A stretch of DNA of 64,000 nt, taken from assembly GCF_000026365.1 (NCBI RefSeq), contig NC_012996.1:1302001-1366000 (forward strand). Reading direction: 5' to 3'. The notes under the pieces were generated by a model. That model did not search any database and was not told the DNA's origin. It saw only the letters and a list, made by a program, of their open reading frames with translations. A program made the position numbers and the translations under genes. Shown here piece by piece: positions 1 to 64,000 of the stretch (position 1 is the first letter of the stretch; each line of letters opens with the position of its first letter). The stretch comes from Zygosaccharomyces rouxii. Lineage: Eukaryota > Ascomycota > Saccharomycetes > Saccharomycetales > Saccharomycetaceae.

Positions 1-175
1 TAATATAGGGTTCCGTAACCAACCATCCACCAAGAGTGACACCTTTGACCTCACCCGTCGTATTTGTCTCATCTATTAGCCTATCATCGAGGGCATCTGG
101 CGCAGAGGATCCACATAAACACAATTCACACCACAGGAGAATAGCTAAAATTCCTTTACAGAGCCAAAATCTCAT
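1..175 (-). CDS. EXG2: Glucan exo-1,3-beta-glucosidase EXG2, 5' end only
   Basis: This is the first 58 codons of a minus-strand gene that runs off the left edge. The start ATG reads at 175-173. A signal peptide is visible: a short basic start followed by a hydrophobic stretch (roughly residues 2-22, Cys- and Leu-rich). Residues 44-58 carry the block KGVTLGGWLVTEPYI, the N-terminal signature of family 5 yeast exo-beta-1,3-glucanases. Among the yeast paralogues the GGWLVTEPYI form fits Exg2 better than Exg1 or Spr1, which have LVLEP. Exg2 is a GPI-anchored cell-wall enzyme that trims beta-1,3-glucan. The nearby FAS1-domain gene supports the call, because EXG2 (YDR261C) and YDR262W are neighbours in S. 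cerevisiae. The catalytic glutamates and the GPI signal lie outside the window. Confidence 0.85.
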   Translation of the reverse strand, partial: MRFWLCKGILAILLWCELCLCGSSAPDALDDRLIDETNTTGEVKGVTLGGWLVTEPYI

Positions 176-549
176 TAAGAGTGCACAATTCCTCAAACTA
201 TTTCTAATCTTCCGATATTAATATGTTATCCGATAAATATTTATCCTTTTATATGGAAACTTCTTTTTTTCTATCTTGCCGAGATCCAAGAATTAAAAAT
301 ATCGTCAGGTTGCCAAGCCCAAAATTTTTCTTTTCTCCTGCATGACCAATAATGGACGAACATCTGAATTAAGTTCCTTTGACAACTGAATAACAGAAAG
401 TTGAATAAAACGGTAGAAATAAAGCTGATATCGGTCTAGTTAGTATACTACGAAAGTTTTCACGAGTCTTAAACTTAAGTAGTGACGATTTTTTCCGATC
501 TATTCCGTTTTTTTTCTGTTTTTTCGTTTGGGTGAGATAGTTGATTTCC
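176..549. promoter_or_regulatory. Divergent intergenic region EXG2/DFG16
   Basis: These 374 bp separate the divergent starts of EXG2 and DFG16. The sequence is AT-rich with several T-runs (for example around 490-525). No transcription-factor site could be assigned with confidence. The +/- short reading frames here are not credible genes. Confidence 0.5.
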
Positions 550-2259
550 ATGAGTAGATGGGTAGTAGTGGTTGCAACGGTAGTGTTGTTATATTCCAGG
601 TTAGGGGTCTGTGAGATAGCAGGATTAGATCATGATCCGAGCCATATACCTGAGTTACTGTCGAATAGTTCGCATTTGCTTTCACAGTTAATCAAGGAAT
701 TTGTACTGGATCCCCATGGTAATAACTGTACTGCAAACTTAATAAGTGGCGGATCTATTAGTTTAAAAAACAGAACGTGGCCTGCGATAAGGAATTTCAC
801 TGTGAGTAACCCAAGTCTGTTTATCACCTGTTCCAACAATACTGATGGTATAAGGGACTACACAGATCTATTGAGGAAGTTTGCTATGACTGTAGGATCA
901 TTAGAAGTTATTGATGATTCTAATCATTATTTGAAGAAAGATGATTTTAAAGATAGTATATTGATGATTGCATTTACGTCATGTGCAATTTGTGTGGGGA
1001 TGTGGATGGTCTACTTGGTGTTACTTTTCCAAAGGTGTCCACAACATGCAGGTAGAAGATTTTTGCTTATGGTATATGTGGTATTTGCAGCGATCTATGA
1101 GAGTATTAATTTAAACATGGCGGTACAAAAAATTTTCAAGAAACAGTATAGTGGTAATTATCAAGATTCTTCGGAATACCAGATGACAATAATTGAATCT
1201 CAAGGATACCGTGTGGGTGAAGTAATTACCAATGCCTTGGCATGTTTAAACTGGATTTCCATAATTTACTACATGTTTCAAAATTGTAATAGGATTGATA
1301 GGAGTTGGTTACCAAACATGATATCAAATAGAAATAGAATAATTATTTGGGTTGGTTTATCGCTTACAATATTGGAAGAATTAATTTTTGCCCTTTTGCT
1401 GTGGTATCGATGGAATACTGGGTTGCGTGTAACATACATGTTGTTAGAATTGTGCTTTTATTCGCTTTTCTGTGGGTTAACATGTTATTTTGTCTATCAC
1501 GATTTTGGATTTACATTATCGCCAAGGAAACTTACTACTAATAATAAGAGTAGAATAAGACAAATTTGGAAAAGTCTTTGGAATGATTACCATCAAATTT
1601 TACCGCTTTTGATTTACAATTTATCCATGTTCGGCCTTTTGTTCTTTACTAGGATTTATCTCAGCATCACAGTTACTGCTGGTCACCAATGGAAATATAA
1701 AGTTATTAAGTTTTTCAAAATTGTCATTACAGTTAGCGTTTGGGGATTAGTTACGGTTTTAGAAAAAAGAGATTCGATTGTCAGTAAAGAGACTGTTTTA
1801 GGTAGAAAGATTAAAAATTCAGATCGTTTCTTTTATGATGTCGACATGGTTAAAACTGATTTAAAGGGTGAGTCATCAACGATGAATTCGAGTGATTATG
1901 GTTGTGATATAACTCCAGAATCAAGTTCATGCGGTAATAGTAGTGGTGCCGATGATAAATCTAATTCCTCAGAAATGGAAAATAGTTGGCAATTGTTGAG
2001 ATTCAAACTCCCGACAAAGGCATGGGAATCACAATTGAAAAAATCCAAAAGGCGTAGGAAAGCAATTCAACGCACTCGTCAAAAATTTCTAAATATATTG
2101 GCAGGTACCAATAAACATGAAAGAAAAGAGAGTTCCAGAATTTTTAAACACGCTGTATCTATTGGAGAAGAAGGATCAGGAACCCCTGATGATACAAGTG
2201 TAGAGACTGAATTGGCAACGAACTATATATACGATCTGCAGGATAATAACGGAGTTTAG
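550..2259 (+). CDS. DFG16: Alkaline-pH sensor of the Rim101 pathway, DFG16
   Basis: This 569-residue PalH/Rim21-family membrane protein acts at the plasma membrane. With Rim21 it senses external alkaline pH and signals through Rim8 and ESCRT to processing of Rim101. The layout fits the family: signal peptide (about residues 1-22), a short lumenal/extracellular domain with several Asn-X-Ser/Thr sites and the motif NNCTANLISGG, about seven membrane segments starting near residue 137, then a basic and serine-rich cytosolic tail. The tail begins with VLEKRDSIVSKETVLGRKI and ends with ETELATNYIY, both close to Dfg16 rather than Rim21. The first in-frame ATG is at 550; the frame is open a few codons further upstream only from a TTG. 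Synteny with HMS1 matches S. cerevisiae YOR030W-YOR032C. The metallothionein gene CRS5, which lies between them there, was not found. Confidence 0.93.
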   Translation: MSRWVVVVATVVLLYSRLGVCEIAGLDHDPSHIPELLSNSSHLLSQLIKEFVLDPHGNNCTANLISGGSISLKNRTWPAIRNFTVSNPSLFITCSNNTDGIRDYTDLLRKFAMTVGSLEVIDDSNHYLKKDDFKDSILMIAFTSCAICVGMWMVYLVLLFQRCPQHAGRRFLLMVYVVFAAIYESINLNMAVQKIFKKQYSGNYQDSSEYQMTIIESQGYRVGEVITNALACLNWISIIYYMFQNCNRIDRSWLPNMISNRNRIIIWVGLSLTILEELIFALLLWYRWNTGLRVTYMLLELCFYSLFCGLTCYFVYHDFGFTLSPRKLTTNNKSRIRQIWKSLWNDYHQILPLLIYNLSMFGLLFFTRIYLSITVTAGHQWKYKVIKFFKIVITVSVWGLVTVLEKRDSIVSKETVLGRKIKNSDRFFYDVDMVKTDLKGESSTMNSSDYGCDITPESSSCGNSSGADDKSNSSEMENSWQLLRFKLPTKAWESQLKKSKRRRKAIQRTRQKFLNILAGTNKHERKESSRIFKHAVSIGEEGSGTPDDTSVETELATNYIYDLQDNNGV

Positions 2260-2557
2260 GCTTTTTATGTAGTAATGATAATGGTCATACAAATATATTT
2301 TCTCGCTTTAGAAATTTCACGTTTAGGCGGATTGAAAGAAACTTCAATTACGGAGGGGTGTAAATTTCAAAAGAACAGAGCCAAAGATTACCTGAAACAT
2401 GCAATTGTAGTAAAATAGTTATCCTGAGAATAATTTGGATGTGAGCTTCTGTGATAGAGGGTTCTTATTGCATGACCGTCTTTTAATTGACAGTCCACAT
2501 GTAAAAGAGTAAGAGTAATAACGAACTAAAGAAATACGATATGACAATTACTACGAA

Positions 2558-2628
2558 GCGCAAGTGGTTTAGTGGTAAAATTCATCGTTGCCATCGATGA
2601 GCCCCTGGTTCGATTCCGGGCTTGCGCA
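2558..2628 (+). tRNA. tRNA-Gly (anticodon GCC)
   Basis: This is a complete 71-nt tRNA without intron. The acceptor stem pairs GCGCAAG with CTTGCGC, followed by an encoded A at 2628. The D arm is TGGTTTAGTGGTAAAA. The anticodon stem pairs CATCG (2583-2587) with CGATG (2595-2599) around the loop TTGCCAT, with anticodon GCC at 2590-2592. The T arm CCTGG-TTCGATT-CCGGG contains the B box. The sequence is close to yeast tRNA-Gly(GCC). Confidence 0.97.
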
Positions 2629-2632
2629 TTTC

Positions 2633-2638
2633 TTTTTT
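2633..2638 (+). terminator. RNA polymerase III terminator of tRNA-Gly
   Basis: A run of six T starts five bases after the tRNA 3' end, the normal Pol III stop signal. Confidence 0.85.
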
Positions 2639-3308
2639 CCTAAACTTTTTCAGCTATCACCTTTCCAAGAACTTAACACCATCCTTACCCCGCACACATT
2701 ATACTACTTAGGAAAGTCACTCCCGTTGATCTAAAAGGTTCTATTAGCTACACCTCAAACAAACACAAATCATTTACAGGTTTTCACTGTGGCCTTTGAA
2801 GGAACCTCAGAATATCTGCAACAAGGTTTCTGATGCCATATTCTAGATTGATTTCAATATGACAATATATAGTAGATAAATTCTGACTTTTTTTTTTCGT
2901 AGTGTATACATTTGCTGTTCTCTCTCCGAGCTTCGAACGTAGGACCCTTTCCACCTTGTAGATCTAAGCCACATTATTAGAACCCTATATTTCCTCAACG
3001 GGAAATTACTCTCCCACATGGGGTAATTTTCTCAAAAATTCTTAACCGGGTAATATCTCGAACTATTCTTTTTCTGCTTTATGTAAAAAAGGAGTGTTTT
3101 CCTTATTGCGATGCCAGTTAGAGACAAGGAGGCTTCTTAAACTCTTAGTATAAACGATCCTCTATCAGAACCTCTAAGCTAAGTTGTACTTAACAATCGG
3201 CATATAGCGTTAAATTTATTCGAAATAGAAAAGATCCATTTATCGATTCGAAGACAATTGTTTTTATTTGAATTTCTGGGTTATTTCTGTCATTTTTACC
3301 GACTTTGA

Positions 3309-3314
3309 TATAAA
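3309..3314 (+). promoter_or_regulatory. TATA box of the repeat-FAS1 gene
   Basis: TATAAA lies 85 bp upstream of the ATG at 3399, a typical yeast spacing to transcription start. The rest of 2639-3398 is AT-rich intergenic DNA. It holds no gene and no factor site that I can assign. A perfect TATA box suggests an inducible rather than a constitutive housekeeping promoter. Confidence 0.55.
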
Positions 3315-3398
3315 CTCCCGTTAAGATAGAACTTATACCTTTCGTTGATTAATCTTTAATTGTTTGGGAGCACTACTGTAAAACTAATTAGAAAAACA

Positions 3399-5786
3399 AT
3401 GGTTCAAAGTCGTCATATTAGCATGGCAGCCCTAGCCGTGTACGGTTTACTCTGCTCATTGGCAGTTGGTAAAAATACTGTTTCATTTGATGAATACAAG
3501 GATTCTGACGGTAAAGTACGTCGTACCTTGAGTCCTGACACTGTTGAGTTGGATACAAGAGATAAAAGTGGGGCTGAAAAAGCTCATGAAGGTCTATCCA
3601 TCGTTAATGATATTTTCCACAAGCGTGATGCCGAAGCTGATGCAAATTTGTTGAACACTTTGGAAGACATTTATACCCGTGAGGATGGTTTGGATAAAGC
3701 TAATGAAGTTTTGCATGATATCTTCAAGCGTGAAGACAAGGCTGAGGAAGCAGGCTCTATCCTACATGACATCTTCCACAAACGTGATGCAAACATCTTT
3801 GGTGATGCTGCAAAGCAAGACTTACAAACTTTGGGAAAGATCTACAAGAGAGATGCCAAGGATGGTGCTGAAAAGGCCGATGAAGTGTTGCATGACATTT
3901 TCAAGAGGGACGCTAAGGATGGCGCAGAAAAAGCCGGTGAAGTCTTACATGACATTTTCAAGAGAGATGCTAAGGATGGTGCAGAAAAGGCTGGTGAAGT
4001 TTTGCATGATATCTTTCACAAGAGAGACGCCAAGGACAGTGCAGAGAAGGCCGACGAAGTTTTAAAGGGCATTTTCAAGCGTGAAGACAAGGCTCAAGAG
4101 GCTGGTTCTATTTTGCATGATATCTTTCACAAGAGAGACGCCAAGGATGGCGCAGAAAAGGCCAGTGAGGTTCTGCATGATATCTTCAAGCGTGAAGACA
4201 AGGCTGAGGAAGCAGGTTCTATTCTACATGACATTTTCCATAAGCGTGATGCAAACATTTTTGGTGATGCCGCAAAGCAAGACTTACAAACTTTGGGAAA
4301 GATCTACAAGAGGGATGCTAAGGATGGCGCAGAAAAGGCCGGTGAAGTCTTGCATGACATCTTCCATAAGAGAGATGCCAAGGATGGCGTTGAAAAGGCC
4401 GATGAAGTGTTACATGACATTTTCAAGAGGGACGCTAAGGACGGTGCAGAAAAGGCTGGTGAAGTTTTACATGACATTTTCAAGAGAGATGCTAAGGATG
4501 GTGCAGAAAAGGCTGGTGAAGTTTTGCATGATATCTTTCATAAGAGGGACGCCAAGGACAGTGCAGAGAAGGCCGACGAAGTTCTAAAGGGCATTTTCAA
4601 GCGTGAAGACAAGGCTCAAGAGGCTGGTTCTATTTTGCATGACATCTTCCACAAGAGAGATGCTAAGGATAGTGCTGAAAAAGCCGGTGAAGTCTTGCAT
4701 GACATCTTCCATAAGAGAGATGCCAAGGATGGCGTTGAAAAGGCCGATGAAGTGTTACATGACATTTTCAAGAGGGACGCTAAGGACGGTGCAGAAAAGG
4801 CTGGTGAAGTTTTACATGACATTTTCAAGAGAGATGCTAAGGATGGTGCAGAAAAGGCTGGTGAAGTTTTGCATGATATCTTTCATAAGAGGGACGCCAA
4901 GGACAGTGCAGAAAAGGCCGACGAAGTTCTAAAGGGCATTTTCAAGCGTGAAGACAAGGCTCAAGAGGCTGGTTCTATTTTGCATGACATCTTCCACAAG
5001 AGAGATGCTAAGGATAGTGCTGAAAAGGCCAGTGAGGTTTTGCATGATATCTTCAAGCGTGAAGACAAGGCTGAGGAAGCGGGCTCTATTCTGCATGACA
5101 TTTTCCACAAGCGTGATGCAAACATCTTTGGTGATGCTGCAAAGCAAGATTTACAAACTTTGGGAAAGATCTATAAGAGGGATGCGAGTTCTCCCCAACA
5201 AGCGAGTTTTGATATAAAGGAGAACTTTAGATCCATGGATTTGGATTCTGTTTTTAATTTGCTAAATGATGTTGATCTTTTCTACAGCTATGTGAGAGAA
5301 GATGTCCCATTTGTTAACCAACTAGCTGATACTAACCAAGATGTGATCATCATTGCTCCTACTAATGAGGCAATTGCTCAGTTAGATAAGAAGCCTTGGG
5401 AATTTCCTCGTAACATTGAGGCCTTAGAACAGGCGGGTTCTAGCGAGGAGGAAATTGATGCCGCTATTCAAGGAAACATTCTCGATTTTGTTAGATCCCA
5501 TGTGATCCTCTCTGACAATAGTAGCTCCTATTCTAAGGAGGAAAGTGAAGATACTTCCTTTCCTCGTTATGTGAAATATACTCGTAGTGTGGCTATGGAA
5601 AATCAAAATGCAGGCAACGATAACGTTACAGTTGCCCTTGATGACATTTTGATCAAAAACGACTATGGTTCTTTCTCTGTTGCTTCATTAAAGGACAGGG
5701 AATTTCACGATGTCAAGAGTGTGGAAATGGGCGTTAACGGTGTTGTTCTAATCGTTGACTCTTGTTTAGCTTGGCCAGATTTCTAA
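3399..5786 (+). CDS. Secreted precursor with 26 Kex2-type repeat segments and a C-terminal FAS1 domain
   Basis: The product has 795 residues. The start is the first in-frame ATG (3399, context AAACAATGG); a further upstream frame opens only at TTG. Residues 1-24 form a signal peptide. Residues 77-594 are 26 consecutive segments, each ending in Lys-Arg, and residues 595-795 form a single fasciclin (FAS1) domain with the motif VIIIAPTNEA. Most segments read DAKDGAEKAGEVLHDIF or a close variant, followed by KR or HKR. Two other classes occur: EDKAxEAGSILHDIFHKR (six copies) and DANIFGDAAKQDLQTLGKIY-KR (three). KR is the Kex2 site. The Asp-Ala that usually follows resembles the dipeptides removed from alpha-factor by Ste13. 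The FAS1 part and the EXG2 neighbour suggest orthology to S. cerevisiae YDR262W, an unstudied vacuolar FAS1 protein, but the repeats go beyond what I recall of that gene. Processing and peptide activity are inference. Confidence 0.85.
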   Translation: MVQSRHISMAALAVYGLLCSLAVGKNTVSFDEYKDSDGKVRRTLSPDTVELDTRDKSGAEKAHEGLSIVNDIFHKRDAEADANLLNTLEDIYTREDGLDKANEVLHDIFKREDKAEEAGSILHDIFHKRDANIFGDAAKQDLQTLGKIYKRDAKDGAEKADEVLHDIFKRDAKDGAEKAGEVLHDIFKRDAKDGAEKAGEVLHDIFHKRDAKDSAEKADEVLKGIFKREDKAQEAGSILHDIFHKRDAKDGAEKASEVLHDIFKREDKAEEAGSILHDIFHKRDANIFGDAAKQDLQTLGKIYKRDAKDGAEKAGEVLHDIFHKRDAKDGVEKADEVLHDIFKRDAKDGAEKAGEVLHDIFKRDAKDGAEKAGEVLHDIFHKRDAKDSAEKADEVLKGIFKREDKAQEAGSILHDIFHKRDAKDSAEKAGEVLHDIFHKRDAKDGVEKADEVLHDIFKRDAKDGAEKAGEVLHDIFKRDAKDGAEKAGEVLHDIFHKRDAKDSAEKADEVLKGIFKREDKAQEAGSILHDIFHKRDAKDSAEKASEVLHDIFKREDKAEEAGSILHDIFHKRDANIFGDAAKQDLQTLGKIYKRDASSPQQASFDIKENFRSMDLDSVFNLLNDVDLFYSYVREDVPFVNQLADTNQDVIIIAPTNEAIAQLDKKPWEFPRNIEALEQAGSSEEEIDAAIQGNILDFVRSHVILSDNSSSYSKEESEDTSFPRYVKYTRSVAMENQNAGNDNVTVALDDILIKNDYGSFSVASLKDREFHDVKSVEMGVNGVVLIVDSCLAWPDF
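3627..5180 (+). repeat. Tandem array of 26 Kex2-bounded coding repeats
   Basis: The array is 1554 bp (518 codons) and stays in frame throughout. Segment lengths are 18, 19, 20 or 22 codons, with a longer 35-codon first segment. By class there are 13 LHDIF-type A segments, 3 variants with LKGIF, 6 EDKA-type B, 3 DANIF-type C, and the divergent first. These lengths add up exactly to 518. Codons differ between copies at many synonymous sites while KR, the DA/ED start and the I-F/Y end are kept, which suggests selection on the peptide. Confidence 0.95.
4314..5003 (+). repeat. Higher-order 345-bp tandem duplication inside the array
   Basis: Two adjacent blocks, 4314-4658 and 4659-5003, each hold six segments in the same class order (A, A with DGVEKAD, A, A with HKR, LKGIF variant, B), 115 codons per block. 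They are nearly identical in DNA, so one is probably a recent unequal-crossover copy of the other. Confidence 0.9.
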
Positions 5787-6361
5787 GTGAGGAGCAATGA
5801 AAACTCGGGTTATACAAAAGCAGTTAAGGTTAGACATTTTTTTTAGGTGAAAAAAGAACAGGTCTTATGATTTGTGGCCTACCATTTCTTTTATTTTATT
5901 TTTTATGTTTGTTATTTTTTATTCTGTACTAGTTTTAAGGAAAATTTCATTGACGGCCGTTTGCAAAATGGCTACCAAGAATTGTTTAGTGGGACACTTA
6001 TTGTGATAGATTTTGCATCTTGTTCGTAAATTTCTCTGTAGGTTTACGCTCCCGTACATTAAAATTCTTTGTTCGTTTTCCAGACGAGGTAGCGGAGGTA
6101 GCGGAACACAATATTGTAACATTATACCATACCATGACAAAGAATCGATTTTACAAAGCTGTATGGACTAGATACCATTGCCTACATATTTGTTTTAATT
6201 GATAATCTTTAATATAAGTTCACCTTCCTGTATCGTTCGAAACGCATATTCTTCCACTGTTTGTTTTATTTTTCCAATTTTGCATTGCCTAAATAATAAA
6301 ACGATAGTAATAATAATACTGATAATCATAGTAAATCATAAAACAATTCCTACAACATCGA
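5787..6361. other. Convergent intergenic region (FAS1 gene / HMS1)
   Basis: These 575 bp lie between two converging genes and should hold both 3' ends. AT-rich and T-rich stretches around 5835-5935 and 6280-6340 would suit polyadenylation. No gene, RNA or repeat was recognised. Confidence 0.5.
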
Positions 6362-8980
6362 TTAACACACTACCTCTTCATTCACGTGATTTATTTCCCC
6401 TGGTTGTTCTTGTTCATCTTCTGAAACGTCAAACTCTAAATCCGTACTTCCATCACTCATATCTTCGTTCGCCAGCGACCCACAGACCAAAGCTTGGTCT
6501 ATACAATAATCAATCAATCTTGATCTAACCTCAAATCCAAGAGCGTTACCGCTTTCACGTCCTAACCAGATTCGCAATTCCTTATACAGTGATTCCAAAA
6601 CGGTAAGTTCTCCTTTGAAAAAATCCAAATTCTGCATAATATCATTAACCATCAAAAACAATGCTGTGAAACTTACAAAAGATAATTCTTTGGAATCCAG
6701 CTGGTTTAAATGGTGCAATGGTTTATTTTGTAACCATGTAGTGCATTGTGAGAATTTCTCATTGGCGATAAAATATCTCATTACTGAACTGTAAAGAACT
6801 AACTGCTCTTCCAAAGAATGTTCTGAAGGCGATTCGTTATTTATCTTTACCAGTTTCAATAGTTTTTCGCATGCACTTCTAGTAGGTCTGATCAAACAGT
6901 TGATTACTTCATGATCCTCTGGCATTGACTGCAACAATTTACTTTCAGCAACATGGTTGTCACAAAATTTGATAGCTATTTGTTGTCTGGTATCATTATT
7001 TGTTGATCCAGAGCTTGAAATTTGATCTAAAAATTCTCTTAGAAGTGACTCCTTTGTATCGTTTAAAATGAATGTGTTTATCAATGATAGGAATTCTTTG
7101 AATTCGTATTCGTGACGCGTAGAAGATAGATGGTTTAAAAGTTTTTCGTTATTCAAAGTCAAATTCATTTGACTAGTGGAAACATTTGTGATCATTTCCC
7201 ATTCTAAACCTGAGCTTAAAGTACCTTGACTCTTTTGATTAGCTTTGACCACTTGATCCTTAATTTCTTGCCATTTATTCTGCACATATCTCCCACTCAT
7301 ATAACTCCATGGCAATTTAGAATCTTTGAAATATAAAGTTAATGCGAAGCATCCAGCAATTTTAGATTCAATTCTTTCCATAGAATTGTGTTTATATTTC
7401 AGTTTGTTCAATACCAGTGTTTTTTTCAAGGTTTCTTTCAAATGATCTTCGTTATCAAACGCTACTGTATCTTTATAAGGGACGGTTGAAATGGTGTCAT
7501 TATGAATATCCTGTTTTTTAGATTTACTCGAATTTGAGAAGAAAAAGCACCTGGTCAAATGAACAAATGTTGCCAATACGAGGATTATTTTTAGAAGAGC
7601 AAAGATGGAAGCCTGTAGGTTAACCACACCGTTTGAATTGGAAACGACAAATCCTGTCTTTGGTGAAAAATGGAAAATTGGCATAGCGAATAGGGCTCTT
7701 GCCGATCCCATTTCACCACCGTCACCACCAAAAGCTTGAGCACCCATAGAAACACCAAAACAACCCATGAGCAATTTCGAAGTAAAATCACCATTATTGT
7801 TATCATCTTCCTCCACAGATTGTGGATCAAATTCTGACGAAGATTGAAAGTCGTTAGTACTGCTGGTGGTAGTAGCGGCGGTAGCAGTACCGTCGGTACT
7901 AATACCATTGGCAGCGGATGAAGAAGTTGGTATTGTGCTATACATCGGAGAGCCAAATTGCCCGAAACCTGCACCCATTGCAGATTCGACTGTTTGTCTC
8001 GAACTTGACTGTGGCTGCTGACGCTGTTGTTGCTGCTGCTGTTGTTGTTGTGGCAAAGAATGTGAGCGTGTGCTTTGCGGTGTTGGAATATTATTCTTTA
8101 GCATTTTATTTTCATTCATGTAATTATCACATTTGTTTTCCAAATACGTTATGTATTCGATTGTTTTCATAAGGATGGAGGCCTTGTTTAATTTACGAGC
8201 TGGTTGCAACCCGTCTAGATCAGCTAAATCCTTAGAAACAACAGGAATACCAGCATGACGTTTATAAGCAACACGTAAAGCGGGGACAATCGCTCGAAGT
8301 TGGAAGATTTTATCATTAATATTCGTTCTGTATTTCTTCTCAATAACATTGTGTGAAGTTTTTTCCTTCCTCTTCTTGATGACTTTACCACTTTTCGTAG
8401 TAATTTTAGAAAATTCTTCAGTTGATGGTGTCTCATCTAGATTAAATCCAAATTCATCTTTTACCAAATCGTCAGACTCACCATCAACATCACCGTCACC
8501 ATCAATACTGCCAACACCGCCATTATTTGACTTATTATCATCTGTTCCAGAACTTAGCTTTGGTGAAAATTCTGACTTCACATATCCATTATTGGGCCTC
8601 CCAAGCGCAAATGCGTCGTCACCTTGGGATTGCTGCTGTGGTTTTTCAAAACCGTTCACATCAAAAATAGAATTTCTTGAGAAATTCTGCTGCTGCGGTT
8701 GCTGCAATTGTTGAGGTTGCTGCTGAAACTGAAACGACATGTTCGCACTGCTAGGATCTTCATAGAACGAATGGTACGATTCAGGTGTCAGCGACATTGG
8801 CTCAAATTGATTAGAAGGTCCTCTATCCTTCGGCGATGGACCCTGACTATTTTCGAAATTTCCGGGAAGCTTATCAACTTCAGAGACCGAATTAGAACCA
8901 GAGCCAAACAGCATAAACGGATCTCCTGAATTTGAATCACCACCTTGCAGAGCTTGTAAAAACACGTCTGCCTCGTTCAT
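6362..8980 (-). CDS. HMS1: bHLH transcription factor HMS1, long SREBP-like form
   Basis: This 872-residue protein is a basic helix-loop-helix factor. The basic region and helix 1 (about residues 203-232) contain NVIEKKYRTNINDKI, with the tyrosine that marks SREBP-type bHLH proteins. After a longer loop, helix 2 (about 263-285) includes LNKASILMKTIEYI. The N-terminus is acidic and rich in Gln and Ser. A Gln run and a Ser/Thr-rich spacer follow the bHLH. Residues 401-418 (LLMGCFGVSMGAQAF) and 456-480 (SIFALLKIILVLATFVHL) are hydrophobic and separated by about 40 residues, like the membrane hairpin of fungal Sre1 proteins. About 390 further residues follow. S. cerevisiae Hms1, linked to pseudohyphal growth, is about half this length. 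Synteny with DFG16 supports HMS1. The membrane hairpin is inferred from hydrophobicity. Confidence 0.88.
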   Translation of the reverse strand: MNEADVFLQALQGGDSNSGDPFMLFGSGSNSVSEVDKLPGNFENSQGPSPKDRGPSNQFEPMSLTPESYHSFYEDPSSANMSFQFQQQPQQLQQPQQQNFSRNSIFDVNGFEKPQQQSQGDDAFALGRPNNGYVKSEFSPKLSSGTDDNKSNNGGVGSIDGDGDVDGESDDLVKDEFGFNLDETPSTEEFSKITTKSGKVIKKRKEKTSHNVIEKKYRTNINDKIFQLRAIVPALRVAYKRHAGIPVVSKDLADLDGLQPARKLNKASILMKTIEYITYLENKCDNYMNENKMLKNNIPTPQSTRSHSLPQQQQQQQQQRQQPQSSSRQTVESAMGAGFGQFGSPMYSTIPTSSSAANGISTDGTATAATTTSSTNDFQSSSEFDPQSVEEDDNNNGDFTSKLLMGCFGVSMGAQAFGGDGGEMGSARALFAMPIFHFSPKTGFVVSNSNGVVNLQASIFALLKIILVLATFVHLTRCFFFSNSSKSKKQDIHNDTISTVPYKDTVAFDNEDHLKETLKKTLVLNKLKYKHNSMERIESKIAGCFALTLYFKDSKLPWSYMSGRYVQNKWQEIKDQVVKANQKSQGTLSSGLEWEMITNVSTSQMNLTLNNEKLLNHLSSTRHEYEFKEFLSLINTFILNDTKESLLREFLDQISSSGSTNNDTRQQIAIKFCDNHVAESKLLQSMPEDHEVINCLIRPTRSACEKLLKLVKINNESPSEHSLEEQLVLYSSVMRYFIANEKFSQCTTWLQNKPLHHLNQLDSKELSFVSFTALFLMVNDIMQNLDFFKGELTVLESLYKELRIWLGRESGNALGFEVRSRLIDYCIDQALVCGSLANEDMSDGSTDLEFDVSEDEQEQPGEINHVNEEVVC

Positions 8981-9309
8981 TTTAATTGGTGACTCTTACT
9001 CCTTACTTTTCTTTCCTTCCTGACAACGACTCCTTTCCTGCTTAGAAACGTAAAATTATACCCTGAACTTTATCTCTAATCTTCTGTCAGATTCTCTGTT
9101 TGATATACAACCTCTAACACTAATAGGTTTCCTCTAATACAACTACTAGTATTTCTTGTTTCCTACCAGTTCTATGTATGTTATTAGTTTATTTCTGGTG
9201 TCTTGTAGCTATATTATCATTTGAGTCTTCGAAGGAAAAATTCTGGTGTTACTCTTTTCGTCGTTTCTTTTTTAGGGAAATTTTATTTCAAATTTCTTTC
9301 CAGGGCCCG

Positions 9310-9316
9310 TTACCCG
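9310..9316 (+). promoter_or_regulatory. Reb1-type site TTACCCG
   Basis: This exact TTACCCG core sits in the gap between the divergent genes HMS1 and THR1. Reb1 keeps promoters nucleosome-free and can stop read-through transcription. It is a motif match only. Confidence 0.4.
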
Positions 9317-9498
9317 GATGGAATATATCATATCGTACGTAAGGAGGGTAACATCAATTTTGTGAGAGTTTGTTGTCCGGTACTACCTATCTTAATCGGA
9401 CACTATCTCGATTGGCATAGCTACCACAGTGTTCACTTGATCAAAAGTAAGATCATAGTGCCGAACCCTTGCAAACGTATATACACACACGTATGCAT

Positions 9499-9499
9499 A

Positions 9500-9529
<30 letters not shown>
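9499..9529. repeat. (CATA)n microsatellite
   Basis: About seven uninterrupted ATAC units are followed by TATA/ACAC-rich sequence to about 9560. Confidence 0.9.
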
Positions 9530-9533
<4 letters not shown>

Positions 9534-9974
9534 CATATGTACACACACACACATATATATATCTGTATGATATCTAAACGGAGGGTATGCTGACGTTTGC
9601 TATGGAATTACCTGACTCTAAGTAAGTGGAAAATACATGCCAAGTACCGCCATATTGTTTCCCTCAGATTCGTAAGGTGATGTTGTTCGGAGTATACGAA
9701 GAATGCGTATAATAGTAAATCGTACACTATACTCACCTGCAGAAGCTGACGTGGTTCGACTTTTCGATTGGTTTTCGTCTCTTGACATATTTCCTCTTCT
9801 GTTTCATATTTCCTTGTTAGATTACACTTCCACATGTGGTAATGGTTCGTCATTGGTGATCTGAAAAATTTGAAAAATGTCAATAGTGATTATGATCAAT
9901 GAGTATAAGCAGTTCAAGCTAGAACAATATAGTTAACATTGGAATAGCTTATCGAGATCCCCTCTGTATTTGCA

Positions 9975-11048
9975 ATGGTCCGTAGTTTTAGCATCAAAGT
10001 CCCCGCATCCTCTGCCAACATTGGTCCAGGTTACGACGTCTTAGGTATTGGACTATCGCTATTCTTGGAATTAGAAGTTAGTATAGATCCAAAGGCAGCA
10101 AAAGATACCAACGATGATCCAAATAATTGTAAATTGAGCTATACTGAAAACAGTGCTGGTTTTGAAACCGTCCCTTTGAAAAGTGACGCAAATTTAATCA
10201 CTAGAACTGCACTATACGTTTTGCGTTGTAATGATATCAGAAATTTCCCATCAGGTACAAAGATAAAAGTTCACAATCCAATCCCATTAGGTCGTGGATT
10301 AGGTTCTTCAGGTGCCGCCGTAGTGGCAGGTGTTCTACTCGGTAACGAAGTTGGTCAATTGGGATTTACCAAAAGTAGAATGTTAGATTACTGTCTGATG
10401 ATTGAGCGTCATCCTGACAATATCACAGCTGCCATGATGGGTGGATTCTGCGGATCATTCCTACGTGATTTAACTCCTCAAGAGGTGGAAAGAAGAGAAA
10501 TTCCACTAGCAGAAGTTCTGCCCGAACCAAGCGGTGGCGAAGATACCGGCCTAGTACCACCACTACCACCAACCGACATTGGCAGACACGTTAAATACAA
10601 CTGGAATCCCAAGATTAAATGCATTGCAATTATACCCAGATTCGAATTATCTACAGCAGACTCAAGAGGCGTTCTACCAAAGGCTTACACTACCCAGGAT
10701 GTGGTTTTCAACTTACAAAGGTTGGCCGTTCTCACAACTGCATTGACTCTGGATCCACCAAGTGCTCCTTTAATCTACCCTGCAATGCAAGATAGAGTAC
10801 ACCAACCTTACAGAAAAACTTTGGTTCCGGGTCTTACTGAGATCTTGTCAAGTTTGACTCCATCTACTTTCCCTGGATTGTTAGGTATCTGTCTTTCAGG
10901 TGCTGGTCCAACCATCTTGGCTCTAGCGACTGAAAATTTCGAAGATATTGCTCAAGAGATTATCAACAGATTTGCCAAGAAGAATGTCGAATGTTCATGG
11001 AAATTGTTAGAGTTGGCCTATGAAGGTGCCACTGTAGAACATTTGTAG
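9975..11048 (+). CDS. THR1: Homoserine kinase THR1
   Basis: This 357-residue cytosolic enzyme phosphorylates homoserine to O-phosphohomoserine, the step before threonine synthase. It belongs to the GHMP kinase superfamily. The N-terminal block SIKVPASSANIGPGYDVLG and the ATP-binding loop PLGRGLGSSGAAVVAG (about residues 107-122) are clear. A C-terminal glycine-rich GICLSGAGPTIL motif matches GHMP motif 3. The length equals the S. cerevisiae enzyme. VMA16 follows on the same strand, the same order as YHR025W-YHR026W. Confidence 0.97.
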   Translation: MVRSFSIKVPASSANIGPGYDVLGIGLSLFLELEVSIDPKAAKDTNDDPNNCKLSYTENSAGFETVPLKSDANLITRTALYVLRCNDIRNFPSGTKIKVHNPIPLGRGLGSSGAAVVAGVLLGNEVGQLGFTKSRMLDYCLMIERHPDNITAAMMGGFCGSFLRDLTPQEVERREIPLAEVLPEPSGGEDTGLVPPLPPTDIGRHVKYNWNPKIKCIAIIPRFELSTADSRGVLPKAYTTQDVVFNLQRLAVLTTALTLDPPSAPLIYPAMQDRVHQPYRKTLVPGLTEILSSLTPSTFPGLLGICLSGAGPTILALATENFEDIAQEIINRFAKKNVECSWKLLELAYEGATVEHL

Positions 11049-11159
11049 AGTTACGATAAAAATGTGATAGACTAGTTGCCATCGATCTGTATACAGTTTG
11101 AATAAATGTACTATCAATCAGCGTTATCACCTTCTTGTACTTGCGATACTCGTTCCGAG

Positions 11160-11166
11160 TTACCCG
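11160..11166 (+). promoter_or_regulatory. Reb1-type site TTACCCG upstream of VMA16
   Basis: The exact core lies between the THR1 stop and the VMA16 start, about 150 bp upstream of VMA16. A role in separating the two tandem genes is plausible but is a motif-only inference. Confidence 0.45.
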
Positions 11167-11312
11167 GGCGCACTAAGCTTGAACAAGATACAGTTGCCCT
11201 ATAGTTCGAACCTAAGACTTGATTAAACTTATGAGCCCTCAGGGAACCGCATATTCGATAGACTGATCAAGGGCTCAAGAGCGTACATTCGAATTCAATT
11301 GAAAATTTCACC

Positions 11313-11966
11313 ATGTCTACTTTTAATAAGGAGATGCAATCTGAACCCATTCTACCCCCTGCATCCAGTCTGGCTCGTGGTTTTGTTCGTTATACCCTAG
11401 TTACAGTAATTGCGGCCTATGTACTTTACAAGCTGTTTAAAGGCCAGGGTACCGATATTAATTTCGGTAAATTTCTATTGAGGACTTCACCATATATGTG
11501 GGCTAATTTAGGTATTGGTTCGTGTATAGGTCTTTCGGTCGTAGGGGCAGCATGGGGGATTTTAATTACTGGTTCATCAATGATCGGTGCCGGTGTTAGG
11601 GCACCAAGGATTACTACCAAGAATTTAATTTCAATTATCTTCTGTGAGGTTGTCGCCATCTATGGGTTGATTACTGCGATCGTTTTTTCATCTAAATTAA
11701 CATTGGCAAAACCTGAAAATTTATATTCAAAATCAAATCTTTTCACCGGTTATTCCATCTTTTGGGCTGGTATTACCATTGGTGTTTCTAACTTGATCTG
11801 CGGTGTTTCAGTAGGTATTACAGGTTCTACAGCAGCTATATCTGATGCTGCAGATTCATCGCTTTTCGTCAAGATCCTTGTGATTGAAATCTTTGGGTCT
11901 CTACTGGGTCTATTGGGTTTAATCGTTGGTCTACTAATGGCTACAAAGGCAGCAGAGTTTCAATAA
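11313..11966 (+). CDS. VMA16: V-ATPase proteolipid subunit c'' (VMA16)
   Basis: This 217-residue multi-pass membrane protein belongs to the Vo proton ring of the vacuolar H+-ATPase. It carries two proteolipid repeats: glycine-rich helices near residues 65-95 ([18 protein letters not shown]) and near 150-170 ([16 protein letters not shown]). The first repeat is followed by the proton-carrying glutamate in [12 protein letters not shown] (E112), the second by [15 protein letters not shown]. An additional N-terminal hydrophobic segment at about residues 26-40 is typical of c''. Length is close to the S. cerevisiae protein (about 213). Confidence 0.96.
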
Positions 11967-12014
11967 GAGTTAAAAAAGATGTATAGAGAAAGTAACGTGT
12001 ATAAATACCGCCAT

Positions 12015-12041
12015 CACACACACACACATATATATATATAT
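12015..12041. repeat. (CA)n(TA)n microsatellite
   Basis: A CA run passes into a TA run between the convergent genes VMA16 and RPN1. TAA/ACT trinucleotide-rich sequence follows to about 12094. The 221-bp gap holds nothing else recognisable. Confidence 0.9.
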
Positions 12042-12187
12042 CGCCTAGACGATAATAATAATAACGATACTACTAATAATAATAAAATAATAATATGAGT
12101 GAAATTCCAAGGCTTTATTTAAAAATTTTAAATTTACATAGTCTACAAAAACAGAACTCTCTTTTTTTAGTGCCTCATTATCTGTTT

Positions 12188-15154
12188 TTAGCTAGCTTCT
12201 TCCTTTTCATAATCTGGATTTTTCCTTAGAATGACCACACCTTCTATGTTGTTTGTATAACTGATGTATTCGTCAGTTTCCAATTCTGCCCTTTCACCAT
12301 GGTTCAATAGAACAGGAGTTGATTGTGTAATCCAACCAGTAATGGTCTTTGGTTTACCTGCTTGTCCCACAGTGTCAACAGCTTGTCCGACCCGCACATT
12401 AACCTTAATTGGCTCACCTTCTTCATTCAATGTAAGGATGAATTTAGGCCTTACTGCGCTATGCAACATGAAAAATAGTTGATGGTTCTTCAACATGAAA
12501 CTTGGTGAGACCAAACCTACTAAAACGGTCATTAAAGAGGCAAGTGTAACCTTGTTCATAACATGGGCATCATTGAACATATCTAGAGTCATTGTACCTT
12601 TTCCTAGATGTACGAGACCTTGAGCCATTCTAGTAATAAACAATGCATCTTGTTCACGAGAGTAATAACTTGCCAATTGTCTCAAAAGTTGTGCTAATCT
12701 GGCGTTATTGGTACCTGCACCACATAGACCCATTGCATAGATAGAATTCATAGAAACATTGAGATCAGCATCATGAGAAAAACGAGATAAAGTATCAAAA
12801 ACCTTCATTTGAGGATCTGCTACAGAAACTAGACCCATGGCTAATGGGACCATAGAGCGGACGTGTTCATTACCGTAATGCATTAGATGACCGAAATGAC
12901 GTAGAGACATCTCTTTACCGATATCCTCACCTAGAGCAATCATGGCAATACCCAAAACAGCATAAGAAAGTTCATCTACCATGACAGCTTCTTTCTCTTC
13001 GCTGTCTTCCTTACCTTCTTCATTGTCTTCCTTACTTTCTTCACCATTCTCACTACCATTTGCCTGCTGTTCTTTCTTCTCATTTGTCGTACCGCTATTA
13101 CCTTCTTCTTGAGAATCCACATCGATTTGTTCATCACCTCCTTCATTACCTGCGTTCTCTTCGGAATTTTGCTTGGATAAAACGTCACTAATAGCATTTA
13201 AAGAACCTTCTACATCTCCAGCTTCATCTCCAGCTTCATCTTCCTCCTCGTCATCATCTTCACGAACTGGCTTAGGGGCCAAGCGATGCAACAAGTCTTG
13301 AATTAACAAGACGTCACCGGTACCTGCATACGCGCAAGCGCTCACCAGCACTTCTATGGCAGAAGTCATTGGGTGTTCGATGGCACTTACGGTTTCAAGG
13401 ACATCATCCACTTGTTCACCTTGACCCATGTAAATGATACCTAAAGCTAAGGTCAAGAACCTAACCCATTCAGTTTTGAGTTCAACACCCGATCTTTCCA
13501 AAAAGTTATCCATGATAGCTGCCGTTATGTCACCATTGCAAGTACCGACGAAGACATGGGATAATGCCAAAGATGCAATTGCAGATATTTCTATCGACAG
13601 AGATGTATCAGCAGCAACAGGCAACAAAAGGCCTAGAACTTCTTCATTTTTACTGCCTGCAAATGCAATACCTAACCCAAGAATGGCTGCAGAACTAATC
13701 TTGGAGTTAGGATTAGACACATAGTCTTGAAGCAAAAGCAATGCAGGTTCCACCTCACCATCATGAACACCACAAGCTGAAATACCTATCCCGAGAAGGG
13801 CACCTGCCTTCACTTCTGTTTCTTCCACATACAGGTATTTATCCAATTGTTGTAGCCCATCCAAGTTCCACTGAAAAATGGAACCAATGGATGCCACTGC
13901 AGAAGTCATACCATCGCCCTTAGTCTTGTAAATCCAGTTATCGTTATCGAGCAACATCTTATCATTACAGTACCCCATGTTCAGATAACTATTAACAAAT
14001 GCCGCGGCCAAATTTTGTTGTGCAGAGTCTAAACCCGTACCAGAAAATACAGATTTAGAACTATCCAAATGGCTCTTGTAAACATCCTCAGGTACTTTGG
14101 GTACGGTCAAATTCAATTCTTTAGCCAGGTATAGGAAATGCTCTGATAACTTCGTGTTTCCAATGATCTCTTTAACCGGTTCGTATTCGAAGGCAGTTTT
14201 CTGGAATGATAGGATGTAAGCCAATTGCTTGTGTACAACTGGATCAGAGGTAGCTTCAAAAACAGCCCTCACAAGCGATTCATCACCTAATCTAATAGCC
14301 AAAGAAAGCGCTTCTGTTAATTGAGATTCGGATAGATAGATAGAATAAGCTGTCTGTAAGAAAGACACATCTTCTGGTTGTGGCAATAATGGTACACATG
14401 CAACCATGTATTGGCAAACTCTTTCATAAGTGTTTTCATCCACGAATTGAGGTAACTTTTCAATAGATTCAATCTCTAGTAACAAATCAACTGCATCGGC
14501 CTCACCATTGTGCTTTAAGAAATATGGAACAATTTCTAGTGACAACTGTAGGATGACCTCTTTAGAAAATTCAAAACCTTCAGATTTCACAGTAGAATTC
14601 TCTTGCAACTCACCAGGAGGTGCCTTCCCTGAACCTTCTCTTTCAACTTGATCATTATAGACTTCACCAATTTCTAATGCCAAATGACGGATATATTCAT
14701 GACCCCAACTTACAATGTTCAAATTCTCACATAATATGGCAAATTTCAAAGAATCATGTTTATTATTTTCAGAGTAGGTCATTGCTAAAACAGACAGCAC
14801 TTCTGCTAATGAGGATTTCAACTCCCTGCTGCTCCATTTGTCGTATATGGCACACATTTCAGTATAGTATGGGCGTAGAAATTTTAATGGTTTAGGCACA
14901 GCTGTCATTGAACTTGTGGAGCTCTTAATGAATTCTTTCAATTTATCCAAGGAAGGACCATAAAGATTAGCATCGTCCTCTTTCAGCCTTTCCACTAAAA
15001 CCTCTAAATCAGACTTCAATTTCAGATCTTCTTCAGATAACTGTTCTTCCTCATCTTCCTTACTCGTCTGCTTTTTCTTATTCTTCTGTTCCTTTGCAGG
15101 TTGTTGGGTAACCTCCTTAGACTCTTCCTTAGTCTTATCAACTTTATCAACCAT
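12188..15154 (-). CDS. RPN1: 26S proteasome regulatory subunit RPN1
   Basis: This 988-residue base subunit of the 19S particle is a scaffold that receives ubiquitin-like shuttle factors and Ubp6. Eight to ten PC repeats with alternating small residues are visible, for example [12 protein letters not shown] and [11 protein letters not shown] in the centre, and [15 protein letters not shown] and [12 protein letters not shown] after an acidic, Glu-rich insert at about residues 625-720. The N-terminal 40 residues are Lys/Glu-rich. The first ATG is at 15154 (MVDKVDK); three codons further upstream open only from GTG. Length matches S. cerevisiae Rpn1 (993). A proteasome-type PACE element lies about 95 bp upstream. 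Confidence 0.97.
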
Positions 15155-15247
15155 GATTGCCACCTATATAGAGCTTTAATTCTCCAGTGTAGCGCTCTTG
15201 TTTGATTATGTAGTGGATTAATGTCCCTTCAAATACTTCCTTATCCT

Positions 15248-15256
15248 TTTGCCACC
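15248..15256 (-). promoter_or_regulatory. PACE element (Rpn4 site) for RPN1
   Basis: TTTGCCACC on the plus strand is the exact reverse of GGTGGCAAA, the proteasome-associated control element bound by Rpn4. It lies 94 bp upstream of the RPN1 start, the usual place in yeast proteasome genes. Confidence 0.85.
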
Positions 15257-15300
15257 GAAAGTTCGGTCGCTTTTAACGGGCATCGGCGTCAGCGTCAGTA

Positions 15301-15335
15301 AATCAAAATCCAAAATCAAAATCAAAATCAAAATA
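15301..15335. repeat. (AAAATC)n short tandem repeat
   Basis: About five AAAATC units lie in the 312-bp gap between RPN1 and DAP2, with a shorter GAAAT repeat at 15430-15446. Apart from the PACE site and these repeats the gap shows nothing. Confidence 0.8.
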
Positions 15336-15466
15336 ATATTAAATAAGATAAAAATTATAGAGTCTATAAAGATTTTCGATTATAATTTTATTATACCCAT
15401 AAGCCCATTAAAAATACAGAATATCGAAGTGAAATGAAATGAAATGATTAATTCCAACGAACTTGC

Positions 15467-17899
15467 TTAGTTCAGGTATACGTTTTTTGTCCAGTTCAAA
15501 ATCTTGTCCCAGACAATTTTGTTGGCATTATGGTATCTGATACCATGATCAGAATCGGGGAAAACGTGAACGTCGTAATTTTCTACACTGTTTAGATTCA
15601 GCAGGTCTAAAACTTTTAAGGAATTTTGGAAATGAACATTATCATCACCTGTACCATGCATTAACAAAAATCTTTTGGCCTGTGCAATGGCCGTCACATT
15701 ATGAACACTAGATTGTTCATATCCATTTTGGTTTTGTTGCGGAGTATGCATATATCTTTCTGTGTAAACCGAATCGTAAAATCCCCAATCGGTAACTGGT
15801 GCTACAGAAATACCGTATTTGAAATGAACACCAGCATCCTTTTCTAATGTCTTTAAAGTCAAATATCCACCGTATGACCATCCAAATAATGATATTTTGT
15901 TAGCGTCAACGTAGTGCTTGCTACTGTAAAGAGCAGCAGCTGCGATTTGATCCTGTGCTTCGTAGTCGCCTAATTTATCACGAACCACTGATCTAAACTC
16001 CTTTCCCTTGAAGCCAGTGCCACGTCCATCGACAATCACTATGATAGCATTCAATTGAGACGCAAAGACTTCTAAGAAACTCACTGAATAAGTTTGCAAA
16101 ACTTGTTGTGAATTGGGTCCACCATAGGCATAAAAAAACACCGGATAATAATTTTTCCTGTTGGCCCTAAAACCATTAGGTAAAATTTCCAGCGCATTCA
16201 CAATCACACCATTTGGTAGAGTCAATTCTTTAAATTGTTTGCGTGGGATAGCATATTTACAAAGTTCATCAGAAAGCTTCTCATTTTTAGTCAAATAAAA
16301 CAATGTTTTACCTCTAATGTTGCCCTTTTTGTCAGCATCTGGTTGGTTTGATTTCAAATCCACAATCTTTTGGAAAGGTATACTTGGACCCCTATAGGAG
16401 ATTAAAACAAATCTGCTACCCGATGAGAATGAAGCTGTATAAACAGCATTTTCAGATGTGTCCGTTATTTCAACAATCTCCTCCGGTTGCTTTAAATTTA
16501 CAGAGTAAAGATGTCTCTGAGTGGAAGATTCCTTTGTGGCAATGAAGTAAACATCGTTAGTTTCATGATCAAATGCGAATGGACCGTCTTCAATTTCCCA
16601 TTCACCCCTTGTAAGCGCAATTGGGGATGAAGATCCAACAGAATCAAAATAAACAAGATGATTAAATCCATCTATTGGTAGAACGTCCAAATACCCATCA
16701 CTATTTCTACCGTTGGAATCGTCACGTGGAATATGTAATGTGTTGTGAGTAATCTCCCACCAACCACCATTAGAAGAATCCTCTCGCACAATCTTCGAAT
16801 TTTGAGTCACTGCATTTACCAGATAAACTTTCAAAACATCGGATGAACGGTCACTACTCTTGACAAGCAATTGGTCATCACCAACCCATTTGGCCTCCGT
16901 GAGCAATTCTGGCGAACCTTCTAAACCAATCGGTGAAGTCTTATCCTTCTTTGCATCATATATGACAACATCAGCTACTGGATTAGGCGTACCGCTTTTT
17001 GGATACTTGATGGATCTCAATTCAGAATACACATCTTCAGGGTTTTGCACGTAATATGGAATCACAAATTCATTAACGAAAGTTTCGTTAATCTTGAAAA
17101 AAGCCAAATAATCACCTTGTGGAGACCACCATAACGTTCTATCGGTTTCCATAATTTCCTCTTCATAAACCCAATCCGGCTTACCATTGAATACTTGAGT
17201 ACTACCATCATGAGTAATTCTACTGACAGTTTTGGATTCTTCTGTAGAGTAGAGATACAAATCGTTATCCTTAACATAAGCAATATCCACAGAATTAGGT
17301 GACCATTCCGCCAATGCTAAATTATCACCAATGCGGTCAATACCGGTAACATTGTTGTAAACGAAATAAGACCCAAAACTTGAATGCCTCCAATTGTGTA
17401 CAGTACTAGTTCTAATGAGCAGTTGCTCTAAGTTTGGCGATGCTACCAATGAATCTACACTGTGATTGGCACCCTTGTATTGAAAACTCTTACCCTCCCA
17501 CAATATCTTGCTGTAATCTTCATCAAACACAGATCTAACTTCGTAATTATCATTTTCTGTAGTGAGAAATAACCCCTTATCATCTTCAGTGGACCCAGTT
17601 GTGTGGATCCATTGCAATGCTTTGAGTTCTGGTACAAAAGTACCGTTTCTCAAATTATCAAATGATACCTTAATCTTACCGTCTTTAGTGAATTGAGATT
17701 TAGGTAACCGATATACATCAGGATTACTAGCTTTATAATTGATATGGAATCCTAACCCAAACGTGGTTACTGGTAATACAACGAAAACAAGCAACAAAGC
17801 ATATCTCAGAAGTGCTGTTCTTATTCTACCCTTACCGTTTCTATTTTTTCTCGCAGATGATTCTATAAGATAATGGTTGGATTTCTCTATGTCTTCCAT
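15467..17899 (-). CDS. DAP2: Vacuolar dipeptidyl aminopeptidase B (DAP2)
   Basis: This 810-residue type II membrane protein is a serine peptidase of the DPP4 family. It removes X-Pro and X-Ala dipeptides in the vacuole. A short basic cytosolic N-terminus (residues 1-32) is followed by one membrane anchor near 33-51, a beta-propeller domain, and an alpha/beta-hydrolase domain. The nucleophile lies in GWSYGG, the aspartate in HGTGDDNVHF and the histidine in PDSDHGIRYH. The start is the first ATG at 17899; upstream the frame opens only from TTG. Synteny with RPN1 and SLT2 (YHR027C-YHR030C) points to DAP2 rather than its Golgi paralogue STE13. YHI9, which separates DAP2 and SLT2 in S. cerevisiae, is absent here. 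Confidence 0.93.
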   Translation of the reverse strand: MEDIEKSNHYLIESSARKNRNGKGRIRTALLRYALLLVFVVLPVTTFGLGFHINYKASNPDVYRLPKSQFTKDGKIKVSFDNLRNGTFVPELKALQWIHTTGSTEDDKGLFLTTENDNYEVRSVFDEDYSKILWEGKSFQYKGANHSVDSLVASPNLEQLLIRTSTVHNWRHSSFGSYFVYNNVTGIDRIGDNLALAEWSPNSVDIAYVKDNDLYLYSTEESKTVSRITHDGSTQVFNGKPDWVYEEEIMETDRTLWWSPQGDYLAFFKINETFVNEFVIPYYVQNPEDVYSELRSIKYPKSGTPNPVADVVIYDAKKDKTSPIGLEGSPELLTEAKWVGDDQLLVKSSDRSSDVLKVYLVNAVTQNSKIVREDSSNGGWWEITHNTLHIPRDDSNGRNSDGYLDVLPIDGFNHLVYFDSVGSSSPIALTRGEWEIEDGPFAFDHETNDVYFIATKESSTQRHLYSVNLKQPEEIVEITDTSENAVYTASFSSGSRFVLISYRGPSIPFQKIVDLKSNQPDADKKGNIRGKTLFYLTKNEKLSDELCKYAIPRKQFKELTLPNGVIVNALEILPNGFRANRKNYYPVFFYAYGGPNSQQVLQTYSVSFLEVFASQLNAIIVIVDGRGTGFKGKEFRSVVRDKLGDYEAQDQIAAAALYSSKHYVDANKISLFGWSYGGYLTLKTLEKDAGVHFKYGISVAPVTDWGFYDSVYTERYMHTPQQNQNGYEQSSVHNVTAIAQAKRFLLMHGTGDDNVHFQNSLKVLDLLNLNSVENYDVHVFPDSDHGIRYHNANKIVWDKILNWTKNVYLN

Positions 17900-18265
17900 C
17901 TTGGACAACCTTTGATCACCTTAGCTAATTTGGCCGTAGTAAAGGGGAAAACAGCAAACTAATTGATTTACTCTTGCTTTTTCTTTTATATGGACTCGAG
18001 CTCGAACTCATCTTGTTCGCAACCCAGCGCAGCCACTATCAATTAAAGCGTCCCTGATAAAGAACCAGCAACTCTAGAAAAAAACAAGACACAAGAACGG
18101 AAGACAACAAACAAACACAAGAAACAGACAACAAACAAAGGGATCCGACAGTGAAATTTTGTGGCTTGGCGTAAAATAAAAAGATTGCAACCTATAGATA
18201 ATTAAAAAACCGAGGTATGTAAAAAGGTAAAAGCAGTAGTGCCAATGGGAGAGTATGCTTTCTTA
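17900..18265. other. Intergenic region SLT2/DAP2
   Basis: These 366 bp between two minus-strand genes hold the DAP2 promoter and the SLT2 3' end. A long purine-rich, ACAA-rich tract at 18077-18140 is visible. No gene occupies the place that S. cerevisiae gives to YHI9. Confidence 0.5.
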
Positions 18266-19714
18266 TTACATAAATTTTTTGTCGAGACCAAATTCTAATT
18301 CTTTCTCTAGATCCAAGAAATCACCGTAACCGCCCTGATTTCCTAAAGTACCATTAGCACCCTGTTTCAATTCTACTGGTGTTTCTAGTAGATTCTCCTG
18401 AGGCCTTGGTGGAAAATCTGTATCATGTCTTGGTAAATCTCTAGAATCAATACCAAAAGATTCTTGCAATTGTGGATTTTGTGCGGATGGAGGTCCGCCA
18501 CCTAACATTTGTTGAGTAAAATCGTTTTCGTTCAATCCTGAACTCGCATCTAATTCATTTTCGTCTCGAGCTTTATTTTGTAATTCTTGCTCATGTTGCC
18601 ATTCTTGTTCTTCTATTAGAGGCTGTCTAACGTACTGTCTAAACTCTTGTACTTCACGAATAACCATTTGCCTCAATTCGCTCATTTCATTAATACTTTC
18701 AAAGCTAAATTCAAATTTCTCATTACAAACAGGTTCATCAGCTGGATCATGCCATATGGATAAATATGGGTGTTCTAATGCATCTTCAACCGTAATTCTT
18801 TCCTCTGGATCAAACATCAACATTTTTTCCAGCAGATCTAAAGCCTGTGGATTTGCCTGTGGGAAAATATCTACAAATGGTACCTTGGGAATGAATCCTA
18901 ATTGATGGATATAATCTTGAACATTTTTAGACCCAATGCGGCCTAGAGTTTCATCAGGTGGTGTACCGAGCACTTGTAATATTCGATTCAACTGGTTAAC
19001 ATAATCTTTACCTTTGAAAATTGGTTTACCACCTAGAAATTCCGCTAAAATACAACCAGTTGACCAAACGTCAATCGCCTTTGTATAACCTTGATAAGAT
19101 AACATAATTTCAGGTGCTCTGTACCATCTCGTAGCCACGTATTCCGTTAAAAATTGGTTATTTTCAACAGGATTTTCAGAATAACCTCTTGCCAAACCAA
19201 AATCACAGATCTTTAACTGACAATCGGCATTCACCAGCAGGTTACCAGGTTTCAAATCTCTGTGCAAAACATCCGCAGAATGAATGTATTTCAATCCACA
19301 CAGGATTTGATAGATAAAACTTTGATAATGTGCATCCGTCAATGGCTGACCAGATTTAATAATTTGGTGCATATCACACTCCATCAGTTCTTCGTACAGA
19401 TACAACCCTGAGAAAGTCCCATCCGGATAAAAAATAATATCCATATCATAAAGACAAGTAATGTTTTTGTGACCTCTGAAGTGTCTGAGCAGTTTCAATT
19501 CTCTCAAGGATCTTTTACAAAGTAGTGTCTTGGAAAAAATGTTTGTCACTTTCTTAATTGCCACTGTGGTATCCTCTAGGGCCTCTGTAAATCTGGCGGA
19601 ACACACTATCCCGTAGGCACCATGACCAATTTCCTTGATCAACTGAAATCTCTTATCAACAGTAAAATCCTGGTTAAAAACCTTGAAAGTATGTCTATCG
19701 ATCTTGTCACACAT
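18266..19714 (-). CDS. SLT2: Cell-wall-integrity MAP kinase SLT2 (MPK1)
   Basis: This 482-residue MAP kinase is the last kinase of the Pkc1-Bck1-Mkk1/2 cascade; it activates Rlm1 and SBF in response to cell-wall stress. The kinase domain (about residues 23-320) shows the glycine loop GHGAYG, the ATP lysine in VAIKKV (K54 area), [11 protein letters not shown], and the dual-phosphorylation lip T190-E191-Y192 in [12 protein letters not shown]. The C-terminal tail contains a Gln/Glu-rich stretch and ends [14 protein letters not shown], nearly as in S. cerevisiae. The paralogue KDX1 has no second copy here, as expected before the genome duplication. Confidence 0.98.
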
Positions 19715-20116
19715 TTTTTGTTATGGGTATCTAAATAACTGTTACAATTCAATTCGATTCGATTCAAGTCAATTCAGTTCTAAAGGTTTGTTGCAATTTT
19801 CCTGGTTCTTGATATTTCCCGTCCTGTCACCTTTCTCAAATGACAATGCAGCGTATGCCGTTCTTATTGCTGTAACAACTACCTACACTAGTACAGGTAT
19901 TAGTATTAGTATTAGTACTACGTTTCGTATTAGTACACTTTTCAATTTTTTCACTCGCGAAACGGCTGTACTATTTTTAGTTAACGTTGACGAATGACAG
20001 GAAAGAATGAATGAAGTAAAAAAACAAAAGAGAAGAATCACCATTATGAGCCTTCCTGTCCTCGAGCTAAAAATCGTAAATCGAACAATGCGATGGATCA
20101 ATCATATTCGCCTCTT
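19715..20116. other. Intergenic region RRM3/SLT2 with ATTAGT repeat
   Basis: These 402 bp hold the SLT2 promoter and RRM3 3' end. An ATTAGT-type tandem repeat (about 19897-19918) and AATTC/GATTC repeats (about 19743-19775) are visible. No gene was recognised. Confidence 0.5.
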
Positions 20117-22045
20117 CTAAGCCACGGTCTCTAGGTTCTTATAGAAGTCCTTAACCTTACCGTTGGCCCGAATTTTTCTCGGATCGAAATTTAGCACCTG
20201 TAGATTATCCATTGAAACTGCTCTCGACAGCGCCACGTAGACCTGTCCAGCTTCGAAGATTCTTCGTAGATCCACCTTCAGCCTTTGAATAGTTTGACCC
20301 TGTGCCTTGTGTATAGAGAGCGCCCAACATAAAGTTATCGGGAGCTGTGTGCGCTCGATAGCGGTCTTTTCAGCAGGTATATCCACGACAAAAGGCTCTG
20401 GTAGCGTCAGCTCATAATGGTACCTGTTGGGACCGATCGTGTATCGCACGTAGGGATATATGGGCTCCTGGCCGACGAGAGTGCTTGTAGCCTGCGCCAC
20501 GAGTGATTGTAGAGGTCCTTGGCGGGTCCTGGGTCTTGACTGGAACGCATGATGAAATTCTACATTTTGGTGAACCGTATGGTTTGCAATAGCTTCGCTG
20601 ACGAGCCTCATATCTTGAACCAATTCGTCATCCACTGTCTGGTAGAATTTCTTCATTGCCCTCTCTAAACGTTCCGTGGTGAAAAAGAGCACTTTACCCA
20701 GTGTACCGTTAACTAGTTCGGATTCAGGCTTATTCCGTATCATCATGACCTGAGCGTCTACTTTCAGCGTCAAGATTTTATCTACCCTTGTAATGGAATC
20801 CAATAGCGGCAATAGCTCGGTTGGCCCCACATCTAAAGATTTGAAAACTCTAGGTTCACCGGGCAACGTTTGTAATTGTCTACCGTTGGATAATTCCACC
20901 TCTTTCCTAGTTGCATATAATTCAGTAGGTTCAATTCCATCAGAGTAGCGAACTTCTCTTCTCAGTTTTGCAATATTACCCACAAGCTCTGGTGTAGGTT
21001 CACCGTATCTAATGGCATTTAACATGTCAACCAAATTATCATCTCTTTGTCTGAAGACCTTGGTGAGTAAAATAGTTTTTTGAATACAGTTCTTCCACAT
21101 CTGAGATTCAAAACTGAATACTATACCATCTTTTGAAACAGGAGGTAATTGAAAGAAATCTCCTGTAAGTACTAATTGGATACCGCCAAATGGTTGATCA
21201 TTTTGACGTACACGTCTAGCTACCTCTTCAATCTTGTCTAACATTCTACCATCCAACATGGAAATTTCATCAATGATAAGAGCCTTGGTAAACCTCCAAA
21301 CTGAAAATATTTGTCGCTGTTTCTTGATGTGTTTTACTAGATAGTCCACACTTTGATTACCGAGGCCAATACCACTCCATCTGTGGAACGTCGTACCACC
21401 AATGGTGGCGGCAGCAAGACCTGTAGATGCGGTCACAGCTACAGCCTCTCTACCGTAAACACTACTCAATCTGTCGATCAAGGTTCTTAGAATGACAGAT
21501 TTACCAGTACCGGCGCTACCAGTATAGAAAACGTTCAGCCGGTTGTTCACAACCAGGTTTACTACTTGCTCCTGTTCCTTAGTAAGGGCCATTGGAGTAA
21601 ATTGTCCAAAAGAAGATGATTGTACACCGGTGGGTTTACGTGAAGTCCTCAGTCTTTTAGTTGCAGTTACTTTAAATCCTGGTAGTGATGATTTTGTTTC
21701 TGCCAATGGTGAATTAATAGTCTCATCGCGACTTGATTCTCGAGAGATTAAGGATTCCTGTGAACTGTTGACACTTCTTGGCACAGAGATCTTTCTGCAA
21801 GGCTTGAAATTGTTCAATTCTGGCGTTTGCACTAGTCTTTTCAGCTCATCGTCGGGATCACATTCTTCGAATGAACCAGAGTCGGTCAAAGATGAGCTGA
21901 TACGCTTCAGATTGGGACGAGGTGCAGGTGAACGTTCGACTGGTCCCCTTTGAACCGTTTTGGATCCAAAGAAGGAAGATATGCTCATTTGTCGGGAAGC
22001 TGATTGATCTTTTGATTTAGAACTCTTCGAACTACCGCGAAACAT
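20117..22045 (-). CDS. RRM3: Pif1-family DNA helicase RRM3
   Basis: This 642-residue 5'-to-3' DNA helicase helps replication forks pass protein barriers such as tRNA genes and rDNA. Residues 19-26 (QMSISSFF) make a textbook PCNA-binding PIP box, as known for Rrm3. The helicase core starts near residue 150: Walker A GSAGTGKS, Walker B LIIDEISMLDG, motif GDFFQLPPV, and the C-terminal motif LSIHKAQGQT. The N-terminal 140 residues are Ser/Arg-rich and probably disordered. The position between SLT2 and ERC1 matches YHR031C, so RRM3 is preferred over its paralogue PIF1. The product is somewhat shorter than S. cerevisiae Rrm3 (723), mainly in the N-terminus. Confidence 0.93.
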   Translation of the reverse strand: MFRGSSKSSKSKDQSASRQMSISSFFGSKTVQRGPVERSPAPRPNLKRISSSLTDSGSFEECDPDDELKRLVQTPELNNFKPCRKISVPRSVNSSQESLISRESSRDETINSPLAETKSSLPGFKVTATKRLRTSRKPTGVQSSSFGQFTPMALTKEQEQVVNLVVNNRLNVFYTGSAGTGKSVILRTLIDRLSSVYGREAVAVTASTGLAAATIGGTTFHRWSGIGLGNQSVDYLVKHIKKQRQIFSVWRFTKALIIDEISMLDGRMLDKIEEVARRVRQNDQPFGGIQLVLTGDFFQLPPVSKDGIVFSFESQMWKNCIQKTILLTKVFRQRDDNLVDMLNAIRYGEPTPELVGNIAKLRREVRYSDGIEPTELYATRKEVELSNGRQLQTLPGEPRVFKSLDVGPTELLPLLDSITRVDKILTLKVDAQVMMIRNKPESELVNGTLGKVLFFTTERLERAMKKFYQTVDDELVQDMRLVSEAIANHTVHQNVEFHHAFQSRPRTRQGPLQSLVAQATSTLVGQEPIYPYVRYTIGPNRYHYELTLPEPFVVDIPAEKTAIERTQLPITLCWALSIHKAQGQTIQRLKVDLRRIFEAGQVYVALSRAVSMDNLQVLNFDPRKIRANGKVKDFYKNLETVA

Positions 22046-22321
22046 GCTGGAAAAAAGCTGGAAAAGGGCGGTATGCTATAACAAAGGGTCAATTGTTGAG
22101 ATCTAGCACGTCTAATATACTTGACAGTACTTATTCGAGCCTTTTTACCGGCGATTGGCTCATCTGTCTTTGGTAGTCTTGGCATTCGAAAATTCATAAG
22201 GCTTTTTCGGCGCGCACGACATAAACAGTCAAGGAAGACACATATAGGTGTAAAGGTATTGTTAAGGTTTGGGAAGGGTACTTATTAGATATTTAGGAGT
22301 GATTAGGAGCCACTGAATAAA

Positions 22322-24121
22322 ATGCACAGACAATTCCAGCATACAGCACATAATAGGAGATCCTCCATAGTCTACTCCAGTAGCGTGGGGAAAGCTGGAT
22401 TATTCAGTCCTACAGATTACATATCAGGTCAAAATGGACTGGAGGGGGACGATGAAGCCATTGAAGGCGGTCAGGATGATGGATTGAGCGATCATGCACT
22501 CTACCCGTCGTCACTATTGGATGCAAACAACTCTAGGACTCTACAAAGGGAATCCCGGAAGAGCAATAGAAGATCTTTGCCAGGGAGCCTCATAGAAGAG
22601 GAAAGAGATCTCCTCATAGATAATAAGTTATTAAACAATAGAAGAAGCTCCAATGCCCATTATGGGTCTACAGAGAACGAAGAGTCAGATGTAATAGATA
22701 CATGGGAAAATGCTATAAAGGATGGTAAAAATATAAGAACCACTATTAAAAGAGAATCTCAAGTCATTGGAACAAATGCTATGCCACTAGTGGTAACTTT
22801 CCTCTTACAAGACTCTTTAACCCTGGCATCAATCTTCTCAGTATCACAGCTTGGTACGAAGGAATTGGGTGGTGTTACGCTGGGATCTATGACGGCAAAT
22901 ATTACTGGGTTGGCTGCAATCCAGGGGTTGTGTACTTGTTTGGATACACTTTGTGCACAAGCTTACGGGGCCAAAAATTACCACATGGTAGGCGTTTTCG
23001 TACAGAGATGTGCAATTATCACTTTGCTAGCTTTTTTACCCGTCATGATAATTTGGTGTTTTTGGGCGGAAACAATTTTGGCATGGATGATTCCACAGAA
23101 AGAATTGTGCCATTTAGCGGCTCAATATCTAGGCATACTGTCAATCGGTATACCTGGTTTCATTCTGTTCGAGTGCGGTAAAAGATTTTTACAGTGTCAA
23201 GGAATTTTCCATGCTTCTACGATGGTTCTATTCATATGTGCACCGCTAAATGCGTTCATGAATTATATTTTAGTTTGGAATGAGAGAATTGGAATTGGTT
23301 ATTTAGGGGCACCGTTGTCGGTTTCCATTAATTGCTGGTTAATGGCACTAGGACTTTTACTATACACCATCTTTACCAAGGAAGAAGTTAGACCACTCAA
23401 ATGCTGGAATGGAATAATCAAACCAAACCAAATTTTCAAAAATTGGAAGAAAATGCTAAATCTGGCGTTACCGGGTATTCTTATGGTGGAGACAGAATTT
23501 CTAGGATTTGAAATTTTAACCATTTTTGCATCTTATTTGGGCTCTGCAGCATTAGGAGCACAATCAATTGTATCTACGATTGCATCATTGGCGTACCAGA
23601 TACCGTTCGCCATTTCTGTTACCACTAGTACTCGTGTAGCCAATTTTATCGGTGCATCCTTGTGGGAAAGTTGCATAATTACTTGTCAAACGTCATTATT
23701 ATTGTCATTTGTCTCCTCTTCCACCAACATGCTGATTATTCTTGTATTTAGAAATCAACTCGCAGCAATGTTTTCCAAGGAACAGGATGTTAAAGATTTG
23801 GTCGTTGCCACTTTACCTATACTGGCCTTTATGCAATTATTTGATGCTTTTAATGCGTCAACTGCTGGCTGTTTGAGGGGGCAAGGTCGGCAAAAGATCG
23901 GAGGATATATCAACATGTTTGCATTTTATGCCATTGGTGTTCCCCTGGCTTATTTCTTAACTTTCTCCAGAAACATGGGTGTCGGTGGTCTGTGGATCGG
24001 TATCACCATGGCACTTGTCACTATGAGCGTTTGTCAAGGTGGTGCAGTCTTCAACTGCAATTGGGACGATATTATTAACGCCGCCAAATCTCGTAATACT
24101 GAAGGTGACGAACAAGAATAA
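22322..24121 (+). CDS. ERC1: MATE-family transporter ERC1
   Basis: This 599-residue membrane protein belongs to the MATE (multidrug and toxin extrusion) family. S. cerevisiae Erc1 is linked to ethionine resistance and S-adenosylmethionine accumulation. The first 150 residues are hydrophilic and Ser/Arg/Asp-rich. About twelve membrane helices follow, with two MATE halves starting near [18 protein letters not shown] and [37 protein letters not shown] is a family signature. It is divergent from RRM3 with a 276-bp shared promoter, the same order as YHR031C-YHR032W. Confidence 0.93.
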
Positions 24122-24229
24122 AAAGATGTATTATGACAAAGGACGTTTGGTTTAGTTTAATTTATTTATTTCTATCCTATAAGTAAGTAATATACAGATA
24201 CAACAAAATTAAGAAAAAAAAGTGTTCTT

Positions 24230-25597
24230 TTAAGCCTTTGCCTTTTTGGCCTTTGGTGCAGAACTAGATTCTTGTTCCTTATTTTCTTGGTCTTCCTCTT
24301 CATCTGGTTGGGATCTCTTAAGCTTGTGGCGGAAGATAGATTTTAATTCTTCAGGATTAGCAACTTCTGCCAATGCGCTGTCAAATTGAGATAGAGTAAC
24401 TTTAACACCATCAATTTCAATTTCTTTGAATGGTTCAGATTCACTCTTCTCCTTTTTCAATTCATCCTTACCCTTTGCTATTTCATCAATAACATCTTGG
24501 TTATAATATAGCGGTATAGCTGGTGAGTCTGTAGACTTGATGAAAACTGATCTAATTGAGTATTTCTCCTTTAGTTGTCCAATGATGGATTCAGCGTTAT
24601 CAGCCAATTCTTCAGTGGATAACCAGTCAAAGTGACCTAGATGTACATTCATTGTAGTACCACGAGGTAAAATTACAGGTAATTTACTTTGGTAGATTTT
24701 TTCGAATTTGTTCTTAATGGTTTTCAAGGACAACTCACCGTTTAAATGAGTCTTGATAGGAATTGGTGTTGTCTCCAACTTATTGTATGCCTTACCACCC
24801 AAAAGTTTTGGTAAAGTAGTAATAACGCTATCATCTGCTAAAATTAGTGAAAATTCTGACAAGAAAGCTCTTCTCGCTTCATATGCTTTATGAACGGTTT
24901 TCAATTCCTTGGCAGCAATGATCTCTAATTCTGGTGTATCCTGCAAACCTTCCACAACTTGTTCAGCTTCAATGCTACCGGCATCTGAATCTTTCAAGAT
25001 CAAAAGAATCTTGAAATCCTTAACCATGGTAACACTTGCCTTCTTCCATGCTGCAAACAAAGAATGCTTAATATCAAGCAATTTTGGTTTGAAGTCTTTT
25101 TTAGTACCGGTAAATGAAGTATTGTTAACGGCTATCAATTGAATATATTTGCCCAATTCTTCGTCACCACCAAGCAAATTATTCTCATCACCACCTTCGT
25201 TCTTTCTTTCTTCATATTTCTTTAGTTGTTCTAAGGCATGAACAATTCTAGACTTGAAGTTCTGCTCCTTAGAGGCAACTTTAGAGGCCTTTGGAGATCC
25301 TTTTGGAGAAGCCTTTGGAGATCCTTTTGGAGAAGACTTAGGAGCAGTCTTTGGAGAAGACTTTGGAGCAGCCTTTGGAGAACCCTTTGGCGATGCCTTT
25401 GGAGCAGCCTTAGGAGAGGCCTTTGGAGCAGTCTTTGGAGATGCCTTTGGAGATGCCTTTGGAGATGTCTTCTCAGAGGACTTGGCAGGTGCAGTCTTCG
25501 GTGAAGCTTTAGCCCCTGTCTTTTCCTTAGATGTTACCTTGGTGGGAGTACCCACAGGTGTAGACTTTTGAGATGTTGAACGACTCTTCTTACCCAT
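24230..25597 (-). CDS. CIC1: 60S ribosome assembly factor CIC1 (NSA3) with long S-P-K tail
   Basis: This 455-residue nucleolar protein has a ribosomal protein L1-like fold. Cic1 binds the foot of the pre-60S particle near ITS2. The L1-like domain spans about residues 110-400, with blocks close to S. cerevisiae Cic1: YIQLIAVNNTSFTGTKK, LLILKDSDAG, SLILADDSVITTLPKLLGGK and LPRGTTMNVHLG. The N-terminal 110 residues carry about 20 short units of the type KASPK, TAPK or GSPK, which makes this protein about 80 residues longer than S. cerevisiae Cic1. The C-terminus is acidic then Lys-rich. ELF1 is divergent; the shared promoter has three overlapping PAC motifs. Confidence 0.95.
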   Translation of the reverse strand: MGKKSRSTSQKSTPVGTPTKVTSKEKTGAKASPKTAPAKSSEKTSPKASPKASPKTAPKASPKAAPKASPKGSPKAAPKSSPKTAPKSSPKGSPKASPKGSPKASKVASKEQNFKSRIVHALEQLKKYEERKNEGGDENNLLGGDEELGKYIQLIAVNNTSFTGTKKDFKPKLLDIKHSLFAAWKKASVTMVKDFKILLILKDSDAGSIEAEQVVEGLQDTPELEIIAAKELKTVHKAYEARRAFLSEFSLILADDSVITTLPKLLGGKAYNKLETTPIPIKTHLNGELSLKTIKNKFEKIYQSKLPVILPRGTTMNVHLGHFDWLSTEELADNAESIIGQLKEKYSIRSVFIKSTDSPAIPLYYNQDVIDEIAKGKDELKKEKSESEPFKEIEIDGVKVTLSQFDSALAEVANPEELKSIFRHKLKRSQPDEEEDQENKEQESSSAPKAKKAKA

Positions 25598-25632
25598 TTT
25601 ATCAACGTTCTTATTTGACTTGTTCTGCCTGC

Positions 25633-25649
25633 GATGAGCTCATCTCATC
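25633..25649. promoter_or_regulatory. Cluster of PAC motifs upstream of CIC1
   Basis: Three overlapping exact matches to GATGAG(A/C)T occur: 25633-25640 on plus, 25637-25644 and 25642-25649 on minus. They are bound by Dot6/Tod6 and mark ribosome-biogenesis genes. A/T tracts resembling the partner RRPE element follow at 25650-25672. The position about 40-50 bp upstream of CIC1 suits that gene. Confidence 0.75.
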
Positions 25650-25800
25650 GATTTTTTTCAAATTTTTTTCACCTCTAAGAAAGCCATTCCCGTATTCAAG
25701 CATAACGGGACCTTGAACCTTTGACAGATGAATAACTATCCCAAATACAACAACTACAACTACAAGAAACAAGTAGCATCAATCAAAGTTTCAAATAACG

Positions 25801-26277
25801 ATGGGTAAAAGAAAGAAGGCCACTAGAAAGCCACAAAGGAGGCTTGCTCTCAAACTAGACACGAAGTTTAACTGTCTTTTCTGCAACCATGATAAATCAG
25901 TAAACTGTACATTGGATAAAAAGAACAGTATAGGATCACTGCAGTGTAAGATATGCGGACAGTCGTTTCAAACACGTATCAATGGTCTTTCACAGCCGGT
26001 TGATGTTTACAGCGATTGGTTTGATGCCGTAGAAGAAGTTAATACTGGTCGTGGCAGTGAAAGTGAAGAAGATGAAGATAGTGATAGTGATTATGAGAGC
26101 GATTCTGACGAGGAGAAACCAACAAGAGGTGCTACTGCCGGTGCAGGGAAAGGAGATATAATAGATAGTGATGAAGAAGAAGTAGAGCAAGATGAAGAAG
26201 ACGACGACGATGATGAAGACGAAAGAATTGCACATAAGCGCGGGCGTGGTGCCCTTGTAGACAGTGATGATGAATAA
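25801..26277 (+). CDS. ELF1: Transcription elongation factor ELF1
   Basis: This 158-residue nuclear factor binds elongating RNA polymerase II and helps keep chromatin structure during transcription. The basic N-terminus [14 protein letters not shown] is typical. A zinc ribbon follows, with Cys pairs in NCLFCNHD (about residues 24-27) and QCKICGQS (about 49-52). The conserved block [18 protein letters not shown] closes the domain. The C-terminal 70 residues are strongly acidic with repeated Ser-Asp-Glu sites likely phosphorylated by CK2, and end in a short basic and acidic motif. Length is close to S. cerevisiae Elf1 (145). Confidence 0.95.
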
Positions 26278-26412
26278 TAAATATATATATATATATAGAA
26301 TAGTTATGTTTCGAATACGTGCATTATCCTCCAAGTATCTCGAGCTTCATTTCTACGTTTCGTTTTATTCTCTTTTTTTCTTGTTATCATTTCCCCCGGT
26401 TTTGATTTAATT

Positions 26413-26874
26413 TTAATGGGCAGCTGGTTGTTCTGGGAAAAGTTCTTCCTTTAGTGGAATGCCCAATTCTTGTCTTACATCGTTTAATTCATCTAAGTAA
26501 GCTCCGTATTGAGTTTCGTTTTCCACTTTGTATTTTAGAGCTTCAAAAACACGGATAGCAGTTGGCAAATCGTTCACTCTTCTGGCGGCACGTAGAGCTT
26601 TTTCCACCACAGCTGGGGCAGGGACTAAGTCATAGGAGAAACAGTTGTTTAGAACTCGTTGAACTTCAAATAAATCATAAGCTTCTTCGAATTCTTTTTC
26701 AAATCTAGCGGTAAATTCTTCAAAAGTTTCTTCTTCGTGTTCAGAAGAGTATTTTCTAATTTGGAAGCGTTGAGTGTTCAAAGTGTTGAATCTTTGAGTA
26801 ATGGCAATGGCGGAACGAGAAGCTACTAAACCCCTGCTTAGAGGGGCGACTCTAAAGACACATCTGGACAACAT
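26413..26874 (-). CDS. COX6: Cytochrome c oxidase subunit VI (COX6)
   Basis: This 153-residue nuclear-encoded subunit of respiratory complex IV is homologous to mammalian subunit Va. The first 40 residues form an Arg- and Ser-rich mitochondrial presequence ending near IRKYSS. The mature part has the helical Va fold with EETFEEFTARFEKEF, NNCFSYDLVPAPAVVEKALRAARR and IRVFEALKYKVE. Length is close to the S. cerevisiae protein (148). It converges with ELF1 over 135 bp. A Hap2/3/4/5-type site lies about 210 bp upstream, as expected for a respiratory gene. Confidence 0.97.
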   Translation of the reverse strand: MLSRCVFRVAPLSRGLVASRSAIAITQRFNTLNTQRFQIRKYSSEHEEETFEEFTARFEKEFEEAYDLFEVQRVLNNCFSYDLVPAPAVVEKALRAARRVNDLPTAIRVFEALKYKVENETQYGAYLDELNDVRQELGIPLKEELFPEQPAAH

Positions 26875-27082
26875 TTGATAATGATATTATATGAGATTGA
26901 GGGGGGAAAAAAAAAAAATTCGTATTCCTGTGAAATCGATTCTGTTGACTCAAACAAATTCTTATTCCGCTCTCTCTTCTTTATCTTGAAGTAGTTGATG
27001 AATTTTTCAATAGCCAAACACTAACCAAGCGTTCAGAGCACCAAATTGGTCTGTGATCCCATGAGCACACAACGCACGCGTG

Positions 27083-27090
27083 TGATTGGT
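27083..27090 (-). promoter_or_regulatory. Hap2/3/4/5 (CCAAT) site upstream of COX6
   Basis: TGATTGGT on plus fits TNATTGGT, the Hap complex consensus (ACCAATCA on the COX6 strand), 209-216 bp upstream of the COX6 ATG. An ACGCGT lies just beside it (27076-27081), and an exact TGACTCA (Gcn4 type) at 26946-26952. Confidence 0.55.
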
Positions 27091-27552
27091 TATTCCTTGT
27101 ACAGTGCGGTGTAAGGATGTCAGTGAAAAAAGACCTAAATCCCATCTGAATACAACAAAGTGCTGGAAAACTTAGGTTTAGCTAGGAAGAAACCCAAACT
27201 ATAATCAATCAGGGTATAAGGAAGATATCTGTTTTGTCTAGAAATTGAAACTTCTGAACACCCCTTCAATTTTGTTTTGAATAGTAAAATACTCTCCCGG
27301 TGAGCATCATGGCGGACCTCCTGTCCTGGGTTCGAAATCTAACTCGCGTAAAAAAATACAAAAAGAGGCAAGCGAAATTGCATTTCCTTGAATTCAAAAG
27401 CTGGTTGCCGTAAATAGCCTCTTTACTCTTTGTAACACGCAAATCCTGTTTTTTGTCTCTCTTGAGTTATTGTTTAAACGGAAGAAGAACGTTCTCACCC
27501 GTTTTCATACCCTTCTTATATACCAAGTGCTCCATCTCCGCCCTCGAAGAGC

Positions 27553-27580
27553 AGCCGCCGAAAATATAAATTAGCCGCCA
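27553..27580 (+). promoter_or_regulatory. Paired URS1-type (Ume6) motifs
   Basis: AGCCGCCGA at 27553-27561 is an exact core of the meiotic URS1 element, and TAGCCGCCA at 27572-27580 is one base off. Such pairs usually mark early meiotic genes, yet no gene is recognisable downstream. Confidence 0.45.
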
Positions 27581-28242
27581 GAGAGGGAAGACTTACTAAA
27601 AACAACAAATTAGAGATATCTCAATAAAACCTTAAAACCTATATAATAAAAAGAATATGTATACCAGTACTAGTAATTTATTCGCGAAATTCCTATGATC
27701 TGCGGAATAGGAAGACAACCCTACGGCTCATAGTCTTTGCACTGAAAATTGAAAAGTCTTGCTTATAACACTTCATAGTTGACTGAGTCCAGCTTAGCTT
27801 TCTATTCGGTTAGTCTTTCGACGGTGATCGCTTTCTTTTGAGTTTCTGTTTTGGTCCACTGTAGTTATCCTGCAACTGTCAGCAGCCCTAGTGATCTTGG
27901 AATGAAGAGTTTTCATGATATTCACAATTATAACCTCTCTTTATATATTCTATCTTTCATCATATAGCCAGAAAACAGGGAGCCTCTTATCCTATGATCG
28001 TGGCTAATAGATCAGAATGCAAGATAAGGTAGCGTTGTACCAATGCTACTGCTACGAACAATCAAGGCAGGGCAAACGCAAACGCCTGATCAAGTCGAGA
28101 CCTAGTTTAACATTGCCTATGTGTTCTATTAATCGGAGAATTTACAAAAGATGTATAGAATCGCCCTTGCGCTTACTGGTTGGATAGCAACTATTAGGGT
28201 AATTCATTAACTACATTACCGGCTGTAGCAAAGTCCGAAGGG

Positions 28243-28296
28243 TCGAGACAGAACGAAAGTTCGAGACAGAACAAAGGGCCGAGACAGAACAAAGGG
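28243..28296. repeat. Three-copy 18-bp tandem repeat
   Basis: The unit TCGAGACAGAACAAAGGG occurs at 28243-28260 (two substitutions), 28261-28278 and 28279-28296 (one substitution). It is degenerate beyond both ends and not in any credible gene. Confidence 0.85.
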
Positions 28297-29550
28297 GAAC
28301 AAAAATTCGAGATTGTAATTCTGCAGTTAAAGTCGAGATCCAAAGCCTCTTATCTCCGAACCCTACTGGAAATCCATCGATAGCCAAACTTCTACACATG
28401 GCCAGATCGAATAGGGAAGACAGCGGCAAAGACGGGACAAAGATCGAAGCCCTATGACTCGAGTATGCCATAGCTTAGTAGACGAAGATAGCTTGAAACA
28501 AGTAGTTCAATCAATACTGATAAGAAGTAATAGACTGCGGGCATCCAGCCAAGGAAAAAAAAAAAGCACTAACAACACAAGCCATGCTACAGCTATGGGA
28601 TGTATAGCAGAGAAAAGACACTGATGTTTCAAAGGATAAAAAACCATCGACAATGAATTTCTAGGTCTGCCTATGCGTGATTTCTTGAGCATAATTCCAG
28701 AAGGTCTGTAAAGTGCAATGATGGCATGTAAAAAGCCCACCCAGTGTTGGTACTGCCACTGACCATATTAAGTTTCGAAGGATCGCTAGACTTGCAATGT
28801 ATTCATAATTGCGCATGCAATTTGTACCATGGAAAGGATGAAAAGCATAATAATATGAAAAACACCAGAGGATTCAGTCCATAGCCTAAATCATACTGAC
28901 TAGAAGAGTCCTCACGACATGCTCAACACTGTTTTGGAACATGTTCACTTCCTTGAGACTGCAAAAAGACGAACCAATGTAAGTGACACAGGGCACTATC
29001 ATAACGTTGGCTGTTCCAATGCGTTTATTTGCGCTGTCCACTGTGGGGATGACCAGGATCTCATTTACCGCTAAACTGAACTGGGAAGGGTTATCAATTT
29101 TCAGTACTGGACTATCCATTGCCTCTTAGGACTTCAACTAATCCGTGATTCCTTAACTTAATTCCAATCTGCAGTTGGGCAAATATGGACCAAAATTTTC
29201 TAGTATATCAACTATGGAACTGCTTTGAAATGTTTCAAAATGTGTCTGTTATAGCGCTTCTTGCAGCTACCAGAACTTCAAAACTCCGGGAATCCAGTCT
29301 CTGTTTACTTCATCATCTATGCAAGACCCTCTTCTTTCATTATAGTACCGTACCCATTTTTGAATACCATAGAGCAGCGACACACTGACACCTTAGGTAC
29401 TAAAAGAAGTTATTAAAATATCCAAAATGTACCATTTTCGAAGGAAAAAAACGAAATCCACCAGTGACTTATCTTTTGAACCATTTGTCAAGCAGAAACT
29501 TCTATTAATCAAGGGTCAATAAGGTGAAAAAATAATAAGAATCACAGTAA

Positions 29551-29571
29551 AAACAAACAAACAAACAAACA
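29551..29571. repeat. (CAAA)n microsatellite
   Basis: Five uninterrupted AAAC units lie downstream of RCN1. Confidence 0.85.
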
Positions 29572-29721
29572 GTAATAGGAGTTTCTTGGAGTAAACTCTT
29601 TTTGGTTTACCCCCCTCTTATATACTTCTTGTACCGTCATTCAAATTTGCGTCAGCGTTCCTAATTTTTATCGCTATATCCCAATTCTTCATTTCTCCTT
29701 CATCATATTTACAAGTTTCAT

Positions 29722-30282
29722 TTATTCTTCGTCAAAGATTGACTTGGGAGGCAAAGCAGTATGTGGCAATGGTTCCTGCTTCCTATCTCTCAATGTTTCT
29801 GCAGGCTTAATTGTGATAGTACCAGCTGAACTTGATAAAAGCGTTCTTTGACCTTCATTATCGGTTTCTGACTCTTCAAAGTCAGTTTCTCCGCTAAGAT
29901 CGGTTGGTCCAACTCTATCAGGGGGCTCCTCACATCTAGAGTAATCGAATTCAGGTGGTGGTGATGTTGGTGGTGAAATTAGGAAAGTTCTCTTATGTGG
30001 GGGTACCTGTAATCTTCCCATTTCTTCATCAGGATTTACAAGAGCGCCCTCAGTATCAGTCAAAGTGTAACGTAGTCTAATATCACCCAAGTCCCCTTTC
30101 TTAGACATCAATTGGGAGGCAGCCTCCTTCGATTCAGTCACCACAAGGACTCTTTTAAAGCTAGGTAGATGGATCAATTGCATCTCACCAATACCACTTT
30201 TCAATAACCAGTTCTTTAATGGTCCCACATCATGAGCCAAACTACCGCTATTATTGGTGGCAATAAGGGTATTAGTCTCCAT
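29722..30282 (-). CDS. RCN1: Calcineurin regulator RCN1 (calcipressin)
   Basis: This 186-residue protein controls calcineurin (Cna1/Cna2-Cnb1), inhibiting it in excess and supporting it when phosphorylated. The first 90 residues form an RRM-like fold including MQLIHLPSFKRVLVV. The signature FLISPPTSPP (about residues 102-111) is the conserved phosphorylation motif of calcipressins. A C-terminal acidic, Ser/Thr-rich tail follows and includes PPEFDYSRCEEPPDR. The protein is slightly shorter than S. cerevisiae Rcn1 (211). It is in tandem with SMF2. Confidence 0.93.
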   Translation of the reverse strand: METNTLIATNNSGSLAHDVGPLKNWLLKSGIGEMQLIHLPSFKRVLVVTESKEAASQLMSKKGDLGDIRLRYTLTDTEGALVNPDEEMGRLQVPPHKRTFLISPPTSPPPEFDYSRCEEPPDRVGPTDLSGETDFEESETDNEGQRTLLSSSAGTITIKPAETLRDRKQEPLPHTALPPKSIFDEE

Positions 30283-30424
30283 TTTTCTTCTTTTTTCTGC
30301 TATTTTTTTTTTACCAATATCTTACTTTTCCATTCTTTAAAACGGTTTACCGTGTTGATTCACCATCACTTCGCGAGGCCTTCAACATCATGAATACATA
30401 TAACACTATGACTAAAGGAAAGTT

Positions 30425-31948
30425 TTATAGATGTACATCTTGACCTTGGGCGAAACTGACCAACATATAGAAATTTAGACCCGAAACGATAAGCCAAATC
30501 ATGACTGCTATTATTGTGAAGAACTTGCTATTGCTCATATCCTTGTACTGAGGTTCCTCCTCCGATTCTTCTTGACTTAAATCTCTTAGCTGAATATCAC
30601 CATCTATTTCCACTGAACGACTGGGCAACTTAACACGCATAATTTTGGAACTGCTTGTAAAATATAATAATGGTGCCGAGACGAAAGGCAACAATAAAGA
30701 TAAAACCACTTGTGAAGCGTTAAGAGCTCCACTCAATCCATTACGACCAGCGACTAGGACTAGAATTAAACAAGGAGTGATTGCAACCGCTCTAGTAGCA
30801 CTTCTACGTAAAGCAGGTGATATAGTCCAATTTAAAAAGCCTTCACTGACCATTTGACCGCTCAAGGTACAGACGATACCGGCACTTTGGCCCGAAAACA
30901 ATAGCGCCAACACAAAAACTGTACCCGCTGACTTGGATAAGGATGTGGATAGCAGCTTGTAAATGGAAAACAGATCTGCTTCTTCTCCAGGTTCAGTCTT
31001 ACCATACAGTGTAGCCCCTGAAACGATTAGAATTGCGCAATTGACGAAAAGAGCCACCGTAAACAACGAAACTAACAATTCAGCCATTGTAAATTGTAAT
31101 GCATCATTAACAGCATCGATGGAAGGCCTGTATTTTTCATGATTATTTTCCGCATCATTCATATCTGGAATGTAATTGCCATGTGTAATATCATAATCTC
31201 TAAGTCTTGGTTGAACTACACCAGATCCCAAATATAAAGAATGGGGCATGACGGTGGCACCGAGAATAGCCAGGGATAGGTACAACCCATCACCTTCAAA
31301 AACGGCTTTGCTCGGCAGAAATCCTTTCCAAATATCTTTTGAAGGTCCCAAATCCGCATACATCAACTCTAATCCAAAACATATCACGGTAGCAAACACG
31401 AGGAAAGATACAAACAATTCGAAATATCTAATCCATTTTAATGATCCATTGGGTTTATAAGCCATTAAAACAATAAGAACGTCAACCACAGTAAGTACCA
31501 CGCCGAGCGCCAATGGTATATCTAGCAGAATGTTCAAAGAAATGGCTGTCCCTACAACTTCTGCTAAATCTGTAGCAATGATGGCAATTTCTGCTAAAAT
31601 GTATAATGCAACATTCAATTGAGGTGTTAGATGGCGTTTACAGTTCTGTGCAAGATCTAACCCAGTAACAGCCCCCAATCTGGCACATAAACACTGCCAA
31701 AAAGCTGCCATAAAATTAGCCACCAGAACTGAAAACAATAATTTGTATTTATGAGCACTTCCTGCAGCTACTGCGGTACTGTAGTTACCAGGATCCATAT
31801 AAGAAACAGAGACCATCAACCCTGGTCCGATAAATCTAGCATATTTGGCCAATATACCAAATAGTTTATTTCCCCTCCCCCATGACTTGTTTCTCAGCCC
31901 TGGATCCGTCTGCCTTTCGCTTAGCAACTCAGTTTCGGTATCACCCAT
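30425..31948 (-). CDS. SMF2: NRAMP divalent-metal transporter SMF2
   Basis: This 507-residue transporter moves Mn2+ and other divalent metals out of intracellular vesicles using the proton gradient. NRAMP hallmarks are present: MDPGN in the first helix (metal ligands D and N), the MPH motif in GATVMPHSLYLGSG in the sixth, and the transport motif GQSAGIVCTLSGQMVSEG. About eleven membrane helices are visible. The location between RCN1 (YKL159C) and FSH1 (YHR049W) favours SMF2 (YHR050W) over SMF1 or SMF3. Confidence 0.93.
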   Translation of the reverse strand: MGDTETELLSERQTDPGLRNKSWGRGNKLFGILAKYARFIGPGLMVSVSYMDPGNYSTAVAAGSAHKYKLLFSVLVANFMAAFWQCLCARLGAVTGLDLAQNCKRHLTPQLNVALYILAEIAIIATDLAEVVGTAISLNILLDIPLALGVVLTVVDVLIVLMAYKPNGSLKWIRYFELFVSFLVFATVICFGLELMYADLGPSKDIWKGFLPSKAVFEGDGLYLSLAILGATVMPHSLYLGSGVVQPRLRDYDITHGNYIPDMNDAENNHEKYRPSIDAVNDALQFTMAELLVSLFTVALFVNCAILIVSGATLYGKTEPGEEADLFSIYKLLSTSLSKSAGTVFVLALLFSGQSAGIVCTLSGQMVSEGFLNWTISPALRRSATRAVAITPCLILVLVAGRNGLSGALNASQVVLSLLLPFVSAPLLYFTSSSKIMRVKLPSRSVEIDGDIQLRDLSQEESEEEPQYKDMSNSKFFTIIAVMIWLIVSGLNFYMLVSFAQGQDVHL

Positions 31949-32193
31949 TCAACAATCCATAAATTACCTTCCGATCGGTATAGCAGTCCTTCAAGAGTCC
32001 ACTTCTGACTTAATATTTCGATTAGTTTACTGTTATTATGTTGTTCAAAGAAGCACCAAGTGTTTATTTCCCCGGACCATTTTAAGCACCGAAAAAAAGC
32101 GTGAAAAAAAATATCGATGAGCTTTTTCTAGCGGACGACTTTAGAGAAAATCTTATACCAGATCTATGTAGTAGGTATTCATATGTCTATCAC

Positions 32194-32898
32194 TTATTTA
32201 CCTAGTGCTTCTTCGATTTGAGCAACAATTGGTCTTATAAAGTCCTTTTTGTTTGGTACCATGTGTCCACCTGGGTGCTCGTACTGGCTCACTAGATCAG
32301 GGTTCTCTAAAGACTTCTTGTACAGATTAGCCAACCACTGAGCTCTTTCACCAGGAACTGCCATATCATTAGCACCATAGATGAAAATGATACGAGTATT
32401 TGATTCTTTGACCGGTTTAAATTGATCTTGGAATTTAGGTGTAATCCATAGACCTTCACCTTGTGGGTTAGGTTCTGTGAAAGAATAACCAGAGATGAGC
32501 AAACTTACCTTGAATTCTGGGTGGTTAGGGACTAATTCTGTAATCTTATTTGTTAGGATGGAAGCCACTGCTGCACCTTGAGAAAAACCGACTATACCGT
32601 CATATGGACCATTGGTCTTGATATAATCAGAGATGTAGGATAAAGTATTGGTCAAATCCAATTCTGCGGAGATATCACTATGGTAAAACCAGGCACGGTT
32701 TACCTGTGCTTCTAAAGTTTGTTGCCATCTTTCAGGATCCATTTGGAATGGCAAATCCTTTGGTTCTAATACAACTGGACCATCGACATAGTCACACTCG
32801 ACATCGGACTTCTTTAGAAGCTTACGGATACCAGAGGACTTTTCAGAAAAGACCTTACCGTTTTGTAAGAAACCATGTAGAAACAGTAGACGAGCCAT
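32194..32898 (-). CDS. FSH1: Serine hydrolase FSH1
   Basis: This 234-residue alpha/beta hydrolase of the FSH family (related to human OVCA2) probably has an esterase activity of unknown natural substrate. The start [17 protein letters not shown] gives the oxyanion-loop region. The nucleophile elbow is [10 protein letters not shown] (about residue 110), the acid lies in [10 protein letters not shown] and the histidine in HPGGHMVPN. Length is close to S. cerevisiae Fsh1 (243). The promoter gap to SMF2 is 245 bp. Confidence 0.95.
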
Positions 32899-33078
32899 TA
32901 TGTAGTCACTATCGTTTACGGGAGTAATAGGTACTGTGATAGTCGAGAGATTTCTTTATCACCTCGAGGTTCATTTTATATATGTTTATCAATATTTCAC
33001 TCACCAGATCAGGATCGTTTTTCAAAGCGCGACAATTCTATCATATGACGCAAACGAAGCCCGTTCCCTGACCTAGCA

Positions 33079-33849
33079 TCAGTTTACATAATTTTTCGAA
33101 TTTGTCGAATATGTATTGGGAACCATCAGTAAAAGTGCTAATAAGTACCCACTGGCAACTATCGGCGTGGGACGGCTGACTATGATTCCAGTTAGCGTGA
33201 TTACTGTATACATGAAAAATACCAAGTTGAGCAAACCGCCACTGAATAGTTCAAGTAGAATACTTTTAGAAATGCAAAGGTAAGTAGGAATAGCGGCACC
33301 ACATAAGAAACATCCAACAAAAAAGGTTTCTCTTTGGTGCCATGATCGAGTCAATTGCTCCCATACCAGTGTCGCAGTAAGAGCTGTTAAAGTGACTAAG
33401 CGACGTCCCCACAACTGGTTTAACCACTGACATGTACTTTGACCTACTTGTACTCCAAATACGCAAAAAAGCAACCCCATCCGGCTACACTTAGTATCAA
33501 TTTCAACCTTCTTCTTAAAATGCCGAGGCCACCATACAGCTGTAGCCGCTACGGCCGCAGATGTCAAAGAAACTACAAATGCAACGAGAAATTTGAATAT
33601 CAATGGCATTGTATGTTGATTTCCAAAGAATTCGTCCCAGTAGTACAAAACTCTGGCAATGGGTAAAAGTGCTGCCATTAACATGGTCTCCTTTGGTAAA
33701 TAGATTTTGGAGGAGAATGACGATGATCTTACTAAAGAGAGTTCTTCTATAAAACTACAGCCATCTAGAGAATTAGCAGTAGGGACTCTCACAGGTGAAG
33801 GTACCCGTTGAGTATTTGCCCTGCTGAACCTAACTCTGCCTCGTCTCAT
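33079..33849 (-). CDS. Multi-pass membrane protein, possibly INSIG-like
   Basis: This 256-residue protein has about six hydrophobic segments after an Arg/Ser-rich N-terminus of about 45 residues. The middle block contains RMGLLFCVFGVQVG, then LTALTATLVWEQLTRSWHQ, then FFVGCFLCGAAIPTYL. Spacing and pattern recall INSIG proteins, which have R-C-x-x-V-F-x-G-I, L-x-L-x-x-x-x-L-W-W-x-x-D-R-S and a glycine-rich helix in that order. In yeast the INSIG homologues Nsg1 and Nsg2 bind and stabilise HMG-CoA reductase in the ER. The match is by eye and the key DRS is altered, so this is tentative. The gene sits between FSH1 and YHK8 where S. cerevisiae has no clear counterpart. It is very probably a real gene: ATG start, 771 bp open, 180 bp from FSH1. 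Confidence 0.55.
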   Translation of the reverse strand: MRRGRVRFSRANTQRVPSPVRVPTANSLDGCSFIEELSLVRSSSFSSKIYLPKETMLMAALLPIARVLYYWDEFFGNQHTMPLIFKFLVAFVVSLTSAAVAATAVWWPRHFKKKVEIDTKCSRMGLLFCVFGVQVGQSTCQWLNQLWGRRLVTLTALTATLVWEQLTRSWHQRETFFVGCFLCGAAIPTYLCISKSILLELFSGGLLNLVFFMYTVITLTGIIVSRPTPIVASGYLLALLLMVPNTYSTNSKNYVN

Positions 33850-34889
33850 TGATCTCTATGATGATTTACGTTTATTGATCAGTTTGTGTAAATCACAAGT
33901 AATGTGTCAAAAAAGAAGCTTAGCGGCTCGGAGTTTATATAGTATTCTAGTTCAAGGGAAAAAGGTAGTGGTACAATACCGATAAGTAGAAGCCGTGTAC
34001 CATATCCACTATAGTATCCATTGCGACAAGACGGTATCCCACCTATAAGAGTTGTTAGCAATAGCACCGCATAAAAACAAGTCCTAACCACTGTGTCATG
34101 CAGGCTGTTTTTTTGGAACCGTCATTATTATCAAGCTAACGAGTCCGCTTACAGACAATGGAGGAAAGATACGACCTTCATATTGAAGTGAAGGCCACGC
34201 AAAGTACAGGCAACATATATTGAATTAAACTGTAAAGCGTTACTTATAGGCTCTTTGGTGGACGCATGTTGAGCATGATGCCATCAGGCATGTGTAAGGC
34301 ATTAGATATAAGGTTAACAGGAATGAGAAAGTTCGTTGGATTGGGTCCACTATTAATGCAGTGCCATTTCAGAATTACAGTAGAAAGTGCTACAAAAACC
34401 GAGATTTCACAGGAAGTACTCACAAAGTTCAATTTTTGACCAATCATGTCTCCAGGCAGAAAATACAATATCTTGCATATCACTAATTGTCGCACTTGTG
34501 TAACCCAACGGAAAACTGACATTACCCTGAGAATAGACGTAAGCGCCGATAGTGCCATGATGTAGAACTTACAAAAGGGAGATAAGCGCTGTAGAAGCAT
34601 TAAAGCTTTCTCCAGTAAAGAAGAATTATGATATCCATACAAGCAATTATTGCACGAAATAATTTTTCAAAAGGCAGAATTGGGGGAATAGGAAGTTTAT
34701 ATGAAAGTCTTGCCACTATTTATGGGTTACCGCTTTTTTTTTTTTTACTTAGGCATGATTACATGAAAGGGAGTTGCGTAGGTTTATGCGCATATGCAAT
34801 ACACCTGTTTCTATAAACGCTCAAGAATTCTCGGAAAAACCTTAATGCCCAGAAGGTAACCAGAGTTCAATAATTCGTTTATACGCAGA
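33850..34889. other. Intergenic region between YHK8 and the INSIG-like gene
   Basis: These 1040 bp lie between two minus-strand genes and are longer than average here. A minus-strand frame at 34244-34642 opens from TTG (from ATG at about 34600 it would code 118 residues). It is hydrophobic and matches nothing I know. A 14-base T run lies near 34734-34747. No RNA gene or repeat was recognised. Confidence 0.45.
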
Positions 34890-36533
34890 TCAATCATCCC
34901 AACCGTAAGGTGATTTAGCTCTCAGAACGGATCCATATTTGCTGAAGAGAAATGGCACGGGAATCATGCCAACAGCGACCATCGCTAACAGGAAACCAGC
35001 CCAATTGATTCCCATACCTTTGTACATCTGCCTACCAAAAAGAGGGAATACACCAGCCATGATACATCTTACAAAAGTGTTGCATGCCATTGCTGATGCG
35101 GCATACCTTCTATAAGCATCTACAGTATAGGCGAAAACACCGACAAAGACAAAAAAGACACCAGCTCCAAATACTGCACTACCAATCAGAGAACCTATCC
35201 AATGTACATGAGAATAGCAGGTCCAGGCAAAAATCATAAGCCCGATGGGTGTACAGAATGCGCCGTAAAACAAAGCTTCGAATCTCATCTCCGGCGTAGA
35301 TTTACCACCATTACGCTCCACTCTGCGAGCGTAATTCTTTTGAAATATCAGACAGGAAGGACACACGATAATCATTCCTATGAGCAAACCCAAATATGCT
35401 AAACCAGTCTCCATAACAGTAAAATTCCATAGCTTAGGATATATGTAGGGGAAAACTGTGAAATACAGGTAAATGATCGCCAAAACTAAACCTGTGTAAA
35501 AAGAGAGAACACCTATCATGTAATCTCTCAAGAGAAGATCAATGGGTCTCTTTACCGAAAGTAAAATCAAACGGAAAATGTTTGCCTCCCTACGAATCAC
35601 TTCTAAAGGTGCAAAATATTTGTCATCTCCAGTTTCTTTCCGTAACCGCTTAGCCTTGCGGATAAGAAGTACTGGTTTATAACTCTCCGGAACCGTAAAC
35701 GTAACAAGTCCTAGTAATACACTTGAAACAATCATCATAACGATGAATGGCCATTTGTAACCATCTTTGTTAAATGCACCACTTAGAACAGGTCCCAATG
35801 AAGGTCCTGCGAACGGAGCTAATGCATAAAATGTCATCGGAATACCTATTTGATCCTTGGTGAAAATGTCACTAATGGTACCGCTCGCTACACTTAAGAA
35901 AGAAGAACCAAAGAAACCCGATAAAAACCGGCCAAACAAAACTCCTTCAATGGTCGGTGACCATATTACTAAACATTGCCATGCTACACTAAACGACAAC
36001 GAGAATATAAAGGTTATCCGTCGGCCATAAAGTTCACTTATAGGTGATAATAGCAGCGGCCCACAGCCTAATCCAAAAATGTAAAGTGATATACCAAGTA
36101 CACTAACTTCTCTCGAAATATGGAAGTGTGACATAACGTCTTCGGCAACTAGAGACCAACAAGACGAAATCATGGTAATTATGCCGGATATCAAAGTAAC
36201 CAGTGTAGAAACGTAATATTTTCTCGGCCATGAAAGATGCATCGCTATGTTTTCAGGATCCATAGATCCTTCTTCGAAAGACACTTCGTATTGGAGATTT
36301 TTACCTTCATTGGTTTGAGAAACGCTTGTTTCTATTCTTTTCAGGAAATCCTCGTCAGGATTTAACGAATTTGCCCTAGTAGCGTCCATACCCTCTTCGA
36401 GTTCTCCCCCAGCGGAACCCGCCAATGCTGATGAAGGTTCGTTTTGAAACCCATAGGGATGTTCTTCTATATCCATCTCTGCATTTTCTGTACGACTAGA
36501 ATTAGAATTATATTCATTACTAGCAGCTAACAT
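34890..36533 (-). CDS. YHK8: DHA1-type MFS drug:proton antiporter YHK8
   Basis: This 547-residue major facilitator protein has twelve membrane helices, belongs to the drug:H+ antiporter-1 group and likely sits at the plasma membrane. The first 95 residues are hydrophilic and acidic. The family pattern is clear: LSWPRKYYVSTLVTLIS at the first helix, motif A SPISELYGRRITFI, then GRFLSGFFGSSFLSVASGTISDIF and GPSLGPVLSGAF (motif C region). The neighbour AAP1/APE2 supports YHK8 (YHR048W). S. cerevisiae Yhk8 is about 514 residues. An exact PAC motif (36607-36614) lies about 75 bp upstream. Confidence 0.9.
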   Translation of the reverse strand: MLAASNEYNSNSSRTENAEMDIEEHPYGFQNEPSSALAGSAGGELEEGMDATRANSLNPDEDFLKRIETSVSQTNEGKNLQYEVSFEEGSMDPENIAMHLSWPRKYYVSTLVTLISGIITMISSCWSLVAEDVMSHFHISREVSVLGISLYIFGLGCGPLLLSPISELYGRRITFIFSLSFSVAWQCLVIWSPTIEGVLFGRFLSGFFGSSFLSVASGTISDIFTKDQIGIPMTFYALAPFAGPSLGPVLSGAFNKDGYKWPFIVMMIVSSVLLGLVTFTVPESYKPVLLIRKAKRLRKETGDDKYFAPLEVIRREANIFRLILLSVKRPIDLLLRDYMIGVLSFYTGLVLAIIYLYFTVFPYIYPKLWNFTVMETGLAYLGLLIGMIIVCPSCLIFQKNYARRVERNGGKSTPEMRFEALFYGAFCTPIGLMIFAWTCYSHVHWIGSLIGSAVFGAGVFFVFVGVFAYTVDAYRRYAASAMACNTFVRCIMAGVFPLFGRQMYKGMGINWAGFLLAMVAVGMIPVPFLFSKYGSVLRAKSPYGWDD

Positions 36534-37037
36534 ACTGATTGAAGCATGTGGCTGTAGATATACAGGATATGATTCTGGTAATCTTCAACTGTCGTCGATG
36601 CGATGCGATGAGCTCGTTAAGATGAGGTCTAAGTTATCAGCATGTACAGAGTTATAGAAATTTAGGGCTCGAAGTTATTCATCGGTAAAGCGGGGATAGT
36701 CCCCAACTTAAAACCCTAGACGGAGTTAACAGAAAAGGTGTATGCCAAGGAAAAATTTGAAAATTGTCACGCGAAAAGCACATGACATTCATATCATAAC
36801 AAGTCCATATTTAAATTCCATTAAAAATAACAAGCCCTCCACTGTATCGGTAGTACTAGCTTCTAGCTTCTCATTCCTTTCATTACTAGCCTTAGATTCA
36901 CTTCTTGCACTCTGAGCCGCTCCCTCATATGTTTTTCACGCTTGTAAGCTCATCTCATTTCATGTCGACGGTTCGATGCAGATAATACAAATATATCTAT
37001 ATTCCTTTCATAGATACTTTCGACTGCAAACCAGATA
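36534..37037. promoter_or_regulatory. Divergent promoter region YHK8/APE2
   Basis: These 504 bp hold two exact PAC-type octamers: GATGAGCT at 36607-36614 near YHK8, and its reverse at 36947-36954, 84 bp upstream of the APE2 leader exon. Neither gene belongs to ribosome biogenesis, so the motifs may be chance. Nothing else is recognised. Confidence 0.4.
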
Positions 37038-40000
37038 ATGCTCTTTGGGACGGTCTCAAGGCGGTTTCTGAGCTCTATAGGCTCAAGATATGTGCCCCGA
37101 ATGGGTAAATATCAGGTAGGATTAAGCTCTCTTCGAGCAATAAAGCCTGCCGCTTTGAATGGAACCACAAAGGCATCAATGGGGCCAATAGTGTCAACAA
37201 CTATAGCAAAAAGATCTTTCTTTAGAGAAAGCTGTCACAAGTGTCAAAAGGCAACTCAGCGGTATGTATTTTAAACTTTCATTACACAAAAACCTAAAAG
37301 GCAGTATTCACAGAGAGGGAAAGGTGATTACAAGAGTTGGCAAGTAAAATGAATATTGATGAGCCCGGAAGCATGAGCAGCAAATCTAGTAGTGTCAGTA
37401 ACCTATCAATTGTGAAATTACTGGAAATGAGAGCATCAATACTGCTCTCTTATATGGCCTCACTGTGAGTACTGCTTTCTTTACCCGCACAATGGTTTTC
37501 GTACATAAAGGGAAGAGACGTGCGACCAACAACACCAAGGATATATCAATGAACACGCTTCTCTTGAACATTTCTTCAAGCATTGAATTACTAACTAGAC
37601 ATTTCTTGCAATTATGAGTAGTGCTGATGTTTCTGCAAGCAGAGAGGTATTACCTACCAACGTTACGCCATTGCATTACGACGTAAGATTGGAACCTGAT
37701 TTCCAAACCTTTAAATTTGGCGGTCACTTAAAATTGGATCTCCAAGTCAATGATCCTAAAGTGGATTCCATTTGGTTAAACTCTTTGGATATCGATTTGC
37801 ACTCTGCTGCCTTGACTGACGGGACTAAGGCAACCGAAGTTAAACATGACAATGATGAACAAGTCACTGAATTTAAGTTCCCAGCGGGTACCATAGCCAA
37901 GAATGGTGAAAAGGTAACTTTGGAGATCAGTTTCACCGGTGAATTGAATGATTACATGGCAGGGTTTTACAGAGCTAAATACGAGGATAAATTGACTGGA
38001 GAGACCAAATACATGGCAACTACACAAATGGAAGCTACTGACGCTCGTAGAGCTTTCCCCTGTTACGATGAACCAAATAGAAAGGCAACTTTTGACATTA
38101 CTTTAGTCTCTGAACCACATCTAACCCATTTGTCAAATATGGATGTGAAGAAAGAAAGTGTGGAAGATGGTAAAAAAGTTACTAGCTTTAACACTACCCC
38201 TAAGATGTCTACTTATTTAGTGGCATTTATTGTGGCAGAACTGAAATATGTGGAGAACAACGATTTCCGTATTCCCGTTAGATGTTATGCTACTCCAGGT
38301 TACGAACATCACGGTCAATTTGCCGCTGATTTGACCGCTAAAACATTGGCATTTTTTGAAAAGACTTTTAATATTAAGTACCCATTGCCCAAGATGGATA
38401 ATGTTGCAGTGCATGAGTTTGCTGCAGGTGCGATGGAGAATTGGGGACTTGTTACATATAGAGTTGTTGACGTTCTTTTGGATAAGGAAAATTCCACATT
38501 GGACCGTATTCAAAGAGTGGCCGAAGTTATACAACACGAATTAGCTCACCAATGGTTTGGTAATTTAGTTACCATGGATTGGTGGGAAGGTCTTTGGTTA
38601 AATGAAGGTTTTGCCACATGGATGTCCTGGTACTCTTGTAACGAGTTTGAACCAGAATGGAAAGTATGGGAAGAATACGTGGCTGACACTTTACAAAATG
38701 CATTGGCGTTAGACTCGCTTCGTTCTTCGCATCCAATTGAAGTTCCTGTGAAACGTGCTGACGAAATTAACCAAATTTTCGACGCTATTTCCTATTCTAA
38801 AGGTTCTTCTGTTTTAAGAATGGTTTCCAAATGGTTAGGTGAAGATGTTTTCATCCAAGGTGTTTCAAAATACTTACAAAAATTCAAATTCTCAAATGCT
38901 CGTACTGGTGATCTATGGGATTCGTTATCTGAGGCTTCAGGTAAAGATGTCCGTAAAGTCATGGATATTTGGACTGGTAAAGTGGGCTACCCTGTAATTA
39001 GTGTTAAAGAAGATGGTAAAAAAATCACCTTTACCCAAAACCGTTACTTGTCCACTGGTGATTTGAAACCTGAAGAAGATGAAACTTTGTATCCAGTTTT
39101 CCTTACCCTAGCTACAAACCAAGGTGTGGATAGCTCTTTAGTGTTGGACCAGAGATCTAAGTCCATTGAGTTGCAAGATCCAAGCTTTTTCAAAACTAAT
39201 TCCGCTCAATCAGGTATTTACATCACTTCTTACTCAGATGAAAGATGGGCCAAATTTGGCCAACAGGCTAACCTTTTGTCTGTGGAAGATCGTGTTGGTT
39301 TAGTTGCTGATTCAAAGGCGCTTTCAGCTTCCGGTTATACATCTACTAAAAACTTCTTGAACCTAGTCTCTCAATGGGACAAGGAGCAATCCTTTGTCGT
39401 TTGGGAGCAGATTTTAGCTAGTTTGTCCTCTTTGAAGGCTGCTTGGACTTTTGAGCCACAAGAGACTAAAGAAGCTCTAAACAATTTCACCAGAAAATTG
39501 GTATCCTCCAAGGCTCACAATTTAGGTTGGGAATTCTCTTCCAGTGATTCCTTTGCTACCCAACGTTTGAAGGTTGCCATGTTTGGTGCAGCTGCTGGTG
39601 CAAGGGACACTGAAGTGGAAAAATCCGCCCTGGATATGTTTACCAAGTATGCCGCTGGTGATAAACATGCTATCCCTGCACTAATCAAACCAATTGTGTT
39701 CAGTGCTGCTGCTAGAGCAGGTGGTGTGGATAACTACGAAAAGATTTTACACATCTACAAGAATCCAACTTCTACTGATGAAAAATTAGCAGCTTTGAGA
39801 ACTTTGGGTAGATTTGAAGATGCTAAATTGTTGGAGAGAACCCTTGGATACTTGACTGATGGCACTGTATTGAACCAAGATATCTATATCCCCATGCAAG
39901 GTATGAGAACTCACAAACAAGGTATTGAAACTTTGTGGTCATGGTTACAAACCAACTGGGAGGATATTTCTAAAAGATTACCACCTGGAATGTCGATGTT

Positions 40001-40205
40001 GGGTTCTGTGGTTATTATCAGCACTTCTGCGTTTACTTCCTTGGAAGTCATCGATCAAATCAAGAAGTTCTTCAGCGACAAGTCCACAAAAGGTTTCGAT
40101 CAATCATTAGCCCAATCCTTAGATACTATTGTCTCTAAGGCCAAGTGGGTTAACAGGGACCGTGAAGTTGTTAAAGACTATTTGAAAGAACACGGTTACT
40201 TTTAA
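37038..40205 (+). CDS. APE2: Spliced M1 aminopeptidase APE2, long form (join 37038..37261, 37622..40205)
   Basis: This zinc metallo-aminopeptidase of family M1 removes N-terminal residues with broad preference. Exon 1 codes 74 residues plus two bases; its start MLFGTVSRRFLSSIG is Arg/Ser-rich without acids, like a mitochondrial presequence. It joins in frame (CG+T, Arg) to ADVSASREV of exon 2, giving 935 residues, close to S. cerevisiae Ape2 (about 952), whose gene also has a 5' intron. The catalytic domain shows the substrate motif GAMENWG and the zinc motif HELAHQWFGNLVTMDWW with the distal glutamate in NEGFATW. S. cerevisiae holds two copies, APE2 (spliced, long) and AAP1 (unspliced, short); here a single gene faces both. 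Splice sites are excellent but no transcript was seen. Confidence 0.88.
37262..37621 (+). other. Spliceosomal intron of APE2
   Basis: This is a 360-nt intron with the perfect yeast 5' site GTATGT (37262-37267), the perfect branch point TACTAAC (37589-37595, branch A at 37594) and a TAG 3' site ending at 37621, 27 nt downstream. An earlier TAG directly after the branch point is too close to be used. Removal restores one open frame of 936 codons. The ATG of the short form (37614) lies inside the intron's last eight bases. Confidence 0.9.
37614..40205 (+). CDS. AAP1: Alternative short, cytosolic form of the aminopeptidase (AAP1-like)
   Basis: Without splicing, or from transcripts starting inside the intron, the ATG at 37614 opens 863 residues beginning MSSADVSASREVLPTNVTP. 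This matches S. cerevisiae Aap1 (856 residues, a cytosolic Arg/Ala aminopeptidase linked to glycogen storage) in start and length. In the unspliced long transcript the leader frame ends at a TAA (37272-37274), so the short form would need its own transcription start or reinitiation. The two forms share all catalytic residues. Confidence 0.7.
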   Translation: MSSADVSASREVLPTNVTPLHYDVRLEPDFQTFKFGGHLKLDLQVNDPKVDSIWLNSLDIDLHSAALTDGTKATEVKHDNDEQVTEFKFPAGTIAKNGEKVTLEISFTGELNDYMAGFYRAKYEDKLTGETKYMATTQMEATDARRAFPCYDEPNRKATFDITLVSEPHLTHLSNMDVKKESVEDGKKVTSFNTTPKMSTYLVAFIVAELKYVENNDFRIPVRCYATPGYEHHGQFAADLTAKTLAFFEKTFNIKYPLPKMDNVAVHEFAAGAMENWGLVTYRVVDVLLDKENSTLDRIQRVAEVIQHELAHQWFGNLVTMDWWEGLWLNEGFATWMSWYSCNEFEPEWKVWEEYVADTLQNALALDSLRSSHPIEVPVKRADEINQIFDAISYSKGSSVLRMVSKWLGEDVFIQGVSKYLQKFKFSNARTGDLWDSLSEASGKDVRKVMDIWTGKVGYPVISVKEDGKKITFTQNRYLSTGDLKPEEDETLYPVFLTLATNQGVDSSLVLDQRSKSIELQDPSFFKTNSAQSGIYITSYSDERWAKFGQQANLLSVEDRVGLVADSKALSASGYTSTKNFLNLVSQWDKEQSFVVWEQILASLSSLKAAWTFEPQETKEALNNFTRKLVSSKAHNLGWEFSSSDSFATQRLKVAMFGAAAGARDTEVEKSALDMFTKYAAGDKHAIPALIKPIVFSAAARAGGVDNYEKILHIYKNPTSTDEKLAALRTLGRFEDAKLLERTLGYLTDGTVLNQDIYIPMQGMRTHKQGIETLWSWLQTNWEDISKRLPPGMSMLGSVVIISTSAFTSLEVIDQIKKFFSDKSTKGFDQSLAQSLDTIVSKAKWVNRDREVVKDYLKEHGYF

Positions 40206-40433
40206 AGTTATATACGATCGTAGATAACTTACCCTAGTGCTGCGGCTGATAACACATGATATTCGTCATTACGTTACGTTGTGTGAGAACGTATCTCTTC
40301 GAGCATCATTGAAAAAATCTCGAAGCACCGGACTTTATCACGAGATGTATAGACATGATTCTATAAAAGAATGAATAGCTTAATGAAATTGTGAGATTAT
40401 TCGGTATCTTTTGCTAAAACTTTAAGGGTACCA

Positions 40434-41324
40434 ATGGCTGCTAAAGAAATTGACTTGAAGGCTGTAGAAGAGTTTCTGGCTGATCTAGCGTGTAATAAAG
40501 TTGGTCCCATCATTAAATCAAAATCAGGTTCTCAACAAAACTATGAACTGAAGACAGGTGCTAGAAACGTGGATATAGTTACCACTATTGATAAACAAGT
40601 GGAACAAATCGTATGGAATACGCTTAAGTCTCAATATCCTGGGTTCCAATTTATTGGTGAGGAAAGTTACGTTAAAGGTGTCACTAAGATCACTGATGAT
40701 CCAACTTTTATCATAGATCCAATTGATGGTACTACGAATTTCGTGCATGATTTCCCCTTCAGCTGCACATCCCTGGGTATGACTTTGAATAAGGAACCTG
40801 TTGTAGGAGTCATTTACAACCCTCATTTAAACTTATTGGTATCTGCATCTCGGGGAAATGGTGTTAAAGTTAATGGAGAACCATTTAACTATAAGGAAAA
40901 GATTAGCTCTATGGGCACATTACAGTTGAATAAATCAATAGTGGGATTGCAGCCGGGATCCGCGAGAGAAGGTCCAAATTTTAAATGTAAGGCATCTACT
41001 TATCAAAACTTACTTTCGGTAGATGGTGGATTTATACATGGGTCGAGAAACTTAGGATCTTCAGCAATGTCGATGGCTTACATTGCGCTGGGTAGTTTGG
41101 ATGCTTATTGGGATGGTGGATGTTACGCTTGGGACGTTTGTGCCGGCTGGTGTATTCTAAAGGAAACTGGAGGTCGAGTGGTAGGCGCTAATTCTGGTGA
41201 ATGGGACATTGATGTCGATAATCGAAGTTATTTGGCACTTAGAGGTGCTCATAGCGGCGAAGAACAGGAGAAATATGTCAAGGAATTCTGGTCCTGTGTT
41301 ATTGGAAATTTAAAATACGATTGA
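40434..41324 (+). CDS. INM1: Inositol monophosphatase INM1
   Basis: This 296-residue Mg2+-dependent, Li+-sensitive phosphatase hydrolyses inositol phosphate to free inositol for phosphatidylinositol synthesis. Metal-site motifs are GEES (about residue 76), DPIDGTTNFVHDFPF (about 95-109) and WDGGCYAWDVCAGWCI (about 225-240). Length equals S. cerevisiae Inm1 (295). The position between the aminopeptidase and YHR045W matches YHR046C. A second family member, INM2, lies at 52451-53329 in this same window. Confidence 0.95.
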   Translation: MAAKEIDLKAVEEFLADLACNKVGPIIKSKSGSQQNYELKTGARNVDIVTTIDKQVEQIVWNTLKSQYPGFQFIGEESYVKGVTKITDDPTFIIDPIDGTTNFVHDFPFSCTSLGMTLNKEPVVGVIYNPHLNLLVSASRGNGVKVNGEPFNYKEKISSMGTLQLNKSIVGLQPGSAREGPNFKCKASTYQNLLSVDGGFIHGSRNLGSSAMSMAYIALGSLDAYWDGGCYAWDVCAGWCILKETGGRVVGANSGEWDIDVDNRSYLALRGAHSGEEQEKYVKEFWSCVIGNLKYD

Positions 41325-41390
41325 TGCGACTTTTTCCATATATATAATTATATATATGTGTACTTTATAGAATAATAATGATAAGCCTTT

Positions 41391-43064
41391 TTATTTATAG
41401 AGGTAAAGGCATCCATCTTGGCCCCAAAGGCCAAATATTCCAACCATTGGCATCCAACCTTCGCCTCCTCCAAATTCACCAGATAATTCCCTAGCCTTCT
41501 CTAAACGTGCAGGTTCTACCGGTTTACCAATAGTGAAACCACGAATACAAAGCATACCTTGCCTTCTAGTAACATCTAACTCAGAATTCTCTTTAGTCTG
41601 TACTAGTTTTCCCTCTAAAGTCGTAGATATAGGTCCACAAAATATGAAATTAGCACTAACTCTTGGTGGCAATATTCTATAATCGTAAAAGTTTGTATGA
41701 GCAATGGGACCCATGACAGTATGAGGACAGTAGTATTCAAATATTACTCTCGAACCTAAGTGAGCTCTCAGATAGTTTAATTGTAAGGAATCTAAGGTAT
41801 TTCCGCTCTGACCTCTCTTCAACTTGGGAACATTCTTGGGAAATGAATTCACTAAAGAAGAATCTGATACGCAGTCTAGCAAATATGTAGATCTTAGCTT
41901 TTCAATCGACTTTATAGGGAGTTGACCGATTGCTGTGAAGACCCCCTCAGTTAACAAAGCGGTAGCCCATTGGTACTTCAACTTTTGAACAAATGAACTG
42001 TTGGCTGATACCGACCTCTTGACTACGGTTAGCAATTCGTTAGCATCAGCCAAGAGTAAAGTGGGATTGTATAACTTGTTTAAATCCAGGGTATCCTGAA
42101 AGGAAACCTTACCGCCATGCAAAAGAACCGCAAGAACCTTTTGCCACACTTGCAGGCATAAGTTGAGACTACTTAAATTTCCAGTAACTGCCAGTGAATC
42201 CTTGCCATTCAATTCGTGGCCCAAGGGAAAATTACGAACGAACGATGCAACACCGCTCACTAGGCATCCTTGGCTAAAACTCGTAGTGTCTCCATGAGGG
42301 GATGTAAAATATAGTAAACTCTTGCTATCATCAGAATTATCCTCGGGTGCTGAATACATATACGAATTGTCGTTCTTGTAACCATGAATGAGTTGATCCC
42401 AAGATATGACATTTTTGTGGTCTCCAGAAATGTATGATGAATTGGATTCGCATACTATTATCAATTCGTACCATTCCTCACTTCCACGGAGTTGGGAAAA
42501 GGATTCCCACGAATCGACCACTAGAATGCTGATGTCTTCCAGCTTCTTACGGGGCATAGATGTAAGGAAATGGGGTAATGTATTATATTTAACGGAAGCC
42601 ATCATTGATGCAATAGAAATAATAAACCCTTGAGATCTGGATGGTGTCACCAATATACCAACATTTCCATGGGCATTGGATAAGTATGTTTCTAAAATAT
42701 ATTTAGCCATACCGTTTATTTCCTGTAAGGATAGATCTTTAGATTGGTCCACAAATCTAATAGAGTTCTTGTCAGCTAAATCCATGATAGCACACCAGAT
42801 ATCTGCAAAATTACCATTACGAAGCTTATACTTGAGTGATAATCCCAGACCTGTTACCAGTGGGAATCCCAAAGGCAGTAAAAAGTTTCTGTATAATGCA
42901 GTTTCATTCTCTTTTCGAGTGGTGGTGACATTGGATTGTTCTTGTGCAGCTAATTCACTAAAATCACGTTTGAGATCCAAATAGAAAATTCTAAATATCC
43001 AATTCGTTGCCAGCAGAATGGCTAATACCGTCGCAATGGCCTTGATCAAGCTCAACCACTCCAT
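41391..43064 (-). CDS. YHR045W: ER protein related to acyl-CoA synthetases, YHR045W homologue
   Basis: This 557-residue protein has an N-terminal membrane anchor (about residues 5-24, KAIATVLAILLATNWIF). It then shows faint resemblance to AMP-forming acyl-CoA synthetases: NFADIWCAIMDLADKNSIRF, DLSLQEINGMAKYILE and SLLYFTSPHGDTTSF, where the usual Ser/Thr/Gly-rich AMP loop is degenerate. The usual catalytic TGD and lysine motifs are not obvious, so it may be an inactive relative. The start is the first ATG at 43064; upstream the frame opens only from TTG. Synteny with INM1 and length (S. cerevisiae 560) support the homologue, which is reported at the ER with unknown function. Confidence 0.85.
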   Translation of the reverse strand: MEWLSLIKAIATVLAILLATNWIFRIFYLDLKRDFSELAAQEQSNVTTTRKENETALYRNFLLPLGFPLVTGLGLSLKYKLRNGNFADIWCAIMDLADKNSIRFVDQSKDLSLQEINGMAKYILETYLSNAHGNVGILVTPSRSQGFIISIASMMASVKYNTLPHFLTSMPRKKLEDISILVVDSWESFSQLRGSEEWYELIIVCESNSSYISGDHKNVISWDQLIHGYKNDNSYMYSAPEDNSDDSKSLLYFTSPHGDTTSFSQGCLVSGVASFVRNFPLGHELNGKDSLAVTGNLSSLNLCLQVWQKVLAVLLHGGKVSFQDTLDLNKLYNPTLLLADANELLTVVKRSVSANSSFVQKLKYQWATALLTEGVFTAIGQLPIKSIEKLRSTYLLDCVSDSSLVNSFPKNVPKLKRGQSGNTLDSLQLNYLRAHLGSRVIFEYYCPHTVMGPIAHTNFYDYRILPPRVSANFIFCGPISTTLEGKLVQTKENSELDVTRRQGMLCIRGFTIGKPVEPARLEKARELSGEFGGGEGWMPMVGIFGLWGQDGCLYLYK

Positions 43065-43127
43065 TCCCGTTAAATTATCTAATTCATGTGAATTGTAGTT
43101 GTGAGAGTTTGGAAGGCACCTGTACAA

Positions 43128-43537
43128 TGGATATATAAGAACTCAGGGGATAGAAAAAAAATTGCAATTATACTGGAGTGCATTGCATTTGTGACGTTAA
43201 ACGACCCATAGGAGGCATTGTTGTGTCCGTTTTTTCTAGGCTTTCTATATCGTTAAATCTATGAGCTTAGCACCTAGCACCTATATATACAAGACATTGG
43301 AAACCTAATCTTAATTAGTGTAGAAATAGATCTAATATAGATTACAAGAATGAGGAGCGGCCACTAGAAACCAATCAGCAATGCTTTAAGATCTAGTATT
43401 GAACAGATCTGTTAATGCGACGATATAAGATGAGATGAATTTCGACGCGCTTGTACGAATCTACTGCATTCATTATATACACAACTCTAGGACTGAAGGA
43501 TCCGGTAACAAGTTACTACGAAGTCTAATCCACTACA
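43128..43537. promoter_or_regulatory. Divergent region YHR045W/RNH202
   Basis: These bases contain an exact PAC octamer GATGAGAT at 43429-43436, about 100 bp upstream of RNH202. Otherwise there is AT-rich promoter DNA and no gene. Confidence 0.4.
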
Positions 43538-44557
43538 ATGACTGTGGGATCAGATTCCAAGAGATGGATTTTGGTACTACCGCCAGAATTGCTCGATTGT
43601 AAAGAGAACGCCCAGATCTTTTCACTACCACATCCATCAAATAATACATCCAAGGACCGTATGCAACTAGTAGAATTCAAAGGAAAAGGCATTTACCAAT
43701 TGAAATCTCATGAATTTAGTCGAGGTTGTTCCTACACTGATGATCAAGATCAGGCGGAAGACAATTATCATTATACAAAAGATGGTAAGACGATAAAATC
43801 TACTCTGGTAATTAATGAAAACGATCCTCAAAACGGGTATGTAATGGAAGATGGAGATTTTCAGTATTTATCGAAAACTGATATTACATTCAATCTAATT
43901 GGATTCTTCTATAAAGAATTCACAGTGCAAGATGAGAAGGATTATTTGAGAGAAGACGCCCCCACCACGATGCAGAGTGATAACAAATTTTTGGGACTAA
44001 GAGACTACCATGACTTACTTGTTGACTCACACGACCATGAGTGGAGCAAGGTTTCCCTAGAAACTTTTAAAGCGGCAATGGAAAATGTTGCAGATCCCAT
44101 TGAAGAAGCTGGTGATATCTATTACAAAATAACTACTCAAAAGATTATGCAGTGTCTAATTCGAAAAACAAGGCAAATCCTAGATGCCTTTCCCACGACC
44201 ATTCCAATTCCATCATCCCTACCACCGGAAATTATGGAATCTGCCAAAGTGACTATCGCTGTGAATTTATTGATATCACTGATTCCAAGACCTGCATATT
44301 GGCATTTGGTTAAATACACTGGTGAGGAATTAAATGTAGCAAAGGCGTTTCAGAAGTACGAGGACTATATACAAAATATCAAAGATGTTACCAAGGAGAA
44401 AGAATCACTAGTACAGAGTGCTATGAACGTAGGACTCACTAATGGGTCAAACTCGACGACGAAAACTACGAAAAAGGTCGTTAAAAAGACAGTATCACAG
44501 AGGAAAGTGGCTACGGGTAAAGGATCCATCGATGGATTCTTTAAGAGAGCCAAATGA
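43538..44557 (+). CDS. RNH202: RNase H2 subunit B, RNH202
   Basis: This 339-residue non-catalytic subunit of the trimeric RNase H2, with Rnh201 and Rnh203, removes ribonucleotides and RNA:DNA hybrids from the genome. The start SKRWILVLPPEL and a triple-barrel-like N-terminal part match the family. Helical segments follow (NEAGDIYYKITTQKIM region). The C-terminus is Lys-rich and ends GSIDGFFKRAK, a PIP-like peptide with Lys instead of the usual Gln, which would tether the enzyme to PCNA. Length is close to S. cerevisiae Rnh202 (350). The same order RNH202-RRP45-PHM6 occurs in S. cerevisiae (YDR279W-YDR281C). Confidence 0.93.
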   Translation: MTVGSDSKRWILVLPPELLDCKENAQIFSLPHPSNNTSKDRMQLVEFKGKGIYQLKSHEFSRGCSYTDDQDQAEDNYHYTKDGKTIKSTLVINENDPQNGYVMEDGDFQYLSKTDITFNLIGFFYKEFTVQDEKDYLREDAPTTMQSDNKFLGLRDYHDLLVDSHDHEWSKVSLETFKAAMENVADPIEEAGDIYYKITTQKIMQCLIRKTRQILDAFPTTIPIPSSLPPEIMESAKVTIAVNLLISLIPRPAYWHLVKYTGEELNVAKAFQKYEDYIQNIKDVTKEKESLVQSAMNVGLTNGSNSTTKTTKKVVKKTVSQRKVATGKGSIDGFFKRAK

Positions 44558-44635
44558 AAACTGGCAATTGATCGCATCGCAATATAATATTTGATCTCGT
44601 ATTGCCAACGTTATTTTGGTCACGTTCGACGAATA

Positions 44636-44674
44636 TGAAAAATTACGAGGCTCTCGGTCCCAATGAGATGAGGT
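44636..44674 (+). promoter_or_regulatory. RRPE- and PAC-like motifs upstream of RRP45
   Basis: TGAAAAATTA (44636-44645) is close to the RRPE consensus and two overlapping near-PAC octamers (each one base off) lie at 44662-44674. The paired arrangement about 100-130 bp upstream suits an RNA-processing gene. Confidence 0.5.
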
Positions 44675-44768
44675 GAAGTGAACTATAGAATAGAAGTGAA
44701 AGACTGGATTCAATTGATTTCGAGGTAAAACATTGTGCTTTTGGGATTAAAACTTTATTAAAACTGCG

Positions 44769-45689
44769 ATGGCAAAGGATATTGAATTCTCAACTTCGGA
44801 AAACAAGTTCATTTTAGATGCATTGAGGCAAAATCTTAGACTTGATGGAAGATCCTTTGATCAGTTTCGAGATGTTGACATTAAATTTGGTAAAGAATAT
44901 GGTGATGTAACCGTTACAATGGGGAAGACCAAGATACACTGTAGGATAAGTTGCCAGATAGCCCAACCTTATGAAGACAGACCTTTTGAAGGTTTATTTC
45001 TAATATCCACGGAGACATCACCCATGGCGGGACCTCAATTTGAAAACGGTAACAGTACCGGTGAAGATGAAGTCTTATGTGTAAGAATTATCGAAAAGGC
45101 CGTGAGAAGATCTGGTGCTCTAGATGTTGAAGGATTGTGCATTGTAGCAGGTAGTAAATGTTGGGCAATTAGAGCGGATGTGCATTTCTTAGATTGTGAT
45201 GGTGGTTTATTAGATGCATCTTGTATTGCAGTGATGACAGCACTGTTACATTTCAAAAAACCTGATATTACGGTACTTGGTGATAGAGTTACTGTACATC
45301 CTACAGATGAAAGAGAGCCTGTACCTCTTGGGATTCTACACATCCCCATTTGTGTTACTTTCTCTTTCTTTAATCCTCAAGATACCGAGGAAAACATCAA
45401 AGGTGATTCTAACGCGGAGATAGCCATTATAGATGCAAATTTGAAAGAGGAATTACTTCGAGACGGTACTTTAACGGTGACGCTAAATAAAAACCGAGAA
45501 GTGGTACAAGTTTCTAAAGCTGGTGGATTGCCCATGGATGCACTTTCATTAATGGAGAATTGTTACAAGGCCTATACTATTACTGAGAAATTAACTGATC
45601 AAATACTGGCGTGTGTGAAGGAAGATGACTCTAAGAGAAATCAATACGCAGGCCTTTTGAGTTCTGAAAACGCCCGTGATGCTACTTAA
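44769..45689 (+). CDS. RRP45: Exosome core subunit RRP45
   Basis: This 306-residue RNase PH-like protein is part of the hexameric ring of the RNA exosome in nucleus and cytoplasm. The ring is catalytically inert in yeast. RNase PH fold blocks are NLRLDGRSFDQFRDVDIKFG, TMGKTKIHCRISCQIA, RIIEKAVRRSGALDVE and WAIRADVHFLDCDGGLLDA. Length equals S. cerevisiae Rrp45 (305). RNH202 precedes it on the same strand by 211 bp. Confidence 0.97.
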   Translation: MAKDIEFSTSENKFILDALRQNLRLDGRSFDQFRDVDIKFGKEYGDVTVTMGKTKIHCRISCQIAQPYEDRPFEGLFLISTETSPMAGPQFENGNSTGEDEVLCVRIIEKAVRRSGALDVEGLCIVAGSKCWAIRADVHFLDCDGGLLDASCIAVMTALLHFKKPDITVLGDRVTVHPTDEREPVPLGILHIPICVTFSFFNPQDTEENIKGDSNAEIAIIDANLKEELLRDGTLTVTLNKNREVVQVSKAGGLPMDALSLMENCYKAYTITEKLTDQILACVKEDDSKRNQYAGLLSSENARDAT

Positions 45690-45721
45690 TAATTGATTTT
45701 AATCTAAAACTAATTTTTTTT

Positions 45722-45741
45722 TTATTATTATTATTATTATT
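45722..45741. repeat. (TTA)n microsatellite with T tract
   Basis: A run of T (45713-45723) passes into TTA units between the convergent genes RRP45 and PHM6; it may serve as 3'-end signal DNA. Confidence 0.8.
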
Positions 45742-45760
45742 TGTTTTATTAAAACCCTAA

Positions 45761-46216
45761 TTAAGAGTTGTCTCCTATCATCTCTTTCAGCACTTCCTCC
45801 CCATCGTTTGTGTTTTTCGTTCTCCTCAAATCTTGGTTTTTTGATTTAGGAATCTGATCCACATCTAGGTATTTCAAATAAAAACTCGATTGATCACCAG
45901 CAAGGTTCAGAATTGGATACAGGTCCTTGTCATTTATGCTAACGACAGTATTGCCACTTTTCTGTTCATTTCCACTTCCTTTTCCGTTAGCGACTTCTTG
46001 ATTATGCTTAGTACCTCTAATGTACAAGAGTGCAGCAAGCGTCAGAGCGTAAATTACCATCATAGTAAGAAGCCATAGGAAATAAATTTCAAGGCTCTTT
46101 GATAATAGATTCCACTGTTGATTTTTTGTATACTGTTCGAATTGCAAGTCCTCCGTTAAGATGTCAGTATTTAAAGCCTGACCGTTACTGATCGTGGGTA
46201 ATGCTAGTGATACCAT
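45761..46216 (-). CDS. PHM6: Small membrane protein at the PHM6 position
   Basis: This 151-residue protein has one clear membrane helix (about residues 44-66, FLWLLTMMVIYALTLAALLYI) and a hydrophilic Lys/Asn-rich C-terminal half. Its place next to RRP45 matches S. cerevisiae PHM6 (YDR281C), a phosphate-regulated protein of unknown function of about 104 residues. I cannot confirm the homology from sequence alone. No Pho4 CACGTG was found in its upstream region (46217-46703), so phosphate control is not supported here. Confidence 0.65.
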   Translation of the reverse strand: MVSLALPTISNGQALNTDILTEDLQFEQYTKNQQWNLLSKSLEIYFLWLLTMMVIYALTLAALLYIRGTKHNQEVANGKGSGNEQKSGNTVVSINDKDLYPILNLAGDQSSFYLKYLDVDQIPKSKNQDLRRTKNTNDGEEVLKEMIGDNS

Positions 46217-46703
46217 GGTAGATGTAATTACGAGTAAAATAATAATAATAAGACTAAACTCAATCCTTTCATTGGCAGTATTAGTCCGTTATTTTTCTAA
46301 AAAAGAAACTCTTGGCAAAAATGCTTATATATGTATTGTATGATAGTATAATTTGTGACACAATTTCGACAAAATAATGATAAGAAAAATCAAGAAACCA
46401 TCAAGTAATAGACCTTGCAATGCATTGAATTACTTGTGGAACAACTGTCATAAAATAGCAGGAACACAGTAGCCAATTGATCCAACTTATGAGGACTCTG
46501 TAGAAATATTTGGGCCGTCAATGTAATGTCTTCGAGTTATAAATTTGTATTATTCTCGCTTCACAGAATAATGCATCGCGATAACGTCACAGCACAAATC
46601 AAGGGTCCATTAAACTCACTAACGACTTACACAAGGTAACGATGTCTAAAGGATTACAATATATATTATTCACCTATTTCAATAGCTATCCCATTATTTC
46701 AAG
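46217..46703. promoter_or_regulatory. Divergent region PHM6/DOG
   Basis: These 487 bp of AT-rich divergent promoter DNA show no assigned factor site. An upstream ATG at 46642 opens a 33-codon frame that overlaps the DOG start (ends 46743). Confidence 0.45.
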
Positions 46704-47450
46704 ATGCCAATCATTCATGCTGATGTATGCTTATTCGATTTAGACGGTACACTCGTCGATACCCAATACGCTTCTGACTGTGCTTGGTCCAACTTTTGTA
46801 ATCGTCATAAGGTGGATCCTAGTGAAATTATGAACTCTTCAGGACCTGGGATCACTGGTGAATTCATAAGAAAACACTTTCCTTCACTGGAATTGGGAAG
46901 TGATGAGGCTGTTCAGGAATTAGAGTATTCGGTTGCTTATGATTACCTTGATTCCGTGAGATTAATTCCAGGTGCCAAGAAACTGTTAATAGATCTGAAT
47001 ACAAACAGTTTAACTAAGAATAAATTCATCAAACCAAGATGGGCTGTCGTCACATCAGGCTCACCTTATTTGGCTCACATGTGGTTTAGAACCATTCTTA
47101 GAGAAGTGGGAACACCAGAAGTTTTCATTACAGCATCGGATGTGACTAAGGATAAACCAGATCCTGAAGGTTATAGAAAGGCATGTTTTGAACTTTGTAA
47201 CCTTTGGGATAGTTCCATGAAGGATGCCAAGAAGGTTGTTTTTGAAGATTCCCCTCAAGGTATAAAAGCTGGTAAAGGCGTTGGTGCTACTGTGATAGCG
47301 GTCACAACAACTTTTGAAAAATTCAAACTGTATGAAGCTGGTGCTGATTATGTAGTGTCAGATTTGACGGGTGTCCATGTTAAAAAGAATACTTTTACTG
47401 GCTCAATTATCTTGGATGTCCAAGACCCTTTGATCAACCAATCTAATTAA
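46704..47450 (+). CDS. DOG1: 2-deoxyglucose-6-phosphate phosphatase type HAD enzyme (DOG)
   Basis: This 248-residue haloacid-dehalogenase phosphatase dephosphorylates sugar phosphates; S. cerevisiae Dog1/Dog2 act on 2-deoxyglucose-6-phosphate. HAD motif I is CLFDLDGTLVDT, motif II VVTSGSP, motif III the lysine in DKPDPEGY and motif IV FEDSPQGIKAGKGVGA. VTSGSPYLAHMWF and LIPGAKKLL are close to Dog1. S. cerevisiae carries tandem DOG2 and DOG1 (YHR043C, YHR044C) in the same neighbourhood; here only one copy is present, so it is co-orthologous to both. Confidence 0.93.
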   Translation: MPIIHADVCLFDLDGTLVDTQYASDCAWSNFCNRHKVDPSEIMNSSGPGITGEFIRKHFPSLELGSDEAVQELEYSVAYDYLDSVRLIPGAKKLLIDLNTNSLTKNKFIKPRWAVVTSGSPYLAHMWFRTILREVGTPEVFITASDVTKDKPDPEGYRKACFELCNLWDSSMKDAKKVVFEDSPQGIKAGKGVGATVIAVTTTFEKFKLYEAGADYVVSDLTGVHVKKNTFTGSIILDVQDPLINQSN

Positions 47451-47496
47451 CTTTTTGGAATAAAATATATTATTTACATGATTCAACTATATTGTT

Positions 47497-48702
47497 TTAA
47501 GTTTCGTGCTCTTTCTTCTGGTCCAGTTGAGATTTACTATCGAGCCAATATCTCTCATAGAAGTGGTATAATTCGAAGCAAAGCTCAAAGGCGATAAGAT
47601 AAATGATGATCAGTTCTAATACCGTACTATTCTTTTCGCTTAAGACGCCCATAAGAGCACGGGTCTCCTCAGTGGAGTAATCTAATTTGCTGTTCAGAAT
47701 GTTTATCCTGGGACCGATGTCAAGGTATTTCGAGGTTTCCTTAAAGATTTTTTCTAACTGGGGTTCACTCCAGTATAAATCTGGAGTCTCGATTAATTCC
47801 GAGTAGAGATTCAACTTACCTCTTATTAAAAATAATCTACCAATAGATTTCAGGGCATCTCCTCTTTTCAAATTTAAACGAACGCCTTTAGAAACTTTCT
47901 CGGTAATGATCCTGGTTTCAACAATATGTCTCTCCATAGCATTCTCTAATACAGCTAATTTTGTACTTCTCGAAAATCCACTAGAGAACGCTGCCTTGTG
48001 TAATAATCCTGCACCTGGATCTGTAGAATTTATCAATATTAAATCTCCCACTAGCAAACTTGTCTCTAAATACTTTACGGCGGCATGGTTGGCAGATTCT
48101 AACTGTACTGATTCTAGTTGAAGTTTATTCTCTAATTCAACGTAATCCATATCTTCACTTTCGAATTCGTCAGGATTCAAAGGATTTGTCCTTGCATCTT
48201 CGACTAGCTTTAAGATGTTTTGGTTCACCGTAGCTTCATCAAACCCCCAACATATTATAGATCCACTTTGACCCAATATCATGATATCACCAGTACTACC
48301 ATTACAGTGATGTCTAAATGTTATAATTTCGTCAGGAATTAAACTGACAGGTTGGAAACCCTGACTATGCAATAGTGCAATACATTTGGATAGATCGTAA
48401 CTTTCAGCAGTGGTAACCGTAGTGCAAGATTTCACCTTCAAACATTTCAACAGCACACTCTCTAAATCATCTCTAAAATTATAGCGTGTTAGATTGAAAT
48501 GAGGAACAAACGCTCTCCTAAGGTTTTTTGATAGATTTTGAGAACTTCGAGGAGATTTCATCGTTCTTACATTGAGATCATCTAATCGAGATTGCCCTTC
48601 ATTTTTCGTATTTATTACTGATTTTCCACATAGTCGAGCTCCTGAGAAGTATCTAGTGAATCTCAGTGATCCACGAATGGGTAAGCCTGTGAAGAGTCTC
48701 AT
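47497..48702 (-). CDS. MRX10: Mitochondrial RMD1/DUF155-family protein MRX10
   Basis: This 401-residue protein has an Arg/Ser-rich mitochondrial presequence (MRLFTGLPIRGSLRFTRYFSG). The DUF155/RMD1 domain spans about residues 90-370 (CIALLHSQGFQPVSLIPDEII, ILGQSGSIICWGFDE, ARTNPLNPDEFESEDMDYVE, LGRIFLIRGKLNLY-like). One C-terminal membrane helix is at about 366-386 (ELIIIYLIAFELCFELYHF). Family members are anchored in mitochondrial or ER membranes, and Mrx10 associates with the mitochondrial gene-expression machinery. It matches YDR282C, which lies close to GCN2 and DPP1 in S. cerevisiae. It converges with DOG. Confidence 0.9.
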   Translation of the reverse strand: MRLFTGLPIRGSLRFTRYFSGARLCGKSVINTKNEGQSRLDDLNVRTMKSPRSSQNLSKNLRRAFVPHFNLTRYNFRDDLESVLLKCLKVKSCTTVTTAESYDLSKCIALLHSQGFQPVSLIPDEIITFRHHCNGSTGDIMILGQSGSIICWGFDEATVNQNILKLVEDARTNPLNPDEFESEDMDYVELENKLQLESVQLESANHAAVKYLETSLLVGDLILINSTDPGAGLLHKAAFSSGFSRSTKLAVLENAMERHIVETRIITEKVSKGVRLNLKRGDALKSIGRLFLIRGKLNLYSELIETPDLYWSEPQLEKIFKETSKYLDIGPRINILNSKLDYSTEETRALMGVLSEKNSTVLELIIIYLIAFELCFELYHFYERYWLDSKSQLDQKKEHET

Positions 48703-48934
48703 ATACGGTTCTTTTCAATGCGAGATAGTCCTAGCTTCCTCGACTTCGATTGGTACTTAATCTTTTTTACTTATTCTTAACTACGCGGAACAGCCGTTCA
48801 GGTAAAGTTCAAGTAGAGCCTAAATTATACATATACAGATTCAGAACAAGTGTGAAGAAAAGCATGGTGTAAATGCATTCCATTTATCCTTTGAATAATT
48901 TGCTTTAGTTTTAACGGAACCTACCTCACCTAGC

Positions 48935-50992
48935 TTACCACACATCTTCTTGGTATCTACCGGTGGTCTTCAACATCTTAACCATTTCAGTCGCATCCTC
49001 CTTCGAAATGGATTTACCATTGGCCAAGATCTCCACTAGGGCAAGGTGGACACCTTGAGCCATACCCTTCGCATCACCACAAACATACAAGAATGCACCT
49101 TCATTAAGTAGTGCAAGGACATCCTTCTCGCGTTCTGTCAGTTTATCTTGGACGTAAACTTTCTTCTGCTTCTCCAATCTAGAGTGTGCAACAACCATTT
49201 CAAACGCATTACCCAATTTCTTAGCGTAGACTGGCCATTCTTCTCTGTACAAGAAATCGTCCAAGTTTCTGGAACCGTAAAACAACAAATGTTTACCCAG
49301 CTTAGCATTTTCGGTAGTTTCCACGTATTTTACACGTTCTCTAATAAATCCACGGAATGGAGCCACACCAGTTCCTGGGCCAATCATAATAAGTGGAGTT
49401 TGAGGGTTGGAGGGCAGCTTAAAGGCAGAGCGACGAACGTGAACTGGTAATTTGTAACCAGAGAAAAGTGCACGAGGACCCCTCAAATCGAAATGAACAT
49501 CTAAACTATCGGTACTCTTACCATTAATTTCCGCTTCAATGTTCTTTAATAAATTGGTAGCGACACCAACCACATTTGGACCACCAGCAGGGTTAGGGGC
49601 GCTTTCCACCATGGCAGTAGTGTGAATAGTTTGTTTTTCTGACAATGAAGAAGAGGAAATAGAATAATAACGAGGTTGTAAATGAGCAATGGATTCGATT
49701 AGGAATTCCCATGGTACGGTTTCCCATTTAGCACCTCCGGAAAGGTGTAATACTGCATCTGCCAAATCGAAGTATCTAGAGGTAATTTCAATGTGGAATT
49801 GGTCCTTATCAGCGGCTAAATTTTGTAATTTTTCCTTAATCTTTGCCGATGGTGCAAATTGTACAAGAGAACCAAAGCTTTGTCTGGAGATGGGGCCTGT
49901 AATTTCCAAATAATGTCTTACAGCTGCACCGATGGTAGTAGGCGTAGGGAAAGGTGTTTCGATAGTAGAGTCTAAGGGTTTCAAATCAAAGATGGTATCA
50001 GGGTTCAAGTTAAAAGCGTATAAGAATTTTTCAATTTTTTCGTCAGCATTAGATGGCCAAATTCCCAAATGGTCACCTGTAGTATATTTTATATTAGATC
50101 CAGAAACATCGAATTCACTGTGAACACAGCTACGGTCTTTACTTTTCATCAATTCGTGAGTCTTTATAATAGGGGCCAAATATGGTTGGTTTATATCAAA
50201 TGGACCCACTTGGACATTTTCAGAATTGAATGAGAGCTTGTTAGCTGGCAAATAGTGTAAAGAAGGTTCACCCAGGGAGACTTTTTCGTCAATGGTTTCT
50301 AATTTTTCCAATTGGAAAGAAGGTTCAAATTTTTGTTCGTGTTCACTTAAATTCAATTGGTCCTTTAAGATTTCAAAGGTGTTTTCCTTCCAAGACAAGT
50401 AGTCTTCATCAGTAGTACCAGCACCATCATCACCAAGGCCGTGCTCACCAATTAGAGTGGCTTCCGCCTTTTCCATGTGCTGCAAGATTTTCTTGGAAGC
50501 ACCATTGTAGAATTCATAAGTGGAATTACCTAACCCGAATAGTGTGTAACGAACATTGGTCAATGCACCTTCACTCAATTCGTTTAAGAAATCTTCAAAT
50601 TGTACAGCACCATCTGGAAACTCACCTTCACCGTAGGTTGCCACGAAGATAGAAACCACCACATTAGATGGTAATTCTTTCAAGCTCTCAAAATCGTAGT
50701 TTTCCACATCTGCACACATAACGTTCAATGAAAACTTAGCTGCCAACTCTTTGGAGTATTTCTTAGCATAATCTTCAGCTGTACCAGTTTGGGAAGCGTA
50801 AAGTACTAAGTAGTTCTTGTTATTATCCTTCATGACTTGCAGGATATCACGGGAACCAGAATCATCAGCAGTAATAGCATCATCGTTGGAGAATAGCAGC
50901 TCTTTGATAATATCTTTCTTCATATAAGCTGCTACGGCCAAGATAAGTGCACAAAGCACTGCTAAATCTGTGTTATCCATTCCCGCTACCAT
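48935..50992 (-). CDS. NCP1: NADPH-cytochrome P450 reductase NCP1
   Basis: This 685-residue ER membrane diflavin reductase passes electrons from NADPH via FAD and FMN to P450s (Erg11, Erg5) and squalene epoxidase in ergosterol synthesis. An N-terminal anchor (about residues 8-24) is followed by the FMN domain (LYASQTGTAEDYAKK, ATYGEGEFPD, FGLGNSTYEF), the FAD domain (RYYSISSSSL) and the NADPH domain (MIGPGTGVAPFRGFI, YVCGDAKGMA), and the conserved final Trp. I chose the ATG at 50992 (MVAGMDNTD) because it aligns with the S. cerevisiae start; the frame is open 25 codons further upstream but only from TTG. Length matches (691). Confidence 0.97.
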   Translation of the reverse strand: MVAGMDNTDLAVLCALILAVAAYMKKDIIKELLFSNDDAITADDSGSRDILQVMKDNNKNYLVLYASQTGTAEDYAKKYSKELAAKFSLNVMCADVENYDFESLKELPSNVVVSIFVATYGEGEFPDGAVQFEDFLNELSEGALTNVRYTLFGLGNSTYEFYNGASKKILQHMEKAEATLIGEHGLGDDGAGTTDEDYLSWKENTFEILKDQLNLSEHEQKFEPSFQLEKLETIDEKVSLGEPSLHYLPANKLSFNSENVQVGPFDINQPYLAPIIKTHELMKSKDRSCVHSEFDVSGSNIKYTTGDHLGIWPSNADEKIEKFLYAFNLNPDTIFDLKPLDSTIETPFPTPTTIGAAVRHYLEITGPISRQSFGSLVQFAPSAKIKEKLQNLAADKDQFHIEITSRYFDLADAVLHLSGGAKWETVPWEFLIESIAHLQPRYYSISSSSLSEKQTIHTTAMVESAPNPAGGPNVVGVATNLLKNIEAEINGKSTDSLDVHFDLRGPRALFSGYKLPVHVRRSAFKLPSNPQTPLIMIGPGTGVAPFRGFIRERVKYVETTENAKLGKHLLFYGSRNLDDFLYREEWPVYAKKLGNAFEMVVAHSRLEKQKKVYVQDKLTEREKDVLALLNEGAFLYVCGDAKGMAQGVHLALVEILANGKSISKEDATEMVKMLKTTGRYQEDVW

Positions 50993-51357
50993 GATTGTTT
51001 GATGAGATGCTTGTATCTCTAATTGTGACAGACAATGAACTAAACTGCGATCAATGCTCCTGTTCAAAGTCTTTATGGCCTCGTTTATAAACCGTTTTCG
51101 AACAGCAGTACGATGAATTGACGAACCTCGCTCGTTTCTTACTTTCTATGTTAAAAGTAACGTAAACGCCAAAAAAAAAAGAAATTCACCCAGAAAAGTT
51201 TCTCACGTGTGAGGCCCGATATTCAAATAATACCGTTTTTTTGACGCCCTTGTAGTCTCATTTTGGCCATTCTAGTTCATCTCGTTGTTTTTAGCGTATT
51301 GGATTTGCCCCTTGTCTCTAGTTCTAGTAGCTATTTCCTCCATCCAACCACATACCA
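50993..51357. promoter_or_regulatory. NCP1 promoter region with CACGTG
   Basis: These 365 bp between NSE3 and NCP1 (both minus) hold the NCP1 promoter. CACGTG at 51204-51209 is an E-box of the Cbf1/Pho4/bHLH type. It might also suit an Hms1-type bHLH factor, but this is speculative. No sterol Upc2 element was found. Confidence 0.4.
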
Positions 51358-52269
51358 TCACGCATAAGAGTCTCCAATATTCTTTTTAATGTCCTCTTTC
51401 AAATGGGGGGTCTGATTAACATCTAATCCCAATACTTGTCTCATCATTTCCACCAATGCATCAATACCAAACTCTTGTTGTGTCCTTCTTCCTATTCTGT
51501 AAGATGTAATATTACCTTCGACATCGGAATTCTGTTCCATTCTAACGACATATTCTCTTTTATCTAACGTTTTCACAAAATCATCAATATTCCACTTCAA
51601 GATGGGTATTTTGGATCCATCTGTAGGTACACCGTAGGATTCTAGGTATCCAAACAATTCTTGTTGCAGAATGTTATTCTTAGAGAAGACAATGATGCAT
51701 ATCACAACCGTTAGCAACCCTTTGAACACTAGATCTTGATGAGTACTCAAGGTGTTACCCACCGTACTACTGCTATTGAAGTTCTCCTGTACGTAACTTT
51801 CATCACGCAGAACACTCTTATATAGAGATCCGCTTTGATCCAATCGTGCTTCATCCAGCTCAGGTATGCTCTTCATGGTGTTCAAGAGTATGAATCTAGA
51901 TGCCTTCGTAGCTGATTTGTCTTCTTTATTATTACCGTTGGTGTTGCTATTATTGTTACCAGTGTTTTGAGATGTTGCCATATTGGGCCCCATTTTGGGC
52001 GGTAATCCAACCAAGTTGTAGCCATAAATGTCCTCTAAGATGCTATTCACTTCATATAACAGGGTGTTAAATGGTATACGGGTACAATTCTCTTGATTAG
52101 CATACTCTTTGGCAACATTTTGTAACCTCCCCTTAGCAATGATGGTGTTTTGAGATTCACAACTGGAAAGAATGAATCGAACTACTTTACGCGCTACTAC
52201 TACAGCCTTATCATCACCGTATTCTTCGGCATCTATTCTGAAATCTTCCTCATAATCATTTTGGCTCAT
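51358..52269 (-). CDS. NSE3: Smc5-Smc6 complex subunit NSE3 (MAGE family)
   Basis: This 303-residue protein is the MAGE-domain partner of the Nse1 RING protein in the Smc5-Smc6 complex, needed for recombination repair. It starts with a short acidic tail. The MAGE homology domain follows: VVARKVVRFILSSCESQNTIIAKGRL, FNTLLYEVNSILEDIYGYNLVGLPP and, after an Asn-rich insert of about 25 residues (near 105-130), FKGLLTVVICIIVFSKNNILQQELFGYLE. Length equals S. cerevisiae Nse3 (303). It sits beside INM2, as in YDR287W-YDR288W. Confidence 0.93.
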   Translation of the reverse strand: MSQNDYEEDFRIDAEEYGDDKAVVVARKVVRFILSSCESQNTIIAKGRLQNVAKEYANQENCTRIPFNTLLYEVNSILEDIYGYNLVGLPPKMGPNMATSQNTGNNNSNTNGNNKEDKSATKASRFILLNTMKSIPELDEARLDQSGSLYKSVLRDESYVQENFNSSSTVGNTLSTHQDLVFKGLLTVVICIIVFSKNNILQQELFGYLESYGVPTDGSKIPILKWNIDDFVKTLDKREYVVRMEQNSDVEGNITSYRIGRRTQQEFGIDALVEMMRQVLGLDVNQTPHLKEDIKKNIGDSYA

Positions 52270-52450
52270 CGCTTCAGTTTAATCCATGGTACTCTAAATC
52301 ATCCAAGACAGGGAAGTGTTGATATCAAACTTTCAGCTTATAAGCAAATGATCTACTTAAATTTGTAAAGGTGAAAATATAAACACAAAGAGTAAGAAAA
52401 AATGAAGGTACCCGTTAGATGCTAGGATACGATCATCTCTTACACTCAAC

Positions 52451-53329
52451 TTAGTACGACAACCTGCCCTCGACGTGGGACCATAAAGACTCAACGAACC
52501 AAGTCTGCTCCTCTTTCTTGGCACCACCTCTAACTGCAAAGTAGCGCCTGTTTTCTAATGGGATCTCCCATTCACCAGGGTTAGCACCAACCATAATACC
52601 ACCTGTCTCTTCTATGATACACCAGCCGGCACAGACATCCCAAGCCCATGGGCCACCTTCCCAGTATGCATCCAAAAGACCGGTAGCCACGTAGCATAGA
52701 TCCATTGCAGTACTACCGTGACTTCTTGAACCGTGGATAAATCCACCTTTTTCACTCAACAGGTTATTAGTTGTACGCAATTTGGTTTCGAAGTTGCTAC
52801 CTGGACTTTCAGCACGCTCTGAACCTGATTCCAACCCAATGATAGATTTTTGCAGAATTAGGGGACGTGGTGTCACTTGAATACATTCACCATTCAAAAA
52901 TGCACCATTACCCTTGGAGGCATGGAAAGTCTGATTCAAATGTGGATTATGGACGACACCAACAACAGCCTTACCGTTTTCGCTAAGACCGAGAGAAGTA
53001 CAGCTGTAAGGGTATCCATGAATGAAATTGGTAGTACCATCAATTGGATCGACGATGAAGGTAGGCTTGTCGCCAATTTTGGTCTCACCTTTGATAAACC
53101 CTTCTTCACCTACGAATGCAAAATCGGGATATTTCTTGCTCAAAAAATCTTGGACGATACTTTCCACTTTTTTGTCTACTACTGTAACCAAGTCAACATT
53201 GTTGGCCTTGTCCTCGTAGGATTCAAACTTAGTACCTGATTGGGATTTGATCAATGGGCCAATTTCTTTTTGTGCCAATTGAATTAGTGAAGTTTCAACT
53301 TCTTTCAATTGTTCCTTGGTTAATACCAT
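52451..53329 (-). CDS. INM2: Inositol monophosphatase INM2
   Basis: This 292-residue second inositol monophosphatase shows the same metal-site motifs as INM1: GEEG, DPIDGTTNFIHGYPY and WEGGPWAWDVCAGWCIIEETGG. It is about as diverged from the INM1 copy as the two S. cerevisiae enzymes appear to be. The neighbours NSE3 and YDR286C are those of S. cerevisiae INM2 (YDR287W). Its presence beside a separate INM1 12 kb away shows the two genes were distinct before the genome duplication. Confidence 0.95.
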   Translation of the reverse strand: MVLTKEQLKEVETSLIQLAQKEIGPLIKSQSGTKFESYEDKANNVDLVTVVDKKVESIVQDFLSKKYPDFAFVGEEGFIKGETKIGDKPTFIVDPIDGTTNFIHGYPYSCTSLGLSENGKAVVGVVHNPHLNQTFHASKGNGAFLNGECIQVTPRPLILQKSIIGLESGSERAESPGSNFETKLRTTNNLLSEKGGFIHGSRSHGSTAMDLCYVATGLLDAYWEGGPWAWDVCAGWCIIEETGGIMVGANPGEWEIPLENRRYFAVRGGAKKEEQTWFVESLWSHVEGRLSY

Positions 53330-53615
53330 TGTTATGTGATACTAGTCTGCTTAGCTCAGGTTTTTGAAGGGGAGAGAGGAACGATTTGATGATAACCTTC
53401 CCGACTTTAATATGAGCGATATTAAATAAATGATTGACAGCTACTTCCACCTCAGCTGTCAATCAATGCTCCCAATGGGAGAAGGGGGGGTATCAAAGCC
53501 GTTAATGAGTTGTTCGGGTAAGTTTTCATGACGTGCATACTTGTAAACGCTCTGCGACGGAACCCGTTTTATCGTGCGAACCGTTTGTTTCGAACCCTAT
53601 AGACAGGCGGCAAAG

Positions 53616-53933
53616 ATGTATATCCGTTCATTTCATACAGCGTCCCGTTTACTGAGTAATGGGACGGTAAGAGCTACCTTATTCTCTAAGAGCAAATGCG
53701 GTTTGTGTGATAATGCCTCTAACGTTATGGAAAAGGTTTTAAAAAAAAGGCCACAAGTCGATTATTCTGTGGTGAAAATTGATGACCCTAAAAACCACGA
53801 ATGGTGGGAGAAGTATTGTTTCGATGTACCTGTGCTACATCTTGAAACACCAGTTAGAGAGGGATCTCTGATCAAAGTATTTCACCGATTGGAAGAAGAA
53901 GATGTTTTAGATAAAATCAAAGGTTTGGAGTGA
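53616..53933 (+). CDS. YDR286C: Glutaredoxin-like small protein, YDR286C homologue
   Basis: This 105-residue protein has a thioredoxin/glutaredoxin-like fold (DUF836). The N-terminus MYIRSFHTASRLLS is Arg/Ser-rich and may be a mitochondrial presequence. The redox-type Cys pair lies in SKCGLCDNAS (about residues 25-34), followed by DYSVVKIDDP, then the cis-Pro turn FDVPVLHLE, and a helical end. The first ATG is at 53616; 14 codons further upstream open only from GTG. Slightly shorter than S. cerevisiae (114). It is divergent from INM2. Confidence 0.9.
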   Translation: MYIRSFHTASRLLSNGTVRATLFSKSKCGLCDNASNVMEKVLKKRPQVDYSVVKIDDPKNHEWWEKYCFDVPVLHLETPVREGSLIKVFHRLEEEDVLDKIKGLE

Positions 53934-54024
53934 TTGACTAAACTTGTTTGGCTACTGGTAATAGCGATGCAATATTGTGTGTTTTTTAATGATGAAAAGT
54001 AGACAGTACTTTCTCTAGTGGAAC

Positions 54025-56808
54025 TCAAATTCTTCTTTTCTTCCACCTATGCTTCGAAGGTGTGGAATCTTGTTCATCTAATAAGAGTAGCTTCTTGCGT
54101 GAACCCATTGGAGGTCTAATCTTAGTGTCACCTCTTTTGGCTATAACCGGTTTTATCGGTGATGGGTTCGTCAATTCAAGATCATCATTTAAAGAAGAGG
54201 ATAGATCAAATTCATCTGCTTCTTCATCTTTATCCTTTGAATTAGACTTGAGCTGGCGTTGAGTTGAAGGTAGTGGCGGTGGCAGCGAAGGTGCTTGGGG
54301 CTTGAACATTGGGGCTAGGTGTTCTCGTATCCTCCTTTTAGCAGGCTCTTTTCTTCCGTTACCTTGGTTCTCAGGTCGTTTTGGTTGTTTTGGAATTTGT
54401 CTCATCTCAGCCGCTTGTGCTTCAAGCTGTTTTGAATAATCATGCTCGTTTTTTTGTAAAGAAGAGACTTTTTGTTTTAACCCGGTTACTACAGCTTGCA
54501 TTTTCTCCATTTGATCCTGTAACTCCAGCTTTTCGGAAACAATATCTTGTTTATCTGATTCCAAAACAATTACTCTCTGTTTCAGACGCTTATAATCATC
54601 TGTTGTGTCCTCGAACTCCATTTTATTATCCTCTATCAACCTCTTTAAATTGCGGTTTTCTTCTTCCAATTCTAATTCATGTGCTTTTAATTGAACCATC
54701 TCCACGTTTAATTTTTGTAATTGTTCATTTATCCTCTGAATTTTGTCTAGTCGTGTTGAATTTTCTTTTTCGTACTGTTGACGTACGTCTTCGAGCTGAG
54801 CGGTACGCTGTTTTAGGGTATTGTTCTCGGACTGAAAGGCCTTAAGAAGTTCATTTTGGACTACTAGTTTATTTTCTGAATTAGCCTTTAAAGTAATATT
54901 TTCTTCATTGAGTCTTAACCACTTGTTTTTCTGTTGTTCCACTTCTGATGATATGTTTTCAATCTTACCATGCAACTCTTTCTCTATTTCCTTAAACCTG
55001 GCAAGTTCTGTTTCCTTAGAGATCAGCGAATTACATAAGTCCTCATATTGGGCCTCCTTAGTTCCTAAAGAGCTGAGTGCTTGGCTCTTTTGCAATTGTA
55101 AAGAAGAAATTTGTGATTGTAAGCCTGAAATATTTGCTTCATATTCACGACTGTTGGTTAAGCTTTCCTTATAGCTTGAAAGCTCTTGAGCCAATTTTTC
55201 CATCCATTTTTTTGATTTTATATGACCCTCGCGGACTTCATCAAAGAATCCAGGTAGTTTTTGTAAATGCTTCTGAAGGATTTCAAATGATTCAGATTGG
55301 TACTTTTGTAATCTGTCTTTGATATCTCCGGATATTGCCGTATACTCCTCAGAAGTTGTTTTTATTAGTTGGAAAGAATTAAGATTGCTGCTGTTGATTT
55401 TATCCTGAACAATTTGTAAACGATTTTCATTCTCATTTGACCATTTCTTTATCAATTCCCAAGATTCATCTTTACCTCTCCGCAACTCTGAAAATAAAGA
55501 GCTTGTGTGTGCATCAAACTTTGCGCTTTGCAACTCTGTACCTTCTTTAATACTGGTGCTTAGTTTATCGTAATATCCGTCAATTTGGTTGAATCTTCCC
55601 ATAAATTCGATAAATGATTTCTGGTAATAATCAACGAGTGATCGATTGTTCTCGCCAAAACTTGTTTTAAATTCAGATGAAATATTTGTTCTCAGAGTTC
55701 CTATGCATTCGGTTAATTTTGAAATTGATGATTCGCTGAAGTTGTTCCAATCAACGTGATAAGCGCCGATGAAGTTTGATTCCAAAATACCAATTTTTTC
55801 CAAAATTTGAGATTGGCCCTGAGATAGATTTTGTGTCAAATTCACCATCAGTTCACCCCTGATCTTACCAAATTCTTGGACTAAGGAGCTATTTTTCAGC
55901 TTCTCCTCGCTTAATTGGCCAGAGCAGCTGTCCAACTCCCTTTTCAAATACTCAATTTCTTTAACCTTTTTAGCCAATTCCGTATCTGAATCCTTCTTTA
56001 AAAATCTTAATTGGGATAGATTATTTTTCAATCCATGGATATCATCTTTATAACTTTCCACTTTTTTCAAAAGCTTATCGTAGTTTTCCTTAAATTCCTT
56101 CAATTGAGTATCTTCCTTTTTCTTTTGCTCAAAAAGTAATTTGGATTTTTCACTGAATGAATTTAAAAGTTTTTTATATTCAGCAAATCTATCCATTATT
56201 TTTTCTTTGTCACTCTGATAGCTTTGGACCTGTGTTTTCAACTTGGAATTTTCAGTCTGTACTTTATGCAATTCTTGTTTTAAATTCGAGCATATCTTTT
56301 GCGTGTTGGTAAAGGCTTCTAATAAAACATCGTTTGAAGATGCATCGATATCACATTCCCTTTCTGACCGTTGTTGTTGTGATGCTGGTAGTACTGGTAA
56401 GCTAAGATTAACGGTTTTTGCATTTATTTGATTACTATTTGGAGTACCAGAACTAGTTCCACTTTCTTCTTTGGAGATTGGTACATCTCTCACTTCCGTT
56501 ATCTCTAGATCATCCTCCTCCAGAAGTCCGCGGCCCGGTTTCTCAGCTTTGGTGGTACTCGGGTTAGGTGTACTGGATCTCAGCTGCAAGCTATGTCCAA
56601 ATTTTCCCCCGTCAGAATTAATAATTGTAGTGGCTGGAGATGTAATATCTTCCTTGTTAGAATTCAAAAACAGATCTTCCAAAGAAGAATCGCCCTCTTG
56701 CGTGTTAGAATTCTCATTTGAAGCCTCATTATCCTTCACCCGCAGCTTCGAGAATATGTTAGATCTCGGTTTGAAGCCTAAAGAACTGTCACGAAAGAAG
56801 TTCGACAT
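54025..56808 (-). CDS. ZIP1: Synaptonemal complex transverse filament protein ZIP1
   Basis: This 927-residue protein is dominated by a coiled coil from about residue 165 to 775, flanked by globular or disordered ends, as in Zip1. The N-terminal tail begins MSNFFRDSSLGFKPRSNIF, similar to Zip1, and is rich in Asn/Ser/Thr. The C-terminal 150 residues are basic and proline-rich (KRPENQGNGRKEPAKRRIR) and end in Lys/Arg, fitting attachment to the chromosome axis. Zip1 acts only in meiosis and bridges paired chromosomes. Synteny with DPP1 and YDR286C supports the call (YDR284-286). An Ume6-type URS1 lies just upstream. Confidence 0.92.
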   Translation of the reverse strand: MSNFFRDSSLGFKPRSNIFSKLRVKDNEASNENSNTQEGDSSLEDLFLNSNKEDITSPATTIINSDGGKFGHSLQLRSSTPNPSTTKAEKPGRGLLEEDDLEITEVRDVPISKEESGTSSGTPNSNQINAKTVNLSLPVLPASQQQRSERECDIDASSNDVLLEAFTNTQKICSNLKQELHKVQTENSKLKTQVQSYQSDKEKIMDRFAEYKKLLNSFSEKSKLLFEQKKKEDTQLKEFKENYDKLLKKVESYKDDIHGLKNNLSQLRFLKKDSDTELAKKVKEIEYLKRELDSCSGQLSEEKLKNSSLVQEFGKIRGELMVNLTQNLSQGQSQILEKIGILESNFIGAYHVDWNNFSESSISKLTECIGTLRTNISSEFKTSFGENNRSLVDYYQKSFIEFMGRFNQIDGYYDKLSTSIKEGTELQSAKFDAHTSSLFSELRRGKDESWELIKKWSNENENRLQIVQDKINSSNLNSFQLIKTTSEEYTAISGDIKDRLQKYQSESFEILQKHLQKLPGFFDEVREGHIKSKKWMEKLAQELSSYKESLTNSREYEANISGLQSQISSLQLQKSQALSSLGTKEAQYEDLCNSLISKETELARFKEIEKELHGKIENISSEVEQQKNKWLRLNEENITLKANSENKLVVQNELLKAFQSENNTLKQRTAQLEDVRQQYEKENSTRLDKIQRINEQLQKLNVEMVQLKAHELELEEENRNLKRLIEDNKMEFEDTTDDYKRLKQRVIVLESDKQDIVSEKLELQDQMEKMQAVVTGLKQKVSSLQKNEHDYSKQLEAQAAEMRQIPKQPKRPENQGNGRKEPAKRRIREHLAPMFKPQAPSLPPPLPSTQRQLKSNSKDKDEEADEFDLSSSLNDDLELTNPSPIKPVIAKRGDTKIRPPMGSRKKLLLLDEQDSTPSKHRWKKRRI

Positions 56809-56827
56809 GCTCTAACCCCTTGTAAAT

Positions 56828-56837
56828 TAGCCGCTGA
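56828..56837 (+). promoter_or_regulatory. URS1-like (Ume6) site at ZIP1
   Basis: TAGCCGCTGA differs from the URS1 consensus TAGCCGCCGA by one base and lies 20 bp upstream of the ZIP1 ATG. It suits an early meiotic gene, but the position is unusually close to the start codon. Confidence 0.5.
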
Positions 56838-57549
56838 AATGACTGGAAGCTTAAATTAACCTCTTGAGTTCAAACTTCTTATATAAAGAATCCAGCACCG
56901 AAGGGACTAGTTAGTTAGACCTTATTTCGATTCTAATTGGTTTTTTCACCACTTTTTGTCTCCTGGAGTTGTGATCTGTAGTTGTTGAGGTTGTTTATCA
57001 AATGTTTGGCGCTTAGAAAGCAGGGAAAAAGAGGACACCGCACTCTTTAAAACACATTTAATCAAGAAGAACCAGCACGAACCGTCATTGGGAGTTCGTA
57101 TTATTGGGAGCTAATGAGTAGGTCTCAACTGAAGCTAGAGGGAGGTTACTCTCCAAGAAACCCATCGTCAGTAGAGGATCTTTAAGATTTACATCACATT
57201 TAGCTACCGACAGTGTACAGTACGACTGTTTTGAATAGAAAATAGGTACTATAGATCATTTCAGACCTTTATCTTGGTTCAGACATGTGAGTGTTTCTCC
57301 TGTTTTTGATTAGACATCAGGGACAAAGTGTACCCTTTCGCAAGCACCGGTACTATGAAATGACAATACTGATCACAATTAAAGCAACACCCTAATCTTC
57401 TACCGGCAACGTTTTTGTATTGTTGTGATTGTTTTCAGTTGTGAGCACACGAAATATAAAAGGTTGTCCCTTCTGTTTGACGACGACAACTGGCTACAAC
57501 ACAACATATCCATTATTTCCTATCAAACAGTAATAAGCGTCAAAAGATT
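56838..57549. promoter_or_regulatory. Divergent region ZIP1/DPP1
   Basis: These 712 bp hold the ZIP1 and DPP1 promoters. No zinc-response element of the ACCTNNAAGGT type was found. No gene or repeat recognised. Confidence 0.4.
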
Positions 57550-58425
57550 ATGGCAATAAGCAGACTGTCATTTGGTAGCACTAGCCTTACGGCTACGAGC
57601 CATTGGGTGAAATGGAGAATTTCTGATTTCATTGTCTTAATCGTGAGTATAGTAATTAATGTCCCTGTTTATTATCAACATCCCTTCCAAAGGCAGTTTT
57701 ACATTGACGATTTGACTATATCCCATCCGTATACTAAACATGAACGTGTGAGTAACGGAATGTTGCTCATATACAGCCTAGTGGTTCCTACGGTGAGTAT
57801 TATAACGGTTTGGGCGCTTTTGGCCGACAAAAGACATAGGTGGCATCTACTCTATATCTCACTGCTAGGTCTGTATCTTTCCTGGTCATTAAATGTATTA
57901 TTTACCAATTATATCAAGAATTGGATTGGCAGATTGAGGCCAGATTTCTTAGCTCGCTGTGAACCTAGGGAAGGTCTTCCTAAAGATACATTATTGAATG
58001 CTGCAGATGTCTGTACTACTCAGAATGTGGAGCGCTTATTAGAAGGGTTTAGAACTACACCTTCAGGACACTCGAGTGAAAGTTTCTCTGGTTTAGGATA
58101 TCTTTACCTATGGCTATGTGGACAATTGATCACTGATCACCCACAAACTGGATTATGGCGGAAAATTGTAGCGTTTTTACCCTTACTAGGAGCTATGTTA
58201 ATTGCGTTGTCGAGAACACAGGACTATAGACATCACTTCCTTGACGTTATCCTCGGTTCTGCTATAGGGTGCTCCTTCGCTCACTACATCTATAGAAGGT
58301 ACTTCCCGGCTGTAGATAATCCCCTACCTTTCAAACCATTGTTAGATGATTCCGATGTTAACGAGTTAGATTCTACGACTCATCAACCTTTACAGGGGTC
58401 AGAGATGGCACCCTTGTCCTCTTGA
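57550..58425 (+). CDS. DPP1: Diacylglycerol pyrophosphate phosphatase DPP1
   Basis: This 291-residue vacuolar membrane enzyme of the PAP2 family removes phosphates from diacylglycerol pyrophosphate and phosphatidate. Six membrane helices are seen. The three-part active site is complete: KNWIGRLRPDF, TPSGHSSES and SRTQDYRHHFLDVILG. Length equals S. cerevisiae Dpp1 (289). The order DPP1-GCN2 is conserved (YDR284C-YDR283C), and both run in the same direction here. Confidence 0.96.
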   Translation: MAISRLSFGSTSLTATSHWVKWRISDFIVLIVSIVINVPVYYQHPFQRQFYIDDLTISHPYTKHERVSNGMLLIYSLVVPTVSIITVWALLADKRHRWHLLYISLLGLYLSWSLNVLFTNYIKNWIGRLRPDFLARCEPREGLPKDTLLNAADVCTTQNVERLLEGFRTTPSGHSSESFSGLGYLYLWLCGQLITDHPQTGLWRKIVAFLPLLGAMLIALSRTQDYRHHFLDVILGSAIGCSFAHYIYRRYFPAVDNPLPFKPLLDDSDVNELDSTTHQPLQGSEMAPLSS

Positions 58426-58442
58426 ACAGGATACTGATGCAT

Positions 58443-58443
58443 G

Positions 58444-58484
<41 letters not shown>

Positions 58485-58498
58485 TTGTGTGTTTGTGT
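58443..58498. repeat. (TA)n(TG)n microsatellite
   Basis: A TA run (58444-58466) passes into a TG run with two T insertions, in the 428-bp gap between DPP1 and GCN2. No gene lies in the gap apart from the short upstream frame at GCN2. Confidence 0.9.
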
Positions 58499-58845
58499 AC
58501 GTTATACTGTGGCTAATTGGCATACCCTGATTAAATTGGGCCTTCATTGTTAAATTGTGAGTATCATAGCTCGAAGGAAAGTCAGCCAAGATGATTCCTT
58601 GTTGAATTTCCAATTTTTTCTATTGTATAGTGAACTTTTTCTATGAAATCGATTTTTTAAAAGGCGATGATTACTTGGAAGGGGAGGTGTTCCAAAAACA
58701 AGCTAAGAACTTAAGGTTTTGGTAACTTCTAAGGCCAACAGAAGAACTTTGATTGGACCCGAAATTTTTTCCAATTATCAGTTTCCTACAAGACCAGGAA
58801 TTGGCAACCCCTTTTTAACGATTTATTTGCTCCAGCTGGATTATT

Positions 58846-63827
<4,982 letters not shown>

Positions 63828-64000
63828 TTCGATTATTATTTGCTTTCCATGATTCCAATGAGCCTGTATATATAGATATTGCATAACGTTAACCAGTAAG
63901 TAAACTTCTGATGCGCATAATGATGATGATGAACTAAAAGTAACACACGTGATTCTGTTGAAGTTTAGAATTGTAGTCAAAATTGGATCAACTCTAAAAG
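63828..64000. other. Downstream of GCN2 to window end
   Basis: These 173 bp hold the GCN2 3' end and the start of another intergenic region. A CACGTG lies at 63946-63951. No gene is recognised. Confidence 0.4.

Follow-up and report, generated by a model that had tools for sequence, protein, structure and literature searches.

A Putative Kex2-Processed Repeat Protein with a FAS1-Like C-Terminus in Zygosaccharomyces rouxii and Its Likely Origin from a Two-Unit Propeptide

Introduction

Kex2-processed repeat proteins (KEPs) were surveyed in 2019 (PMC6339444) and 2020 (Umemura, PMC7329392), and the survey texts define them as proteins with at least 3 tandem repeats of 8–100 residues between Kex2 sites, the repeats accounting for 15% or more of the sequence. 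According to the text of the first survey, the osmo- and xerotolerant species Z. rouxii, Wallemia, and Wickerhamomyces anomalus are among the top KEP producers (Le Marquer 2019, PMC6339444), and that of the second gives 2,560 of 7,878 KEPs as having no homologue (Umemura 2020, PMC7329392). KEPs occur widely, and little is known of their origin or their roles. The first-pass annotation of the DNA treated here named several fungal repeat precursors of this type and knew of none with a FAS1 domain in this family of yeasts; novelty of the class as such is not supported, given these surveys. The word “fasciclin” is absent from the main texts of PMC6339444 and PMC7329392, whose supplementary tables probably list the gene. 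Literature searches, together with term searches inside the two surveys, turned up no KEP described as having a FAS1-like domain. To our knowledge, the plan of peptide plus domain is known once only, as a single peptide with a GH128 domain. Here we describe a Z. rouxii gene, referred to as the array gene, in which a long peptide-repeat array is followed by a FAS1-like C-terminus.

Results

Layout of the Repeat Array

The open reading frame at 3399..5786 (+) encodes 795 residues without an internal stop and lies in a window (the whole stretch of 64,000 nucleotides that was analysed) with a GC content of 39%. Its features and neighbours are collected in Table 1. Hydrophobicity peaks in the 13-mer that begins at residue 11, and the KN directly behind this hydrophobic start is common, on alignment, to the 795-residue protein and its three full-length relatives. 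This combination of hydropathy and a shared KN suggests the predicted signal peptide.

Table 1. Features of the array gene and selected neighbours, in positions of the window.
Feature	Position	Strand	Remarks
PalH/RIM21 family membrane protein (DFG16 position, presumed)	550..2259	+	Pfam PalH, E 1.4e-70
Predicted signal peptide, residues 1–24	3399..3470	+	Hydropathy; putative cleavage near ...LAVG/KN
N-terminal spacer, residues 25–76	3471..3626	+	RR 41–42, TR 53–54, first KR 75–76
First segment (35 residues): two degenerate units with YTR (92–94) as their junction	3627..3731	+	
Other 25 KR-closed segments (16 type A, 6 type B, 3 type C)	3732..5180	+	Tandem array also by TRF
C-terminal FAS1-like domain, residues 595–795, and stop	5181..5786	+	Begins DASSPQQ after the last KR
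bHLH protein (HMS1 position, presumed)	6362..8980	-	HLH 52.6 bits; DUF2014 25.7 bits, just under the cut-off of 27
DAP2-like dipeptidyl aminopeptidase	15467..17899	-	Pfam DPPIV_N and Peptidase_S9; X-Ala trimming possible

Between the first and the last of 27 KR sites lie 26 segments, the first of which has 35 residues and the others 18–22; 20 of the segments start with Asp-Ala and 6 with Glu-Asp. This recount agrees with the counts of sites and segments that the first-pass annotation had given. Its statement that KR is kept in every copy needs correction, as YTR at residues 92–94 cuts the 35-mer into units of 18 and 17 residues whose junction is TR instead of KR. Because the 35-mer consists of two degenerate units joined in this manner, the TR is probably a KR whose lysine was lost. 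KR is preceded by IF (12 times), FH (12 times), or IY (3 times), and the residue following it is D or E at 27/27 sites. The type A units (n = 16) are DAKDGAEKAGEVLHDIF(H)KR and its variants, with the pattern DAK..IF-KR or IFH-KR. Those of type B (n = 6) are EDKAEEAGSILHDIFHKR and EDKAQE..., with the pattern EDK..IFH-KR, and those of type C (n = 3) are DANIFGDAAKQDLQTLGKIYKR, with the pattern DANIF..IY-KR. The 26 segments of 18–35 residues comprise 12 distinct sequences.

When residues 25–594 were shuffled 10,000 times, KR occurred 4.4 times on average and 13 times at the maximum, as compared with the 27 observed. When the ORFs of 250 aa or more in the window were compared (25, array gene included), the array gene had 3.4 KR per 100 residues and the runner-up 0.76. 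The 26 segments of 18–35 residues, which are our own count, exceed the three repeats of the KEP definition, and the repeat share amounts to 59% (18 × 26/795) as compared with the threshold of at least 15%. By its repeat layout, the array gene is therefore a predicted KEP, a class that is itself known.

The arginine codons of the KR sites are AGA (10/27), AGG (7/27), and CGT (10/27). Two adjacent 345-bp blocks share 98.6% identity; for a pair of 348-bp blocks, the figure is 94.3%. The array is partly of recent origin, and the 98.6% identity of the 345-bp blocks means that the 26 copies do not represent 26 independent events. The 16 type A units gave a pN/pS of 0.094 at a pS of 0.66, and the five core hydrophobic columns tested in them contained zero replacements. 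This count includes 55 replacement steps in the KR columns, though the residues there never differ, because the codon paths from AGR to CGT run through other residues. We take the low pN together with the high pS to suggest selection on the peptides and sites. Recent block copying (98.6%) accounts for part of the low pN.

Helical amphipathy was detected at a shuffle p < 0.03 in 11 of 14 unit types, and it was not reached by the N-terminal unit or by two type B sequences (shuffle p of 0.08 and 0.095). The earlier proposal of amphipathic peptides thus stood for most unit types, and the two type B sequences fell outside it. All 14 unit cores have a net charge of 0 to -4, and the unit lengths of 17–22 do not hold one helical phase. 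These properties bear on two alternatives. In one, the protein stays uncut and forms, at the cell wall or in the vacuole, a long helical rod that is headed by the FAS1-like domain. The amphipathic units would suit such a rod, and the domain could serve as its adhesion head, but the protein carries 27 sites of a type preferred by Kex2 behind a predicted secretory start, the relatives keep the sites and not the unit sequence, and the varying unit lengths break a single helical phase; we thus consider the rod improbable. In the other, the peptides are antagonistic toward competing microbes, as many copies of mostly amphipathic 15–18mers might suggest. Usual membrane-active peptides are cationic, whereas none of the cores has a positive net charge, leaving this role little probability. 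Charge and amphipathy of this kind accord more readily with a surface-active or protective role than with killing by cationic peptides.

Nine Pfam hits were obtained on the whole protein, three of which were above the cut-off (TFCD_C, DUF5132, and MCR_beta); they were rejected as repeat composition because all of them fell within the repeats and no stretch passed alone. A scan of the 770 bp upstream found 0 of 11 promoter motifs, which is uninformative because even TATA gave none.

The C-Terminal Domain

The last 201 residues (595–795) contain no KR, RR, or RK, and their single KK precedes proline. When this C-terminus alone was compared with Pfam, Fasciclin (PF02469) matched at 17.5 bits (E 0.005), which is below the curated cut-off of 22 bits. 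The same weak match ranked first in 5/5 relatives (16.5–20.2 bits), and the nearest folds listed for a low-confidence structure model of the domain were mostly FAS1. The assignment of a FAS1 domain in the first-pass annotation hence finds partial support in the consistent first rank, with a score that stays under the cut-off, and we use the term FAS1-like.

Other comparisons gave less. Fasciclin was absent from the matches of the whole protein to Pfam at E up to 0.1, and the Fasciclin model searched against the genome at E up to 1 identified two places on another contig, not the array gene. The genome encodes a YLR001C-type protein with two FAS1 domains; when the family was compared with each of them by hhalign, using single-sequence templates, the probabilities were 0.4% and 0.2%. 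A PDB sequence search with the whole protein gave no match; another search gave five matches at E 0.04–8.8, which were designed proteins by name. The single PDB match obtained with a profile lay in the propeptide columns and was judged to be chance.

Relatives with Two Units

A homology query with the whole protein, for which the 8,000 candidates with the most words in common were scored, found nothing, and neither did residues 595–795 under whole-protein length limits (862 candidates). The domain-only query (201 aa) identified five homologues (P0001–P0005) that are 42–60% identical. Three of them (P0003–P0005) are full-length relatives of 290–309 residues with mutual identities of 65–72%. Unit counts were based on these three, and P0001 and P0002, whose contigs of 1.1–1.3 kb start at or inside the domain, were left out. 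Each full-length relative consists of a signal-like start, KN, RR, two KR-closed units opening with DA or DP, and the homologous C-terminal domain. The similarity extends to the N-terminal side, since residues 1–129 of the array protein matched P0003–P0005 at E 3e-6 to 1.5e-4 (BLASTP of five sequences, with filters and composition correction off), and an RRFSS stretch in each of the three aligns with the array protein.

The units of the relatives read DAKRLP(I/L)..LFKR and then DPKRLPLDIN..KR, followed by the domain, with D[A/P]KRLP as the core. In 3/3 full-length relatives, RR is present and KR is kept at four sites (DAKR, LFKR, DPKR, and the last KR), while the residues ahead of the last KR vary (QEESLL, EEQRIA, and NEKHE). 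The units of the array gene resemble them only in the D-A/D-P start and in a mostly hydrophobic residue before KR; the KRLP core conserved in the relatives is absent from the array protein. As the unit sequences are so unlike, it is the position of the units that suggests their homology. Helical amphipathy was found at a shuffle p < 0.05 in 1/6 relative units, which weakens the case for a shared peptide role. The first-pass annotation had named relatives that keep the helices and lose KR as the finding that would tell against it, and what was observed ran opposite: KR is kept in all three full-length relatives, and the peptides differ.

Over the 9.76 Mb and 7 contigs of the genome covered by the searches, no paralogue was found elsewhere among the best candidates, which were the ones scored. 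A weak match on C2 (L005) is cullin-like by its sequence and was dismissed as chance. Kinship with Pichia Epx1 was suspected first and then dropped, as no support was found.

We read these proteins as one putative gene family in which certain yeasts have a propeptide of two KR-closed units and the array gene has one of at least 26. Two units are common to the three relatives, so that expansion rather than loss appears to be the direction, and the array is likely to be an expansion of an ancestral two-unit propeptide. The earlier reading missed this apparent expansion of a two-unit propeptide, in a gene that occupies the YDR262W position.

Chromosomal Position

The locus has the order ClpB/HSP78(-), Hsp20(+), Apc13/SWM1(-), GH5 glucanase/EXG2(-), PalH(+), array gene(+), and bHLH(-). 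In S. cerevisiae, the order is HSP78, YAP6, SWM1, EXG2, YDR262W, and DIN7, and YDR262W belongs to FAS1. DFG16 (the PalH gene) and HMS1 presumably stem from the duplicated partner region; both are presumptive names for the neighbours here, that of DFG16 following from gene order. The order match ends left of HSP78, at an SNF2-type helicase gene, and right of HMS1, at a THR1-type gene instead of EXO1/DIN7. The text of PMC3757047 places EXG2 and YDR262W next to each other in S. cerevisiae. With the left-flank genes matching and EXG2 adjacent to YDR262W, the array gene corresponds to YDR262W in its chromosomal position. YDR262W is described in the text of PMC2500033 as a gene of unknown function whose GFP fusion is vacuolar, which is MMS-induced, and whose expression is raised by zymolyase. 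Given this vacuolar fusion, the array products could be degraded.

Family and position together raise another explanation, that the array is merely an enlarged propeptide, acting as a folding helper, spacer, or vacuolar sorting segment, which Kex2 removes and whose peptides are degraded by-products. The relatives do have a two-unit version that is placed as a propeptide and conserves KRLP as its core, and the description of the YDR262W product as vacuolar (PMC2500033, in the text concerned) agrees with it. A propeptide, however, has no need of 13-fold copying, the A copies would not be expected to keep five hydrophobic columns unchanged at this pS, and the core of the relatives is missing from the array protein. 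We regard the enlarged propeptide as a rather unlikely possibility.

Processing Enzymes and the Alpha-Factor Gene

The genome contains one Kex2 homologue, a proprotein convertase with a P domain and subtilisin-type motifs. Three S10 carboxypeptidases were found, one of which is of the long Kex1-like form with a hydrophobic C-terminal stretch, and there are two dipeptidyl aminopeptidases of the Ste13/Dap2 type, one approximately 10 kb off in the window and the other at L009. At cleaved Kex2 sites, P1' and P2' are enriched in residues that are acidic or small, and rapid Kex2 cleavage was seen in two thirds of the proteins tested, as stated in the text of Bader 2008 (PMC2515848). With the excess of KR over shuffles and these enzyme genes at hand, the Kex2-type precursor layout proposed earlier was corroborated, and cleavage of the array protein by Kex2 is very likely. 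Not every KR site is necessarily cut, which is a point against the best explanation.

The alpha-factor gene of this genome (C7:667321-667848) encodes HFIELDPGQPMF in eight copies, of which one reads HFVELDPGQPMF, and its precursor has the spacers KR-DADA and KR-EAEA. Asp-Ala after KR therefore occurs in Z. rouxii as an alpha-factor spacer, which bears out the earlier view of Asp-Ala as a Ste13-type spacer; the description of the gene as an alpha-factor-like plan with other peptides likewise held. Could the array gene itself then be a mating pheromone precursor? Its plan with DA spacers is alpha-factor-like, but no MF_alpha or MF_alpha_N Pfam match was found on the 795-residue protein at E up to 0.1, and the separate, ordinary eight-copy gene makes the array gene hardly the pheromone. 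Such a function is highly improbable. A search of the genome with PF05436 gave nothing, and it missed the canonical alpha-factor gene and the control as well.

Discussion

The best explanation is a KEP with a FAS1-like C-terminus, in which a two-unit propeptide has grown into a 26-segment array that is cut by Kex2 from the domain. We give this reading a probability of approximately 0.6. The precursor would enter the secretory pathway via its N-terminal signal, as hydropathy and conservation suggest. Kex2 in the late Golgi would then cut behind the 27 KR sites, for which the sites themselves, the acidic P1' residues, and the enzyme gene are present. A Kex1-type carboxypeptidase may strip K and R, and Ste13 may strip Asp-Ala from 20 segments. 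The products would mostly be acidic peptides of 15–18 residues, most of them amphipathic; predicted examples are KDGAEKAGEVLHDIF(H), EDKAEEAGSILHDIFH, and NIFGDAAKQDLQTLGKIY. The last KR would release the FAS1-like domain, which could take a separate route to the wall or vacuole. Relatives and synteny point to a likely origin by unit duplication, starting from a gene that lay at the YDR262W position and encoded a FAS1-like protein whose propeptide had two KR-closed units.

Outside the cell, the peptides may serve as coating or surface-active agents, though an extracellular coating role is put forward only tentatively. The status of the osmotolerant Z. rouxii as a top KEP producer fits surface or protective peptides and proves nothing on the array gene. 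A more specific idea is that one precursor brings approximately 26 acidic, mostly amphipathic peptides and an adhesion-type domain to the cell surface, and that these jointly coat and protect the wall or membrane at low water activity, which we think unlikely. If it were true, it would show a route by which peptide precursors arise from ordinary propeptides, together with a peptide-plus-anchor coat that we have not seen described.

What is new here is the set of three full-length relatives with an apparent two-unit version of the plan, in which KR is kept and the peptide sequences differ. The presumed ancestral state, two KR-closed units plus the domain, survives in these relatives under the three-repeat threshold of both surveys, which makes the step from propeptide to peptide array open to testing, and in a food yeast. 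Intermediate unit numbers are predicted for further FAS1-like genes at the same locus.

Among the known systems, protein 365456 of Coprinopsis cinerea, as presented in the text of Vogt 2022 (PMC9769878), likewise has a signal, a Kex2-flanked peptide that was detected, and a C-terminal folded domain; it differs in having one peptide, no repeats, and a GH128 domain in place of the FAS1-like one. Ustilago Rep1 and Candida Ece1 are multi-peptide precursors whose peptides are released by Kex2 according to the same text (PMC9769878), a likeness of plan. Alpha-factor precursors share KR with D/E-A spacers; their peptides are unrelated, their array is shorter, and they are without a C-terminal domain, while the array protein is without an MF_alpha match. 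For Rep1 and Ece1, too, we know of no C-terminal domain of the FAS1-like kind. YDR262W shares with the array gene the chromosomal place after EXG2. KEPs agree with the array protein in having three or more repeats between KR sites, a motif in the 9–24 residue class, and XA after KR; the secretory start that they also have is predicted for the array protein. The array protein differs from them by adding a FAS1-like domain, and its two-unit relatives suggest how such an array may originate.

Flanking genes

The genes to the right of the peptide-array precursor include a Ste13/Dap2-type peptidase, and their order agrees with that on S. cerevisiae chromosome VIII. The proximity of a dipeptidyl aminopeptidase gene to an X-Ala-rich precursor gene is therefore likely due to chance. 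On the left flank, the place of the Hsp20-family gene (HSP78–SWM1 interval) is held by YAP6 in S. cerevisiae.

Features of the window, its left flank (L017) and the Z. rouxii genome (G000; contigs C2 and C7)
Feature	Location	Strand	Remarks
GHMP kinase (THR1-type), V-ATPase c-type subunit, proteasome-subunit-like ORF, Ste13/Dap2-type peptidase	window 9975-17899
Hsp20-family gene	L017:7270-7851		between HSP78 and SWM1
ORF with internal 12-bp tandem array	window 24230-25597	(-)	455 aa
Alpha-factor precursor (locus L010)	G000:C7:667321-667848	(-)	187 residues
Fasciclin gene (loci L002 + L003)	G000:C2:786104-788200		824-residue frame

Other repeat and fasciclin genes

The 12-bp array within the 455-aa ORF (window 25283-25471) consists of 15.8 copies of the unit AGATGCCTTTGG. 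The alpha-factor precursor of the same genome carries HFIELDPGQPMF in eight copies, one of them as HFVELDPGQPMF, which are spaced by KR followed by E/D-A pairs.

Two full-length relatives of the precursor contain an additional basic pair within the C-terminal domain, namely RR at residue 250 of P0003 (DILLRRDGD) and KR at residue 269 of P0005 (DILLKRQGD). Such a pair might be cleaved as well, or it might lie buried.

A search of the whole genome found a sole fasciclin gene exceeding the Pfam cut-off (L002/L003), which we take to be YLR001C/Fsc1-like. Fission yeast Fsc1 is located at the vacuole membrane (PMC3738441).
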